Origin: Dictyoglomus sp. NZ13-RE01
GTDB taxonomy: Bacteria > Dictyoglomota > Dictyoglomia > Dictyoglomales > Dictyoglomaceae
Length of the DNA stretch: 64,000 nt
Direction of reading: 5' to 3'
Assembly: GCA_002878375.1 (NCBI GenBank)
Contig: NIRF01000001.1
Location: 248,001-312,000 of the forward strand
Positions 1 to 64,000 of the stretch are shown piece by piece (position 1 is the first letter of the stretch; the number at the start of each line of letters is the position of its first letter). The notes beneath the pieces are model-generated. The model had not been told where the DNA came from. It worked only from the letters and a program-made list of their open reading frames with translations, and did no database searches. Made by a program: the position numbers and the translations under genes.

Positions 1-183
1 TAACTCATAAGCCTTGCTATCAGGATACCTATTCCAAGGCGTATTTAATAACTTATTAATTACCTCTTGTTTTATTTCCAATGGTAAATCATAGGGATTT
101 TCATTTCTTGCCAAAGAAATAGGTAAATCTTTAACCTCAACCTTATATCCTGTATAATCTTTTTTAATTATCTCTTCCCACAT
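1..183 (-). CDS. hisC: Histidinol-phosphate aminotransferase, N-terminal part
   Basis: Only the first 61 codons are inside the window; the gene runs off the left edge. HisC is the PLP-dependent aminotransferase that converts imidazole acetol phosphate to histidinol phosphate in cytoplasmic histidine synthesis. The visible N-terminus contains the family segment LARNENPYDLP followed by NRYPDS, as in HisC proteins; the PLP-binding lysine lies outside. Its ATG shares one base with the hisD stop (TAATG), so translation is probably coupled to hisD. It is the fourth gene seen in the his operon. Confidence 0.88.
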   Translation of the reverse strand, partial: MWEEIIKKDYTGYKVEVKDLPISLARNENPYDLPLEIKQEVINKLLNTPWNRYPDSKAYEL

Positions 184-1463
184 TAACTTTTTCCCCCAAA
201 ATAGTTTTTTAGACTTTTTTCATGCATAAAGAATCCCTCTTCTCTTGCTATTATACTTCCATATTTTGAAATTTCTCTAATATCTTCATCACTTAAATTG
301 ACAAAACTAATTCTTTTTATAAAAGTGTTTACACTTAATCCTGATGAAAAGATTGCTCTTCTACCTGTAGGTAAAACATGACTTGGTCCTGCTATAAAAT
401 CTCCAAAAATAGAGGAATGATTTATAAATATGGCACCTGCATTATTAATATGTGGTATATATTCCATGTAATTATTACTAAGAATTTCTAAATGCTCAGG
501 GGCTATATGATTAATGATTTCTATAGCATTCTTCTTATCTTCTACTAATATTATAAAACTATTTTTCATTGATTCTTTTAGAATAGCACTTCTCATTGCC
601 TTTTCAATCTCAATATTTATCTCTTTTACTATATCATCTACTATTTCTTCATTTTCAGTTATGATCCATCCTCTGTCATATGGGGAGTGTTCTATTTGAG
701 CCAAAAAGTCACAAACAACTTTCTTAATATCTATTTCTTTTTCCTTATCAATCAAAATAGCAATTTCACTGGGTCCATTAATACCATCAATACCAACTTC
801 CCCAAAAACCATCTTTTTAGCTAAAGCTACATATATATTTCCTGGGCCAACAATCATATCCACTCTTGGAATACTTTCTGTTCCATAAGAAAAAGCAAAT
901 ATAGCTTGAGCTCCCCCTAAGGTATAAAATTTTGAAAAGTTTAATACTTTCAGTGTATATAAAAATAATTCATTATAAGTTTGTTGGGGAGGAGTAGTAA
1001 TATAAATTTCTTTAACCCCTGCAATTAATGCTGGAATTGTAGTCATAATAATTGTTGAGGGATAAACGGCTCTTCCCCCTGGTACATATATTAATACCTT
1101 TTCAACAGGTTTTATAATCTGCCCCAATAAGCTATTTTTATCATTAGTAAAAAACCAAGAATTAATCCTTTCTCTTTCATGAAATTCACTTACTCTCTTG
1201 ATCATTACATTAATGCTATACTTAACCTCATCTTCTATACTTAAAGTATCCGCTTTAATATTTTCCAAACTATATATGAAACCTTTTTCACTTAGATCAA
1301 TATTGTCAAACTTTTTAGTCAAAGAAATTAAAGCATTATCTCCATACATCAGTACTTCTTGCATAATATTTTTCAATTCTTCCTCTACTTTATACTCCCA
1401 CTTCTTCCTTTCCACTTCAAAATCGACTTTAAAAAAATCACTGCCTTTAATCACTCTGATCAT
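183..1463 (-). CDS. hisD: Histidinol dehydrogenase
   Basis: HisD oxidises L-histidinol to L-histidine in two NAD-dependent steps, the end of the pathway. The 426-residue length is normal. Visible motifs are [10 protein letters not shown] near residue 127, [12 protein letters not shown], the zinc-ligand segment AQIEHSP (Q and H), the catalytic pair in APEHLEI and the C-terminal HEKS. The ATG at 1463 lies 17 bases inside the end of hisG, and the stop overlaps the hisC start, so the gene is in the middle of the his operon. No lesions are seen. Confidence 0.96.
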
Positions 1464-2082
1464 TCTCCGCCTCCTCCATTTTAGCTATCAAATCTAAAAC
1501 CTCATCCTTCTTAAAAGCAAAACTTACCTCATTAATAATAAGCATCGCTGATGTTTCAAATATGACATCCTTTATCTCTAATCCATTCTCTCTTAAAGTA
1601 TTTCCTGTCTCCACAAGATCTATGATACAGTCCGCTATGTTAGCTATAGGAGCAAGCTCAACAGATCCATTCAACTTAACAATTTCATAATCTATTCCTT
1701 TCCATTTATTATTAAAATATTCTTCCGAAACCTTAGGATATTTTGAAGCAACCTTAACAGATTCTTTACTTTTTATGTCCCATTCAGGATAGCTTGCCAA
1801 AACCATCTTACAATAACCAAACCTAAATCTTCCCATTATAACCACATTACTTTTTCTCTCTCTAATTACATCTCCCCCTACAATTCCAATCTCCGTAATT
1901 TTTTCCTCCACATAAACGGGAATGTCCCAAGGTTTCACCAAATAAATCTCAAAAACATTACCTCTCCATACTAACTTACGAGATAACTCATCTAATTCAG
2001 GTAGAGAGCTATCTATTTCCCTTAATAAGTTCCAACTTCTATTAAATAATCTTCCAGTAGGAATTGCTATCTTCAACAACAA
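1447..2082 (-). CDS. hisG: ATP phosphoribosyltransferase, short form (HisG-S)
   Basis: HisG joins ATP and PRPP, the first committed and feedback-controlled step of histidine synthesis. At 211 residues it lacks the C-terminal regulatory domain of the long form, so by family knowledge it needs HisZ as regulatory partner, and hisZ is the gene directly upstream (10-base gap). Visible motifs are IGIVGGDVIRE and the PRPP-binding loop VETGNTLRENGL. It overlaps hisD by 17 bases. Confidence 0.95.
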   Translation of the reverse strand: MLLKIAIPTGRLFNRSWNLLREIDSSLPELDELSRKLVWRGNVFEIYLVKPWDIPVYVEEKITEIGIVGGDVIRERKSNVVIMGRFRFGYCKMVLASYPEWDIKSKESVKVASKYPKVSEEYFNNKWKGIDYEIVKLNGSVELAPIANIADCIIDLVETGNTLRENGLEIKDVIFETSAMLIINEVSFAFKKDEVLDLIAKMEEAENDQSD

Positions 2083-2092
2083 AACCAGCTCC

Positions 2093-2917
2093 TTATTTAT
2101 AGATTTCTCTTAAATTATCCTCAATAAAAGCAAAACCAATCCCACTTATCTTTTCTCCCTTTTCATTATACTTAATATAACTTCCCCCACCACCAATAGC
2201 TTTTTTAAGATTAGAAATATAAACCTGAAAAATAATGCCATCGTAATATTCATATGGTCTTAAAAGTATTGGAGAAATAGAAATTTTTTCATTATCTATA
2301 CCGCCCTTTATTAACTCATCTTTAAAAGATTTTAGTTCTTCAAGGACTGTATTAATGTCATTATCCTTGATAACACTTCTTGGATAATAAACCAAAGATT
2401 TCATTAATTCCTTATTTAAAGACTCTTCTATTAAACTCACATAATCTCTTTTCAAGGCAAATTTCCTCAGTTTTTCCATATTTTCTTCTTTTTCTTTGGA
2501 GTACAAATAGTTCCAAATTTTAGTGGAATTTATCTCGATGATGAACTCCTTTATATTTAGTTTTGAAAATATCTCATATATAAGATATATAGCCTCAAAA
2601 TCTCTTGAAATTTTATTCTCTTCAATTAACTCCCACCCTATTTGATATCTCTCCTGAATTTCCCCATTTATATAGGAAAATATTGGTCCCATATAATAAA
2701 GTCTTAGGGGTTCTCCATAATAGGAAACTTTTTGTATTACAAGGGATGTTATTTCTGGTCTTAATGCAACTACCCTACCTTTCCCATCTATAATCTTCAC
2801 AATATTGTTTTCTTTCCATAAGGAAAGATCTCCCATTGTGGGGACTATAATCTCTTTATAACCCCTTTTTCTTAATGTATCTCTAATAATCTCAGATATA
2901 TTCTCTACTATCTGCAT
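2093..2917 (-). CDS. hisZ: ATP phosphoribosyltransferase regulatory subunit HisZ
   Basis: HisZ is a histidyl-tRNA synthetase-like protein that binds histidine and controls short-form HisG. The class II synthetase core is visible: PTMGDLSLW, RPEITSLVIQKV (motif 2 region), YYMGPIFSY, YQIGWELIEE and C-terminal IGGGGSY and SGIGFAF. At 274 residues it is well short of the roughly 390 usual for HisZ, and no anticodon-binding domain is present. It is the first gene of the his operon, about 26 bases behind a consensus promoter. No Shine-Dalgarno sequence is visible, and a small hairpin (2917-2936) covers the first base of the start codon. Confidence 0.87.
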   Translation of the reverse strand: MQIVENISEIIRDTLRKRGYKEIIVPTMGDLSLWKENNIVKIIDGKGRVVALRPEITSLVIQKVSYYGEPLRLYYMGPIFSYINGEIQERYQIGWELIEENKISRDFEAIYLIYEIFSKLNIKEFIIEINSTKIWNYLYSKEKEENMEKLRKFALKRDYVSLIEESLNKELMKSLVYYPRSVIKDNDINTVLEELKSFKDELIKGGIDNEKISISPILLRPYEYYDGIIFQVYISNLKKAIGGGGSYIKYNEKGEKISGIGFAFIEDNLREIYK

Positions 2918-2949
2918 ACTTTATTTCTTTAAAGTATTAATATGATAAA

Positions 2950-2978
2950 ATTATAAAGACAAAATTCAAAAATGTCAA
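2950..2978 (-). promoter_or_regulatory. his operon promoter
   Basis: On the minus strand the sequence reads TTGACA (2973-2978), a 17-base spacer, then TATAAT (2950-2955), a perfect sigma-70/SigA-type promoter. Transcription should start near 2943, giving a leader of about 26 bases before hisZ. It is divergent from the rsmG promoter; the two -35 boxes are only 13 bases apart. Confidence 0.85.
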
Positions 2979-2991
2979 ATTCTTTTTATTA

Positions 2992-3020
2992 TTGACAGAA
3001 CCAATCATATTTTTTAGACT
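2992..3020 (+). promoter_or_regulatory. rsmG promoter, start site at or next to the ATG
   Basis: TTGACA at 2992-2997, a 17-base spacer and TAGACT at 3015-3020. A start site six to eight bases after the -10 falls at 3026-3028, and the rsmG ATG is 3028. No Shine-Dalgarno sequence lies between. The mRNA is therefore predicted to be leaderless or nearly so. Confidence 0.7.
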
Positions 3021-3027
3021 GAAAAAC

Positions 3028-3762
3028 ATGGAAAGATATAAGTTTGAAAAAAGCTTAAAAGATAAACTATTTAATTTTAATATAAATCTTACCCAGTCTG
3101 AGATTGATTTGTTTTATACATATTACGAAATACTCGTTTTTTGGAATAAAAAATTCAATTTAACTGCTATAGAAGATGAACAGGAAATAATATTAAAACA
3201 CTTTGTAGATTCTTTAATACTAAAATTAACCATTGAAAATGAGGAGCTCGAAAAAGTTATTGATATAGGAACTGGAGCAGGTTTTCCAGGAGTCCCATTA
3301 AAAATAATAAATCAAAATTGGAAATTAACACTTCTTGAAGCCCAAAAGAAAAAAGTTGAATTCCTTAAAGAGCTAATAAAGGAACTTAATTTAAAAGATG
3401 TAGAAATTTTATGGGATAGAGCGGAAAATTTGGGAAGAATGAGAGGTTTCAGAGAAAATTTTGACCTGGTATTAGCAAGAGGCGTGGCAAAACCAGAGAT
3501 TGTTTTAGAATATGCTGTTCCTTTTGTAAAAATTAATAAGATCTATTTAGCTCAAACAACTCCTAAAAGTATTGATCATTGGAAAGAAGTTTCAAAAATA
3601 TCTGAGATGTTAGGAGCTAAATGGGAAAAAGAATATTACTTTTCCTTTGATGACAATAATAGAGCTGTAATTAAGTTTAGAAAAATAAGATCTACTCCTG
3701 AAAAATACCCAAGAAAGCCGGGAATTCCCGAAAAAAGACCATTAGATCCAAGCAAATTATGA
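3028..3762 (+). CDS. rsmG: 16S rRNA (guanine-N7) methyltransferase RsmG
   Basis: RsmG (GidB) methylates a conserved guanine (G527 in E. coli numbering) of 16S rRNA using S-adenosylmethionine. The 244-residue protein shows the family N-terminus YYEILVFWNKKFNLTAI, the KHFVDSL segment, the SAM motif DIGTGAGFPGVPLKI and the ARGVA motif. The start at 3028 is chosen because the in-frame TTG at 2992 is the -35 box of the promoter and the residues it would add are not typical of the family. The basic, proline-rich tail (YPRKPGIPEKRPL) is common in RsmG. Confidence 0.94.
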   Translation: MERYKFEKSLKDKLFNFNINLTQSEIDLFYTYYEILVFWNKKFNLTAIEDEQEIILKHFVDSLILKLTIENEELEKVIDIGTGAGFPGVPLKIINQNWKLTLLEAQKKKVEFLKELIKELNLKDVEILWDRAENLGRMRGFRENFDLVLARGVAKPEIVLEYAVPFVKINKIYLAQTTPKSIDHWKEVSKISEMLGAKWEKEYYFSFDDNNRAVIKFRKIRSTPEKYPRKPGIPEKRPLDPSKL

Positions 3763-3768
3763 TATAAT
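3760..3768 (+). promoter_or_regulatory. Extended -10 promoter for the GNAT-like gene
   Basis: TGATATAAT at 3760-3768: the stop codon TGA of rsmG supplies the TG of an extended -10 element and TATAAT follows directly. No good -35 box is visible. The predicted start is near 3775, ahead of a strong GGGAGAGG ribosome site before 3804. Confidence 0.6.
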
Positions 3769-3803
3769 CTTAAAAAATTTTTAAGAAAGGGAGAGAGGAA
3801 AAA

Positions 3804-4928
3804 ATGGAAATTGTAGAGGTTGTATCAAAAAAAGAGAAGAAAGACTTTATAATGTTTCCTTTTGAATTATATAAAAACGATCCTTTATGGGTACCTCCTT
3901 TAATTAGTGATATGAAGAAAATAATTAATGGAGAGGGAAGCCTTCTTTTTCAAAGTGGTCCACACACATTTTTCTTAGCTTATAAAGGGAACAAGGTTGT
4001 AGGAAGACTTGCTGTAGGTATAGATGAAAAGACAAATAAAATTCAAAATAAAAGTGAAGGATATATCACTTTATTTGAGAGTATAAATGATAGAGAAGTA
4101 GCCTTTTCTCTTATTGATACCGCAATAAAATGGTTGAAATCAAAAGGCATTACCTATGTTTCAGCCTTTGTATCTCCAACAAACGGTGATGATTACAGAG
4201 GAATGTTAATTGAAAATTTTCAAGATCCACCCCTCATCTATACAACTTATAACCCTCCTTATTATATTGATCTTTTTGAAAATTATGGATTTAAAAAAGA
4301 CCATGTTTTCTTAGCTTTTAAATACAATTTAAAATCTCTACCTTTAGATAACGCATTAAAGGTAATAGAATATGCTAAGAGAAAATATAATTTTATAGTA
4401 AGACCTGCAGACTACTCTCGTGTTAGAGAAGAGGCATTAGCAATACAAAAGGTTATTGCAAGATCTTTAATACCTTTGGAGTACGATTACCTTCTTCCCC
4501 CAACAGAGGAAGAAATGCTTGCTATTGCAAAAGACCTAAAGAGTTTTATTCCCCCACAATTTGTTCAATTAGCCTGGTCAGGTGATGAACCTATAGGTGT
4601 TGCCGTAGCCATTCCAGATTATAATCAGGTATTGAAAAAACTAAATGGTAGGTTATTTCCCATTGGTTGGTTAAAATATCTTTGGTATAAGAGAAAAATA
4701 ACAAGAGCAAGAGTATTTATACTTTTTGTAGTACCAGAATATCAGTCAAAAGGTGTGCCATCCGCTCTCTTTATTGAGTTACTTAAGCATGCAAGAAACA
4801 TTGGATATGAATTTGCGGAGGGGTCTACAATAAATATTAATAATGAAAAGATGTGTAGAGAAGCTGAAGGAGCAGGTGGTATTCCTTATAAAAAATATGC
4901 CATATATGGAAAAAGTATTGAATCTTGA
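3804..4928 (+). CDS. GNAT-fold acetyltransferase-like protein, function unknown
   Basis: This 374-residue protein belongs to a widespread family of GNAT-fold proteins that start with FELYKNDPLWVPPLISD and carry an AYKGNKVVGRLAVGID strand pair, as in acyl-CoA N-acetyltransferases. A second GNAT-like half follows from about residue 195, including PEYQSKGVPSALFIELLKHA, which resembles the acetyl-CoA loop (Q/R-x-x-G-x-G/A), and EGSTININNEKM. The substrate is not known and I do not assign one. It has its own extended -10 promoter and a strong ribosome site. Confidence 0.75.
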   Translation: MEIVEVVSKKEKKDFIMFPFELYKNDPLWVPPLISDMKKIINGEGSLLFQSGPHTFFLAYKGNKVVGRLAVGIDEKTNKIQNKSEGYITLFESINDREVAFSLIDTAIKWLKSKGITYVSAFVSPTNGDDYRGMLIENFQDPPLIYTTYNPPYYIDLFENYGFKKDHVFLAFKYNLKSLPLDNALKVIEYAKRKYNFIVRPADYSRVREEALAIQKVIARSLIPLEYDYLLPPTEEEMLAIAKDLKSFIPPQFVQLAWSGDEPIGVAVAIPDYNQVLKKLNGRLFPIGWLKYLWYKRKITRARVFILFVVPEYQSKGVPSALFIELLKHARNIGYEFAEGSTININNEKMCREAEGAGGIPYKKYAIYGKSIES

Positions 4929-4952
4929 CAATTACTCATCTTATTTTATAAT
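4925..4952 (+). promoter_or_regulatory. Promoter of the ArsR-type regulator
   Basis: TTGACA at 4925-4930, a 16-base spacer and TATAAT at 4947-4952. The -35 box overlaps the stop codon of the GNAT-like gene (4926-4928). The -10 sits in a short dyad TTATA-atg-TATAA (4945-4957), a possible autorepression site. Confidence 0.75.
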
Positions 4953-4996
4953 GTATAAAGTTATTAAAATTTTAAAAGAAAAGAGGTAAGGGTGAT

Positions 4997-5311
4997 ATGG
5001 AGAAGGAGAAGAATAAATTAACAATCGAAGAGTGTGAAGGCTTAGCAGATGTTTTTAAATCTCTTTCAAGCTCTGTAAGAGTACATATACTTTGTACTCT
5101 ATCAGAGGGAGAAAAGAGTGCTGGAGAAATTGCAAAAGCAGTCAATGCATCCTTTGCTAACACATCCCAAAACCTAAAAGACCTATATAATTTAGGTCTA
5201 TTAAAGAAGAAGAGAGTTGGACAACATGTTTATTATGCTCTTGCTAATGATGATGTAATGGAATTATTAAAGTTGGTTTATAAGCTTAGATATAGAACTG
5301 TAACTAAATAA
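4997..5311 (+). CDS. ArsR-family winged-helix transcriptional regulator
   Basis: A 104-residue protein with the ArsR fold: LADVFKSLSSSVRVHILCTL at residues 12-31, the recognition helix ANTSQNLKDLYNLGLLKKKR and the wing RVGQHVYYAL. ArsR proteins usually repress stress or metal genes and dissociate on ligand binding. The only cysteine is in the HILCTL helix, so a metal site such as CxCxxC is absent and the ligand cannot be named. It has its own consensus promoter and RBS (GAGGTAAGGGTG), stands alone and ends before a GC-rich inverted repeat. Confidence 0.88.
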   Translation: MEKEKNKLTIEECEGLADVFKSLSSSVRVHILCTLSEGEKSAGEIAKAVNASFANTSQNLKDLYNLGLLKKKRVGQHVYYALANDDVMELLKLVYKLRYRTVTK

Positions 5312-5319
5312 TCTTAGTT

Positions 5320-5354
5320 GCGAGGGGTCGGAAGGGGGTCAACCGACCCCTCGC
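5320..5354 (+). terminator. GC-rich inverted repeat between convergent genes
   Basis: Perfect 12-base arms GCGAGGGGTCGG (5320-5331) and CCGACCCCTCGC (5343-5354) flank an 11-base loop. The stem stands out in this AT-rich genome. It lies between the ends of the arsR-type gene and the PorV-like gene, so a bidirectional terminator is likely, but no T-run follows on either strand, which is atypical. Confidence 0.5.
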
Positions 5355-5363
5355 CCTTTACCC

Positions 5364-6611
5364 TTAGAACTGTATTGAACCAGATATAGAAGCTACCAAA
5401 GGTTGAGTATTCTGAATAGTCTCTACTATGGATCCCTGGGCTAAGTAACCTAATCCTGCATCAACTCTTATAAACAATAAGTTTACTCCTGCGCCTAATG
5501 TATAGTACAGTGGAGTAAAGTTAGGATCTAATATGGCACCGCCTCTTACCACAAATACAAGTAATGGTTGTTCTACTCCCAATCTGTAAAGGACTGGCTG
5601 GAAGTTGTTATTTAAATCTACATCAAAGGCAACCCTTGTATTCAAAGTAGGAACCTTTAATAATGCACCTGCTTTTAATGTGAGAGGAGGAATATTTATT
5701 TGGTCTGAAGATATATAGTATGGTCCATCTGTATAGGTGCTATCATAAACTAATATTGGTTCTCCACTCTGTGTATCTATCTCCCAATGGTAATATTTAA
5801 TATGATGGTGTATATCTCCCTCAATACCTTGACCATAAACATTTTGAGCAGAAATTCCAAGAGCAAAGTTATCAGAAAGTTTTAAATACCCACCTAAATC
5901 TAATACCCAGTATTTATAGAGTTCTTCATAATCTTCTACTTTTAGGTAATTTTCAAATCCTGTATTTTCACTGTAAGTTTCTAATGCTAAACCAGCTGGA
6001 GTTAATTTTGAATCTATTTTAATAGGTTTTGCATATCCATTTATATTAACTCTAAAGTTAGCACCTACAGAAAGTTTCAAATCTCTACTGTTTATAATAG
6101 GTAATGCAATTGTTAAGGCTCCATTTGCATCAAAATTACTATCTAAGTAAACATTTGCTTCAAAAAGTGTATATGTAGTATAGGTAGCCTTATAATAATT
6201 AAAACTTGGTGATGCATCTCCCCAGAGTGTTAACCCAACCCTTCCAATTCCAAGATTAGCATATCCTGTTAAGAAAACATTTCCTGATAGCTCGTCATCA
6301 GGTGGCTCTTGGTCATTCATAAACATCTTGAGATATTCTACAAACTTGTTAAGACTTTCAAGGGTAGTTTCATCAACTGGAGCAGATCCAAGTCCAGCCT
6401 TTAGAGTAAAGCTATTATATTCACCCATTAAAGCAGGATTAAATATGGCAGAGGTTGGAGAATCACCAAGAGCGGTCATTGCTCCTGCCATACCAAGGGC
6501 TCTTGGATCCTTTGCAAGAGAAGTTATAGGATCCTCAAATGTTACTGCCCAGGTATAGATAGGAATTAAAAGGAACGCTAAGATTAGAAGAGATATAATT
6601 TTGGTTCTCAT
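5364..6611 (-). CDS. PorV/TraF-like outer-membrane beta-barrel protein
   Basis: A 415-residue exported protein: an N-terminal signal peptide (LLILAFLLIPIYTWA) and then the segment LGMAGAMTALGDS...FNPA, typical of PorV/UPF0164/TraF-type barrels related to the FadL fold. The rest is alternating beta strands with repeated LSVGANFRVN- and LKLSDNFALG-type strands, ending in ISGSIQF with a terminal Phe, as in outer-membrane proteins. It implies a diderm envelope. The role could be transport or scaffolding; no partner gene is adjacent. RBS GGGAGG precedes the ATG. Confidence 0.72.
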   Translation of the reverse strand: MRTKIISLLILAFLLIPIYTWAVTFEDPITSLAKDPRALGMAGAMTALGDSPTSAIFNPALMGEYNSFTLKAGLGSAPVDETTLESLNKFVEYLKMFMNDQEPPDDELSGNVFLTGYANLGIGRVGLTLWGDASPSFNYYKATYTTYTLFEANVYLDSNFDANGALTIALPIINSRDLKLSVGANFRVNINGYAKPIKIDSKLTPAGLALETYSENTGFENYLKVEDYEELYKYWVLDLGGYLKLSDNFALGISAQNVYGQGIEGDIHHHIKYYHWEIDTQSGEPILVYDSTYTDGPYYISSDQINIPPLTLKAGALLKVPTLNTRVAFDVDLNNNFQPVLYRLGVEQPLLVFVVRGGAILDPNFTPLYYTLGAGVNLLFIRVDAGLGYLAQGSIVETIQNTQPLVASISGSIQF

Positions 6612-6691
6612 ATTTTATCCTCCCTTCAAAATTATTCTTATTTAAGTTTATCATTTTCAATTTGATAATACAAATTTTCAACTTCATTGTC

Positions 6692-6707
6692 TGTGATGTA
6701 TATCACA
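6692..6707. promoter_or_regulatory. CRP/FNR-type palindrome upstream of hsp20-lon
   Basis: TGTGATGTATATCACA is a perfect match to the TGTGA-N6-TCACA consensus of CRP-family regulators (arms TGTGAT/ATCACA). Its centre is about 60 bases before the predicted hsp20 start site, the classical class I activator position. A degenerate second copy, TGTGA-N6-ACACA, lies at 6715-6730 over the -35 box. No CRP-family gene is in the window. Confidence 0.55.
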
Positions 6708-6722
6708 CTTTCTTTGTGATTT

Positions 6723-6752
6723 TAGACACATGATAGCTTTAAATGGTATAAT
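6723..6752 (+). promoter_or_regulatory. hsp20-lon promoter
   Basis: TAGACA at 6723-6728, an 18-base spacer and TATAAT at 6747-6752; predicted start near 6759. No CIRCE element is visible. Confidence 0.6.
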
Positions 6753-6791
6753 TAGTTTAAAAGGAAATTAAGTTTAGTAATGGAGGCAAAA

Positions 6792-7193
6792 ATGAAGAAA
6801 GATGAAATCTTTTTAAAAGAAAGTGACTATTTCCGCAGTCAAATATACAGATTGGTTGATTGTTTTTATAGGCAAGGTAGTAGGGTACCTTTTCAATGGG
6901 GTGCCTGGATACCAGCAGTAGATGTGTATGAAACAGAGGATAAAATAGTAGTCTTAGTAGATATTGCAGGTGTAAGCAAAGATAACATTGATCTGACCTT
7001 TCAACAAAATAAGTTGATTATAAAGGGAACAAGACCTGCAAAAGTATATTCAGACCCAGAAATATATTATCAAATGGAGATAAATTTTGGACCTTTTGAG
7101 AGAGTTATAGAACTACCATGTCCAGTGGATGGAGAAAATGCAGAAGCAATTTACAAAGAAGGTTTCTTAGAGATCATTCTTCCCAAAAAGTAA
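6792..7193 (+). CDS. Hsp20/alpha-crystallin small heat-shock protein
   Basis: An ATP-independent chaperone that binds unfolding proteins. The 133-residue protein has a short N-terminus, the alpha-crystallin domain from about [20 protein letters not shown] through [14 protein letters not shown], and the end strand [15 protein letters not shown] with the GFLEI motif. The start at 6792 is chosen over the ATG at 6780 because GGAGG at 6782-6786 lies five bases before it; the upstream ATG has no ribosome site. It is first in the hsp20-lon-baeRF transcription unit. Confidence 0.93.
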
Positions 7194-7210
7194 AGAAAGG
7201 AGGAAAGTTA

Positions 7211-9595
7211 ATGGACGAACAAGAATTAAAAAATCTACCCGAAATTCCAGAGATATTGCCTATTTTGCCTCTAAGGGAAACTGTTGTCTACCCCCAAATG
7301 TTAATTCCGTTAGTTGTTGGAAGGGAGAAAAGCCTAAAGCTTATTGAGGATGCTGCAGCAGGGAATAAAATTATAGGACTTTGCATGCAGAAAACTCCTG
7401 TGGAAGAGCCCACTTACGATGATATACATAGAATAGGAACAGCTGGAATAATAGTAAGAATGTTAAGATTTCCAGACAATACTATAAGACTATTTGTCCA
7501 AGGTTTACAAAGAATAAAAATAGAAGAGTTTATACAGAGTGAGCCATACTTCAAAGCTAAAGTCTCTCTTATAAAAGAAACCTACGAAAAAACTATAGAA
7601 ATAGAGGGAGCAATGAGAAATATTATCTCCCTCTTCCAAAGAATGGCATCCCTAATACCTCAATTCCCAGAAGAGCTTTTAATTAATGCAATGAACATTC
7701 AGGATCCAGGAAGATTAGCAGACTTCATTGCCTTTAATCTAAACATTAATGTAAATGAAAAGCAAGAAATTTTAGAAACCATAGATATTAAGGAGAGACT
7801 TCAAAAAGTTACCTTCTATCTCAATAGAGAAATAGAAATATTAGAAATAGCAAATAAAATTCAAAATGATGTTAAGAACGAGATAGAGAAAAGCCAAAGA
7901 GAATACTTCTTAAGACAACAAATGAAAGCTATACAAAAGGAGTTAGGAGAAATTGATCCTCGTGAAATGGAGGTAAATGAACTAAGACAAAAATTACAAG
8001 AGGCAAAACTACCTCCAGAAGCAATGAAAGAGGCAGAAAGGGAATTAGAAAGACTTGCCCAGATGCCCCCAGGATCTGCCGAATACACTGTAACAAGAAC
8101 TTACTTGGATTGGATGATTTCTCTACCTTGGAGTAAGAGTACTGTAGATAATTTAGATATACAAAAGGCGAAAGAAGTATTGGATGAAGATCATTATGAT
8201 TTAGAAAAAGTAAAGGAAAGAATATTAGAATACTTAGCGGTGAGAAAATTAAAAGAGGATATGAAAGGACCTATTCTTTGCTTTGTAGGACCCCCAGGAG
8301 TTGGTAAAACATCCTTAGGTAAATCTATAGCAAGAGCCTTAGGAAGAAAATTTGTAAGGATATCCTTAGGTGGAATAAGAGATGAGGCAGAGATAAGAGG
8401 TCATAGAAGAACATACGTTGGAGCATTACCAGGTAGAATAATACAAGGAATGAGAAAGGCGGAGTCAAACAATCCTGTATTTATGCTTGATGAAATTGAC
8501 AAAATTGGTACAGACTTTAGAGGAGATCCTGCAGCAGCATTATTAGAAGTTTTAGATCCCGAACAGAATAATAGCTTTGTAGATAATTACTTAGGAGTTC
8601 CCTTTGATCTTTCTAAGGTAATGTTTATAGCAACTGCAAATGTGCTTTATACAATTCCTCCAGCTCTTTTAGATAGAATGGAGATCTTGGAGCTTCCAGG
8701 ATATACTGAAATAGAAAAGATTGGAATTGCAAAGGGATTCCTTATCCCAAGACAATTAAAAGAACATGGTCTAAGTGAGGAACAACTTAGTTTTGAGGAA
8801 GATGCTATTAGAAAGATTATAAGAGAATATACAAGAGAAGCAGGGGTAAGAAACTTAGAGAGAGAAATAGCATCAATATGTAGAAAGGTTGCAAAAGGAT
8901 ATGCAGAGGGGAGTATTACTGAGAAAGTAGTTATTACTGAAGAGGAGATTCCTAAATATTTAGGTGTCCCAAAATATACATATGGCATGAAGGGAGAAAA
9001 AGACGAAATAGGAGTTGCTACAGGTTTAGCATGGACTGAAGCTGGAGGAGACATCTTATTTGTAGAAGCATTGGTAGTTGAAGGAAGAGGTAATTTAATA
9101 TTGACAGGTAAATTAGGAGAAGTAATGCAGGAGTCTGCCAAAGCGGCACTTTCTTATGTTAGATCAAAGGCAAAAGAGTTAAATATCAACTACGAAATCT
9201 TTGAAAAGTCAGATATACATATTCATGTGCCATCTGGTGCCATACCTAAGGATGGTCCATCCGCAGGAGTAACCATTGCAACTGCCCTTGCATCTGCTCT
9301 TACTAAAAGACCTGTCAAGAAAGATATTGGAATGACTGGTGAGATCACATTGAGAGGTAAAGTTCTTCCTGTAGGAGGAATTAGGGAGAAAGTTTTAGCA
9401 GCACATAGAGCAGGACTTTCCGCAGTAATTATGCCTAAAGAAAATGAGAAGGACTTAGAAGAGATTCCAGAAATAGTAAGGAAAGAATTGAAGTTTTACT
9501 TTGTAGAGCATGCGGACGAGGTTTTAAATCTTGCCCTTTTGGAGGTGAAGGCGAGTGATACTGAAAGAAAGCCTGAGGAGGTTAGGGGATCTTAA
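7211..9595 (+). CDS. lon: ATP-dependent protease Lon
   Basis: Lon degrades misfolded and regulatory proteins in the cytoplasm. The 794-residue protein has the usual order: N-terminal substrate domain ([13 protein letters not shown]), coiled-coil linker, AAA+ module with Walker [10 protein letters not shown] (from residue 360) and Walker [11 protein letters not shown], and the protease domain with catalytic serine 684 in PKDGPSAG and the lysine in [14 protein letters not shown]. The start at 7211 follows GGAGG; the reading frame extends upstream, but only over hsp20. It is followed with overlap by the baeRF gene. Confidence 0.97.
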
Positions 9596-10658
9596 CTTTA
9601 GCCCCTACCTCATAACTTCCCTTTATCTAAATATTTCACCTTTGGATTATCCGAAAGGTGAGTATAGGTTGATCTGGAAAAATTTTCAGAAGGAGATTGA
9701 AAAATACAACACAGAAGATAGAGATATAAAAATGTCTCTTCTTGGTGATGCGGAAAGAATATCACAATTTCTTGATCAGGAAATTACAACTCATGCAAAT
9801 ACTTTAGTATTTTTCTCCTGTAGTAGCAAAGATTGGTTTGAAGTTTATCCTTTGTATCCAAAATTAAAGTCAAAATTAGTTATAGATAAGGATCCATATA
9901 CAAAACCTATTGCAAGGCTTCTTGCCTCCCAAAACCCATATTTAATATTACTTGTATCAAAAGATAAGGCACGAATATTTACATACTATTTAGGAGAGTT
10001 AAGCGAGGAAGAAGATGTAAGCACAGAAATTCCAAAAAAACACAAACAGGGAGGATGGTCTGCAGCTACATGGCAGAGATGGCATGAAACTCATGTTACA
10101 TGGCATCTTAAAGATGTTGTTGAACATACTTTAAAAATTGTTGACGATAAAAAAATAATTCTTGGAGGAACTCTTCCTACTATAGCAGAATTTAAAGATC
10201 TATTACCCAAATCACTATCAGAAAAGGTAGTTGGGGAATTTACTGTAGAATTTGAAGCACCAATAAAAGAGGTATTAGAAAAAGCGGAAGAATTTATAGA
10301 TAATTATGAGAAAAGAACAACTGAAGAATTAGTAGAAAGAATATATACTAATACGAAGAAAGGGAAAGAATCAACTTTTGGTTTAGACGAAGTCGCATAT
10401 ATGGTTTATCAAAATAGAGTACATACTTTATTAGTAAGCGAAAATTTTGAGAAACCTGGTTATCAATGCCCTAAATGTTCCTTTATAAGCTCATACTTAG
10501 AAATTTGTTCATTTTGCAATGTTCCTATGGAAAAAAGAGCGGACATAGTAGATGAAACCATAGAGATGGCTATCAACAAAGATGCAAGATTAATATTCAT
10601 AAAGGATCAAGAGTTAGGAAAGAAAATTGAAAATATAGGTGCTTTATTGAGGTTTTAA
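9555..10658 (+). CDS. Bacterial eRF1-like protein (baeRF family) with zinc ribbon
   Basis: A 367-residue protein resembling the central and C-terminal domains of eRF1/Vms1-type factors. The loop [15 protein letters not shown] (GGW at residues 166-168) aligns by eye with the eRF1 loop around GGQSA; the peptidyl-tRNA-hydrolysing Gln is Trp here. A zinc ribbon follows at C305xxC308 and C318xxC321, then the helix [15 protein letters not shown]. It starts at GTG 9555 behind GGAGGTG and overlaps the end of lon by 41 bases, so it is co-expressed with lon. The family has been proposed to act in ribosome rescue; a role here is inference. Confidence 0.72.
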
Positions 10659-10686
10659 AAAAAGGGGGCAAAAATGCCCCCTTTTT

Positions 10687-10688
<2 letters not shown>
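10657..10688. terminator. Bidirectional terminator between baeRF and gapA
   Basis: A7, GGGGGCA (10664-10670), AAAA loop, TGCCCCC (10675-10681), T7. The hairpin is flanked by A and T runs, so it should terminate transcription from both strands; it serves the lon unit on plus and gapA on minus. Confidence 0.92.
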
Positions 10689-11718
<1,030 letters not shown>

Positions 11719-11742
11719 TTATTTAATTATTTTACAAACTTG

Positions 11743-11751
11743 ATTATATCA
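11743..11751 (-). promoter_or_regulatory. gapA extended -10 promoter
   Basis: On the minus strand TGATATAAT (TG at 11750-11751, TATAAT at 11743-11748). The -35 region is weak. The predicted leader is about 35 bases and includes the AGGAGGTG ribosome site. Confidence 0.6.
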
Positions 11752-11787
11752 CAAATATATTCTACTTTTATTAAAAAAGTTTTAAAA

Positions 11788-14214
11788 TTATACATAAAAA
11801 CTTAATAATTTACCTGGCACAAAGACTATCTTTTTTGGATTTTTATCACTTAGATATTTTTTAACATTCTCCCTCTGCATCGCTAACCTTACAGCAGTAT
11901 CCTCGTCTATATCAGCAGGCACTTCAATTCTATCTCTTACTTTTCCATTTATCTGTATTACTAAAGTTACAACATCCTCTTTAATTAATTCTGGATCATA
12001 ATTCGGCCATGATTGCATGTGTATTGAATATTGATAACCTAATTCTTGCCATAATTCTTCAGTTATATGAGGGACAAAAGGAGAGAGTAAAAGCAATACA
12101 TTCTTTATACCTTCATTAAAAATTTTTGTTCTTCCATACTTTCTTTTATATTCTGTTAATGCATTAGTAAATTCCATAATCATTGCTATGGCTGTATTGA
12201 ATTTGAAATTTTCAATATCTTCTGTTACCTTCTTAATAGTCTTATGAAGCATTCTCAATATTTTTTTATCTTCCTCAGAGTCTTGCTCTTTTGGTTCCTC
12301 CTCTTCTAAAGCTAACCTCCAAAGTCTATTCAAAAACCTATTTGCTCCTTCTACCCCCTCATCACTCCACTCCATATCGACTTCAGGAGGTGCTACAAAA
12401 AGAATAAATAATCTTGCAGTATCAGCCCCATAATTTTCAACCATATAATCAACAGATACAATATTCCCTAAGGATTTTGACATGATCTGTCCATCCTTGT
12501 ATACCATTCCTTGTGTGAACAATCTTTTGAAAGGCTCCCTCACAGGACTATATCCTGCATCATAGAGCACTTTTGTTATAAATCTTGAATAGAGTAAATG
12601 TAGTATTGCATGCTCAATTCCACCTGTATATTGATCAACAGGAAGCCAATACTCCGCTTTCTCTCTTGAGAAGGGTTCTTTATCATTATGAGGATCTGTA
12701 TATCGGAAATAATACCAAGAAGAATCTACAAAGGTGGCAAGAGTATCTGTTTCTCTTCTTGCAGGTCCTCCACACTTTGGACATTTTGTATTAACAAATT
12801 CTGGCACTTTAGCTAATGGACTTTCTCCTGTACCTGTCGGCTGAAAATCATTTAAATCAGGAAGTAAAACAGGAAGATCCTCATATGGTACTGGGACTAT
12901 GCCACAATTTGGGCAGTAGATGATAGGTATTGGAGCCCCCCAATATCTCTGTCTTGAGATCAACCAATCTCTTAATCTATACTGTACTTTTCTTTTGCCT
13001 AAACCAAGTTTTTCAAACTTTTCTATAATTAAATTCCAAAATTCTTTGCTATTTAAACCATTATATTCACCAGAATTTATCATAATACCTTCCCCTTCAT
13101 AGGGAAGCTCAGGTTCTTCACCATTTTCTAAAGCAATAACCGTTTTTATAGGAAGATTAAACTCTTTTGCAAATTCAAAATCTCTTGAGTCATGGGCAGG
13201 AACTGCCATTATTGCTCCTGTCCCATAACCACCAAGTACATAATCCGCCACATATATTGGAACTAATTCTTCTGTAAGAGGATGAATGGCATAACTTCCT
13301 GTGAATACTCCTGTTTTCTTTTTCTCTAAGGTTCTTTCAAGTTCGCTTTTATTTTTTGCTCTTGTAACATACTCCCTTACTTTATCCAAATACTCTGGCT
13401 TAGTTAACTTTTCCACTAAAGGATGTTCTGGAGCCAAAACCACAAAAGTAATACCAAAAATAGTATCAGGTCTTGTAGTAAAGACAAAAATCTTCTCATT
13501 AGAATCTTTAACTTTAAAATAAAATTCAAGACCCTCGGATCTACCTATCCAGTTTTTCTGCATCAACTTAACTTTTTCTGGCCAATACTCTAAGGTATCA
13601 AGATCCTTTAGTAAATCTTCTGCATATTCTGTGATCTTAAAGAACCATTGTTCAAATTCTCTCTTTTCAACCTCTGATTTACATCTCCAACATTTACCAT
13701 CAATAACTTCTTCATTTGCAAGCACTGTTTTACATGTAGGACACCAATTAGCAGGAGCCTTCTTCCTATAAGCAAGTCCTCTCTCATAAAGCTTTAAAAA
13801 TATCCATTGGGTCCATTTATAGTAATCAGGAGAACAGGCTGTGACTTCCCTATCCCAGTCATAGACAACTCCCATCTTAAAGAGTTGTTCTTTCATCCTT
13901 GCAATATTTCTATAGGTCCAATCTTTTGGATGGACACCATGTTTAATAGCTGCATTTTCTGCAGGTTGTCCAAAGGCATCCCATCCCATAGGATTTAAAA
14001 CGTTATAACCTCTCATAGTATAGTATCTTGCTATCACATCTCCAATGGTATAATTTCTCATATGTCCCATATGAAGATCGCCAGATGGATAAGGAAACAT
14101 AACTAAGGTATAATATTTTGGCTTGTCCTTAACCTCAGTTACATAATATAATCTATCACTTTGCCATTTCTTCTGCCACTTTGGTTCTATCTCCTGAGGA
14201 TTATATTTTTTCAT
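11788..14214 (-). CDS. leuS: Leucyl-tRNA synthetase
   Basis: Charges tRNA-Leu. The 808-residue protein has the class I signature HMGH (in [11 protein letters not shown]), a zinc-binding insert ([12 protein letters not shown]...CWRC), the CP1 editing domain with TTRPDTIFG, a second zinc-like knuckle ([16 protein letters not shown]) and the KMSKS-type motif [10 protein letters not shown]. Length and order are normal for bacterial LeuRS. A promoter directly upstream and an AGAGAGGGAGAG ribosome site show it is transcribed on its own. Confidence 0.97.
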
Positions 14215-14258
14215 ATCTCTCCCTCTCTTCTCTTTACAAATTTTGTAATATATTGTGT

Positions 14259-14287
14259 ATTATATAAAAGTAGAGAAGAAAGGTAAA
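14259..14287 (-). promoter_or_regulatory. leuS promoter
   Basis: On the minus strand TTTACC (14282-14287), a 17-base spacer and TATAAT (14259-14264). The -35 box lies 4 bases outside the M1 peptidase stop. The 38-base leader shows no T-box structure. Confidence 0.65.
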
Positions 14288-14290
14288 GTA

Positions 14291-17071
14291 TTAAAAGCCT
14301 TCTCCAACCCCAATCGTTAGATAGTAATTGCCATTTTCATTTGGATTTTTCAGCCCTTGATATACTGGAAAGGCATATCCTATATTCAAGGAAATAGGTA
14401 AATCAAGAAAAGTTGTGAAATTGTAACTAAGCTCAAAACCTAAACCTAATTTCAATCCCTTTTCATCTATCTTATCCTGTGTATTCCAAACTCCTCCCAA
14501 CTCAGAAAACACTTTAAAATTCAAAGACCTAAAAATGAATAGGTTAAGAATTTTCATCTCTTGTTCTCTAATAATTGGTAAACTCCAAGTTGTTTTCAAA
14601 GTCCACTTAAAATTGCCAGTGTACTTATCTTTTAAAGACATCCAATCACTTAGATCAAAAATTTCATCTTCCGGAGAATTTACCGATGTATATCCTAATT
14701 TATTACTCACACTTAAATAGCTATGAGGAAAGACTAAGAAGAACTTATTTAAGGACCACTCAACCTTAATAAAGTTTTCTTGCTGGAAAGGGATAGAAGT
14801 TCTTATATGAAAATCATTTTGCATTGCTAAAGAATAATAGTCGTTAAGCTTAGAAATATTAACATCAAAATAGCCATAATTGATATATCCTAAGGTTAGT
14901 CTTAGTTGATAAGCAGGTTGCCACAAGTTTCCACTAACGCCAAGATCAAACTTCTGCCAGAAGTTTTTTGTTAATGAGGCTTCTCCTGCAAAATAGTTTG
15001 GATATATCCAGAGTAGTGAGAATGAAAAATTATCATTTCTTGGTAGATATCTAACAAATTGGAAGAAAGTTCCTTGATATGTTTCTTCTTTATCCTGCAA
15101 ATAAAAGCTCTCAAGACTCCACTTATGATCAATAGGATCGTACCCTTCTATATGATAGGAAAGGTATGATATCTGCCCTGTTGTAAGATCAATGAAAAAT
15201 GATGGAATTAAATCATAGTATATGACATATGCATCTAATGGTATTACTCTTTTTGATGTATAAATAATTTTTCTGGGCATTGAATTATTTAGTCTATTAA
15301 TATCGGGGATTTTTGAATCAGGATCTAATAAAACCCTTACAACCTTTGATTTTGTTTGATAATTCAAATTCACATCCTTTTCATTTCCATAGTAGATATC
15401 CTTTACTTCTTCTCCATTCTCCAAAACAAGTAAAATCTCTACAGGAAGTATCCCCTCCCCTTCCCTTCTTATATGAATCTTTGTATTCCAGCCATCTAAT
15501 GTGGGATAACTTGAAAAATCTAATACCTGCCAATCAATGGTAGCTGTAGAATAAAACCAGGTATTGAAAAATCCTGAGAAGTCTTTATGAGTAACCTCCT
15601 CCAAGATACTTTCAAAATCTTTTGTAGTTGCTAATTTCCCTTTATAACGTTCAAAGAATAATTTTAGCACATTATTAAATTTTTCCTCGCCTATTTCAAA
15701 AGCTAATGCCCTTAGTAAAAGATATGCCTTTCCATAAACTTTTGTTTCGTAACCATTATAGATACTATTCCAGTAATCTTTTACTATAGGTTCATCCCAT
15801 TTATCCTTAACAGATAGTAAATAGGGAAGTTCTACTTGACTTTCCCTTAAGTTCCACTCCCCTAAAACATTATCCTTTAAATACTCCAAAAAGTAATCAT
15901 CCCCTAAATCAGGAATAAGGTTTCCACCCTTTGATCCATATTTCTCCTCAAAATAATATATAGAGGAATACTGAGCAAAAGCTTCAGAAAGCCAATTCTC
16001 AGCATCAAAATCTGCTCCAACCCCAATTCCCCACCATAGATGGGCGATCTCATGAGCTAATAACCATTCATTTATTCTTTCTAATAAAAAGGGTGTAAAT
16101 AAGTCTGATGAGTAAAAAATGCTATTTCCAAGAATAATTAATCCATCCGCTGTCATCCCCCAATATCCTTCAATCTGACCTTCTACAATTACAACTCTTT
16201 TATGACCTGATGGACCATATAGAGAAATATATTTATCCATTATCTCCCGGGCATAGGTTGCCAGAATTCTTGCCTTATACTCCCTTCCTGGATAGAAATA
16301 TACTAATATTTCAGGATCTCTTTGAGATGGAAACTTATAAACTTGATAATTAGGACTTATTGCAATAGGCAAAGATCTTCTCGGACCATAATTTATACCT
16401 ACTACTTTTTTCCATGAATCATCCGTAATCTCCTCTTTTTGTTCATCAACACCTAAAGCAACCTTATAATTCTTAGGAACCAAAAGTTCCACGCTAAAGT
16501 TGCAGGAAACAAGTCTTCCTCCTTTATCCCATTCCCCATCGCTAAAGTAAAGTTCTTGTGGAAACCAACCAAATCTCCAAACAAAGGAATCTTTTGCAAA
16601 GGAATTATCCCCAAAATATGCTCTTGGGAATTTTGTGGAAAAGAGGATCTTTAGAGTAAAAGATTTTCCAGGTAAAAGTGGGTATGGAAGTATTACTTTA
16701 AGATAGTTGTCTTCCAATGAGTAATTGGAGAATAAAATTTTACCTTTCTCATAGCTATAATTTAGAGGAATTCCATCTTTATCAAAAACATTTTTTACCT
16801 CCGTATAGCCTGGGTCAAAACCTCCAACATAATTAGGGTCCTGTAATACAGGGTTAATGTGTGGATTTTTCTCTTTTAAAAGATTCGCAGGAAGATAGAA
16901 ATATATCTCCTTTAACTCTTGCGAAGTATTATTGTAATAATCTACCTCTACATATCCACTAATTAAATAACTTTGAGGATTAAGCTGAGCAAATATCCTA
17001 TAATTGGAAACCTGGGCATAAGCAGGTACAATAAGAAAGATGAAAAAGATTATATAAACTAATTTTTTCAT
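14291..17071 (-). CDS. M1-family zinc metallopeptidase with C-terminal beta-barrel-like domain
   Basis: A 926-residue exported protein: signal peptide (LVYIIFFIFLIVPAYA), M1 aminopeptidase N-domain (residues about 20-250), and catalytic domain with H340ExxH344 in HEIAHLWWG and the third zinc ligand E363 in NWLSEAFAQYSS (HExxH-x18-E). The exopeptidase motif GxMEN is replaced by the segment IEGYWGMTADGL. From about residue 610 the protein becomes a series of amphipathic beta strands, with NFTTFLDLPISLNIGYAFP near the end and a terminal GEGF, as in outer-membrane barrels of the surface-antigen type. It is the last gene of a unit behind an ABC transporter (5-base gap). Confidence 0.8.
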   Translation of the reverse strand: MKKLVYIIFFIFLIVPAYAQVSNYRIFAQLNPQSYLISGYVEVDYYNNTSQELKEIYFYLPANLLKEKNPHINPVLQDPNYVGGFDPGYTEVKNVFDKDGIPLNYSYEKGKILFSNYSLEDNYLKVILPYPLLPGKSFTLKILFSTKFPRAYFGDNSFAKDSFVWRFGWFPQELYFSDGEWDKGGRLVSCNFSVELLVPKNYKVALGVDEQKEEITDDSWKKVVGINYGPRRSLPIAISPNYQVYKFPSQRDPEILVYFYPGREYKARILATYAREIMDKYISLYGPSGHKRVVIVEGQIEGYWGMTADGLIILGNSIFYSSDLFTPFLLERINEWLLAHEIAHLWWGIGVGADFDAENWLSEAFAQYSSIYYFEEKYGSKGGNLIPDLGDDYFLEYLKDNVLGEWNLRESQVELPYLLSVKDKWDEPIVKDYWNSIYNGYETKVYGKAYLLLRALAFEIGEEKFNNVLKLFFERYKGKLATTKDFESILEEVTHKDFSGFFNTWFYSTATIDWQVLDFSSYPTLDGWNTKIHIRREGEGILPVEILLVLENGEEVKDIYYGNEKDVNLNYQTKSKVVRVLLDPDSKIPDINRLNNSMPRKIIYTSKRVIPLDAYVIYYDLIPSFFIDLTTGQISYLSYHIEGYDPIDHKWSLESFYLQDKEETYQGTFFQFVRYLPRNDNFSFSLLWIYPNYFAGEASLTKNFWQKFDLGVSGNLWQPAYQLRLTLGYINYGYFDVNISKLNDYYSLAMQNDFHIRTSIPFQQENFIKVEWSLNKFFLVFPHSYLSVSNKLGYTSVNSPEDEIFDLSDWMSLKDKYTGNFKWTLKTTWSLPIIREQEMKILNLFIFRSLNFKVFSELGGVWNTQDKIDEKGLKLGLGFELSYNFTTFLDLPISLNIGYAFPVYQGLKNPNENGNYYLTIGVGEGF

Positions 17072-17076
17072 ATCTT

Positions 17077-18369
17077 CTATACTCCTCCTACAGTAGATTT
17101 TTTACCCTTAAATCTAAGTTTCATGGTTAAAATTCTATCTGTAGAGAAGATCTTACTTGCAATTAGTATCAAAATAGCAAAAACAACAAGCATATAAATG
17201 ATCCCATAATATACAATGGAGTAATTACCAAGAAGTACATTTTGAGATGCAATAAAAGGATGACTAAAAGGAATTATCCAAACTAATATCTTTAGAGGAA
17301 GAGATAAAGAGTTTATATCCGAGAACAAAGAAAGAAAATAAGGAATGATAACGAGGAATGTCAATGGTAAACTGGCACTCTGAGCACTCTTAAGGTCCTC
17401 CGCCAGTACTCCTAAAATAGTAGAAAGAGCTAATGCACATAATATAGCTAAAAACAATGAAATGCCCAATAAAACATAACCTTCGGTGGTGAATTGTAGC
17501 CCTAACTTTTGTGCCACCCCCTTTATTTGATCACTTACACTAATATCTCCCATAAAACCACCCATATAGAATCTAAATCCAAACATATAAATTCCAGCGG
17601 ATATTAATCCTACAAGTCCTGCTCCAATCATTTTTGCTACAACAATCTGACTTCTACTTATAGGAACAGTAAGAAGGGTTTCTAAGGTTTTGTCCTGTTT
17701 CTCCATGGCAATGGCGGAAAGTACCATTTGAGAAGAATACATTATAACCATCATAAGAATAATTGGTATAAATACTGACTGAGAATAAACAAAACTACTT
17801 ACAGCCCCTGCTGAACCTTCTGCTACTTTATCTTTTACTATTACAAATTCTTTAGTCTTTATAGGATTCTTCAGATTATCTGGGTCAATATCGGGAAACT
17901 TTTCTTTTATGAAATTGTCGGATAAATATCTATTAATTGCTGAAATTACTTCATTTACAATAGAAGAGCTAACAGAAGAACTAAGAGAAAGGCTACGTAT
18001 AAAAGAATAAGTCTCAATCTCTTTTAACTGAAATTTTGATATACCTGAGGCAAATCCTTCAGGTATTATTAATAGGAAATCAATTTTATTTTCTTTTGCA
18101 TAACTTATAGCAGATTCTCTATCCTTTTCCTTTAATAAATGAATCTTGAAATTGGCAAAGGATAGATTGTTTAAGATATCTTCAGAAAGCTTTGATTTAT
18201 CCAAATCAAGAACATATATATCTCTAAAACTTATTGCCTTCTTTGTCTCCGTTTTTACTAATGAGCCCATAAAATAAAAGAGAGCAATAGTAAAAAGCAG
18301 AGAGAAAATTAATTGAGGTGTAATTAACTCCCTTATCTCTTTTCTTATGAGATTTAAAAACTTTCTCAT
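17077..18369 (-). CDS. ABC transporter permease, NatB/ABC-2 type
   Basis: A 430-residue membrane protein of the ABC-2/NatB type: one N-terminal membrane segment (residues about 18-35), a large external domain (about 40-190) and five to six C-terminal segments, with the family marker EKQDKTLETLLTVPISRSQIVVAKM. Such permeases export small ions, peptides or lipophilic compounds; the substrate here is unknown. It overlaps the ATPase gene by four bases (ATGA) and is followed at once by the M1 peptidase, so the three form one unit. Confidence 0.87.
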   Translation of the reverse strand: MRKFLNLIRKEIRELITPQLIFSLLFTIALFYFMGSLVKTETKKAISFRDIYVLDLDKSKLSEDILNNLSFANFKIHLLKEKDRESAISYAKENKIDFLLIIPEGFASGISKFQLKEIETYSFIRSLSLSSSVSSSIVNEVISAINRYLSDNFIKEKFPDIDPDNLKNPIKTKEFVIVKDKVAEGSAGAVSSFVYSQSVFIPIILMMVIMYSSQMVLSAIAMEKQDKTLETLLTVPISRSQIVVAKMIGAGLVGLISAGIYMFGFRFYMGGFMGDISVSDQIKGVAQKLGLQFTTEGYVLLGISLFLAILCALALSTILGVLAEDLKSAQSASLPLTFLVIIPYFLSLFSDINSLSLPLKILVWIIPFSHPFIASQNVLLGNYSIVYYGIIYMLVVFAILILIASKIFSTDRILTMKLRFKGKKSTVGGV

Positions 18370-19088
18370 GCTACTATCCTCCTAAATACTTCCTCTAAAT
18401 TTCTTGAATTATATTTCTCTTTTAATTCCTGAGGGGTACCCACATCTAAAATTTTTCCTTTATCAATAATTGCAACCCTGTCAGAAAGAAACTCTATCTC
18501 TAACATGTTATGAGAAGATAGAAGTACAGATACTCCTTCTTCAACAAACTTTCTAATAATCTCTCTTATCTCAAGAGAATTAATAACATCCAATCCTGAG
18601 GTCGGCTCATCTAAAATTGCAAGCTTTGGCTTTATCATTAATGCTCTTGCAAGTAATAATTTTCTCACCATTCCTTTACTATAGGTCCCAACTTTATCCT
18701 TTAACCTATCCCCCAAACTTGCAATTTTCTTTGCTCTCTCAACAAACTCTTCTACCTCTCTACTATCTTGAGCATAAAAATTTGCCATAAACCGTAAATA
18801 TTCAATTCCAGTCATATTTTTGTATGCTCCGGCTTCTTCAGGTAAATAACTTATTCCTTCTCTTATCTTCTCAGGATTTTTCTTTAAATCATAACCCATA
18901 AATTCAACTCTTCCATCAGAAGGGGTTAAAAGAGTTGCAATAATTCTTAGGGTTGTTGTTTTTCCTGCACCATTGGGACCAATAAGCGCAAAGATTTCAC
19001 CTCTTTTTACTTCAAAACTGATCCCCTTCAAAGCCTCAAACTTTCCATAAGTTTTCTTAAGGTTTTCAACAATCAATATTTCATCCAC
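18366..19088 (-). CDS. ABC transporter ATP-binding protein, NatA type
   Basis: The 240-residue ATPase partner of the permease. Motifs: Walker A GPNGAGKTTT, Q-loop region YLPEEAGAYKNMTG, signature YSKGMVRKLLLARAL (degenerate SKGM for SGGQ, normal in this subfamily), Walker B KLAILDEPTSGLD and the switch histidine in LLSSHNM. The start is GTG at 19088 behind AAAGGGGGAG. First gene of the natA-natB-M1 peptidase unit, divergent from fur. Confidence 0.93.
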   Translation of the reverse strand: MDEILIVENLKKTYGKFEALKGISFEVKRGEIFALIGPNGAGKTTTLRIIATLLTPSDGRVEFMGYDLKKNPEKIREGISYLPEEAGAYKNMTGIEYLRFMANFYAQDSREVEEFVERAKKIASLGDRLKDKVGTYSKGMVRKLLLARALMIKPKLAILDEPTSGLDVINSLEIREIIRKFVEEGVSVLLSSHNMLEIEFLSDRVAIIDKGKILDVGTPQELKEKYNSRNLEEVFRRIVA

Positions 19089-19192
19089 AAAAAACTCCCC
19101 CTTTCATTATTTCTCCATGTCAATTTTACCATAAAATATTACAATTTTTTTAAAAATCCTTTTAAAAATAAACTTTACTAATTCACTATGTT

Positions 19193-19211
19193 ATTGCAAA
19201 AGATTTGCAAT
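19193..19211. promoter_or_regulatory. Fur-type box (19-base palindrome)
   Basis: ATTGCAAA-aga-TTTGCAAT is a perfect 8-3-8 palindrome overlapping the -35 and spacer of the fur promoter. The layout is that of a Fur/PerR/Zur operator and the gene behind it is a Fur-family regulator, so autorepression is likely. An extra half-site TTTGCAAT lies at 19240-19247. Confidence 0.75.
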
Positions 19212-19222
19212 TATCTTAAAAT
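19194..19222 (+). promoter_or_regulatory. fur-feo operon promoter
   Basis: TTGCAA (19194-19199), 17-base spacer, TAAAAT (19217-19222); start near 19229. The Fur-type palindrome covers the -35 box, so bound repressor would block RNA polymerase. Confidence 0.65.
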
Positions 19223-19258
19223 AATTAATGAAAAAAAAATTTGCAATAAGGAGAGCCT

Positions 19259-19708
19259 ATGAAGGAATTAAGAGAAAGTCTAAAAAACTTTGGTTTTAGA
19301 TTGAGTAAACAAAGAATGCTTGTTTTACAATTTTTTGAAGAGCATAAAACCGGACATTATTCTATAAATGACATTTACAAATATCTATCTGAAAAATATA
19401 GCAACATTTCCTATACTTCAGTTTACAGAACCTGCAAACTTTTAGAAAAACTTGGATTAATAAGAGCAATCTCTTTTGAAGAGAGACATATCCATTACGA
19501 AAGCAATTTATCTCTTCATTTGCATTATCAATGCCTAATTTGTGGAAAAGTTTTTGAGGATGAAAAAGAATGGATAAAAGAATTAGAAGAAAAACTTTAT
19601 AGGGAAGATTTTGAAATTAAATCCTATAGAATCCAAGTTTATGGCATATGTAGTGAATGTAGAAAGAGAGGTGAAAGCAATGGTAAAAACATTGTATCAA
19701 ATGAATAA
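19259..19708 (+). CDS. fur: Fur-family metal-responsive regulator
   Basis: A 149-residue Fur-type repressor. The winged helix is visible (LSKQRMLVLQFFEEH, YTSVYRTCKLLEKLGLI), then the metal-sensing H/E region (HIHYESNLSLHLHYQC) and two CxxC pairs, CLIC and CSEC, the structural zinc site. It heads the feoABC operon and its own promoter carries a Fur-type box, so iron sensing is the best reading; PerR or Zur cannot be excluded from sequence alone. RBS AAGGAGAG. The 3' end overlaps feoA by 29 bases. Confidence 0.9.
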   Translation: MKELRESLKNFGFRLSKQRMLVLQFFEEHKTGHYSINDIYKYLSEKYSNISYTSVYRTCKLLEKLGLIRAISFEERHIHYESNLSLHLHYQCLICGKVFEDEKEWIKELEEKLYREDFEIKSYRIQVYGICSECRKRGESNGKNIVSNE

Positions 19709-19922
19709 AGGAGAAAAGGGTAAAATCCTTTTAATTAAAGGTGGAAGAGGAAAAATATTAAGATTGGCAGAGATGGGATTAATCCCAGGGGAAGAAGTAG
19801 TTTTATTGCAAAAGAGTATAGGACCAGTGATTGTTAAGGTAAAAGATACTAATTTAGCCCTTGGACGTGGTATTGCAGAGTCGATTCTTGTGGAGGTTGA
19901 AACGAATGAAAAAGAAAATTAG
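19680..19922 (+). CDS. feoA: Ferrous iron transport protein A
   Basis: An 80-residue SH3-like protein that works with FeoB in ferrous iron uptake. Seen motifs: KGGRGKILRLAEMGLIPGEEV and the end strand LALGRGIAESILVE, both diagnostic of FeoA. The start at 19680 is chosen for the GAGAGGTG ribosome site upstream; an alternative ATG at 19701 would remove seven residues. It overlaps fur upstream and feoB downstream, consistent with tight coupling. Confidence 0.9.
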   Translation: MVKTLYQMNKGEKGKILLIKGGRGKILRLAEMGLIPGEEVVLLQKSIGPVIVKVKDTNLALGRGIAESILVEVETNEKEN

Positions 19923-21876
19923 GGTTGCATTAGCTGGAAATCCAAATGTAGGAAAAAGTACAGTTTTTAATCTTCTAACAGGTCTTAGACAACATGTGGG
20001 TAACTGGCCAGGTAAAACCGTTGAGAAAAAGGAAGGAATATATGAGACTAATAATTATATTATTGAAATTATTGACCTTCCAGGAACTTATAGCTTAAGC
20101 TATCATTCTTTAGAAGAACAAATAGCAAGAGATTTCATCATAAATGAAAAGCCAGACATTGTTGTAGTTATAGCGGACGCAACTGCTTTAGAAAGAAATT
20201 TATATCTTCTTTCTCAACTTTTGGAATTACATCCTAAAATCATCTTAGCAATTAATATGATTGATCTCCTTAAGGAGAAGAAGTACAAGCTTAATTTTGA
20301 GAGACTAAGTAAGAAATTAGGGATACCTGTAGTTCCTATGATTGCCAGCAAAGGTGAAGGTATCAAAGAACTTGTAAATAATATAATTAATCTATTTGAA
20401 AACAAAATTCAACTCAATCTAACATTACCAAATTATCAAGATTTAGAGCCTTTGATAAGTGAGTTAGAGAATATATTGTCATCAAAAGAATGTAGTATAC
20501 CAGTTCGCTGGTTAGCAATTAAGATCTTAGAAAACGATCAAGAATTTATAGAATACGTTAAGAAAAATTATGATTTCACAATTATACAGAAAATTATTGG
20601 AAAGAGAGAAGATTTACCAGTATTAATTGCAAGCTATAGGTATAAATGGATTAAGGATTTATTAAAAGATGTACTGGAAAAGCCAAAAACTCAAGTTATA
20701 ACCCTAACGGATAAGTTGGATACAGTATTTACTCATCCAATTTTAGGATTTTTTATAGCATTATTTGTATTATTCTCCATATTTTACTTTACATACTTCA
20801 TAAGTGGAATATTCATAGAACCATGGTCAAAAATCTTGGATTACTTTAAACTTCTTTTGCAAAATACCTTCAATTTTCTTCCCAATTTCCTAAATAACTT
20901 TACTTTTGATGGAATTTGGTCTGGTGTCTCTATATTATTTAATTTCATTCCACTATTAGTAATATTTCTCTTCTTTTTAGCATTATTAGAAGATACAGGG
21001 TATTTAGCAAGAATTGCTTTTGTAACGGATAGACTTATGCACACTCTCGGACTACATGGAAAAAGTTTCATTCCACTCATTTTAAGCTCTGGATGCAATG
21101 TAGTTGGTATCATGGGAACGAGAACAATAGAGGATGAAAAAGATAGAACTCTTCTAATCTTAGTAAGTTCATTTATCCCTTGCCTACCAAGAATTATTGT
21201 TTCAGCCTTTTTTATTAGTATCTTTTTTCCAAAGTATTCCGCTTTAGTTTTAATTTCTCTATATTTAATTAGTTTATTTTCAGTATTCATTAATAGCAAA
21301 ATAATTGGCAAATTCATCATTAAGACTTCATTTAATCCCCTAATTATGGAATTACCGCTATATAAATTGCCAAACATGAAAGTAGTATTACTTTATATTT
21401 GGGAAAATTTAAAGTCCTTTCTTAGAAGAGCAGGTACAGTTATAGTTTTACTCTCTGGCATCATTTGGATTTTATCCAATTATCCCTCCTCTAATTTGGA
21501 AGATTCATTCTTATCTCAATTAGGAAAAATAATTTTACCGATATTCAAGACTATGGGATTTAACTGGCAATTAGTTATTGCTTTAATAACTGGGTTTGTT
21601 GCAAAAGAGTCAAGCCTTTCTACCCTCTCTACCATATATCAGAAAGCCGGTCTTGATTTAACACAGGCTTTAAAAACTCAATTTACTCCTACAACCATAT
21701 ATGCCTTTTTAGTTATGCAACTTTTATATATACCTTGTTTAGCAACTTTAGCAACAATCTATAAAGAAACCCATTCTAAGAAGTGGACCGCCTTTAGTGT
21801 GTTCTACTCTTTAGTGTATGCCTACATTCTTTCCTTCATTGTATACATTATTGGAGGATTATTATGGAAGAGTTAA
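19906..21876 (+). CDS. feoB: Ferrous iron transporter FeoB
   Basis: The main bacterial Fe(II) importer of the inner membrane. The 656-residue protein has an N-terminal G domain with G1 GNPNVGKST, G3 DLPGTYSL and G4 NMID, a helical spacer, then a long hydrophobic region with two Gate domains; SSGCNVVGIMGTRTIEDEKDR and LVSSFIPCLPRI carry the conserved cysteines. The start at 19906 follows GGAGG and gives the usual short lead before G1. It overlaps feoA by 17 bases and feoC by 13. Confidence 0.96.
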   Translation: MKKKIRVALAGNPNVGKSTVFNLLTGLRQHVGNWPGKTVEKKEGIYETNNYIIEIIDLPGTYSLSYHSLEEQIARDFIINEKPDIVVVIADATALERNLYLLSQLLELHPKIILAINMIDLLKEKKYKLNFERLSKKLGIPVVPMIASKGEGIKELVNNIINLFENKIQLNLTLPNYQDLEPLISELENILSSKECSIPVRWLAIKILENDQEFIEYVKKNYDFTIIQKIIGKREDLPVLIASYRYKWIKDLLKDVLEKPKTQVITLTDKLDTVFTHPILGFFIALFVLFSIFYFTYFISGIFIEPWSKILDYFKLLLQNTFNFLPNFLNNFTFDGIWSGVSILFNFIPLLVIFLFFLALLEDTGYLARIAFVTDRLMHTLGLHGKSFIPLILSSGCNVVGIMGTRTIEDEKDRTLLILVSSFIPCLPRIIVSAFFISIFFPKYSALVLISLYLISLFSVFINSKIIGKFIIKTSFNPLIMELPLYKLPNMKVVLLYIWENLKSFLRRAGTVIVLLSGIIWILSNYPSSNLEDSFLSQLGKIILPIFKTMGFNWQLVIALITGFVAKESSLSTLSTIYQKAGLDLTQALKTQFTPTTIYAFLVMQLLYIPCLATLATIYKETHSKKWTAFSVFYSLVYAYILSFIVYIIGGLLWKS

Positions 21877-22082
21877 AAAATGTTTTGGATTTCATTAGAA
21901 AAAATAAAATTGTTTCAATAAATGAGATAAAAACAAAGTTCCATCTCTCTGATGAAGAGATGGAACTTATTATCATCCAACTAAAGGATTTAGGATTTTT
22001 TATTAGTAAAGAAGAAAACAAGTGTAAAAGTTGTCCATATTTTAAATCCTGCTCTCAAGGATGTCTGAAATCTGATCTCTAA
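21864..22082 (+). CDS. feoC: FeoC-like winged-helix protein with iron-sulfur-type cysteines
   Basis: A 72-residue protein with a small winged helix (LDFIRKNKIVSINEIKTKF, LSDEEMELIIIQLKDLGF) and a C-terminal cysteine cluster, CKSCPYFKSCSQGC, as in FeoC proteins that may bind a 4Fe-4S cluster and control FeoB stability or transport. It overlaps feoB by 13 bases and, on the opposite strand, the end of pyrF by 41 bases. Its coding sequence also contains the probable terminator of the pyr operon. Confidence 0.85.
   Translation: MEELKNVLDFIRKNKIVSINEIKTKFHLSDEEMELIIIQLKDLGFFISKEENKCKSCPYFKSCSQGCLKSDL
21929..21968 (-). terminator. pyr operon terminator inside feoC
   Basis: Perfect 13-base arms AAGTTCCATCTCT (21936-21948) and AGAGATGGAACTT (21956-21968) with a 7-base loop; on the minus strand the stem is followed by TTTGTTTTTATC. 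It lies about 75 bases past the pyrF stop and wholly inside the feoC coding sequence. Confidence 0.75.
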
Positions 22083-22770
22083 TATTCTTAATAACTTGTG
22101 CAGGATTATCACTCTTAGTTATAGGTCTACCAATTACTAAGAAATCTGATCCTTTTTCCATTGCCTCTCTTGGTGTCATAACCCTTTTCTGATCATCTTT
22201 TAAATTCTTCTCAAGTCTTATTCCAGGTGTAACAATTATGAGTCTTTTTTTAATGTTATTTCTTATTAATTCAATCTCCCAAGGGGATGCTACAACACCA
22301 TCTAAACCTGTTTCCTGTGCTAACTGGGCTAAGAATAAAACTTGTTCAGGTAATGAACGAGAAATTCCCCAACTTCTTCTTAATGTTTCTTCAGAAAAAC
22401 TTGTTAAAACAGTAATCCCTAATAAATAAGGAGTATCTGTATGATTCTCATTTTTAAATCTCTCTACCACCTCCACAGATTTTTTAAGCATTTCCTCTCC
22501 ACCTAAAATATGAAGTGTTAACATCATTGGGTTCAATTCTAATAACTTTTCTATGGTTCTAACTACTGTATTTGGTATGTCAAATAACTTTAGGTCTATA
22601 AAAACTTCCCCTCCTAACTCCTTAATCTTTGTCACAATCTTAGGACCAGCGGAAGAGAATAACTCTAACCCAACCTTAAAATTCTTCACATAAGGGAGCA
22701 AAGTCTCAACCATATGAAGAGCTTCAGACTCGGTAGGAAAATCTAAGGCAACAATAATAGGATCCTTCAT
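22042..22770 (-). CDS. pyrF: Orotidine 5'-phosphate decarboxylase
   Basis: Decarboxylates OMP to UMP, the last step of de novo pyrimidine synthesis. The 242-residue protein has the IVALDFPTESEAL start, the catalytic FIDLKLFDIPNTV (D-x-K-x-x-D region), the phosphate-binding TPGIRLEKN and VIGRPITKSDNPA. The four-base overlap with pyrD (ATGA) shows coupling. It is the last pyr gene and converges on feoC with a 41-base overlap. Confidence 0.96.
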   Translation of the reverse strand: MKDPIIVALDFPTESEALHMVETLLPYVKNFKVGLELFSSAGPKIVTKIKELGGEVFIDLKLFDIPNTVVRTIEKLLELNPMMLTLHILGGEEMLKKSVEVVERFKNENHTDTPYLLGITVLTSFSEETLRRSWGISRSLPEQVLFLAQLAQETGLDGVVASPWEIELIRNNIKKRLIIVTPGIRLEKNLKDDQKRVMTPREAMEKGSDFLVIGRPITKSDNPAQVIKNIRDQISDILESRI

Positions 22771-23690
22771 AGGATATTATCCTCCTTTCTTTTATGAGCA
22801 AAACCTATTAAATCTTGAATACTCTCATCTTCTATATTCCTATACAGATCTTCTACTAACTCTTTTCCAATCATAGGATTTATAAAATTAGCTGTTCCAA
22901 CCTCTACTAATGATGCACCAGCAAGAATATATTCTAAAACATCAGTATAATTTATAATTCCACCGCATCCTATAATAGTAATACCTGTTTTCTCATAAAC
23001 TTCCCATACATATCTAAGAACTAAAGGTTTCACTGCAGGACCTGAGTATCCAGCAAAAATTCTCTTAAAAGCAGGTTTCCTATTCTTCCAATCAATAGCC
23101 ATTCCTAAGAAAGTATTAAATAGGACTACAACATTTACTCCAACATTTTTTAGCCCTAAAACTATATCGACTATATCTTTTGCTTCAGGGGAAAGTTTCA
23201 CCCACACCGGCTTTTTTGAAATCTTCAATACCTTTTTTACCAAACTTATTAGAGAATCCTTATCAACCCCAAAATGCATTCCACCTTTATCTACATTAGG
23301 ACAGGAAACATTTAATTCTATAGCAGATACCTTTGTATCATTTAAACTCTTAATGAGATCCAGATATTCACTCTCACTCTCTCCTGCAATTGAAACAATT
23401 ATATTAGTATCTATCCTTTGAAGTTTTTCTATTTCTTCACATAGAAATGCTTCTATTCCTGGATTTTCTAAACCTATAGAATTTAATATACCAGAATAAG
23501 CTTCCCATATTCTTGGAGGAGGGTTACCTTTTCGGGGTTTTAAGGTTATACTCTTTGTAACTATTCCTCCTAAAATACTTAAATCATAAAATTTTGATAT
23601 CTCTTCTCCAAAACCAATAGTTCCTGATGCTAATAATATAGGATTTTTAAAAGTAAGATCTCCAATCTTAACTTCCAATCTATTATTCAT
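22767..23690 (-). CDS. pyrD: Dihydroorotate dehydrogenase catalytic subunit, NAD type (PyrDB)
   Basis: Oxidises dihydroorotate to orotate; class 1B enzymes work with PyrK to pass electrons to NAD. The 307-residue TIM-barrel protein shows LASGTIGFG, NSIGLENPGIEAF, the loop IELNVSCPNVDKGG with the catalytic cysteine, PVWVKLSPEA and GCGGIINYTDVLEYILAGA. It overlaps pyrK and pyrF by four bases each. The presence of pyrK supports the 1B assignment. Confidence 0.95.
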   Translation of the reverse strand: MNNRLEVKIGDLTFKNPILLASGTIGFGEEISKFYDLSILGGIVTKSITLKPRKGNPPPRIWEAYSGILNSIGLENPGIEAFLCEEIEKLQRIDTNIIVSIAGESESEYLDLIKSLNDTKVSAIELNVSCPNVDKGGMHFGVDKDSLISLVKKVLKISKKPVWVKLSPEAKDIVDIVLGLKNVGVNVVVLFNTFLGMAIDWKNRKPAFKRIFAGYSGPAVKPLVLRYVWEVYEKTGITIIGCGGIINYTDVLEYILAGASLVEVGTANFINPMIGKELVEDLYRNIEDESIQDLIGFAHKRKEDNIL

Positions 23691-24433
23691 AGTATTACCT
23701 CAGCTCCTGATAAAACTGGACCATCCTTACATATATGCATATTTTTATCCTTTCCCCCTATATAACAGCTTAGGCATATCCCAATCCCACAACCCATTCT
23801 CTCCTCCAAAGACAAATATAATTTTCCTTTGTCCTCTATCATTTCCCATATTTTTTTCAACATTAATATGGGACCACAGGCGTAAATGAGATCATACCTA
23901 TCTAAATCCTCTATATAATCTGTAATTATTCCTCTATTACCTAAACTTCCATCCTCAGTGGTAATTACCAAGCTATGTGAATTATCAATGAAATTAGAAA
24001 GAATAATATTAGGTACATAAGTTGAAAATCCCAAATAAATATCAGGCTTTATTCCCCCTCTATTCAGTTCTAACAGCAAAAAGTTTAATGGAGCAATTCC
24101 TATACCACCTCCTATTATTGCGATTTTTTTAGAAACCTCAGGGTATGGAAAACCTCTTCCCAAAGGAGCCAATACTTTTAGTTTTTCTCCTCTTTTTCTT
24201 TCTGAAAGTAAACTTGTACCTCTTCCTTTTATTTGATACAAAAATTCCAAGGAATCTTCTGAAGCATTATAAAAACTAAAGGGTCTTGAAAGTAATGGGT
24301 CTAAACTATTATTTATTCTTATCATAGCAAACTGTCCGGGATATATTTGAAAATCAAAATTATTTTTAATCTTTAAAAGATATATATCTTTGAATAAATT
24401 TTTATTTTCTAAGATCTCACAATCTCTATACAT
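23687..24433 (-). CDS. pyrK: Dihydroorotate dehydrogenase electron transfer subunit
   Basis: FAD and 2Fe-2S protein linking PyrD to NAD. The 248-residue protein shows an FAD-binding barrel (PGQFAMIRINN, DPLLSRPFSFYN), an NAD-binding domain (IIGGGIGIAPLNFLL, YACGPILMLKKIW) and the iron-sulfur cysteines in ERMGCGIGICLSC...ICKDGPVL. It overlaps pyrC by eight bases and pyrD by four. Confidence 0.95.
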   Translation of the reverse strand: MYRDCEILENKNLFKDIYLLKIKNNFDFQIYPGQFAMIRINNSLDPLLSRPFSFYNASEDSLEFLYQIKGRGTSLLSERKRGEKLKVLAPLGRGFPYPEVSKKIAIIGGGIGIAPLNFLLLELNRGGIKPDIYLGFSTYVPNIILSNFIDNSHSLVITTEDGSLGNRGIITDYIEDLDRYDLIYACGPILMLKKIWEMIEDKGKLYLSLEERMGCGIGICLSCYIGGKDKNMHICKDGPVLSGAEVIL

Positions 24434-25724
24434 TTACTATCCTACCCTCTTTATATACAATCTTCCCATCTACTATGGTTAAGACTGGCCACCCTTTTAA
24501 ACTCCATCCTTTAAAAGGAGTGTTTTTACCAAGAGAGAAAAATTCGTCAGGGTTAACCTTCTTTTCTAAATTAAGGTCGATCATAGTAAGGTTTGCCTTT
24601 AGTCCTTTAGCTAAAGGTGTATAAGGAATATTAAAAATCTTTGCAGGATTATAAGACAATTTTTTAAATAATTTTAAGAGTGGAATTTTTCTCTCATAAT
24701 AACCGTATGTTATAATGAGAGGTATAACCGTCTCTATTCCGGAAATTCCAAATTCTGCTAAGTTATATTCCTTTTCTTTATCATCTCTATGATGCGGTGC
24801 ATGATCAGATGCAATTACATCTATAATATCTTCATCCAAAGCTTTCCAAAGACTATCAACATCCTCCTTTGTTCTTAAAGGAGGATTAACCTTTGTATCT
24901 GGATCATAATTCGTCTTAATTATGTAATCTTCCGTTAAAGTTAAATGATGAGGAGTTACTTCACATGTAACCTTTATATTATTCTTTTTACCCCATTTTA
25001 TCATTTCTATACTTTGCCATGTAGAAACATGGGCAATATGTATTTTCCCACCTGTTAATTGAGACAAAAATATATCCCTTATTACAATACTTGACTCTGC
25101 AACCCAAGGAATTCCTTTGAGTCCTAAGATTGTAGCTGTTTTACCCCAATTAATAGAACCTTCGCTCGATAAATTTACATCTTCACAGTGTTCAACAATT
25201 GGAACATCAAACATTTTTGAGTATTCTAAAGCACATCTCAATAACTCACTATTCATTACACAATTTCCATCATCAGAGAAGGCTTTTGCACCAGCACGAT
25301 ACATATCTCCAAGTTCTGTCAATTCCTTTCCTTCTCTTCCCTTTGTAATTGCTCCCATAGGATATATCTTTATGATGTTAATCTCCTCCGCTCTCCTTCT
25401 AACATAATTGACCATGGCACTATTATCAATTGAAGGGTCTGTATTTGGCATACATAAAACTCCTGTAAATCCGCCAGCTGCTCCTGCCATACTTCCAGTA
25501 AGCATATTCTCCTTCCATTCATATCCAGGCTCCCTAAAATGAACATGGGTATCTATTAAGCTTGGTACAATAATCTTCCCTTCCCCATTAATCTCTTCTG
25601 CATCTGAAACTCTAATATATTCATCAATCTCTCTTATAATTCCATCCTCAATTAAGATATCTTTCTTTTCCTGAAAGTCTTTTTCTGGATGAATAAGAAG
25701 TACATCATGAATTAAAAGTCTCAT
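24426..25724 (-). CDS. pyrC: Dihydroorotase
   Basis: Closes carbamoyl aspartate to dihydroorotate. The 432-residue type I (long-form) amidohydrolase has the metal motif [28 protein letters not shown], the HVS segment [11 protein letters not shown] and the acidic end [10 protein letters not shown]. The TIM-barrel domain is framed by the small beta domain typical of the family. It overlaps pyrB by 20 bases and pyrK by 8. Confidence 0.96.
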
Positions 25725-26649
25725 CCAATTTACCTCCTCCCAATATGAGGTAAAGAATTGCCATTCTTATTGCAACACCATTTGTAACCTGTTCATTTAT
25801 AACTGAATATTTACTATCAGCCACTTCAGATGTTATCTCTACTCCTCTATTCATAGGACCGGGATGCATAATTAGAACATCCTTCTTAGCTTTTTTAACT
25901 CTTTCTTCGGTAATGCCAAAAAGCATATTATACTCTCTGAGAGTAGGAAATAATCCCTTCTTTTGTCTTTCAAGCTGCAGCCTTAAAACATATATGATGT
26001 CTGCAGATTTTATAGCGGAGTCTACATCATAGGTAACTTGAACGCCTAAATCCTCAATTCCTGGAGGTATTAATGTGCTTGGTCCACAAACTACTACCTC
26101 ATTTCCAAGGGTCTTCCAAGCATATATATTTGATCTTGCCACTCTACTATGCATTATATCTCCAACAATAGCAACTTTTAAATCGCTTATTTTCTTTTTC
26201 TTTTCGAAAACCGTAAACACATCAAGAAGGGCTTGAGTTGGATGTTCATGCATACCATCGCCAGCATTTATCACAGAGCACGACACATTTTGAGCAATAA
26301 AATTACAAACCCCAGAAGAACTATGTCTTATTATGAAAGCATCAATTCCCATAGCTTCCAAAGTCTTTACTGTATCTAATAAAGTTTCTCCCTTTTGCAC
26401 ACTACTTACTGATACTGATATACTTATGGTATCAGCACTTAAATATTTTGCAGCAAGTTCAAAAGAAGATCTCGTTCGTGTACTTGGCTCATAGAATAAT
26501 GTACATATTGTTCTTCCTCTTAGAGTAGGCACTTTCTTTATAGTTCTTTTAAGAATTTCTTTCATAGAATTAGCAGTCTCGATAATTAACAAAATATCAT
26601 CTTTACTTAACTGTTCAATTCCAAGAAGATGTTTATGATTCCATCTCAT
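25705..26649 (-). CDS. pyrB: Aspartate carbamoyltransferase catalytic subunit
   Basis: Joins carbamoyl phosphate and aspartate. The 314-residue protein has the carbamoyl phosphate loop [12 protein letters not shown], the second-site SVQKGET loop, [16 protein letters not shown] and [12 protein letters not shown]. No pyrI regulatory subunit is present. The start at ATG 26649 is chosen because GAGGTG lies six bases upstream; the in-frame GTG at 26658 falls inside that ribosome site. Confidence 0.96.
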
Positions 26650-26659
26650 AAATATCACC

Positions 26660-27277
<618 letters not shown>

Positions 27278-27316
27278 TTAAGAAACATAAATTATTTTTC
27301 AATTTTCCTCCCTTTT

Positions 27317-27332
27317 TAGCCTCACTGGGCTA
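27317..27332 (-). promoter_or_regulatory. PyrR-binding loop in the pyr leader
   Basis: On the minus strand TAGCCCAGTGAGGCTA matches the known PyrR-binding consensus ARUCCNGNGAGGYU with one base different (C for U, still paired in the AGCC/GGCT stem). It lies between the promoter and the terminator, as expected for the anti-antiterminator that PyrR stabilises. Confidence 0.82.
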
Positions 27333-27348
27333 ATTTAAAGGTCGGTTT

Positions 27349-27377
27349 ATTATAAGGGGAAAATTTAAAAGTGTCAA
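27349..27377 (-). promoter_or_regulatory. pyr operon promoter
   Basis: TTGACA (27372-27377), 17-base spacer and TATAAT (27349-27354) on the minus strand, a perfect consensus. Start near 27342 and a leader of about 130 bases before pyrR. Confidence 0.88.
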
Positions 27378-27384
27378 TTTAATC

Positions 27385-27413
27385 TTTACCATTTTTCTTT
27401 ATAGTATTATAAT
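27385..27413 (+). promoter_or_regulatory. Promoter of the membrane-protein gene, probably leaderless
   Basis: TTTACC (27385-27390), 17-base spacer, TATAAT (27408-27413). The ATG begins at 27420, seven bases after the -10, where transcription should start, and no ribosome-binding sequence is present. Confidence 0.65.
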
Positions 27414-27419
27414 AAAGTC

Positions 27420-28157
27420 ATGATTAAAAAAGAGATGGAAAATGTTAAATTTAACATAAATTTTATCGTTATAATACTACTCACAATATTTATTAACCTT
27501 TTTCCCTTTAGTAGTAATAAAGAATTAATAGTAAGCTCCTATGCTTTAATATTTGATATAATTTTAGTTTTATTAAGTTTTTACAAAATATTTAAAACTC
27601 CTCAAATAAAAGATTATATTAAATTTCTTTTTATTTCTTTTTTACTTTGGACCATTGGTGATTTTGTGATTTTTTACAAAATCTTTACCAATATTCCCAT
27701 TAAGTTTGTAGGTCTTGAGGATGTATTTTATATTCTATTTCCTATACCAATTTTTCTTCTCTACTTGCATTTTTTCAAAGAAAGAAGTTTCAACATTCAA
27801 AAACCATTCATTATTCTTGGATTATTAGCTTTTATTGTTCTTTTATTAGGAATAGCTTATCCATTGATAGCTTACAGCTCTTACTTTTCAATAATTGAAA
27901 AAATAGTGTGGATATACTACGCTATCACCGATTTTCTATTAATATTCCTATCCATCTCTTATATTCAATCTTTAAAAAGAGATTCATCTTATTACCTTTT
28001 CTTTGCAATTTTCTTATTCTCTTTATTATATGGTTTAGCGGATATGATATTCTCTATGAGTTCAATATGGCTTAATCCTTTAGAGAATCTTACTAATACC
28101 TCGTTAATATATGAATTATCCTTTATACCTATCTTATGGTATTTAACTAACTATTAA
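27420..28157 (+). CDS. Multi-pass membrane protein of unknown function
   Basis: I do not recognise a family with certainty. The 245-residue protein has about eight hydrophobic helices, nearly end to end, with short loops. The segments LLWTIGDFVIFY, GLEDVFYILFPIPIFLL and YAITDFLLIFL resemble the polytopic sensor region found ahead of GGDEF or kinase domains, but no signalling domain follows. It is preceded by a consensus -10 at leaderless distance and followed after 24 bases by the alpha/beta hydrolase gene, so the two are probably one unit. Confidence 0.7.
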   Translation: MIKKEMENVKFNINFIVIILLTIFINLFPFSSNKELIVSSYALIFDIILVLLSFYKIFKTPQIKDYIKFLFISFLLWTIGDFVIFYKIFTNIPIKFVGLEDVFYILFPIPIFLLYLHFFKERSFNIQKPFIILGLLAFIVLLLGIAYPLIAYSSYFSIIEKIVWIYYAITDFLLIFLSISYIQSLKRDSSYYLFFAIFLFSLLYGLADMIFSMSSIWLNPLENLTNTSLIYELSFIPILWYLTNY

Positions 28158-28181
28158 TAAAAATTAAGGAGGTAAGGGCTT

Positions 28182-28951
28182 ATGAAAGAAAAAAGGGAAC
28201 CAGTAGTCTTAATCAATAATGGAGAAAAAATATTTGGAGTTATTCACATTCCTGAAAAAACACCTACACCTTTTGTTTTACTTTGTCATGGATTCACTGG
28301 TACAAAAATAGAACCCCACAGAATTTTTGTCAAAACTGCAGAAGCTTTGACAAACGCAGGAATAGGAGCTCTTCGAATTGATTTTAGAGGATCAGGAGAT
28401 AGCGAAGGTTCATTCAAGGATATGACTTTAGAAGGAGAAATATCTGATGCCATGGTGGCAATTGATTATTTATTGAACAATGAATTTGTAGATAAAGAAA
28501 AAATTGGAATATTAGGATTGTCCATGGGTGGGGCTGTTGCAAGTATGGTTTCTGGAAGAAACAACCACATTAAATCTTGTGTCTTGTGGTCTGCTGTTTG
28601 CCATTTTGATATATTTTTCAATAGAAGTCCAGAAGAAATGGGAAAAATTAAGGATTATGGAGATTTCTTAGACTTAGGCGGAAATCCAGTCGGAAAAAAT
28701 TTTTAGCAGAAATAGCTACTAAAAAGCCATTAGAGGAAATTAAGAGAAGACCCCTACCTGTTTTAATAATTCATGGCTCTGGTGATTTTGTAGTACCTAT
28801 ACAACATGCCTATGATTATTTCAATGGTCTCAAAGATACACACAAAGTTAAATTAGAAATTATTGAGCAAGCAGATCACACATTTAACTCCATTGAATGG
28901 GAAACCCAAGTAATAAATAAAACTGTTGAATGGTTTAAAAATACTTTATAA
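28182..28951 (+). pseudogene. Alpha/beta hydrolase, interrupted by a -1 frameshift
   Basis: The first 174 codons encode an alpha/beta hydrolase N-half: VLLCHGFTGTK (oxyanion region), RIDFRGSGDSEG, and the nucleophile elbow GLSMGG. The frame then stops at TAG 28704-28706. The -1 frame continues at once with LAEIATKKPLEEIKRRPLP, IIHGSGDFVVP (catalytic Asp) and EQADHTF (catalytic His) to TAA 28949-28951, giving about 256 residues in all. All three catalytic residues survive if the frames are joined. The shift point is A6T5 containing A AAT TTT directly before the stop. A lost A, or -1 ribosomal or transcriptional slippage, would each explain it. Confidence 0.8.
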
Positions 28952-28980
28952 AAAGTAGGGGGAGCTACCCCCTACTTTTT
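28950..28980 (+). terminator. Terminator after the hydrolase
   Basis: Perfect 13-base arms AAAAAGTAGGGGG and CCCCCTACTTTTT around a 5-base loop, with A and T tracts at either end. It begins at the stop codon of the hydrolase C-half and should also act on the minus strand for the broken DUF438 gene. Confidence 0.9.
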
Positions 28981-29006
28981 ATATATTTTTCAGGATCTTT
29001 TTCAAA

Positions 29007-30236
29007 TTATTGCCAATCTAATAACCTTTTTTCTCCCTCTATCTTTTTAATATCAGTTATATCTTGAGTAACTTCCAAAGTTCCCAAGTAGTTTCCTTCC
29101 TTATCCCTTACAGCAAAATATCTTATATATATTAGTCTCCCCTCCAAATTTATCCAAAATTCAGCAGAATCTTTTGTACCCTTTTTGAATTCATTTAATA
29201 TTTTCTCAACTATATGAACACTTTTTTGGGGATGACATTGTTGTACTTTTCTCTCAATGACTGCTCTTGTTCTAACAAAAATTCTATCTTTTGTTTCACT
29301 AAAATATTTTACCTCATCATCTTTTCCAACAAAAGTAATATCAACGGGAAGAGTATTCAATACTGCCTCTAATTCTTTTAAAGTAAAGCTTCCTGATGGT
29401 AGATTAATTACACCCTCCCCAACTTTAGGCTCTTCCTTTTTAATCTGCTCTCCAAAGGAAACCAAAACATCTTCAGGAGTAAAGCAACAATATCCAATTT
29501 CGTCAAATTGCAATCTTATATCCTTTCACTCCTCTTCTGATATTACTTGTTTACTCATAGGAAATAAAACATTATTCTCTTTATAAAAATGGCTGGCTAA
29601 CATCTCTGATAAATTTGAAGAGAGAAGGGATAATTTTATTATAAACTCATCAAATTTTAAATTTTTATAAGTGTCTAAAAGCTCATATATATCTTTTTTA
29701 TAGCCCTAATCTTATCATGATCCATCCACATAATTGCAGGTGGTTCAGTTATGCCATGCTTTTCAATATAAGGGAATAAAACATTTTCTTCTCTCAAATA
29801 ATGTTTTTCAGATTCCTTGAAGTGCTTTACAATATCTTTTATCTCCGTCATTATATTTTCACAAGATTCAAAACTGTCATATGATCTCAAGCTATTTGTA
29901 AGACTTATTAGTTTATCTGTATAATCTAATAAAATTCTATGCTCTTCCATAAGAATAGAGATTGGATGCCCCTTTTCTGCTTTCTTGTTCTCCTTTTCTA
30001 ACGCCTCTTGAAAAACAGATAAAATGGACTTCACATAATCTCATAACTTCTTCTCTTGGCATCCCCTCTTTTATAAGTTCTTGCTCAATCTCTGCAATCT
30101 CAGTAGAGGATACACTTCCAAATATCTCCTTAAATTGTTTTTTTAATACCTCAGGATCCTCTCCTTCGTGGATCTTTTTAATTAATGTCTTCAACATTTC
30201 CTTTTTGCTCATTCTCATCCCAAAAATCTCACTCAT
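29007..30236 (-). pseudogene. Broken DUF438-hemerythrin-PAS protein
   Basis: Three fragments in the order of one known architecture. 30236 to about 30020: DUF438 domain (LIKKIHEGEDPEVLKKQFKE, EIEQELIKEGMP, RLCEVHF). About 30034 to 29690: hemerythrin-like domain (HPISILMEEHRILLDY, HYLREENVLFPYIEKHGI, IMWMDHDKIR). Then to 29007: second hemerythrin helices (HFYKENNVLFPMSK) and a PAS domain (LPVDITFVGKDDEVKYFSE, GTLEVTQDITDI). Lesions: one-base shift near 30020, one-base loss in A6 at 29694-29699, and TGA for the usual Trp at 29526-29528. Intact relatives may sense oxygen or redox state. Confidence 0.82.
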
Positions 30237-30257
30237 TTTAAAACCTCCTTTTTATTT

Positions 30258-30605
30258 TTATATTGGTGGAGAAAATTTCCTTAACCTTAAAGAATTAGTT
30301 ACTACAAAAACTGAACTGAAAGCCATAGATATACCAGCTATCATTGGATTTAATAGTATATGGAAGAATGGAAATAGCACGCCACCTGCAAAGGGACGTT
30401 TTCTTAGAAACAATATCGTAACCTATACTTCAATTTTCTCTTTAATTTCCTTTAAATTTATATGATCCGCCTGAATTTCTACCCTTTCCAAAGGAAAATT
30501 AACAGTAACACTCTCTAAGCTTGGTAAATCCTTTAAACTTTCCTCAATCCTCAATGCACAACTTGCACATGTCATACCACTTACAGGTATTATAAACTTC
30601 TTCAT
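30258..30605 (-). pseudogene. copA: Copper P-type ATPase (copA) remnant, large internal deletion
   Basis: The first 60 codons encode a heavy-metal-associated domain with GMTCASC. Near 30422 a one-base shift breaks the frame; the shifted frame continues with IGYDIVSKK, the normal end of the domain. The following sequence, in another frame, reads [19 protein letters not shown] then [17 protein letters not shown] and a stop at 30258, which is the C-terminal membrane end of CopA-type ATPases. About 650 or more residues, with the ion channel and ATPase domains, are missing. It may still yield a free HMA-domain peptide like CopZ. Confidence 0.82.
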
Positions 30606-30647
30606 TTTTACAACCTCATCTTCTCAGCAAATTTTCTATACAATAAT

Positions 30648-30675
30648 ATTTTATACTAAATTAGTAGGAAATCAA
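30648..30675 (-). promoter_or_regulatory. Promoter of the copA remnant with palindromic operator candidate
   Basis: On the minus strand TTGATT (30670-30675), 16-base spacer, TAAAAT (30648-30653). The 13-base palindrome TACTAAATTAGTA (30654-30666) fills the spacer next to the -10 and could be a repressor site. Which regulator binds is unknown. Confidence 0.45.
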
Positions 30676-30725
30676 GAGTATAAATTCAAAATAAATTATG
30701 ATAAAATTATCTTAAAAATTACATT

Positions 30726-30751
30726 ATCACATGAGTTTAAAAGGATGTGAT
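30726..30751 (+). promoter_or_regulatory. Inverted repeat over the polX ribosome site
   Basis: ATCACAT (30726-30732) and ATGTGAT (30745-30751) can pair with a 12-base loop. The right arm covers the likely ribosome site GGATGTGAT, so the hairpin could lower translation of polX. Chance occurrence is possible. Confidence 0.35.
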
Positions 30752-30755
30752 GTAA

Positions 30756-32498
30756 ATGAAAAATAGTGAGGTTGCAAAAGCATTATATGAAATTGCAGCC
30801 TTATTAGAAATAAAAGGAGAAAACAAATATAAAGTAGCAGCATATACAGAGGCTGCAATGAGAATTGAAAATTTGCAGGAGGATATAGAAAAGTTATACA
30901 AATTGGGAAAATTAAATAAGATTAAAGGTGTAGGAGAAAGTATTGGACAAAAAATAGCTGAATATTTGGAAACTGGTAAGATTTCATATTTAGAAGAACT
31001 AAAAAAAGAAATACCTCCTGAGGTTTTGGAGTTAGAGAAAATACCTGGAATAGGTCCAAAATTAGCTTACAGATTATATAAAGAATTAGGCATAAAGGAT
31101 ATAGATAGCTTAGAGAAAGCAGCAAAAGAAGGTAGAATTAGATTGTTACCAAGATTAGGTGAAAAGGTAGAACAAAACATTTTAGAAGGGATAAAACAAT
31201 TTAGACAAAGCAGTGAAAGGATACCTTTGGGTATTGCTCTACCAATCGTCGAAGAAATTATATCCTATTTATCCAACAACCCATATATAACCAATATTAC
31301 TCCAGCAGGTAGTATTAGAAGAAGAAAAGAGACTATCGGTGATATTGATATCTTGATTACAACAAAGGACATGGAAAGAGTAAATGAACAACTATTGAAG
31401 CTACCTATTTTAAAAAATATTCTTGCTGCAGGCACAACAAAAACCAGCATTATAGTAGAGCCTGGAATCCAAGTAGACTTTAGGGTTGTTGAGGATGAAT
31501 CCTTTGGTGCTGCGTTACAATATTTTACAGGCTCAAAAAATCACAATATAAAATTAAGAGAACTCGCCCTTAAAAAGGGATTAAAAATTAACGAGTACGG
31601 AGTATTTAGATTATCTGATAATAAAAAAATAGCAGGAGAAAAAGAGGAAGAGATATATGAAGTGCTCGGTCTACAATATATACCCCCTGAACTTAGAGAG
31701 GACCAAGGTGAAATTGAGTTAGCTATGCAAAATAAGATACCTATATTAATAGAAGAAAAGGATATAGTGGGAGAAATGCATTCTCATACTAATTGGAGTG
31801 ATGGCATGAATACTATAGAGGAGATGGCAAATTATGCATATAAACTTGGCTATAAGTACTTAGTAATATCTGATCATAGTCAGGCATTAGGAGTAGCAGG
31901 AGGATTGACTCCCGAACAAATAGAAAAGCAAAGAAGGGAAATTTATGAACTGAATAAAAAATTTAAAGATTTTAGAATAATACATGGCATTGAGGCAAAT
32001 ATACTAAGTGATGGTAACTTAGATCTTCCAAATGAAGTTTTGGAAAAATTCGACATAGTAATAGCAGGACTTCATTCTGGGTTTAAACAATCAAAAGAAA
32101 AAATTACAGAGCGATTAATATCCGCTATAAAAAATCCTTATGTAGATATCATAAGTCATCCAACAGGAAGATTGATAAATAAGAGACCTGCTTATGAGGT
32201 AGACTTAGATGCCATATTAGAAGCTGCAAAAGAAACTGGAACTATTTTGGAAATAAATGCTCAGCCAGACAGATTGGATTTATGCGACTTAGATGCAAGA
32301 AGAGCAAAAGAAAAATATGGTATACTTCTTTCTATTGGTACGGACGCCCATGATATTCGTAGCTTCTCACTAATCAGGTATGGAATTTTTGTAGCGAGAA
32401 GAGCCTGGCTCAAGAAAGAAGATATATTAAACACCTATCCTTGGGAAGAAGTACAAAAAAGACTGAAAAGGGCAAAGTTAAATGCAAAGAATTTATAA
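30756..32498 (+). CDS. polX: DNA polymerase X family protein with PHP domain
   Basis: PolX proteins fill gaps in base-excision repair and carry a PHP nuclease (3'-5' exonuclease or AP endonuclease). The 580-residue protein shows the 8-kDa-type domain (ALYEIAALLEIKGENKYKV), two helix-hairpin-helix motifs (KGVGESIGQKIAEYL, PGIGPKLAYRLYKELG), the nucleotidyltransferase palm (GSIRRRKETIGDIDILI) and from H342 the PHP domain (HSHTNWSDG, SDHSQALGVAGGL, SIGTDAHDI). Length matches bacterial PolX. It overlaps trmI by 17 bases. Confidence 0.95.
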   Translation: MKNSEVAKALYEIAALLEIKGENKYKVAAYTEAAMRIENLQEDIEKLYKLGKLNKIKGVGESIGQKIAEYLETGKISYLEELKKEIPPEVLELEKIPGIGPKLAYRLYKELGIKDIDSLEKAAKEGRIRLLPRLGEKVEQNILEGIKQFRQSSERIPLGIALPIVEEIISYLSNNPYITNITPAGSIRRRKETIGDIDILITTKDMERVNEQLLKLPILKNILAAGTTKTSIIVEPGIQVDFRVVEDESFGAALQYFTGSKNHNIKLRELALKKGLKINEYGVFRLSDNKKIAGEKEEEIYEVLGLQYIPPELREDQGEIELAMQNKIPILIEEKDIVGEMHSHTNWSDGMNTIEEMANYAYKLGYKYLVISDHSQALGVAGGLTPEQIEKQRREIYELNKKFKDFRIIHGIEANILSDGNLDLPNEVLEKFDIVIAGLHSGFKQSKEKITERLISAIKNPYVDIISHPTGRLINKRPAYEVDLDAILEAAKETGTILEINAQPDRLDLCDLDARRAKEKYGILLSIGTDAHDIRSFSLIRYGIFVARRAWLKKEDILNTYPWEEVQKRLKRAKLNAKNL

Positions 32499-33345
32499 TA
32501 GAGGAAAGTTCAGAGAAGGAGACTTAGTAGTTCTTTGGGAAGAAAAAAGAAAACATTTAATAAAGTTAGAAAAAGATAAAATCTTCTTCTATAATAAGGG
32601 GTCCATTCCCCATAATGATATTATAGGTAAGGAAGAAGGAAGTGTAATCTACTCTTCTCATGGAGGAAGAATTATAGCTTTCCGTCCAACCTTTTCAGAT
32701 TATATTTTAGAAATGCCTCGTGGAGCACAGATCATCTATCCTAAGGATATTGGTATTATTCTTATATGGGCAGATATATTTCCAGGTGCAAAGATAATAG
32801 AGGCAGGGATCGGATCTGGTGCTCTTACTATTGCACTACTCCAGGCAGTCGGAGAAGAAGGACTTGTTGTCTCTTACGAAATTAGAGAGGATTTTGCAAA
32901 TAGAGCCATGAAAAATATACATAACTTTCTTTTGGAGCCCAAAAACCATGTCCTAAAGCTGAAAAATATATATGAAGAAATAGAAGAAGAGGACTTTGAT
33001 AGGTTAATATTAGATCTACCTGAACCTTGGCGAGTTGTTCCGCACGCTGTTAAAGCCCTCAGACCAGGTGGGATTTTTCTGGCATATACTCCTACAATCA
33101 TACAAGCCCAAAAAACAGTAGAAGCCCTAAAAGAAACAAAACAATTTGTTCTAATTGACACTTTCGAAACTTTATTGAGACCTTGGCAAATAGAAGATTT
33201 ATCAGTTAGACCTTTCCATAGAATGGTTGCTCATACAGCGTTTATTACTTTGGCTCGAAAGCTTCATAATAGAATAGAAGAGAATAAATTTCAGAGAGAC
33301 GACCTCTCTGAAGAAGAAGTAGAAAATCAAGAGCATTCTTTTTAA
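32482..33345 (+). CDS. trmI: tRNA (adenine-58-N1)-methyltransferase TrmI
   Basis: Methylates A58 in the T-loop of tRNA, important for tRNA stability in thermophiles. The 287-residue protein has the N-terminal beta domain (REGDLVVLW, HNDIIGKEEGSV), the family motif RPTFSDYILEMPRGAQIIYPKD, the SAM site IIEAGIGSGALT and the LDLPEPWRV catalytic loop. It starts inside polX, and the last 101 bases overlap the end of recJ on the other strand. Confidence 0.94.
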   Translation: MQRIYNRGKFREGDLVVLWEEKRKHLIKLEKDKIFFYNKGSIPHNDIIGKEEGSVIYSSHGGRIIAFRPTFSDYILEMPRGAQIIYPKDIGIILIWADIFPGAKIIEAGIGSGALTIALLQAVGEEGLVVSYEIREDFANRAMKNIHNFLLEPKNHVLKLKNIYEEIEEEDFDRLILDLPEPWRVVPHAVKALRPGGIFLAYTPTIIQAQKTVEALKETKQFVLIDTFETLLRPWQIEDLSVRPFHRMVAHTAFITLARKLHNRIEENKFQRDDLSEEEVENQEHSF

Positions 33346-35740
33346 AAAATACTTGCTCTTCCCTCAAGAGAGTATTCAACTTTTCCTGAAGTCTTTTATA
33401 AGCCTCTAATATTTCATCCTTTCCAAAAAATAGATAAGAATGTTTTGATATTTTTGTCCATCTTCTTAACTCTGATAAAAGCAAGGGAGGGCTTTGAAAA
33501 ACCAAATGGTTGTAATATTTAAAGGGGTATTGTGTGGGATAAAATAAAGCATTTATTCTTTTAAAGGTTTCTTCCTCCTTAATCCTATTTTTAGAAAATC
33601 TAAGATCAGCCAAAAATGGTCTTGATGCCTTTGAAGAATATCTTATGAATCTGATGTTTAAAAGTTTAGATATATCTAAAAAAGTTTTTTCATCGTTTAT
33701 TAACGTGATAAAAAATATATGAGACTTTAAATTTTTTACATACTTTTCATAAAGATCCACAAAATCATTTATTGATAGCAATAATTCTGCATCCTCCCAA
33801 ACTATTAAAGATGCTTTCTCTAAATAATCCAAATTTTTCTCTAAATTCCATGGAGAAATAAAAGTTAAATCATTAAATTGCCAATATTCTTTGTTCCAAG
33901 ATGAAGTTACTATAATTACCTCTTTCTTTATTTTCCTTATTTTTTCTATAAGCAAATTTTTTTCTATATCATTATCTACATTAATCAGATATCGCCCTTT
34001 TTCTCTTTTTGAATGTTGAATATTTATTTTTGCTTTATCCGCTAACTTAAAATCTTCCAAGTGAAATTTATAGAATTTTTCACCGCCAAAACTACCTTTA
34101 TGGATTCTAACCACCATATCCATAAATTCATTCTTATTGTTCTGGAGCTTATCAGTGGTTCCAAAACCCGTTACCGACAAAACAGTGCCAGAAACATCAA
34201 CTACTCTTACATTAAATCTTTTTCCTGGCTTATATTCATACAGATCTTGAACAGTAGAATTAGGAATAAGAAAATAGGGCTCCTCGTTTCCTGGTCCAAA
34301 AGGAGATAATCTTTCAATATCTAAAAACAAATTTGAATTAATCTCTTTAATATCAAGTTTTGCATCAATTTTAATCTTTGGAGATAAATCCAAATCACCC
34401 CACAACTTCCAGGCAAGTTCAATAGCGGATTTATAAAATTTATCCCATTCACTCTTTTCAATACTAAAACCAACTGCAGATTTATGTCCACCAAACCTAC
34501 TAAGGTAGTGGGAGAGGCTTTTGATAAAGTTGTATATATCTACATCTTCCACTCCTCTACCTGATCCAACCACATATTCATCTTCAATTCTACCCAATAA
34601 TACAGGTCTATTATATTTCTCCGCCAAATCTGCAGCTACTAATCCTAAAACTCCTTTATGCCAATTTTCATTGTAAAGTATAATTATTGGCACATTATCA
34701 TTTTCTTTCCTAAAATATTCCTCAATTAATTCTTCTGCAGAATTATAAACTTCATCTTTAATCCTCTGCCTTTCTCGATTTTCCCTATCTAAAATTTCTG
34801 CAAGCTCTAATGCTATATTTTCATCTTCTGTAAGAATAAGATCTATCGCCTCTTTTACTTCCCGAAGTCTACCAATAGCATTTAACCGAGGAACTAAATA
34901 AAAAACAACATCTTTTGTATCGAATGAAGAATAATTACTAAGTCCTGCTTTTTTTATAAGATGTTTAATTCCAAAATTTTTAGTATTGATGAGCTCCTTT
35001 AGACCATGTTTAACCAATACTCTATTTTCATCCTTTAATTCTACTTGATCTCCCAAAGTACCTAAAGTAACCAATTCGAATATTCCCTTTTCATTAAATA
35101 AGTTATAATTTAATTTTTCTGCTATTGCTTGTATAAACTTAAAAACAGTGCCAACTCCTGCAAGATATGGGAATGGATAATTCTTAAGATGAGGATTAAA
35201 TACTATTAGTGCATCTGGAATATTATTTTGCATTGGAATATGATGATCAGTAATAATAACTTCTAAACCATTTCTCCTAAGATAATTAACCTCCTCTATA
35301 CTATTTATCCCACAATCTACCGTAATAAGTAAGCTATATTCAGAAAGGTTTAATTTTTGAAGAGTCTCTTTTTTTAAGCCATAACCTTCAACTAATCTAT
35401 GAGGAATATAATAGTCCGCTTCCCATCCCCATTTTCTAAGAAATTTCAATAGAAGTGCTGTAGATGTTATACCATCTGCATCATAATCTCCATATATGAG
35501 AATCTTTTTTTTCTTATCCCTAATATATAGAAGATAATCTATGGCTCTTTCAAGTTCAGAAAAGTATTTAAAAGGATCGTGAAGATTTTGAAAAGAAGGG
35601 TTAAGGAATTTACGAGCAGATTCTACATCGGTAATATCACGATTAACAAGAAGACGGGCAAGAAGAGGAGATATGTTTAAATTTCTTATAAGCTCCTCTT
35701 CTTGCCTTTCATTTCCAGGCAAAAAAACCCATTTGAACAT
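33245..35740 (-). CDS. recJ: Single-stranded-DNA-specific exonuclease RecJ
   Basis: 5'-3' exonuclease of recombination and mismatch or base-excision repair. The 831-residue protein has the DHH phosphoesterase motifs GDYDADG (84-90), VDCG (141-144) and DHH (165-167), the DHHA1 part with LGLVAADLAEKYNRP and GSGRGVEDVD, then GGHKSAVGFSIEK and an OB-fold region. The long C-terminal extension from about residue 570 is a divergent DNA-binding or DUF region. It is last in the yajC-secDF run, zero bases from secF, and overlaps trmI by 101 bases. Confidence 0.94.
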   Translation of the reverse strand: MFKWVFLPGNERQEEELIRNLNISPLLARLLVNRDITDVESARKFLNPSFQNLHDPFKYFSELERAIDYLLYIRDKKKKILIYGDYDADGITSTALLLKFLRKWGWEADYYIPHRLVEGYGLKKETLQKLNLSEYSLLITVDCGINSIEEVNYLRRNGLEVIITDHHIPMQNNIPDALIVFNPHLKNYPFPYLAGVGTVFKFIQAIAEKLNYNLFNEKGIFELVTLGTLGDQVELKDENRVLVKHGLKELINTKNFGIKHLIKKAGLSNYSSFDTKDVVFYLVPRLNAIGRLREVKEAIDLILTEDENIALELAEILDRENRERQRIKDEVYNSAEELIEEYFRKENDNVPIIILYNENWHKGVLGLVAADLAEKYNRPVLLGRIEDEYVVGSGRGVEDVDIYNFIKSLSHYLSRFGGHKSAVGFSIEKSEWDKFYKSAIELAWKLWGDLDLSPKIKIDAKLDIKEINSNLFLDIERLSPFGPGNEEPYFLIPNSTVQDLYEYKPGKRFNVRVVDVSGTVLSVTGFGTTDKLQNNKNEFMDMVVRIHKGSFGGEKFYKFHLEDFKLADKAKINIQHSKREKGRYLINVDNDIEKNLLIEKIRKIKKEVIIVTSSWNKEYWQFNDLTFISPWNLEKNLDYLEKASLIVWEDAELLLSINDFVDLYEKYVKNLKSHIFFITLINDEKTFLDISKLLNIRFIRYSSKASRPFLADLRFSKNRIKEEETFKRINALFYPTQYPFKYYNHLVFQSPPLLLSELRRWTKISKHSYLFFGKDEILEAYKRLQEKLNTLLREEQVFFKKNALDFLLLLQRGRLSEIYSLLFYYEAFEPK
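33290..33312. repeat. Hairpin inside the trmI/recJ overlap
   Basis: Perfect 9-base arms TTCAGAGAG (33290-33298) and CTCTCTGAA (33304-33312), loop ACGAC. It lies in the coding sequence of both genes near their ends. No T-run follows directly; a second weaker pair, AAGAGCA/TGCTCTT (33329-33335, 33354-33360), encloses TTTTTAAAAAA just past the trmI stop. Confidence 0.45.
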
Positions 35741-36646
35741 TTAAGCTTTTCTTACTTCTCTAAATTCAGTAAGTAGTCCTGATGCAACAAATATGTTGGA
35801 ATAGGTACCTAAAAGGATACCTAAATATAATGCAATAATAAAGGGTCTTAAAACCTCACCACCCATAATTAATAAAGGAGTAATAGCAAGCAAAGTAGTA
35901 ATAACAGTATACAAAGTTCTTACTAAAACCTGGTTTATACTCTTATTTGCTACTTTCACGAAATCCTCTTTAGGATACAACTTTATATTTTCTCTTATTC
36001 TGTCAAAAACAATAATGGCATCATTAATGTCATAACCAAGTAATGTTAATAAAGCTGCAATAAAGGAAGGACTTACCTCCCACTGGAAAATTGAAAAAAG
36101 ACCAATGGTACCTAAAATTACAAAGGTTTCACCTACAATTGCAGAAATTGCATAATCAAATCTAAATCTCAGTGTAATATAGACTAACATTACTATTACT
36201 GCTAAAACTGAAGCAAGAATAGCCTTTTCAGTTAATTCTTTACTTATTGTAGGCTCTATGGTTGTTAAATCCTTCCCTGTATATTTACCAAGAATTTTTT
36301 CTAATTCGGACGAAAGCTTTTTATACTCTTCATCATTTAAGGGCTTTGTTCTTATCCATACTTCTTTTAAATCAGAGGCTGTTTGTACCATTGACTTTGC
36401 AAACATACTATTTACAATTCTTCTTATCTCTGATATCTGTTTTGTATTTAGAGGATTTTCTAATTTATAATGGATTAATGTTCCACTTTGAAAATCTATA
36501 CTATAATTTAACCCTTTTGTAAAAAGTGAAACAATACAGATTATTATAAATATTAGAGAAACTGCAAAATAAAACCTTCTAACATTCTTGCCTAAAAAGT
36601 TTATCTCTTTCACTTCTTTATCCTCCCTTCTAAAACTAAAAACCAA
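35741..36646 (-). CDS. secF: Protein translocase subunit SecF
   Basis: With SecD it uses the proton gradient to help SecYEG export proteins. The 301-residue membrane protein has six expected membrane helices, the first-loop segment IDFQSGTLIHYKL, the FRFDYAISAIVGETFVILGTI region and GYDINDAIIVFDRIREN, which is diagnostic. It overlaps secD by 11 bases. Confidence 0.96.
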   Translation of the reverse strand: MVFSFRREDKEVKEINFLGKNVRRFYFAVSLIFIIICIVSLFTKGLNYSIDFQSGTLIHYKLENPLNTKQISEIRRIVNSMFAKSMVQTASDLKEVWIRTKPLNDEEYKKLSSELEKILGKYTGKDLTTIEPTISKELTEKAILASVLAVIVMLVYITLRFRFDYAISAIVGETFVILGTIGLFSIFQWEVSPSFIAALLTLLGYDINDAIIVFDRIRENIKLYPKEDFVKVANKSINQVLVRTLYTVITTLLAITPLLIMGGEVLRPFIIALYLGILLGTYSNIFVASGLLTEFREVRKA

Positions 36647-37835
36647 TAAGCTTTGTTGCTTTTCTAAGGAAAGGCAATTGTAGTAGGTTCTCTAATAGGG
36701 TTCTTGTAACTGTAATTGCTGTGAACATACTAAGGGCAACACCAATGGACAAAGTCACTGCAAAACCCCTTACTGGACCTGTACCAAAGTAGAATAGTAT
36801 TAAAGCACCAAGAATAGTTGTAACATTACTATCTATGATAGCACGGAGTGCATTTCTAAAACCTGCATCTAAAGAGGCCATTGGAGTTTTTCTCTTTTCA
36901 AACTCTTCTCTCATTCTAACAAATATTAAACAGTTAGCATCTACAGCCATACCAATGGACAAGATTATTCCTGCAATACCTGGTAATGTTAAAGTTGCTC
37001 CAATAAGTTTTAAAGCAGCTAAATCCAATATAACGTATAAAATCAAAGCTATATCTGCTACCAAACCAAGAAGTCTAAATACAATTAACATAAACAAAAT
37101 AACAAGAATACCGCCTATAATTCCTGCCTTATAAGCAGATTCCATTGTATCTTTTCCCAATGTTGGATCAATAGTTCTATTTTCAACAACCTTTACGGGT
37201 ACTGGCAATGCTCCTGCTCTAAGTAGTATTGCTAACTTTTGTGCCTCATCCAAGGTAAATTTTCCTGTTATTACTCCAACACCTTGTGTAATTGCATCTT
37301 TAATTATTGGACTGGATATTACTTTTCCATCAAGAACAATAATTACAGGCTTTCCTATATTTTTTGATGTGAAATCGGCAAAGATTTTTGCGCCTTCAGG
37401 AGTCATTTCAACCCTTACTTGAGGCTGACCCAACTGATCAAATTCAACTCTTGCATCTTTCAAGGCGGATCCAGTTAGTATTGTTTTTTCGTGTTCATCT
37501 TTAAATTCTAACAATGCAGTTTGACCTATTATCTCTAAAGCTCTTTCTGGATCCTTTATTCCTGGCAATTCAACAACTATTCTATCCGCACCCTCCCTAT
37601 ATAAAGATGGTTCTGTAACACCTAATTGGTCGATTCTATTTCTAATTACTTCAATGGTTCTTCGAACTGCATCATCTGTTATTTCTACATTAGGTGCTTT
37701 TTGGCATTGCAAAGTTACTCTAATACCACCTTTTATATCAAGTCCTAATCTAAATGGATAAGTTAAAAGAATCCATAAAGCAACAGCAGAAACAATAACA
37801 ATAAAAGCAGTTTTATACTCTGATCGAATATTCAT
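36636..37835 (-). CDS. secD: Protein translocase subunit SecD
   Basis: The 399-residue partner of SecF. It shows GLDIKGGIRVTLQC after the first membrane helix, the periplasmic P1 domain with VIRNRIDQLGVTEPSL and IVVELPGIKDPERA, and the C-terminal helices with AGIAGIILSIGMAVDANCLIF and the REEFEKRKTP loop. It is shorter than the 600 residues of E. coli SecD, as usual outside proteobacteria. RBS GGGGAGAT precedes the ATG. Confidence 0.96.
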   Translation of the reverse strand: MNIRSEYKTAFIVIVSAVALWILLTYPFRLGLDIKGGIRVTLQCQKAPNVEITDDAVRRTIEVIRNRIDQLGVTEPSLYREGADRIVVELPGIKDPERALEIIGQTALLEFKDEHEKTILTGSALKDARVEFDQLGQPQVRVEMTPEGAKIFADFTSKNIGKPVIIVLDGKVISSPIIKDAITQGVGVITGKFTLDEAQKLAILLRAGALPVPVKVVENRTIDPTLGKDTMESAYKAGIIGGILVILFMLIVFRLLGLVADIALILYVILDLAALKLIGATLTLPGIAGIILSIGMAVDANCLIFVRMREEFEKRKTPMASLDAGFRNALRAIIDSNVTTILGALILFYFGTGPVRGFAVTLSIGVALSMFTAITVTRTLLENLLQLPFLRKATKLIGF

Positions 37836-37863
37836 AATTTTTTATCTCCCCTTTCTCTAATTA

Positions 37864-38145
37864 TTATTCCTTAAGTTTATATGCTACACCTTCACGAACC
37901 ATTTCAATAATTATTCCCTTTCCAAAAGATACCTGCAATATTTTAGTTTGCTTATTTACTGCAACAATCTGTCCTATTAATCCACCTTTTGTTACTATTT
38001 TATCTCCAGCCTTTAAAGATTCCAACATTTCTTGCCTTCTTTTTTCTTCTCTTCTTTGAGGGACTATTGCAATAAAGTAGAAGATTGCTATTACAACTCC
38101 CCAAACAATTAATAAACTAATTAAACTCCCAGTATTTTGGTCCAT
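37864..38145 (-). CDS. yajC: Preprotein translocase accessory subunit YajC
   Basis: Small inner-membrane protein of the SecDF-YajC complex. The 93-residue protein has one membrane helix ([29 protein letters not shown]) cited here by its ends LIVWGV and IVPQRREEK, then [19 protein letters not shown], the family's signature. It overlaps the end of tgt by 25 bases and precedes secD. Confidence 0.94.
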
Positions 38146-39284
38146 AGCTCCTCCTTCTCCAATCTATTTTCTCTGTCATTACTAAGAAATCTCTTAAGAA
38201 AACTTTTTTTATACTCCTCATACCTCCCTTCTATTATACTTCTTTTTAATTCAGACATAATCCTAAATAAAAATCTTAGATTATGAATAGTTAAAAGTCT
38301 ATAGGAAAAGGTTTCATATTGAAGATACAAATGTCTAATATATGCACGGCTAAACTTTCTACAAGTATAACAATCACAGTCTTCTTCCAATGGGGATAAA
38401 TCTTCTTTATAGATAGCATTTTTTATATTTCTTCTCCCATCTCTTGTATAAAAAATCCCATGACGAGCAAGTCTCGTTGGCAAAACACAATCAAACATAT
38501 CAATACCAAACCCTACCATAACAACGAGATCCTCAGGAGCTCCCACCCCCATAAGATATCTTGGCTTATCATCTGGCAAATTATCTGTAATAAATTGCGA
38601 TATTTCATACATCAACTCTTTTGGTTCTCCTACACTAATACCACCTAAAGCAAAACCATCTAATGGCAATTCCAACATTTTGTTAATAGCTTCCAGTCTA
38701 AGGTCTTTGTAAAATCCTCCCTGAATTATACCAAATAGATTTTGATAATGTTTTCTATTGTTATAGTTTATACTTCTTTTCAACCATTCAATAGTTAGTC
38801 TTAAAGCTTCTTCAGTCTCCCAATAATCCGCCCCATATCCAAGACAAACATCTAAAGGCATGACAATATCTGAACCCAACTTACTCTGTGTATCAATAAC
38901 AAGTTCTGGAGTAAAAAAATACCTTGTACCATCAATGTGAGAACTAAAATGGATCCCATCATTATCAATCTTTCTCAGTTTTGCTAAGCTAAAAACCTGA
39001 TAACCTCCACTATCTGTCAAAATAGGACCATCCCAAGACATAAATTTATGTAAACCACCTGCTTTCTCAATTATTTCTGGTCCTGGTCGTAAAAATAAAT
39101 GATATGTATTACTTAAAATAATTTCTGCTCCCTGCTCCCTGACCTCCTCAGGTGATAGAGTTTTTACAGCTCCTTGTGTGCCTACTGGCATAAAGACAGG
39201 AGTTGTTATTTCTCCATGATAAGTCTCTATCTTACAGATCCTTGCTTTACTCTTTTGATCCCTTATCAATACTTCAAATTTCAT
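38121..39284 (-). CDS. tgt: tRNA-guanine transglycosylase
   Basis: Exchanges guanine 34 for preQ1 in tRNAs with GUN anticodons. The 387-residue protein shows [14 protein letters not shown], the catalytic-site [31 protein letters not shown] and [10 protein letters not shown], plus the zinc-site cysteines in [17 protein letters not shown]. The start at 39284 is chosen for the upstream GAGGTG; the TTG at 39296 adds four atypical residues. It lies 8 bases after queA. Confidence 0.96.
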
Positions 39285-39292
39285 CCTACACC

Positions 39293-40312
39293 TCAATATA
39301 TAAACATGGCATCTCCAAAGCTATAAAATCTAAATCTTTCTTCAATGGCTTTTGCATATGCTTTTTTCATTAAATCATATCCCATAAATGCGGAAACTAA
39401 CATTAATAGGGTAGATTTTGGAAGATGAAAATTTGTTATTAAACCATCAATTATTTTAAATTCAAATCCAGGATAAATAAATAAATCAACAAGACCTTTT
39501 CCCGCCTTTACCCTACTACCCTCTCTATTTCCTTCCAAGGTCCTTGTAACAGTAGTTCCCACTGCTATTATTCTCCTTCCCTCCTCTTTTGCCTTATTTA
39601 TCCTGTAACTAACTTCTTCTGAAATCTCATAGTATTCTGGATCAATCTTATGTTTTGTAATATCATCTACAACTACAGGTCTAAAAGTACCTAAACCAAC
39701 ATGTAGAGTTATATATAAAATTTCAATTCCCATATTTTTTAAATTCTCTAATAACTCAGGAGTAAAATGTAAACCTGCGGTAGGAGCAGCAACTGAACCT
39801 AACTTTTTAGCATAAACTGTTTGGTATCTTTCTGGATTTTCCAAAGGTTTTTTAATATAAGGAGGTAAAGGTATCTTTCCAATCTCAGGCAAAATATTTT
39901 CTAAATTTGGCGTTGAGAACTTGAGAAGAAATATACCATCTTCATTTCTTTCTAATACTTCACAAAACACATCATCCTTAAAAAGAATTTTAGATCCAAT
40001 TTTTGCTCTCCTTCCTGGTTTTATGAGAGCAGAGAAGGTCAAATCATCTATCTTCTTCAACAACAAAACCTCTATTTTAGCTCCTGTCTCTTTTCTTCCA
40101 TATATTCTTGCAGGTATTACCTTTGTATCATTTAAAACTAATACATCACCTTTTCTCAAAAACCTGTGAATATCTCTAAAAATACAGATAGATATCTCTC
40201 CACTCTCCCGAGATACTACCATTAATTTGGAGCTATCCCGTGGTTCTACTGGTTCTTGGGCTATCAATTCTTCTGGCAAATAGTAATCATAATCAGATAA
40301 TTTTAGTACCAT
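39293..40312 (-). CDS. queA: S-adenosylmethionine:tRNA ribosyltransferase-isomerase
   Basis: Builds epoxyqueuosine on tRNA after Tgt, using the ribosyl part of SAM. The 339-residue protein has [34 protein letters not shown], the family's [15 protein letters not shown] and [10 protein letters not shown], and [17 protein letters not shown] near the end. It overlaps the SpoIID-like gene by 10 bases and precedes tgt. Confidence 0.96.
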
Positions 40313-41385
40313 CTTTTTATATCTACCCCTTGATAGTAGTACTTTAAAATATCCTTATAATTATAACCTTTTTCTGCCAAATACTTTGCACCCTTTTGAG
40401 ACATTCCAACACCATGCCCATAACCCTTTCCTTTAAAATACATCCCGCCATTTGAAAATTCTATATTAAAAAGAGTACTCGGTAAATCAAAAATCTCTCT
40501 CCACAAAGTTCCTTTGATTATATTTTCACCCATTGTATTCTTTAGGACAACATTTTTTACTCTTCCAGTAGCACTCTTCTCTAATTCTATAGTGTCTATA
40601 TTTTCTAAATTTATATTTATTGATAATAATTTTCTCCTCGTATCTTCAAAAGAATAGTATACTGTCCAACTATCCTTTTCAAGTTCTTCTACATCCTTAA
40701 CACTTCTCAAATAAGGATAATATCCCCCCCAAACGTCTTCACTATTTTCCGTTATGCCTCCTGAGGAGGAATGAAAAAATGCCTTTATTAAACTTCCATT
40801 ATAAGTAATAACTTCTCCTATCGTCTCCAATACTGCCTTATTAGAACTTTCCTTCTCATAACTAAAGCCCTTATAAACTTGGCAGTGAGTTGTTGAACAC
40901 AGATCAAAATCTTTATGTTTTCCCATATTTGCTAATGCATAGGTTCTCGAAGCTACAGCCTGTGCCTTTAAAGCCTCTATTGGATAAGAGGCTGGCATCT
41001 CTGCAGGTACAACACCATACAAATATTCCTCTAAATTCAATATATTTATAAGCCATCCGTCATTGTTTATCTCAAAAATACCTCTATATTGGTTAGAATT
41101 TATTGTTATTTTCTTATCTTTCTGTGGATATAGAGTAATCGGTAAGCTAAGGATTAAAACGTCCTTACCAAAGTTTAATACTGCACAATTTTCAGAAATT
41201 TTTAAATATAGTTCTCCATTTCCTCCCAATTCAATATTAATATAAGAGTTAACAATTAAACCAACATTTGAAATAAATATTTCTCTGTCTATTTTTAAGA
41301 CACCCACTCTTATGATAGGTATCTCTTGAGAAAAAGAGACCACAAATAATATTAAAAAGAGAACAAAGATACAAAAGATCCTCAT
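40303..41385 (-). CDS. SpoIID/LytB-domain protein
   Basis: A 360-residue exported protein: signal peptide (FVLFLILFVVSFS), then the SpoIID domain with NLEEYLYGVVPAEMP, EALKAQAVASRTYA, CSTTHCQVYKGF, HSSSGGITENSEDVWGG and GYGHGVGMSQKGA. In Bacillus SpoIID is a lytic transglycosylase acting on cell-wall glycan; the family also occurs in non-sporulating thermophiles, where it probably remodels peptidoglycan. Position within a housekeeping run argues against a sporulation role. The ATG overlaps the DUF2905 stop by four bases. Confidence 0.9.
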   Translation of the reverse strand: MRIFCIFVLFLILFVVSFSQEIPIIRVGVLKIDREIFISNVGLIVNSYINIELGGNGELYLKISENCAVLNFGKDVLILSLPITLYPQKDKKITINSNQYRGIFEINNDGWLINILNLEEYLYGVVPAEMPASYPIEALKAQAVASRTYALANMGKHKDFDLCSTTHCQVYKGFSYEKESSNKAVLETIGEVITYNGSLIKAFFHSSSGGITENSEDVWGGYYPYLRSVKDVEELEKDSWTVYYSFEDTRRKLLSININLENIDTIELEKSATGRVKNVVLKNTMGENIIKGTLWREIFDLPSTLFNIEFSNGGMYFKGKGYGHGVGMSQKGAKYLAEKGYNYKDILKYYYQGVDIKRWY

Positions 41386-41606
41386 TTCAAGATCCTAAAT
41401 ATGATACTTAGGATTATAGTCAAGATAATACTTAAGATAATAGAAGTGGTAACAGGAAAATAAAAGACAAAATTCTTCTTTTCAATCCTTATATCACCAG
41501 GAAGACGACCAATAGGAAAGAACTTAAGACCATAGGATAAAACTATTCCCAAAATTATGAGAATGACTCCTAAAATAATCAACCATTTCCCAAATAAATT
41601 TAACAT
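41382..41606 (-). CDS. DUF2905 small membrane protein
   Basis: A 74-residue protein with two membrane helices (LFGKWLIILGVILIILGIVL and a C-terminal stretch from TTSIILSII) joined by FFPIGRLPGDIRIEKKNFVF, which is the DUF2905 signature. Function unknown. The start at 41606 overlaps the lipid kinase stop by seven bases; the frame is open further upstream, but that region codes for the kinase. Confidence 0.87.
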   Translation of the reverse strand: MLNLFGKWLIILGVILIILGIVLSYGLKFFPIGRLPGDIRIEKKNFVFYFPVTTSIILSIILTIILSIIFRILK

Positions 41607-42481
41607 AGTTCGATCACACCCCCACATATAACATCTTGTATATTAGGAATATTTTTAACTACTAATTTTTCCGCAGGAATCAATTCTCCATCCATAGTTG
41701 CCATTAAATCCTTCTCCCCCTCAATCTTTACCTCTTTTGCCCTATACATTTTTACATGAGGATTAATAGTGTGTTTTCCAAAATAAATTAATGGAAAATA
41801 GAGAACTAATTCTAAGGGATGTATTTTCTCCACAATACAAATATCAAATAAACCATCATTTAATCTAGCACTTGGAGTTATTTTCATTCCTCCTGCATAA
41901 TTTCTTGTATTTCCAATAGCCACTAACGTAATTTCTCCACTCCAAACTTTATCATCCATATAAATGTTACACTTTTTTGGTTTATAATTTTTAAGGGTTA
42001 AAAAAACTGATGCCACATATCCAAGCGGTCCCCTAAACTTTAATCTATTTGCTGTTAAATTTGCTTCTGCATCAAATCCCAATCCAGTAACCCCCACAAA
42101 ATATCTACCATCTATCATGCCTAAATCCATCTTAAAATTTTTGCCCTTTTTAAGTAGCTTAACTGCCTCTTTTAAGTTCTTAGGAATTTTCAAAGATCTT
42201 GCTACATCATTCCCTCTTCCAATAGGAAGAATTCCTAATTTAGCTCTACCTCTAAGTCCATTCACAACTTCATTCACTGTTCCGTCTCCACCTGCAGCAA
42301 CAACTATATCTGCCCCCTTATCCAAAGCCTTTTCAACCTGCTTAAGAGTTCCCTCTCCTCCTAATGTAAACTCAATATCAAAATTAATATTTTCTTTCTC
42401 TAACAAAGATTTAATTTCTGGAAATAACTTTTCTCCTCTGCCTTTATTTGCTATAGGATTAACCAATACATGATATTTCAT
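41600..42481 (-). CDS. Diacylglycerol kinase-family lipid kinase (YegS/BmrU type)
   Basis: The 293-residue protein has the DAGK catalytic domain: LVNPIANKGRGEK at the start, the nucleotide motif AAGGDGTVNEVVNGL, LGILPIGRGNDVARSL and the C-terminal YAGGMKITPSARLNDGLFD and TMDGE. Members phosphorylate diacylglycerol or related lipids; the exact substrate is unknown. It overlaps queH by four bases and DUF2905 by seven. Confidence 0.92.
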   Translation of the reverse strand: MKYHVLVNPIANKGRGEKLFPEIKSLLEKENINFDIEFTLGGEGTLKQVEKALDKGADIVVAAGGDGTVNEVVNGLRGRAKLGILPIGRGNDVARSLKIPKNLKEAVKLLKKGKNFKMDLGMIDGRYFVGVTGLGFDAEANLTANRLKFRGPLGYVASVFLTLKNYKPKKCNIYMDDKVWSGEITLVAIGNTRNYAGGMKITPSARLNDGLFDICIVEKIHPLELVLYFPLIYFGKHTINPHVKMYRAKEVKIEGEKDLMATMDGELIPAEKLVVKNIPNIQDVICGGVIELC

Positions 42482-43023
42482 TTCTTCTCTCCTTTCCAGT
42501 ATCTCTCCTTTTCACTATATATACAACCGCAATATTTTTGTCTATATAAATTTAGTTCCTTAGCCTTATTTATAGCAGTCCTATATTCACTTCTATAGTC
42601 ATAATAAACAAACTCTATATTATACTCATTTTCTAACATCTTACCAATCTTAAATATTAAATCATGCTTCTGATAAGGACTCATTAAAAGTGTAGTAGTA
42701 AATCTATTAAATCCTAAATCTTTAGCAGTTTCTACTGTTTTCTTTAGCCTCATATAGTAACAAACAGGGCACCTTTCATTCTCTCTATAAACTACATTTC
42801 GAATAAAACCTTCTAAATCATAATCATCATTTACAATTAACTCTAAATTTTGCATACTTGCATAATTTTTTAAGGTTTCTAATCTCATTTTGTATTCCTG
42901 ATAAGGATGAATATTGGGATTATACCAAAAACCTTTCACATCATACCCATTCTCTCTTAGCTTTTCAAGGGGATATATCAAACAAACCGCACAACATATA
43001 TGCAAAAGAAGATCCCTATTCAT
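42478..43023 (-). CDS. queH: Epoxyqueuosine reductase QueH
   Basis: Reduces epoxyqueuosine to queuosine in tRNA, the final step, replacing QueG. The 181-residue protein has the QueH cysteines: HICCAVC near the start, ENERCPVCYYMRL in the middle and the C-terminal LYRQKYCGCIYSEKER, which hold a 4Fe-4S cluster and a second metal. Together with queA and tgt in the same run, it completes the late queuosine pathway. The ATG overlaps the ruvB stop by four bases. Confidence 0.93.
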   Translation of the reverse strand: MNRDLLLHICCAVCLIYPLEKLRENGYDVKGFWYNPNIHPYQEYKMRLETLKNYASMQNLELIVNDDYDLEGFIRNVVYRENERCPVCYYMRLKKTVETAKDLGFNRFTTTLLMSPYQKHDLIFKIGKMLENEYNIEFVYYDYRSEYRTAINKAKELNLYRQKYCGCIYSEKERYWKGEKK

Positions 43024-44012
43024 GAGTCAGCCTCCATTAAATGAGTTAAACCTAAAGGTGTTATTATTCTTCCTCTTGGAGTTCTTTGAATAAAACCAAT
43101 CCTTAAAAGATAAGGTTCATACATCACTTCTATTGTTTCAGGAGATTCATTCAAAAACTCAGCAAGATTTTTTATTCCTACAGGTCCACCTTTAAAATTA
43201 TCCCTAATCGCTTTTAATATTTTTCTATCTAACTCATCCAATCCTTTATAGTCTATTCCTAAGAAATTTAGAATTTCTTTAACCTTATCAATACTTAAAT
43301 TATTAATATCCATAACCTGAATATAATCTCTAACCCTCTTTAGAAGCCTGTTTGCAATTCTTGGTGTACCTCTTGAACGCTTTGCAATCTCCAAGAGTAC
43401 TTCTTCAGAAAGATTTAAATCCAATATTTTTTGGGATCTTAACAAAATCTCTACCAACTCTTCCTCATTATAATAGTCAAAATTGGCAATAAAACCAAAT
43501 CTATCCCTTAAAGGATGACTTAATAATCCAGGTCTTGTTGTAGCTCCAACAATAGTAATAGGTGGTAGTTTGAATTTTATTATTCTTGCAGAAGGTCCTT
43601 TACCAGTAACTATACTTATAGATAAGTCCTCCATTACAGAATATAATACCTCTTCAAGAGAGGGGGAAAGTCTATGAATTTCATCAATAAATAAAATACT
43701 TCTCTCCGATAAAGATGTTAAAATTCCTACTAAATCACCAGTCTTTTGCAAAGTTGGTGCAGAAACCATCTTTATTTCCACATTCTCTTCAGTAGACAAA
43801 ATTAAAGCCAATGTCGTCTTACCTAAGCCAGGAGGACCACAAAATAAAATATGATCTAAAGCTTCTTTTCTTTCTTTTGCAGCTTTTAAAATAATATCAA
43901 GTCTTTCTATAATCTTCTTTTGACCAACAAATTCACAAAGATTCTTTGGTCTTAAAAGATTTTCTAAGGCTGGTTCTTTTTGAACTAAAGAAAAAGAATA
44001 ATTCTTTCTCAT
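43020..44012 (-). CDS. ruvB: Holliday junction helicase RuvB
   Basis: AAA+ motor of branch migration. The 330-residue protein shows LRPKNLCEFVGQKKI, Walker A GPPGLGKTT, Walker B ILFIDEIHRL, sensor VGATTRPGLLSHPLRDRFG and the C-terminal winged helix with GPVGIKNLAEFL and IQRTPRGRIITPLG. It follows ruvA after four bases and overlaps queH. Confidence 0.97.
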   Translation of the reverse strand: MRKNYSFSLVQKEPALENLLRPKNLCEFVGQKKIIERLDIILKAAKERKEALDHILFCGPPGLGKTTLALILSTEENVEIKMVSAPTLQKTGDLVGILTSLSERSILFIDEIHRLSPSLEEVLYSVMEDLSISIVTGKGPSARIIKFKLPPITIVGATTRPGLLSHPLRDRFGFIANFDYYNEEELVEILLRSQKILDLNLSEEVLLEIAKRSRGTPRIANRLLKRVRDYIQVMDINNLSIDKVKEILNFLGIDYKGLDELDRKILKAIRDNFKGGPVGIKNLAEFLNESPETIEVMYEPYLLRIGFIQRTPRGRIITPLGLTHLMEADS

Positions 44013-44016
44013 TTAT

Positions 44017-44589
44017 TTACATCTTTCTGAGTATATCTAATGCAATCTTTATTAATTCTTCTATAGATTTCCCTTTCTCCTTTGACAATTCTTTCATTAC
44101 TTTGTTAACTTCGCTTTTTGTATAACCAAGATTAATCAAAGCATTTGCTACTGTTTCAATTTCATCGCTCTTTTCTTCAATAGGCAATGTCCTCTTAGCA
44201 GAGAAAAATATTTTTTGGGCAATTTTTTTTCCAATTCCTGGAATAGAAGTTAAGATCTCCCAATTATTATTTTCTAAAGCATTTTTCCAGTCATTATAAG
44301 TAATATTATCTACAATCTTCAAGGCTAATCTCACCCCCACTCCCGGTAATTCCATCAGGCTTTCAAAAAAATCCCTCTCGTCTTTTTCTAAAAAACCATA
44401 AAGTCTAATACTTTCCATATTAAAAATCTCACTTACATAAATATCTATTTCTTCTCCTATCTTATCTTTTATTTTTTTTATACTACAATCAGATAGAAAT
44501 ATCCTAAAACTAATTTTATTTAACGAAATTATTAAAACATTATTGTCAACTTCCAATATCTTTCCATGAATATGATTGATAAAACTCAA
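44017..44589 (-). CDS. ruvA: Holliday junction-binding protein RuvA
   Basis: Binds four-way junctions and loads RuvB. The 190-residue protein has the N-terminal OB fold (INHIHGKILEVDNNVLIISL, YGFLEKDERDFFESLM), two helix-hairpin-helix motifs (LPGVGVRLALKIVD, IPGIGKKIAQKIF) and the C-terminal RuvB-binding domain (ANALINLGYTKSEVNKVM). It overlaps ruvC by four bases. Confidence 0.96.
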   Translation of the reverse strand: MSFINHIHGKILEVDNNVLIISLNKISFRIFLSDCSIKKIKDKIGEEIDIYVSEIFNMESIRLYGFLEKDERDFFESLMELPGVGVRLALKIVDNITYNDWKNALENNNWEILTSIPGIGKKIAQKIFFSAKRTLPIEEKSDEIETVANALINLGYTKSEVNKVMKELSKEKGKSIEELIKIALDILRKM

Positions 44590-45065
44590 ACTTTATCACC
44601 TTTAGTTAAAGAATAACATATACAAAGCGCCAATGCATCTGCAGCATCATCTGGTTTTGGAATTTCCTCTAATTGTAGAAGTTCTTTTACCATAATCTGC
44701 ATTTGCTCCTTAGTAGCTCTACCATAGCCTACTATAGTCTGTTTTACTTCTAAGGGAGTAAAGGTCTGTAACTTAATATTATGTTGATAAGTAGATAACA
44801 TTATTACTCCCTGTGCTTGGGCAACATTTATAGCTGTTTTCGTATTCTTATAAAAATATACATTTTCCATTACTACAACATCTGGATTATACTTTTCTAA
44901 AATATTAGAAATTTCCATATATACATAGTTTAATCTTTTTTCTACAACCCATTCCTTTGGAGTAGTTAATACTCCATAATCTACTATTTTTAGTTTTTTG
45001 TTATTAAAATCAACCAAACCGTAGCCTATAGTGGCTGTTCCTGGATCAATTCCTAAAATTAACAT
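44586..45065 (-). CDS. ruvC: Holliday junction resolvase RuvC
   Basis: Cuts Holliday junctions. The 159-residue protein starts ILGIDPGTATIGYGL (first catalytic Asp), has VVMENVYFYKNTKTA with the second acidic residue, YGRATKEQM and the final acidic pair in KPDDAADALALCIC. The start is directly after the yebC stop (no gap), and it overlaps ruvA by four bases. Confidence 0.97.
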   Translation of the reverse strand: MLILGIDPGTATIGYGLVDFNNKKLKIVDYGVLTTPKEWVVEKRLNYVYMEISNILEKYNPDVVVMENVYFYKNTKTAINVAQAQGVIMLSTYQHNIKLQTFTPLEVKQTIVGYGRATKEQMQIMVKELLQLEEIPKPDDAADALALCICYSLTKGDKV

Positions 45066-45815
45066 CTAAGACAATTTTTGCAAAATTTCGTCAGGAATAT
45101 CAAAATTAGCATAAGTTTTTTGTACATCATCATGATCATCTAATTCTTCCATTAGTTTCAAAAGCTTTTCTGCATCTTCACCTTGAACAGGTACTAAATT
45201 TTTTGGAACCTTAGTTACTTCTGCTTGAGTTATCTTATATCCTTTAGCTAATAATGCTTCTTTAACAGCAGTGAATTCCTGTGGAGATGTGATAATCTCA
45301 ATACTATCAGGATCAATTCTTACATCTTCTGCACCAGCTTCTAAGGCATCACTCAAAAGTTGATCCTCATCCACTACACTTTCTTTATCAATGAAAATAC
45401 TCCCCTTATCTTCAAAAATCCATGAGACACAGCCAGCCTCTCCTAAATTGCCACCATGTTTTGTAAAGATCCTTCTAATCTCAGAGGCAGTCCTATTTTT
45501 ATTATCTGTTACAACCTCTACCATAATTGCAACACCAGCAGGTCCGTATCCTTCATAAACTACCTCTTCATAAGTTACACCAGGAATTTCTCCTGTTCCC
45601 CTCTTAATAGCTCTTTCGATGTTTTCTTTTGGCATATTTGCCTCGCGAGCTCTCTCAATAGCAGCTCTTAATCTTGGATTAGTTTCTGGATTCCCTCCTC
45701 CTTGTTTAGCAGCTATTATAATTTCTTTACTTAAATTGGAGAAAAGCTTCCCCTTCTTTGCATCTGTTGCTGCCTTTCTATGTTTAATATTTGCCCATTT
45801 TGAATGTCCAGACAT
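45066..45815 (-). CDS. YebC/PmpR-family protein
   Basis: A 249-residue member of the YebC family: [22 protein letters not shown] start (cited in part as [13 protein letters not shown]), [40 protein letters not shown] and the C-terminal [17 protein letters not shown]. Family members act as transcription regulators (for example of ruvC in some species) or help ribosomes at proline stretches. Its place directly ahead of ruvCAB is widely conserved. A promoter lies 49-77 bases upstream. Confidence 0.95.
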
Positions 45816-45863
45816 TATTCCGCCTCCTTACATTGAAATTTTCAAAAGTATATCTCAATTAGA

Positions 45864-45892
45864 ATTCTACTATATTTTATTAAGTTTGACAA
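45864..45892 (-). promoter_or_regulatory. Promoter before yebC
   Basis: On the minus strand TTGTCA (45887-45892), 17-base spacer, TAGAAT (45864-45869). It should drive yebC-ruvCAB and the genes that follow without large gaps down to recJ. Confidence 0.65.
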
Positions 45893-45913
45893 GAAGAGAA
45901 AGAATAGGTTAAA

Positions 45914-47449
45914 TCAAGAATTTTCTATAATTTTCTTAAACGCCAAAGGTATGTTTTCAACTATATCTCCTGCAATAAGACCTCTATCTCCAATTGTTTC
46001 TTTGTATATCAAAGAAGATAAAGAATGAATATAATTACCTAACACACATGCTTTCTTAATAGAAATTCCCTGAGCTAATAAAGCGGTAAGTATACCTGTC
46101 AAAACATCTCCCGAGCCTGCTGTAGCTAAAAGAGAAGATGCAAATGGATTTATATATACATCACCATCTGGAAAAACAGACAAAGAATAAGGACCTTTTA
46201 AGATAAGATTTATATTATATTTTTCTGCAAATTTTCTCGAAACATCTATCCTGTTTTCTAAAATGTGTTCTATTGACAAATCAGTTAAACGAGACATTTC
46301 CCCTATATGAGGGGTTATTATTATGTTACCTTTATTTAGATAAGACAAAGTAGGTTTAATTGCAGTTAAAGCATCTGCATCAATAACTAATGGCTTATCA
46401 ATTTTCAAAACCAATTCTTGAATAAATCTTTGAGTAGCTTCAAAGAGTCCAATACCTGGTCCAATCCCTACAGAATCTATTCTCAATTTTTCTATAATTT
46501 CAAGAATTTTACTTACACTCTCATAGGATATATAACCACTTTGATCCCCTAATGGAATGAAAATAATCTCTGGATTTTGTCCCCTATGAAGATTACTTAT
46601 AGATTCTGGAAGAGCAAGGTAAACTAACCCAGCAGAAGTTCTTAAAGCGGACTTTGCAGATAAAATTGGAGCACCACTATACTGGAGGGATCCCCCTATA
46701 ATTAAAACTTTACCCTTTTCCCCTTTATGAACTCCTAATGGAAATTTAGGAATACTTTTTAAAATATCTTCTTCTTGGACATAGTATATATTAGAAGGAA
46801 TCAAGTCGTTTAAAAATTTTATAGGAAATCCCAATGGATTAACAACAAGTTCCCCAATGTAATCTATAACCTTTGGATTAAAAAAGCCAATTTTGGGTAA
46901 AAACATAGTAACTGTATAGTTTGCTTTGATACAAGCCCCCATAATTTTACCAGAATCAGCATCTATTCCTGTAGGCACATCTATTGAGATAACAGTTTTG
47001 TTAAGATTATTAACTTCTTCAATTATACTTACTAACTCATTATCTAATGGTCTCTTTAGACCAATCCCTAAAAGCCCGTCAATAATAATATCAAAAAATC
47101 TTATGCTTCTATATTCTTCTCTTAGTGATAAAAATTCTATCTCTGTATTTTTTAAAATCTCATATTGTATCTTCGAAAGCTCAGAAATATTTTTATCCCA
47201 ATTGTATAAAAAAACTGTTGGCGTTATTCCATTCATATATAGATAGCGCGCAATAACTAAGGCATCTCCTCCATTATTTCCTGGTCCACATAAAACACAT
47301 ATCCTTTTATCCTTTAAATTTATTTTCTCTTTTAATAAGCTAAAAGATTGAGCACCAGCATTTTCCATTAACAACAATGGAGGAATATTATATTCTTTTA
47401 CCAACTTATTTTCTAAAATTCTTGTCTCTTCAACAGATAAAACCTTCAT
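45914..47449 (-). CDS. nnr: Bifunctional NAD(P)H-hydrate epimerase/dehydratase
   Basis: Repairs hydrated NADH and NADPH, a thermal damage product. The 511-residue protein joins the YjeF_N epimerase domain (LLMENAGAQSF, CVLCGPGNNGGDALV, IDGLLGIGLKRPL, SIDVPTGIDAD) to a ribokinase-like dehydratase domain (KGEKGKVLIIGGSLQYSGAP, GPGIGLFEAT, ITPHIGEMSRL, ATAGSGDVLTGILTALL). It overlaps the NusG_II-domain gene by four bases. Confidence 0.95.
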   Translation of the reverse strand: MKVLSVEETRILENKLVKEYNIPPLLLMENAGAQSFSLLKEKINLKDKRICVLCGPGNNGGDALVIARYLYMNGITPTVFLYNWDKNISELSKIQYEILKNTEIEFLSLREEYRSIRFFDIIIDGLLGIGLKRPLDNELVSIIEEVNNLNKTVISIDVPTGIDADSGKIMGACIKANYTVTMFLPKIGFFNPKVIDYIGELVVNPLGFPIKFLNDLIPSNIYYVQEEDILKSIPKFPLGVHKGEKGKVLIIGGSLQYSGAPILSAKSALRTSAGLVYLALPESISNLHRGQNPEIIFIPLGDQSGYISYESVSKILEIIEKLRIDSVGIGPGIGLFEATQRFIQELVLKIDKPLVIDADALTAIKPTLSYLNKGNIIITPHIGEMSRLTDLSIEHILENRIDVSRKFAEKYNINLILKGPYSLSVFPDGDVYINPFASSLLATAGSGDVLTGILTALLAQGISIKKACVLGNYIHSLSSLIYKETIGDRGLIAGDIVENIPLAFKKIIENS

Positions 47450-47787
47450 CTTTTTCCTTCCAATCTCAAAACAACTCTATTTGGCAAACACACAATACTT
47501 TCTCCCACTTTTTTAATCCATCCTTGCTTCACACATAATTTATCAGGACATGGAGATGCTATCATTCTAACCCCATACTTAGGATCATACTCAAAATAAC
47601 TTTTATCTATTACTCCTTCTACACTAAAAACTTTTTTCTCTTGAATTTTTGCCAAATTAATTCTCATTACTTCCTTGTTATTAACTTCGACAACTAAATA
47701 GAAAGCTTGCCCACTGGTATAGAAATATACCCAAATAATAAAAGCAATGATTAAAATAGAAAATAAAACTATAAATTCTTTTTTCAT
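47446..47787 (-). CDS. NusG domain II-containing membrane-anchored protein
   Basis: A 113-residue protein with one N-terminal membrane helix (FIVLFSILIIAFIIWVYFY) and an external NusG_II domain with CPDKLCVKQGWI and VCLPNRVVLRL, the family signature with three cysteines. Function unknown. The ATG is only four bases after the eno terminator stem, whose right arm occupies the usual ribosome-site position; no Shine-Dalgarno sequence is visible. It is coupled to nnr by ATGA overlap. Confidence 0.83.
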   Translation of the reverse strand: MKKEFIVLFSILIIAFIIWVYFYTSGQAFYLVVEVNNKEVMRINLAKIQEKKVFSVEGVIDKSYFEYDPKYGVRMIASPCPDKLCVKQGWIKKVGESIVCLPNRVVLRLEGKR

Positions 47788-47814
47788 AAAATAGGGGTAG
47801 ATAAACTACCCCTA
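47788..47814 (-). terminator. eno terminator overlapping the next gene's leader
   Basis: On the minus strand TAGGGGTAG, TTTAT loop, CTACCCCTA (47792-47814), then TTTT and at once the ATG of the NusG_II-domain gene. The hairpin begins 6 bases after the eno stop. The short T-run suggests incomplete termination. Confidence 0.65.
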
Positions 47815-47819
47815 CCTTC

Positions 47820-49166
<1,347 letters not shown>

Positions 49167-49220
49167 TTAAAAACAATACAAATCATATAAAATAAAAGAA
49201 AAAAAGATGGAGGTAGAAAT

Positions 49221-49805
49221 ATGGAATATATTTCACCATCATGGGAAGAAATATATAAACAATGTATTGACTTAGCCAAAAAAATTAAAGATGACAATTA
49301 TATTCCTGAAGTAATAGTAGGTGTGGCAAGAGGAGGATGGATACCAGCAAGAATCCTATCGGATCTTCTTGAAAATTCTTATACAGCCAATATAAAGATA
49401 GATTTCTATAGAGGGGTTGGTGAAACAAGAGAAAGACCCGTTATAACTCAAACAATATCTACAGGAGTAGAAGGGAAGAAAGTTTTAATTGCAGATGATG
49501 TAGCGGATAGTGGGAAAAGTTTAAAAGTTGCAAAAGAACACTTAGAGCATTGTGGTGCTTCTCAGGTAAAGATTGCTACCATTTATTATAAACCATGGTC
49601 CATAATTAAACCTGATTACTACATATCTGAGACATCCGCATGGATTATTTTTCCTTGGGAGGTTAACGAGACTCTTCTTAAAATTGCAAAAAACCTAAAG
49701 AGTCAAGGTAAATCTCACGATGAGATCTTAGATGAACTTTTTAAAACAGGAGTAAGTAAGGAATTAATAGATAGATTTAGAAGTGATTTTTGGAAAAATC
49801 TATGA
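49221..49805 (+). CDS. Phosphoribosyltransferase-domain protein
   Basis: A 194-residue protein with the type I PRTase fold: VIVGVARGGWIPARILSDLL, the PRPP loop KVLIADDVADSGKSLKVA and the hood-side segment YYKPWSIIKPDYYISET with WIIFPWE. These features match the xanthine/hypoxanthine-type PRTase group common in thermophiles and archaea. The base used is not clear. A C-terminal helical tail (DEILDELFKTGVSKELID) resembles small tails of this group. RBS GATGGAGGT; ATGA overlap with the NUDIX gene. Confidence 0.85.
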   Translation: MEYISPSWEEIYKQCIDLAKKIKDDNYIPEVIVGVARGGWIPARILSDLLENSYTANIKIDFYRGVGETRERPVITQTISTGVEGKKVLIADDVADSGKSLKVAKEHLEHCGASQVKIATIYYKPWSIIKPDYYISETSAWIIFPWEVNETLLKIAKNLKSQGKSHDEILDELFKTGVSKELIDRFRSDFWKNL

Positions 49806-50215
49806 AGGCAGTTTCTGCAGGTGGAATTATAATTGATGAAAAAAATAGAGTCTTAATACTACAGAAGAGAAATGGATGTTGGGTACTTCCTAAGGGACAT
49901 GTAGAGGAAGGAGAAAATATAGAAGAAACAGCTATAAGAGAGGTAGAGGAAGAATCAGGTATAAAAGCAAAGATTATAAAATTTATAGGAGAAATAGAAT
50001 ATCATGCAGAAGCCACAGAATTTCATCCTGAGGAAGATAAAAAGGTTTTATGGTTTTTAATGTATCCATTAACGAAAGATATTAATGTGGAAAAGGAAGT
50101 ATTCATTCAGGGAAAGTTTGTTGATATGAAAACTGCATTAAATTTATTGACATATCCCTTAGAAAGGGAAATGGTTAAAAAGGCTTATAGCTTAATTAAG
50201 GAGGACCAAAAATGA
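49802..50215 (+). CDS. NUDIX hydrolase
   Basis: A 137-residue protein with a complete Nudix box, GHVEEGENIEETAIREVEEESGI in sequence (the Gx5Ex7REUxEExGU pattern, G near residue 38). Substrate not assigned; the length and fold resemble Ap4A or (d)NDP-sugar hydrolases. The start at 49802 overlaps the PRTase stop by four bases (ATGA); the TTG twelve bases upstream is less likely. Coupled to the glycosyltransferase by another ATGA overlap. Confidence 0.9.
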   Translation: MKAVSAGGIIIDEKNRVLILQKRNGCWVLPKGHVEEGENIEETAIREVEEESGIKAKIIKFIGEIEYHAEATEFHPEEDKKVLWFLMYPLTKDINVEKEVFIQGKFVDMKTALNLLTYPLEREMVKKAYSLIKEDQK

Positions 50216-51399
50216 AGGTTTTAATGCTTAGCTGGGAATATCCTCCAAGAATCGTTGGAGGCTTAAGCAGGCATGTTTATGGCTTGAGCAATGCTTTAGC
50301 TTCTCTTGGCATTGATGTAAAAGTTATAACATGTTGTTCAGACATTGCTCCTGATGAGAAAAATAAAAACCTTGAGGTATATAGAGTGCCATCAAAGATT
50401 ATAGATACACCTGATTTTTTAAGCTGGATATATTTCTTGAATTTAAATTTTATTAGAAAGTCAATAGAGATATATGAAAGAGATAATTTTGATATTATCC
50501 ATGCTCATGATTGGCTAAGTGCTTTTGCAGGATACACCTTAAAGCATAGTCTAAAAAAACCTTTAGTTTCAACAATCCATGCTACAGAGTATGGAAGGAA
50601 TCAAGGTATATATACAAGAGAGCAAAAATTTATTCATGATATTGAATGGTGGCTAACTTATGAATCATGGAGAGTCATAGTATGTAGTAATTCAATGAAG
50701 GAAGAAGTTAAGAATCTTTTTAGTCTTCCTGAAGACAAGATAGATATTATACCTAACGGAATAGACATAAAAGATTTGGATTCTGGAGATATTAATTTAG
50801 AAGAAATTAGAAAAAAGTATGCTCCTAATGATGAAAAGATAGTACTTTTTATCGGTAGAATGTACTTTCAAAAGGGACCTGAATATTTGCTAAGATCAAT
50901 TCCTATTGTTCTCTCAAAATTCCCTAAAACAAAATTCATTTTTATTGGTACAGGAGACATGCTTGAACAATTGAAAAGAGAAGCATATGAATTGGGTGTT
51001 CAAGAGAATACAATATTTACAGGATTTATCGAAGATAATTTGAGAAATGCCATATTAAAAGTAAGCGATATATGTGTTTTTCCAAGCATTTATGAACCAT
51101 TTGGTATAGTTGCCTTAGAGGCAATGGCTTTAGAGAAACCTGTTATTGCCTCAAATACAGGTGGCTTTAGTGAAATAATAGAATCTGGTAGGGATGGCAT
51201 ACTTTTCAAACCAAGAGATGTTAGCGAACTTTCTCAAAAGATAATTTTCCTATTAGAAAATCCAGATTATGCAAAGGAGTTAGGGAGAAATGCTAAAGAA
51301 AAGGTAGAGAAAATTTATACCTGGGATAAAATAGCAGAAAAGACTTTAGAAGTTTATAATAGAGTTTACAAAGAGTATCAAAATTCCAATTGGAAATAA
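50212..51399 (+). CDS. Glycosyltransferase family 4 protein
   Basis: A 395-residue GT-B enzyme. The N-terminal half has MLSWEYPPRIVGGLSRHVYGL, as in starch/glycogen synthase-like GT4 proteins, and HAHDWLSAFAG; the C-terminal half has VLFIGRMYFQKGPEYLL and the nucleotide-sugar motif PSIYEPFGIVALEAMA (E-x7-E). Probable role in polysaccharide or glycolipid synthesis with the neighbouring sugar nucleotidyltransferase; donor and acceptor unknown. Confidence 0.9.
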   Translation: MKVLMLSWEYPPRIVGGLSRHVYGLSNALASLGIDVKVITCCSDIAPDEKNKNLEVYRVPSKIIDTPDFLSWIYFLNLNFIRKSIEIYERDNFDIIHAHDWLSAFAGYTLKHSLKKPLVSTIHATEYGRNQGIYTREQKFIHDIEWWLTYESWRVIVCSNSMKEEVKNLFSLPEDKIDIIPNGIDIKDLDSGDINLEEIRKKYAPNDEKIVLFIGRMYFQKGPEYLLRSIPIVLSKFPKTKFIFIGTGDMLEQLKREAYELGVQENTIFTGFIEDNLRNAILKVSDICVFPSIYEPFGIVALEAMALEKPVIASNTGGFSEIIESGRDGILFKPRDVSELSQKIIFLLENPDYAKELGRNAKEKVEKIYTWDKIAEKTLEVYNRVYKEYQNSNWK

Positions 51400-51411
51400 G
51401 GAGGAATTATT

Positions 51412-53889
51412 ATGAGAGCTGTTATAATGGCGGGGGGAGAAGGCACAAGACTTAGACCTTTAACCATAACTCGCCCCAAACCGATGGCACACGTTGTAGG
51501 AAAGCCAATCATGGAGTATATAATTGAGCTTTTAGTTAATCAGGGATTTAGAGATATAACTGCAACATTGTATTATTTACCCGAAATTATTCAAGAGTAT
51601 TTTGATGATGGCTCTTCATGGAATGTTAAATTAGATTACTCTATCGAAGAAACTCCTTTGGGAACAGCAGGCAGTGTTAAGTATGCATTAAGAGATAAAA
51701 AAAGAGAAAGAATATTAATAATAAGCGGAGATGCCTTAACAGATATTGATCTAAATAAAGTTTTGGAATTTCATGAAGAGAAAGGAGCCTTAGTTACTAT
51801 TGTTTTAAAATCTGTTGAAAATCCATTAGAATATGGGGTTGTTATAACTAATGAAGATGGAAGAATAATTAAGTTTCTTGAAAAACCTGGATGGGGAGAA
51901 GTTTTTAGTGATACTGTAAATACTGGAATTTACATCTTAGAGCCAGAGGTTTTAGATTATATACCAGAAAATACACCCTTTGATTTTAGTAAAGATCTTT
52001 TTCCTTTATTATTAAGCAAAAATGCACCCCTTTATGGATATATAAGTGACTGCTATTGGTGTGATATAGGAGATTTAAATCAATTTTTACAGGCTAATTT
52101 TGATGTATTAAATCAAAAAGTGAAAGTTAAAATATCCGGTAGAGAAATATATCCTGGCATATTTGCAAAAGAGGGGATTGAGATCTTTCCAACTGCATAT
52201 CTAAAACCGCCTGTGTATGTAGGACAATTCACAAGAATAATGGATAATGCTCACATACGTGGTCCTGTTGTTTTGGGAGATAATGTCTTTATTGATAGTG
52301 AGTGCAAAATAGAAAGATCTGTGGTTTTTAACAATACTTACATAGGTAAAAAAACTTCTATTTTTTCTGCAATAGTTGGAAATAGATGTAACATAAAGGA
52401 TCAAGTGAGAATAGAAGAGGGAGCAATTATAGGAGATAATACAAACTTAGGAGGCAAAGTATTTGTCAACAATAATGTAAAGATCTGGCCAAATAAGATC
52501 GTAGAAACTGGAACCTTTGTAAATTCAAGTATAATTTGGGGTAGTCATTGGAGAAAAACATTTTTCGGTCAAAGAGGTATTTCAGGCATGATAAACGTAG
52601 AAATTACTCCAGAATTGGCAACAAAAATTGGCTCCGCCTTCGGGACAGTACTTCCAAAAGGATCAGATGTAGTCATGAGCAGAGATATTGACCCTGCTTG
52701 TAGAATGATAAAAAGAGCTCTACTTACTGGAATTTTATCTACAGGAGTACATGTTTACGACATAAGGACTCTACCTATACCTGTTTCGAAATACTCTGTG
52801 CCAAATCTCCTTGCAAAGGCAGGAGTTCATGTAAGACTTTCTCCCTATGATAATGAAAAAATTCTTATTGAATTCTTTGATGAAAACGGAGTATCCATTG
52901 ATAAAAGTACAGAGAGAAAGATTGAGAATATACTTTTTAGGGAGGATTTTAGAAGAACATATGCAAAAGAGGTTGGAGAAATAAAATTCCCTCCCCATAT
53001 AATTGAGTACTATTTAATGGGACTTTTGAAAAAAGTTGATACCGAATCTATAAAGAAGAAAAACTTTAAAATAATTGTTGATTACAAAGGAAGCAGTATA
53101 TCCCTAATACTACCTCATATCTTATCTAATCTAAAGATTGAAAATTTGTCTTTAAATCTCTATGGAGAAAATCTTTCTCTCACATCTATAACCTCTTCTG
53201 AATCTCTAAGTAACTTAGTAAAATCTTTTGGCGCTGACTTAGGAGTTGTTTTTACCCATGATGGAGAGAACTTTTCTCTATTTACTCCTCAAGGAAACTA
53301 CATATCAAAAGATACCCTTATTGCAACAATAGCCCTATTGAATTTCAAAACATTTCCAAACAGCCAAATAGTAGTCCCTGTAACAGTTTCTAACATGATT
53401 GAGAAATTAGCAGAAATAGAAGGAGGAAGGGTTTATCGTAGTAAAACTTCTCCCTCTGAGCTTGTGAAAGCAACCCTTAGAATAGGAGCAAAATTAGGAG
53501 CAAGTGAAGACGGTATTATATATCCAGAATTTCAATTGTCCTTTGATGGTATATATGGTTTTATAAAAACTTTAGAACTACTTTCTAAAACTGGATACAA
53601 TATAGATGAAATTTTTATGAGCTTGCCTAATTTATATAAAGTAAAAAATGTAGTTGATTGTCCTATAGAGCTCAAGGGGAAAATAATGAGAAAAATTATA
53701 GAGGAAAATATTGAACAATCCATTGATTATACTGATGGAATAAAAATCAATTTTGGAGAATCATGGGTACTGATACTGCCTCATCCAGAAGATCCAGCTT
53801 TTGAAGTATACGCAGAAGCAACCTCACTAAAGGATGCCCAGGACCTTTGTAAACTATTCTCAGAGAAAATCACATCATTAATAGGATGA
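51412..53889 (+). CDS. Sugar nucleotidyltransferase/phosphomannomutase-like fusion
   Basis: An 825-residue, three-part protein. Residues 1-235: nucleotidyltransferase with AGGEGTRLRPLTITRPKPM and GDALTDIDL, as in mannose-1-phosphate guanylyltransferases. About 250-370: left-handed beta-helix hexapeptide repeats. About 380-820: phosphohexomutase-like domain. The phosphoserine loop (usually TASHNP) is not found; the matching place reads VHVRLSPYDNEK, so mutase activity is doubtful. The same arrangement is known in other bacteria as Mpg-type fusions. It probably makes GDP-mannose or a similar donor for the upstream glycosyltransferase. Confidence 0.85.
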   Translation: MRAVIMAGGEGTRLRPLTITRPKPMAHVVGKPIMEYIIELLVNQGFRDITATLYYLPEIIQEYFDDGSSWNVKLDYSIEETPLGTAGSVKYALRDKKRERILIISGDALTDIDLNKVLEFHEEKGALVTIVLKSVENPLEYGVVITNEDGRIIKFLEKPGWGEVFSDTVNTGIYILEPEVLDYIPENTPFDFSKDLFPLLLSKNAPLYGYISDCYWCDIGDLNQFLQANFDVLNQKVKVKISGREIYPGIFAKEGIEIFPTAYLKPPVYVGQFTRIMDNAHIRGPVVLGDNVFIDSECKIERSVVFNNTYIGKKTSIFSAIVGNRCNIKDQVRIEEGAIIGDNTNLGGKVFVNNNVKIWPNKIVETGTFVNSSIIWGSHWRKTFFGQRGISGMINVEITPELATKIGSAFGTVLPKGSDVVMSRDIDPACRMIKRALLTGILSTGVHVYDIRTLPIPVSKYSVPNLLAKAGVHVRLSPYDNEKILIEFFDENGVSIDKSTERKIENILFREDFRRTYAKEVGEIKFPPHIIEYYLMGLLKKVDTESIKKKNFKIIVDYKGSSISLILPHILSNLKIENLSLNLYGENLSLTSITSSESLSNLVKSFGADLGVVFTHDGENFSLFTPQGNYISKDTLIATIALLNFKTFPNSQIVVPVTVSNMIEKLAEIEGGRVYRSKTSPSELVKATLRIGAKLGASEDGIIYPEFQLSFDGIYGFIKTLELLSKTGYNIDEIFMSLPNLYKVKNVVDCPIELKGKIMRKIIEENIEQSIDYTDGIKINFGESWVLILPHPEDPAFEVYAEATSLKDAQDLCKLFSEKITSLIG

Positions 53890-54773
53890 TAAAAAATATG
53901 TTTGGAAGAACATGGAAAAAGGTAAGAAATATGGAAGAAGTAAAGAAATACTTAATAGCTATAGGGGGCAGAGAGGAGAAAGGGACAGGTTCTGAATTGG
54001 TAAGAATAAGACTCCCTTACAGTGTATTTACTTTCTATAATAACGGTACAATCTATTCAACACCCTCCGACGATCCAAAGTTATTTGATGTATGGAAGAA
54101 AATAGATGAAATAATCAATGGAAGATTCAAAAAACCTTCCCAGGATTTCCTTATAGGCTTAGATGAAACAGGAAAGGGAGAGGTTATTGGTCCTATCATT
54201 TTAACAGGCGTAATTTTTCACAAAGATGACTTTGAGATGATAGATTATATAATTGGCACTGCTGATACTAAGAAGAAACACTCCCTTGATTATTGGAATA
54301 AATTATTTAACGATCTATCCAAAGTTAAAAGTGTTTTTTATAAATTTTCTGAGATTTCCCCTGATGAAATTGACAAAAATAATATAAATAGATTAATGGA
54401 CCTGAAATATAGAGAATTAATTACTTCATTACTGGAAAAGGTAGAAATAGAAAGAACAAGAATCGTAATTGATGACTATGGATTAGGTGAATCATTGAAA
54501 ACTTTCTTACATAGTTTGAAGGCAGAGGTTATTATCTCAACAAATTCTGAGGACTTTTATTTAGAGACAAAACTGGCATCTGTCATTTCCAAATATATAA
54601 GAGAAATTAAAATACAGGAACTTAGGGAAAAATATATCATAGAAGGACTGAACTTTGGTTCAGGAAATCTTGATGACCCAACCACAAAATCTTGGCTTGA
54701 AAAGTGGAAGAAAGAAAAAGGTGAATATCCAGAAATAGTAAGAAAAAGCTTCCTGAAAAATTTAAAAATATAA
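53886..54773 (+). CDS. rnhC: Ribonuclease HIII
   Basis: Removes RNA from RNA-DNA hybrids. The 295-residue protein has an N-terminal TBP-like substrate-binding domain (about 1-90, with YNNGTIYSTPS) and the RNase H fold with GLDETGKGEVIGPI (catalytic D and E), VIDDYGL and the C-terminal FGSGNLDDPTTKSWLEKW. The GKGE active-site form and N-domain favour type 3 over RNase HII. The start could also be the ATG at 53898 or 53931; 53886 overlaps the previous stop by four bases. Confidence 0.86.
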   Translation: MIKNMFGRTWKKVRNMEEVKKYLIAIGGREEKGTGSELVRIRLPYSVFTFYNNGTIYSTPSDDPKLFDVWKKIDEIINGRFKKPSQDFLIGLDETGKGEVIGPIILTGVIFHKDDFEMIDYIIGTADTKKKHSLDYWNKLFNDLSKVKSVFYKFSEISPDEIDKNNINRLMDLKYRELITSLLEKVEIERTRIVIDDYGLGESLKTFLHSLKAEVIISTNSEDFYLETKLASVISKYIREIKIQELREKYIIEGLNFGSGNLDDPTTKSWLEKWKKEKGEYPEIVRKSFLKNLKI

Positions 54774-54788
54774 AGGGAGAGGTAAAAA

Positions 54789-55991
54789 ATGATAATATGG
54801 GATGATGATTTTTCACAGCTAACTGAATTCTTAAGAAATCAACCAGAAATACCTTTTTTAATATGTGATGAAAACACCTATTTAGCATGTGGTAAGAATA
54901 TAGAAGAAAGGCTCAGTAATTCAAAAATAAAATACGATATCATAATCTATCCAGGAAATACGCATGCAGACGAAAAAAGTATATGTCAACTTCTCATAAA
55001 AACACGAGAAAATTCATTATTTGTATCTATAGGATCTGGAAGTATAACAGATTTAACAAGATTTGTAGCTTATAAACAAAAATTAAGGTTTATTTCGGTT
55101 CCTACTGCCCCTTCCATGGATGGATATGCATCTCCAGTAGCTCCTCTTACCATTGATGGTTTAAAATTAACACTCACTGCAAAACCCCCTGAAAATATCT
55201 TTATTAACATGAATGTAATAAAAAATTCTCCAGAAATATTAACTTTAGCAGGCTTTGGAGACTTAATGGGTAAATATACAGGACTTTTAGATTGGCAATT
55301 GGCTCATATTATAACCGATGAAAAAATAGATTTTAACATTGTTAAAGAAGTTAGAGAGATCTGTGATAGTACATTAAATAGTATAGAAAAAGAGGATTTC
55401 TTAAAAAAATTGTTATATGGATTGATCAGGTCAGGAGAACTCATGACTATCTGGGGTAACTCAAGACCTGCTTCTGGAGCTGAACATCATGTTGCCCACT
55501 ATTTAGAATATAAAGGTTATAAATTATATCATGGTATATGCGTAGGAATATCAACCATATATGTTTTAGATCTTTATGAAAAGTTTTTAAATTTTCTTTC
55601 TGAAAATACTCAAGATTTAATAAATTACGAATTAGACATAGAAAAATGGGAAAATCATATTAAAAATATTTTCCCTAATACATACAAAAGGATTTTTGAA
55701 GAATATAAGGAACTGCTCAGAGATATAAACAACAAGGAAAAAAGAGCCTTAATTATTAATAAATTAGAAGAAAACAAAGATTACATTAGCAAAATTATAA
55801 AAGAGACTCTAAATCATAGGGAGAAAATTATAGAAGGATATAAAAAAATTAATTTTTCAACCAACGCTCTTGACTGGGGAATAACAACAGAAGATATGAA
55901 AGAAGCTCTAAAAAATGGTTGCTTTATAAGAAACAGATTTACTATTTTATCTTTCTTATGGTATTTAGGAGTTTTAGAGAGGTTTGTATAA
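54789..55991 (+). CDS. sn-glycerol-1-phosphate dehydrogenase (EgsA/AraM family)
   Basis: Reduces dihydroxyacetone phosphate to sn-glycerol-1-phosphate, the backbone of archaeal lipids and of a few bacterial ones. The 400-residue protein has the NAD motif [31 protein letters not shown] (metal ligand Asp), [12 protein letters not shown] (metal ligand His) and [14 protein letters not shown] (metal ligand His), the full set for this group of iron-ADH-like enzymes. It follows rnhC after 15 bases with RBS GGGAGAGG and ends just before the tRNA array. Confidence 0.87.
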
Positions 55992-55997
55992 AAAAAC

Positions 55998-56074
55998 TGG
56001 CGCGCCCGGGAGGATTCGAACCCCCGACCCACGGATTAGAAGTCCGTTGCTCTATCCTACTGAGCTACGGGCGC
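55998..56074 (-). tRNA. tRNA-Arg (anticodon TCT)
   Basis: Complete cloverleaf: acceptor GCGCCCG/CGGGCGC, D-arm GCTC/GAGC, anticodon stem ACGGA/TCCGT with loop CTTCTAA, T-arm GGGGGTTCGAATCCTCC and encoded CCA. Last of the five tRNAs in transcription order. Confidence 0.96.
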
Positions 56075-56090
56075 ACTTTTACTTATATTT

Positions 56091-56168
56091 TGGGGTGAAC
56101 GGCGGGACTTGAACCCGCGACCACTGGGGCCACAACCCAGCGCTCTGCCAAACTGAGCTACGTTCACC
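56091..56168 (-). tRNA. tRNA-His (anticodon GTG)
   Basis: Acceptor GTGAACG/CGTTCAC with an extra 5' G (-1) facing C73, the identity element of tRNA-His; anticodon loop TTGTGGC; T-arm GCGGGTTCAAGTCCCGC; CCA encoded. Confidence 0.96.
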
Positions 56169-56186
56169 ATAAAATTCCTCTAAAAC

Positions 56187-56263
56187 TGGCGCGCCCAGGA
56201 GGACTTGAACCCCCGACCTTCAGATTCGAAGTCTGCCGCTCTATCCAGCTGAGCTATGGGCGC
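56187..56263 (-). tRNA. tRNA-Arg (anticodon TCG)
   Basis: Acceptor GCGCCCA/TGGGCGC, D-arm GCTC/GAGC, anticodon loop CTTCGAA, CCA encoded. The base pair 27-43 is a G-A mismatch. Similar in sequence to the tRNA-Arg(TCT) in the same array, which suggests duplication. Confidence 0.94.
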
Positions 56264-56269
56264 ATTTTA

Positions 56270-56346
<77 letters not shown>

Positions 56347-56351
56347 TCGCA

Positions 56352-56428
56352 TGGTCGGGGCAGCTGGATTTGAACCAGCGACCTCCTGGTCCCAAACCAG
56401 GCGCGCTAATCCACTGCGCCATGCCCCG
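56352..56428 (-). tRNA. tRNA-Pro (anticodon TGG)
   Basis: Acceptor CGGGGCA/TGCCCCG, anticodon stem CCTGG/CCAGG with loop TTTGGGA, T-arm GCTGGTTCAAATCCAGC, CCA encoded. First of the array behind the promoter. Confidence 0.96.
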
Positions 56429-56440
56429 CTGGCTAATAAG

Positions 56441-56469
56441 ATAATATAAAAAATTGCTTATTAAGTCAA
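56441..56469 (-). promoter_or_regulatory. tRNA array promoter
   Basis: On the minus strand TTGACT (56464-56469), 17-base spacer, TATTAT (56441-56446); start near 56434, six bases before tRNA-Pro. All five tRNAs have gaps under 25 bases and should be one transcript. Confidence 0.8.
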
Positions 56470-56519
56470 GTGGTTTTTAATTTAAAAATGGAACACGGAA
56501 GGGAGATGGTATCCCCTTA

Positions 56520-56651
56520 ATGGATATTAAAGTTATCAGAGTAGGAGAAGTGAAAAAAGAAAATGGCACTTGGATGTTTTTATGGTATCCTTATTCAAAA
56601 TACCATAAAGATAGAGGTGTCCAGGTGCCATGTGGAATTATTATACCATAA
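56520..56651 (+). CDS. Possible 43-residue ORF, function unknown
   Basis: ATG 56520 to TAA 56651 encodes a 43-residue peptide beginning MDIKVIRVGEVKKENG and ending QVPCGIIIP. No clear ribosome site is placed for it, and it runs through the hairpin at the edge of the insertion sequence. It may be a chance frame or a remnant cut by the insertion. I do not recognise it. Confidence 0.2.
   Translation: MDIKVIRVGEVKKENGTWMFLWYPYSKYHKDRGVQVPCGIIIP
56563..56631. repeat. Nested inverted repeat at the insertion sequence edge
   Basis: Outer arms ATGGCACTTGGA (56563-56574) and TCCAGGTGCCAT (56620-56631), one G-T pair; inner arms TATGGTAT (56581-56588) and ATACCATA (56600-56607). The heptamer ATGGTAT occurs four times here: 56506 and 56582 forward, 56600 and 56643 reversed. 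Probably a terminal or transposase-binding region of the adjacent element, possibly two abutting ends. Confidence 0.6.
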
Positions 56652-57189
56652 TGAGAGTATCTTTTGATAAAAAATCTCTAAGATATCAAATTGTTCAGTA
56701 TGCCTTAGAAAAAGGTATCAAACCTACTGCTAAGGCTTTTAATACTACTCCTAAAACAGTTAGAAAATGGCTGAATAGATGGAAAGAAAAAGGTATCTCT
56801 GGTCTTATTGACCAAAGTAAGGCTCCTAAAAATCCTAAAAGGTATATCACTCAAGAACAAAAGGATTTAGCTATTAAACTTAAAAAAGAATTCCCTTCTT
56901 TTGGAGCAAAAAGGTTAAAAAGAGATTTTGCTCTTTCTCTCTCTGAAAAGGCTCTTAGAAAAATTTGGAAAGAAAATGGTCTCTTAAAGAAGAGAAGAAG
57001 AAAACACAAAACAAAGAGAAACTTGAGAGAGATAAAGAAGAATTGGCCTCTTTTCTCTCAGATAGAGGTTGATACAAAATATTTGGATGATATCCTAGGG
57101 TATTTCTGTCAGATGTTCAAAAATTATCTCCTAATACTTATTTAAAACCATTGTTAGAAAATAAACAAAACAAAAAAATAGGCTCTTAA
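56630..57189 (+). mobile_element. Degenerate insertion sequence, transposase with internal deletion
   Basis: The first 160 or so codons encode a helix-turn-helix transposase start: IVQYALEKGIKPTAKAF, TPKTVRKWLNRWKEKGISGL, then a second helical domain and the beginning of an integrase (DDE) core with QIEVDTKYLDDI, where the first catalytic Asp stands; this is the IS481/IS3-like order. After TKYLDDI the frame ends at 57145. Another frame from 57103 (FLSDVQKLSPNTYLKPLLEN) to TAA 57189 looks like the transposase C-terminus. So about the central DDE core is lost and the element cannot move by itself. Confidence 0.7.
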
Positions 57190-57197
57190 AAGAGCCT
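57165..57197 (-). terminator. Terminator of the minus-strand accessory cassette
   Basis: Palindrome AGGCTCTT-AA-AAGAGCCT (57180-57197), followed on the minus strand by ATTTTTTTG. It lies about 55 bases after the cupin stop. The transposase-remnant stop codon on the plus strand falls in its loop. Confidence 0.75.
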
Positions 57198-57251
57198 GCA
57201 GCTAAATTGTGTAATAATTAACATATCAAATCAGCAACTTTCCTGAACTTC

Positions 57252-57659
57252 TCACTGATCAAATTTAAGCTGAAAATAGTATTCATCGTCAACAGGTTCC
57301 AACCATTCTACCTCTCCCTTATCAGGGTTTGTTGTAATTGCAATATGAGAAAGAAAACTATTTGGCACTGCACCATGCCAGTGTTTCACATTCGGCGGAA
57401 TTACAACAACATCCCCTTCTTTTATTATCTTTGCAGACTTTCCTTCTTCTTGATAATACCCTTTTCCACCAGTAACTACTAAAATCTGTCTACCTGGGTG
57501 TCTGTGCCAATTATTTCTTGCACCTTCCTCAAAAGTATAAATTGCACAGTTCATAGTTTTATTGTAAGTTACTAATGTTTCAATCCAAACGGTTCCAATA
57601 AAATAGCTATTTTGGACTTTAGTTCCTAATGGAAAAATTAGCTTTTCAATCTTATCCAT
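57252..57659 (-). CDS. Cupin-domain protein
   Basis: A 135-residue single-domain cupin. The metal motifs are visible: NNWHRHPGRQILVVTGGKG (G-x5-HxH-x3,4-E-type motif with Gln for Glu) and VVIPPNVKHWHGAVP. Small cupins of this kind often sit beside aldo/keto reductases and flavodoxins in clostridial clusters; a role in carbonyl metabolism or a lyase such as mandelonitrile lyase-like activity is possible but not shown. Start at ATG 57659; GTG 57671 is the alternative. Last gene of the accessory cassette. Confidence 0.82.
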   Translation of the reverse strand: MDKIEKLIFPLGTKVQNSYFIGTVWIETLVTYNKTMNCAIYTFEEGARNNWHRHPGRQILVVTGGKGYYQEEGKSAKIIKEGDVVVIPPNVKHWHGAVPNSFLSHIAITTNPDKGEVEWLEPVDDEYYFQLKFDQ

Positions 57660-57678
57660 TTGAATTCTCACTTCTCTT

Positions 57679-58209
57679 TTAAGTTAATAAACCAAGCTTT
57701 AATAACCAGTTTTGAATATCTTTATCAGCTTGGTTAACATTGCTTCCTCTAATGGCTAATCCTGGCAACACATTTGCGTTTGGGCACAGTTTCTTTATGT
57801 CACGTTCACTGCTCCCAAGTCCACTTCCTTCATGTGTGCAAAATGGAGCAATGGTCTTTCCTGAAAAATCGTAAGACTCTAAAAAAGTAAATACTGTCAT
57901 TGGCATTGTTCCCCACCAATTGGGATAGCCAAGGAAAACCACTTCATAGGAGCTTATATCCTCAAGTCTATTTGCAAGCTCTGGTCTGGCATTTTTCCGT
58001 TTTTCTTCCTTTGCTATTTCTATTGTTTCGTAATAATCTTCTGGATATTGTTTTACTGGCTTGATTTCAAATAAATCACCACCCATTAATTTTTGTATTT
58101 TTTGAGCAACTATTTCCGTATTCCCGATTGCCAGGTTTGTAATTCTGCCATTAAGATAATTGTTTCCTCTACGAGAAAAATAAGCGATGAGAATTTTCGA
58201 ATGTGGCAT
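57679..58209 (-). CDS. Flavodoxin
   Basis: A 176-residue FMN-binding electron carrier. It starts ILIAYFSRRGNNYLNGRI (phosphate loop), and has FEIKPVKQYPEDYYETIEIAKEE cited here by its first part, VVFLGYPNWWGTMPM (flavin-stacking loop with two Trp) and PFCTHEGSGLGSSERDI. This is the short flavodoxin type common in Firmicutes cassettes with aldo/keto reductases. 19 bases separate it from the cupin gene and 30 from the esterase. Confidence 0.9.
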   Translation of the reverse strand: MPHSKILIAYFSRRGNNYLNGRITNLAIGNTEIVAQKIQKLMGGDLFEIKPVKQYPEDYYETIEIAKEEKRKNARPELANRLEDISSYEVVFLGYPNWWGTMPMTVFTFLESYDFSGKTIAPFCTHEGSGLGSSERDIKKLCPNANVLPGLAIRGSNVNQADKDIQNWLLKLGLLT

Positions 58210-58239
58210 TGTCTATCAACCTTAAGATTTTTGCAAATG

Positions 58240-60198
58240 TTATTTTTTTATGTGTCTTTCCCAGAACTTAATAGCATCATTAATCCAACCCTCTGCAACA
58301 GTTCCTTCACCAAGTCCAAATCCGTGTGGAAGTCCAGGAAATATTTTTATTTCTGCATCAATTCCCATTTTCTTTAGCTTATTTATTCTATCTTCCATTG
58401 TTTTATAAGATGCAATCCAATCATTTGTTCCAACACATGCAAACGTCGGGGGTTCTTTTCCTGTCACTTCTGACAAACCTGTATATTGCATTATGACCAC
58501 TGCAGGACGTGGATATCTCTTCTCACCAAAACTCTCTGTACCATAGCTCCCAACCCATGTTACAACACGTGCACCAGCCGAACCTCCCCAAAGTGAATAA
58601 TCTCGCATATCTATTCCGAGTTTATCAGCATTTTCATGTAAGAAAGCAATTGCCCTTGCCAAATCTTCGCAAGCACTCTGCGGACCAGGACGATAAATTA
58701 AAGCGAATGCATTATATCCTTTTTTGCTCAGCTCAAGAGCATGTGGAAAGCTATCTTGCATTGCACCAACGTATGCAAACCCCCCACCTGCAACGATAAT
58801 CGCTGTTTTTGCGCCTTTTTTACCATGGAAAAAGAATAATCCTGTGTCTTTCTTGCTGGGATCTTTGATTTTTTCTTCACTGGTATAAATATCATAAAAA
58901 ATAGTCTCTCCTGATTCAGCCTGTTCTTTGAGATAATTAATAATTTCTACTGTTTTCTTTGGATTAATGTTGGTATACCACATAAGCGAGAGGTCCCCAA
59001 GAGTATCCCCACGATAGTAATTTTTATTCGTTGGAAAAAGAAGTCTACCAAAATCTTTGAAAGCCCAGTATTGCATTACCTCTTCAATTTTTGTATTTGT
59101 ATCAAAAACTTTGTAATGATGCTCTATCATTAAGGACGAGCGAACCTCCTGCTGTTTATTTTTAGTTTCATCTTGAGCACCCCAAAATGCTTTCAAACCA
59201 TTATAGATATATTCCATTGCAGCTTGCATATCGTGCGAATATCCTTGTTTAACACGAAACGCAAAATTACCGTCAGCTCTATTATCTACATCGATAAAAT
59301 AAGGGGATTTTCTCATAAGATCCGCTCTTGCTTTATCATAGCTGTATGCAAAATCATTAGTTCCAGTTATCACAAAGACGAAATAATCGTGAGGATTATA
59401 CCGTTTAGCTGCAGAAAAGATATTTTCATCGTCAAGAGTCGTTCCACAACTCATTGGCAAGAAATAATAAAAGTAATCAAGTCCATATTGAAATGTTCTC
59501 CAAGTTGCTACAGCACCCATTGAAAACCCACCAAATCCACGGTGTTCACGGGAAGATGTAAGATCTTTTTTTGATGTACTTACAGCATAGGTACTGTATA
59601 CTCCTTCAACAGCAGGGATTAAATCATTTAATAATTCATTATGATAATTTTTTGTAAGCTGCATGGCTAAAGAAAAGTTACTTGAATCCAGTCCATTTTC
59701 ATTTGTGTTATTATAAGTTGGACATACTATAATTAATGGTTTTATTTCACCTGCAGCGATCGCATTATCAATGACATTTTTAAAAATAGAAGGATGTTCT
59801 GGGGTTCCGAGCATTGTTGTTTCATTACCCCAGCCACCATGCATTAAATAAAACACATTATATTTTTGATTTTTGTTATATCCATATGGAAGATATACAA
59901 TTGCGCGTTTTTTGAGAGGTTTTGATTTTCTATAATAAGAAAAAGATTCATAAGTATAATAGTATAGTTCTGCCAGTGTTCCTGGCTGTTTTGATGTTTT
60001 AAAATACTCATCAGGAATTTTTTCTATCTGTTTTGGAATCATGACATTCTGCTTTGCTTTCTGTGAATTTATACTCTGGCTCTCTCTTATTACTGTATTT
60101 TCTTTTGTTGCTTCGCTAAGAGATTTGTCCGTGATGCTGCAGGCAGCAAGTAGCAACGACATGATCAGTACCACTTCTATAATTACCATTTTTCGCAT
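58240..60198 (-). CDS. Lipoprotein with two alpha/beta hydrolase (esterase) domains
   Basis: A 652-residue lipoprotein: signal with lipobox LLLAACS (Cys about residue 20). Domain 1 (about 75-340) is a CE1/esterase D-type hydrolase: RAIVYLPYGYNKN, YLMHGGWGNE, nucleophile GFGGFSMGAVATW and GYSHDMQAA. Domain 2 (about 440-650) is a BD-FAE/acetyl-esterase type: AIIVAGGGFAYVG, nucleophile WGGSAGARVV, LPHGFGLGEG. Such fusions remove acetyl or feruloyl groups from plant polysaccharides; the substrate here is inferred. It lies behind a terminator, so it may have its own promoter. Confidence 0.82.
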   Translation of the reverse strand: MRKMVIIEVVLIMSLLLAACSITDKSLSEATKENTVIRESQSINSQKAKQNVMIPKQIEKIPDEYFKTSKQPGTLAELYYYTYESFSYYRKSKPLKKRAIVYLPYGYNKNQKYNVFYLMHGGWGNETTMLGTPEHPSIFKNVIDNAIAAGEIKPLIIVCPTYNNTNENGLDSSNFSLAMQLTKNYHNELLNDLIPAVEGVYSTYAVSTSKKDLTSSREHRGFGGFSMGAVATWRTFQYGLDYFYYFLPMSCGTTLDDENIFSAAKRYNPHDYFVFVITGTNDFAYSYDKARADLMRKSPYFIDVDNRADGNFAFRVKQGYSHDMQAAMEYIYNGLKAFWGAQDETKNKQQEVRSSLMIEHHYKVFDTNTKIEEVMQYWAFKDFGRLLFPTNKNYYRGDTLGDLSLMWYTNINPKKTVEIINYLKEQAESGETIFYDIYTSEEKIKDPSKKDTGLFFFHGKKGAKTAIIVAGGGFAYVGAMQDSFPHALELSKKGYNAFALIYRPGPQSACEDLARAIAFLHENADKLGIDMRDYSLWGGSAGARVVTWVGSYGTESFGEKRYPRPAVVIMQYTGLSEVTGKEPPTFACVGTNDWIASYKTMEDRINKLKKMGIDAEIKIFPGLPHGFGLGEGTVAEGWINDAIKFWERHIKK

Positions 60199-60244
60199 TT
60201 GCTTACCTCTCTTTTGGAATATACAGTTGAAATGACTCTTTTAA

Positions 60245-60266
60245 AAAGGGCCCAAAAAGGCCCTTT
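60245..60266 (-). terminator. Terminator after the intact aldo/keto reductase
   Basis: AAAGGGCC (60245-60252), 6-base loop, GGCCCTTT (60259-60266); the minus strand continues TTTTTAAAAG. It separates the reductase/dehydrogenase genes from the esterase-flavodoxin-cupin genes. Confidence 0.8.
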
Positions 60267-60286
60267 CAACTATAACTGTTAATAAA

Positions 60287-61168
<882 letters not shown>

Positions 61169-62373
61169 TTACATTGCCATCCTCAGTATCTCTACAATAT
61201 CTTCCTTCCTCAAAGGTGGACGACCTGGAAGCTTTCCTTCTTCGTCACAAAGAATTTCCAAAGTCTTATCAGCCCAATAGTAAAGCATCTCATCAGTGAC
61301 TTTTCCAATTCCTAATTCTGACAAGCGTGTAGGACAACCTATTGAACGTAAGAACTCTTCAAGCCTATCAATACCCTCCATAGCAAGGCTCAAATAGTCT
61401 TTACCCATCGCCGAAATACCAAATATGCGCTGAGCAAACTGTACAAAACGTTCTGGGCGAAATCTTGCAGCAAAGCGCATCCATGCTGGGTTCACGACTG
61501 CCAGCCCTGCTCCATGGGGAATATCGTACAGTGCGGAAAGTGTATGCTCTATCATGTGAACCGGTGCTACATAATTTGTACCAGCCTGAACCCAGCCGTT
61601 CAGGGCAACTATTGACGCCCACTGCACTTGAGTGCGCGCTTCTAAGTCGTTTCCATTATTAACTGCCTTTGGTCCCCATTCCAAGACAGTTTGAATTACT
61701 CCTTCGGCAAATCTTTCCTGAATAGGAGTCCCATCTATCCCGTTAAAATAACCCTCGGTCACATGGGTTATTATGTCGCAAACCCCAAAAGCTGTGTGAT
61801 TCTTGGGCACTGTCATGGTAAGTTCAGGATCCACCACTGCCACACAAGGATAAAGAACTTCAGTTTTGACAAAGGTCTTCAGTTTTTCATCCTCATCATC
61901 AATTGTTATTACAGCACCGCAGTTCATCTCCGAGTCGGTTGCAGCTAAGGTAGGAACAGTGATAATGGGAAGAGCTCGCTCCGGAAGTCTGGGCGCTTTT
62001 CCTGACTGTACAAGCATATCCTTAGGATTCCCTTCGTAAAGGACTGAGGCTGCAATTACTTTTGAGGCATCCATGACGCTACCGCCACCCATACCTATGA
62101 CCACATCACATGCCTCTTTTTTTGCCAGTTCTGCAGCACCACTACAGTTGACAGCCGTGGGTTTGGTTCAACACCAGAGAATTCCACCACAGAAACATCC
62201 GCTGCTTTAAGACTTGCTACTGCTCGATCAAATGCTCCACTTTTCTTTACACTTCCACCACCAATGACAAGCAGGGCTTTTTTCCCATATTTACTAACTA
62301 CTTTACCTAACTGTTCTAATGAACCTGCACCAAAGATGAGCCGAGTTGGATTATAAAATTCAAATTTCATCAT
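61169..62373 (-). pseudogene. Iron-containing alcohol dehydrogenase, frameshifted
   Basis: Together the two frames give a normal Fe-ADH of about 400 residues. N-part from 62373: FEFYNPTRLIFGAGSLEQLG, ALLVIGGGSVKKSGAFD and EPNPRLSTV. The frame then fails between about 62137 and 62142, and another frame continues AAELAKKEACDVVIGMGGGS (NAD loop), PTLAATDSEMN, and the metal-site histidines in HTAFGVCDIITHVTEGYF, HMIEHTLSAL and IPHGAGLAVVNPAW. A single-base loss explains it. The C-part has a possible internal start at 62104. Start chosen behind GGAGGTG. Confidence 0.85.
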
Positions 62374-62447
62374 ATATAACACCTCCACTATAGTGTTTTT
62401 GTGGTATTTGAATATCAATGCATATTTTGAAAAGGCTTAGTAATATG

Positions 62448-62794
62448 TCACCAATCTAATTCATTTGATTGGAGTTTTTCCAGCTGCTTATCCAAAAATC
62501 TGTCAAAATCCTCGTGTTTTTCGACTTGCCATACAGGAGATTTGGTTGCGAGAAAAAACTTTTCTCTATATTCGTCTTTTAACGCTTCCCCAACTATTTT
62601 TTCGCTGTTTCCCATATGGTATGGATATGCAGTATCAACGTAGTTCACACCATGTTCGATTGCAAACCTTATCATCTCTATTGCCTTTTCTTCATCTACT
62701 TGAGATGCATCCTCCCCAATGGTGGGAAGTCTCATAGCACCAAATCCCAAAATGGAAGTTTTACACCCGTTTTCCCAAAATCTCTGTATTGCAT
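62448..62794 (-). pseudogene. Aldo/keto reductase, frameshifted and truncated
   Basis: From ATG 62794 (RBS GAGGGAAGGG) the frame reads MQYRDFGKTGVK and then breaks in an A4 run at 62759-62762; the next frame continues TSILGFGAMRLPTIG, the catalytic VDTAYPYHMGNSE, and FFLATKSPVW, and stops at 62448 after LEKLQSNELDW. One lost A explains the shift. The rest of the barrel, including the catalytic His and cofactor site, is missing. The upstream extension of the second frame is not protein-like. Confidence 0.8.
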
Positions 62795-62880
62795 TATTTT
62801 CCCTTCCCTCATTATCAGTCTTAGTATTAAAATGATTGGCACTTTTCAGTTTCATTTAAAGAATTTTGTCAATATGCCAT

Positions 62881-63003
62881 CTATTTTAATTCCTCTGGGT
62901 ATCGTCCTTCTTGAATAGGAATTTTTATTGGGACAATCAACATATATCTAACTCCAATTGCAGAAACTTCAGGTCTGCTTTTTCCAAGTTTTCTCTTTTC
63001 CAT
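62881..63003 (-). pseudogene. Aldo/keto reductase N-terminal remnant
   Basis: A 40-codon frame, first behind the MerR-type promoter with RBS GGAGG. It starts MEKRKLGKSRPEVSAIGV, which is the N-terminus of aldo/keto reductases (usually followed by LG-C-MG), then changes to an unrelated end (IPIQEGRYPEELK). It looks like two fragments joined by a deletion. Confidence 0.65.
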
Positions 63004-63039
63004 AGTAAAAAACCTCCAATTTTTATTTTCTTGTTTTAA

Positions 63040-63070
63040 ATTGTATTTGTTAGAGTTAACTCTAAGTCAA
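63040..63070 (-). promoter_or_regulatory. MerR-family-type promoter of the accessory cassette
   Basis: On the minus strand TTGACT (63065-63070), a 19-base spacer and TACAAT (63040-63045). The spacer holds the perfect 16-base palindrome TTAGAGTTAACTCTAA (63050-63065). A long 19-base spacer with a central dyad is the hallmark of MerR-family activation, as at adhR/nmlR-type aldehyde-responsive genes. No MerR gene is in the window. From 63071 to 63247 I see no gene. Confidence 0.78.
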
Positions 63071-63247
63071 TAGGTTTTTTGATTAAGATGGCAAATAGCT
63101 ATAAATATATATACCAGTCGTAGTAATAGTAATAAGGTATAAGAGAAAGAACCTTTTTTACCTTTATGGTTTGTTTGCTAAGACTTTAACTATATTTTTT
63201 AAATATTGGTAACCATGTGCATACCAAATGTCTTTTTATTTAAAATG

Positions 63248-63841
63248 TTAACCCTTATAAAGATTATGCTTATGGATATATTCCTCTACCGATGAAGGAA
63301 CAAGGTATTTAATAGATTCTCCCCTTTTTATCTTCTCTCTTATATCACTTGAAGATAATGGGAAATAAGGAAAATTAAACATAATAATATTTGTTTTATT
63401 TTTTTCTATAAACAATCTTAAATCATCTGAAAATTCATAAAAACCTCGGCTTCCCACAATTATTTTGGCTAAATCAAGAATTTTTTGAGGTTCCTTCCAA
63501 GAAAGAATATAAATAAACGCATCTAATCCCAATAATAAGTATATATCTTCCTGAAGAATTTTCTTTATTTCTTCCAATGTATCTACCATATAAGATATTC
63601 CTTCTCTTTTTATTTCTATATCCCATACTTCAAAATGAGGATTATCATTAATAGCCAGTAAAACCATTTCATATCTTTCTTTTTCTCCGGCGGATGGTAT
63701 ATTTCTATGAGGAGGAATTTTATTTGGAATAAAAATAACCTTTTTTAGGCAAAAAGCAACCCTTACAGACTCTGCAAACCATAAATGACCATTATGTATA
63801 GGGTCGAAGGTACCGCCAAAGATGCCTATTTTATCCCTCAT
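63248..63841 (-). CDS. nadD: Nicotinate-nucleotide adenylyltransferase
   Basis: Makes nicotinate adenine dinucleotide in NAD synthesis. The 197-residue protein has GIFGGTFDPIHNGHLWFAE with the (H/T)xGH motif, FIPNKIPPHR, LLGLDAFIYILSWKEPQKIL and the end motif FPYFPLSSSDIREKIKRGES (ISSTxIR type). The ATG overlaps the obg stop by 11 bases, a common gene pair. Confidence 0.95.
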   Translation of the reverse strand: MRDKIGIFGGTFDPIHNGHLWFAESVRVAFCLKKVIFIPNKIPPHRNIPSAGEKERYEMVLLAINDNPHFEVWDIEIKREGISYMVDTLEEIKKILQEDIYLLLGLDAFIYILSWKEPQKILDLAKIIVGSRGFYEFSDDLRLFIEKNKTNIIMFNFPYFPLSSSDIREKIKRGESIKYLVPSSVEEYIHKHNLYKG

Positions 63842-64000
63842 CCTCTAAAACCAAATGGGAATAAGGTTTAGAATGATAAGTAAATATATAATCCCCAATT
63901 TTAATCTTTTCTCCATCTTTAACCTTATATTGTCTTAATAAAGATATAATTCCTCTTCTCCTAATATAGTTTATGAAGTATCCTTGAGCTTGAAAATCAT
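63831..64000 (-). CDS. obg: GTPase Obg, C-terminal end
   Basis: Only the last 55 or so codons lie in the window; the gene enters from the right edge. The visible part reads DFQAQGYFINYIRRRGIISL, KVKDGEKIKIGDYIFTYH and ends in an acidic LVLEDEG, matching the OCT domain at the C-terminus of Obg/CgtA GTPases, which act in ribosome assembly. The G domain is outside the window. Order obg-nadD is widespread. Confidence 0.75.
   Translation of the reverse strand, partial: DFQAQGYFINYIRRRGIISLLRQYKVKDGEKIKIGDYIFTYHSKPYSHLVLEDEG

Follow-up and report, generated by a model that had tools for sequence, protein, structure and literature searches.

Balon has neither NIKS nor GGQ. In cold shock or stationary phase it sits in the A site of ribosomes, both vacant and translating, where one of its loops lies around A2602 and the peptidyl-transferase centre stays inert; Balon genes belong to stress operons that also encode Hsp20, DnaK/J and RaiA (PMC10901736). 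In human eRF1, hydrolysis was abolished by GGQ mutations, a result of Frolova 1999 that is cited by both PMC10901736 and PMC6514570. The second Gln of baeRF family 10 matches the GGxSQ place, regarded as catalytic in VLRF1 by Burroughs and Aravind, who considered family 10 possibly active owing to its conserved Gln (PMC6514570). Apart from the Balon paper and that of Burroughs and Aravind, the literature searched yielded nothing on a Dictyoglomus member or on family 10.

We analyzed a window of 64,000 nucleotides of Dictyoglomus DNA, in which a baeRF gene follows hsp20 and lon. What is new here is a variant of baeRF family 10 lacking the loop Gln (Q-less) in a phylum-wide, lon-linked unit, a finding that is in part already explained. 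The encoded protein shares with Balon, MSMEG_1130 and Rv2629 three eRF1-like domains over the full length, the absence of NIKS and GGQ, stress neighbors including Hsp20, and the best fold match. However, the identity to these factors is approximately 16%, and the protein scores far below the NCBIfam equivalog cut-offs. Its HK-GG loop, with W, is still of the aRF1 type; the protein has no HP dipeptide and carries a four-Cys ribbon where Balon has an EF-Tu-binding beta-hairpin in a domain-3 insertion. The Pfam match, the GGW loop, and the three domains with ribbon are shared with baeRF family 10 (PF18854; PMC6514570), whereas the Dictyoglomota proteins are without Gln at GGW[SA]Q and sit in an hsp20-lon operon. 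The fold, domain order and ribbon cysteines are those of aRF1/eRF1, and the solved archaeal aRF1 loop, VPGKHKMGGQSQRRYERI, lines up with VPGWHKQGGWSQARYQRHI of family 10 and with the Dictyoglomota loop; in contrast to aRF1/eRF1, the protein has W for the catalytic Q, lacks NIKS and stays below the TIGR03676 cut-off, and RF1/RF2 are present rather than replaced. Vms1/VLRF1 proteins have eRF1 domain 2 in common with it (weak acVLRF1 match, 2.4e-9), but it is without the Gln of GGxSQ or GxuQ, its domain 3 is of the Pelota type, and its layout differs from that of bacterial and archaeal VLRF1 (PMC6514570).

The baeRF gene and its operon

The baeRF ORF is a real gene and not a chance match, as it matches Pfam families and, below the cut-off, an NCBIfam model and has homologues in seven of seven Dictyoglomota and in many other phyla. 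Its coordinates, strand and length (Table 1) are those given in the preliminary description, which had also correctly reported a 41-base overlap with lon behind the gene's own GGAGGTG. The start site and a matching Shine–Dalgarno sequence recurred in all seven Dictyoglomota genomes, with an overlap with lon of 35 or 41 bases.

Table 1. Features of the hsp20-lon-baeRF locus in window coordinates
Feature	Position	Strand	Description
CRP/FNR-type palindrome	6692..6707	+	exact, TGTGATGTATATCACA; upstream of operon
Second palindrome copy	6715..6730	+	imperfect (one mismatch); overlaps -35
Predicted sigma-70-like promoter	6723..6752	+	TAGACA-18-TATAAT, extended -10; 11/12 consensus matches; 5' of hsp20
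hsp20	6792..7193	+	start placed at ATG behind GGAGG 6782-6786; mechanical ORF from 6780
lon protease	7211..9595	+	likely start Met32 of mechanical ORF 7118-9595
GGAGGTG Shine–Dalgarno sequence	9541..9547	+	inside lon, 7 nt 5' of baeRF GTG
baeRF family 10 protein	9555..10658	+	three domains; 367 aa, GTG start at 9555, stop at 10658
Domain 1	9555..9890	+	residues 1-112; eRF1 N-domain-like (Z ~11-12), no NIKS
Domain 2	9891..10292	+	residues 113-246; eRF1_2/baeRF family 10
Tip loop and start of next helix	10035..10106	+	residues 161-184
Domain 3	10293..10655	+	residues 247-367; eRF1_3/Pelota-like
Four-Cys ribbon	10467..10517	+	C305xxC308...C318xxC321, in domain 3
Predicted intrinsic terminator	10656..10689	+	15-pair stem, directly 3' of baeRF, closes operon

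An hsp20-lon-baeRF unit had been proposed earlier, and it is backed by a predicted promoter 5' of hsp20 and a predicted terminator 3' of baeRF, both of which are consensus matches. Given this shared promoter, the overlap of 35–41 bases and the terminator after the third gene, hsp20, lon and baeRF look like a single transcription unit. CRP/FNR-type palindromes with at most one mismatch occurred twice in the 64 kb, both at the hsp20 promoter, a number no higher than expected by chance (45 of 100 shuffles reached two). GTGA-N6-TCAC was kept in all six readable Dictyoglomota upstream regions, the window's own included, and a stricter palindrome occurred at four places in the genome (the hsp20 promoter and three others) versus none in the reversed control. 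The tandem palindromes and the retention of GTGA-N6-TCAC suggest a regulator acting at the hsp20 promoter. The genome contains a single cNMP-binding-domain gene, which lies approximately 1.6 kb from rqcH (NFACT) on the opposite strand, facing rqcH (L206, L081; G000 C8:14140-17294).

Family, fold and tip loop of the baeRF protein

The assignment to baeRF was confirmed by HMM search: Pfam baeRF_family10 matched with an E-value of 2.4e-33 and 115.8 bits, above the curated cut-off of 27.1, over positions 1-140 of 143. Besides acVLRF1, the other Pfam matches were eRF1_2 (9.4e-7) and eRF1_3 (2.5e-5, just under the cut-off). The NCBIfam aRF1 model TIGR03676 (6.7e-25) reached 87.7 bits, below its cut-off of 234.7; it nevertheless outscored all three NCBIfam hibernation-factor models, which gave 62.7, 49.9 and 40.9 bits against equivalog cut-offs of 330, 480 and 320, respectively. 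The CxxC/CxxC ribbon of the preliminary description was recovered as well, and its four cysteines are invariant across Dictyoglomota.

The AlphaFold2 model, built on a 26-sequence alignment, predicted three domains with a pLDDT of 89.2 and a pTM of 0.77, and its least certain part was the tip loop (pLDDT 59–76). The top fold match was MSMEG_1130, a ribosome-bound Balon homologue (Z 30.2, rmsd 2.9, 359 of 367 residues), which also ranked first when a profile of the family was compared with the PDB (1.6e-30), and Foldseek matched Balon-type hibernation factors at approximately 1e-23. Further matches were P. urativorans Balon (Z 23), Rv2629 (Z 20) and eRF1/aRF1 (Z ~14–20), the last of which supplies the structural match to eRF1 domain 2 that had been set as a test. 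Pelota matched partially, mostly over domains 2–3 (Z ~12–13). Neither NIKS nor GGQ was present in any of the seven Dictyoglomota proteins; the exact dipeptide HP, after the motif that Balon-type factors have at the decoding centre, was likewise absent from all seven.

The tip loop (residues 162–176) aligned without gaps to the GGQSA region of eRF1 in phmmer, and GGWSA thereby places a W where eRF1 has its catalytic Q. Residues 158–184 were invariant at 19 of 27 positions versus 35% overall in the seven proteins, with a hypergeometric p of 1e-4 for this chosen stretch; a scan for the best-conserved 21-residue window of the protein was borderline (p = 0.06). The Dictyoglomota loop reads GGW[SE][AT] in all seven proteins (GGWSA, GGWEA or GGWET) and has Gln at neither position. 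The preliminary description had emphasized GGW in place of GGQ, and the alignment of W with the eRF1 catalytic Q upholds this; GGW is, however, common in a branch of family 10, so that a unique Q-to-W mutation was rejected. The informative change is the Gln that is missing from GGW[SA]Q rather than GGW itself.

Family 10 members from Chloroflexota, Eisenbacteria, Stahlbacteria, WOR-3, Nitrospinota and Tectomicrobia carry HKQGGW[SA]QxR[YF]QRH, and those from Nitrospirota carry KRGGWF[SA]LS..., which lacks the Gln and has three inserted residues in the loop. Judging from the aRF1 loop VPGKHKMGGQSQRRYERI, the second Gln of family 10 corresponds to a Gln already present in aRF1 and not to the catalytic one. 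Of the 53 GGW members surveyed, 26 had Gln at GGW[SA]Q. A tree of these 53 members was built with a masked loop, and on it the state of the Gln switched five times or more (5–6 or more); the tree is unrooted and its backbone weak in places. Dictyoglomota formed one clade (100/100), next to the Q-less Nitrospirota clade (92/92). Given its absence from all seven Dictyoglomota proteins and its five or more changes of state on the tree, the Gln is probably dispensable for whatever role the GGW branch shares. Members assigned by score are repeatedly without the loop Gln; we therefore did not take it as defining family 10, and we refer to the Dictyoglomota protein as a Q-less variant. Five loci from the search of the Chloroflexota group (L114, L122, L125, L128 and L129) also have GGW without the loop Gln (GGWSA, GGWAA or GGWGA), apparently independently of Dictyoglomota.

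Linkage to lon and neighborhoods of relatives

Each of the seven Dictyoglomota genomes had one family match, 51–70% identical to the window's protein; no paralogue was found in the same genome at the search sensitivity used, and no homologues were found in viral contigs. The lon gene lay directly upstream of baeRF in all seven, with lon orthologues 84–90% identical, and hsp20 preceded lon in each locus long enough to show that region. The baeRF gene evolves faster than its neighbors, with approximately 52% identity between genera versus approximately 85% for lon and 92% for gap. The conserved lon linkage expected by the preliminary description thus held within Dictyoglomota; outside the phylum it did not, as no lon adjacency was found among the family 10 loci read with flanks, and proteostasis and stress neighbors recurred instead. 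Weak lon matches in L040, L177, L193 and L194 (1e-11 to 2e-5) were left out of the count as being short or probably cross-matches to AAA+ proteins.

Outside Dictyoglomota, adjoining genes on the same strand encoded DnaJ (L047), a Clp ATPase (L054, L069), HPF-CSD (L078), Usp (L075) or an Hsp20 cluster (L063, a Chloroflexi locus whose protein bears the Gln); a sigma-type factor adjoined the gene at L064, with DnaK before it, and at L066, with a BON protein before it. Of the 40 new loci, 13 (or 8 of the 27 clusters formed at 50% identity) had a gene for Hsp20, DnaK, DnaJ or Clp on the same strand no more than 1.5 kb away, and one of 20 control stretches of 8.4 kb from the same genomes contained such a gene anywhere (Fisher p 0.015), a modest test given the few controls and the partial non-independence of the 40 loci. 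The first loci were excluded from this count because the reference proteins came partly from them. A chaperone, protease or stress setting recurs for family 10, both with and without the loop Gln. Among the Q-bearing genes, L065, L068 and L072 (Eisenbacteria and others) directly follow the gene for PCMT, a protein-repair enzyme. The Q-less Nitrospirota genes with the three-residue insertion (L048, L057 and L059) are preceded by a gene for an AI-2E family transporter.

Candidate functions at the ribosome

We consider it most likely that the baeRF protein is expressed under stress and acts in the A site without hydrolysis, in the manner of Balon. To this reading we give somewhat better than even weight on the basis of the fold, the absence of NIKS and GGQ, and the stress-type setting that it has in common with Balon. 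By score it is no Balon equivalog, and by motif no release factor. Its tip is without the residue needed for protein release, and the protein, instead of ending translation, would thus probably park during stress in ribosomes that are resting or have stalled. The sub-threshold hibernation-factor scores, which the aRF1 model exceeds, the four-Cys ribbon at the place of the EF-Tu-binding hairpin, the missing HP dipeptide, the unlinked HPF gene and the low pLDDT of the loop speak against this reading, and the margin of the predicted fold match over eRF1 speaks for shape and not for activity. The genome has a single HPF (S30AE) gene, approximately 180 kb from the operon, and a linkage of baeRF to HPF in this genome was accordingly rejected.

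The preliminary description had instead placed the protein with proposed release or rescue factors. With Gln at neither loop position, this is the less likely reading; the structure matched most closely is that of a hibernation factor. Such a factor would hydrolyze peptidyl-tRNA on stalled ribosomes through Q165 (before GG), Q174 (in WQRW), a His or a backbone-positioned water. No part of the protein is better conserved than the loop, Q165 and Q174 do not vary within the phylum and are frequent in family 10, the operon is of a proteostasis type, and the judgment of Burroughs and Aravind on family 10 (PMC6514570) points the same way. The genome also encodes RqcH, tmRNA and two RF-1-domain proteins; these two match RF1 and RF2 in size and are the only ones of their kind, and no ArfB was found among them. 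However, Gln is missing at both GGQ and GGxSQ, and GGQ mutations abolish hydrolysis in human eRF1; Q174 falls in a predicted helix starting at residue 170 and aligns with a non-catalytic eRF1 position. With RqcH, tmRNA and RF1/RF2 present, canonical termination and two rescue systems are available independently of the baeRF protein, so that rescue is already covered, and we consider peptidyl-tRNA hydrolysis unlikely. Even less likely, in our assessment, is a Pelota-like splitting or no-go factor that would enter stalled ribosomes, promote dissociation of the subunits and hand the 50S-peptidyl-tRNA over to RqcH, the product then being removed by Lon. The protein is Q-less, as is Pelota, its domain 3 has a Pelota fold match, RqcH is present and lon shares the operon; yet the fold is far nearer to Balon and eRF1 (Z 30 and 20) than to Pelota (13), and Lon is a general protease.

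The position next to lon could also be a neutral relic, an inherited gene order in a small phylum that says nothing about function. Among the loci read, the lon adjacency is confined to Dictyoglomota, and gap, leuS and the upstream genes are likewise syntenic at these loci, but the shared promoter, the 35–41-base overlap and the terminator mark the genes as one unit, and chaperone and protease neighbors recur in unrelated lineages. We regard this as the least probable of the alternatives considered here; it limits the functional claim on Lon and is compatible with an A-site role.

For the Balon-like A-site factor, we infer every step at the ribosome. The tRNA-shaped eRF1 relative would enter the A site and leave the nascent chain unreleased. 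Domain 1 would lie near the decoding centre without reading stop codons, the conserved HKQGGW...WQRWHE loop would contact 23S rRNA by the peptidyl-transferase centre and keep this site inert, and domain 3 may contact an EF-Tu-type GTPase. The ribosome would be paused and protected during stress, and the co-expressed Hsp20 and Lon would handle unfolded protein. The protein would thus act as Balon does while retaining two aRF1-like parts, the zinc-ribbon cysteines and the HK-GG loop. In a bolder form, which we hold to be quite improbable, the Gln-free factor would hold heat-stalled ribosomes and keep or present unreleased chains for Hsp20 and Lon, forming a ribosome-to-protease stress circuit in Dictyoglomota in which the loss of the loop Gln marks a switch from a possible hydrolase to a holding-only factor.

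Bacterial eRF1 relatives may include both hibernation factors and factors that release peptides. Its loop Gln had set family 10 apart as a possibly catalytic group; within a single branch, the presence of this Gln changes repeatedly. The natural pairs of proteins with and without the Gln suit a direct biochemical test, and, as the source organisms are thermophiles, the Dictyoglomota protein is likely to be thermostable and useful for structure work.
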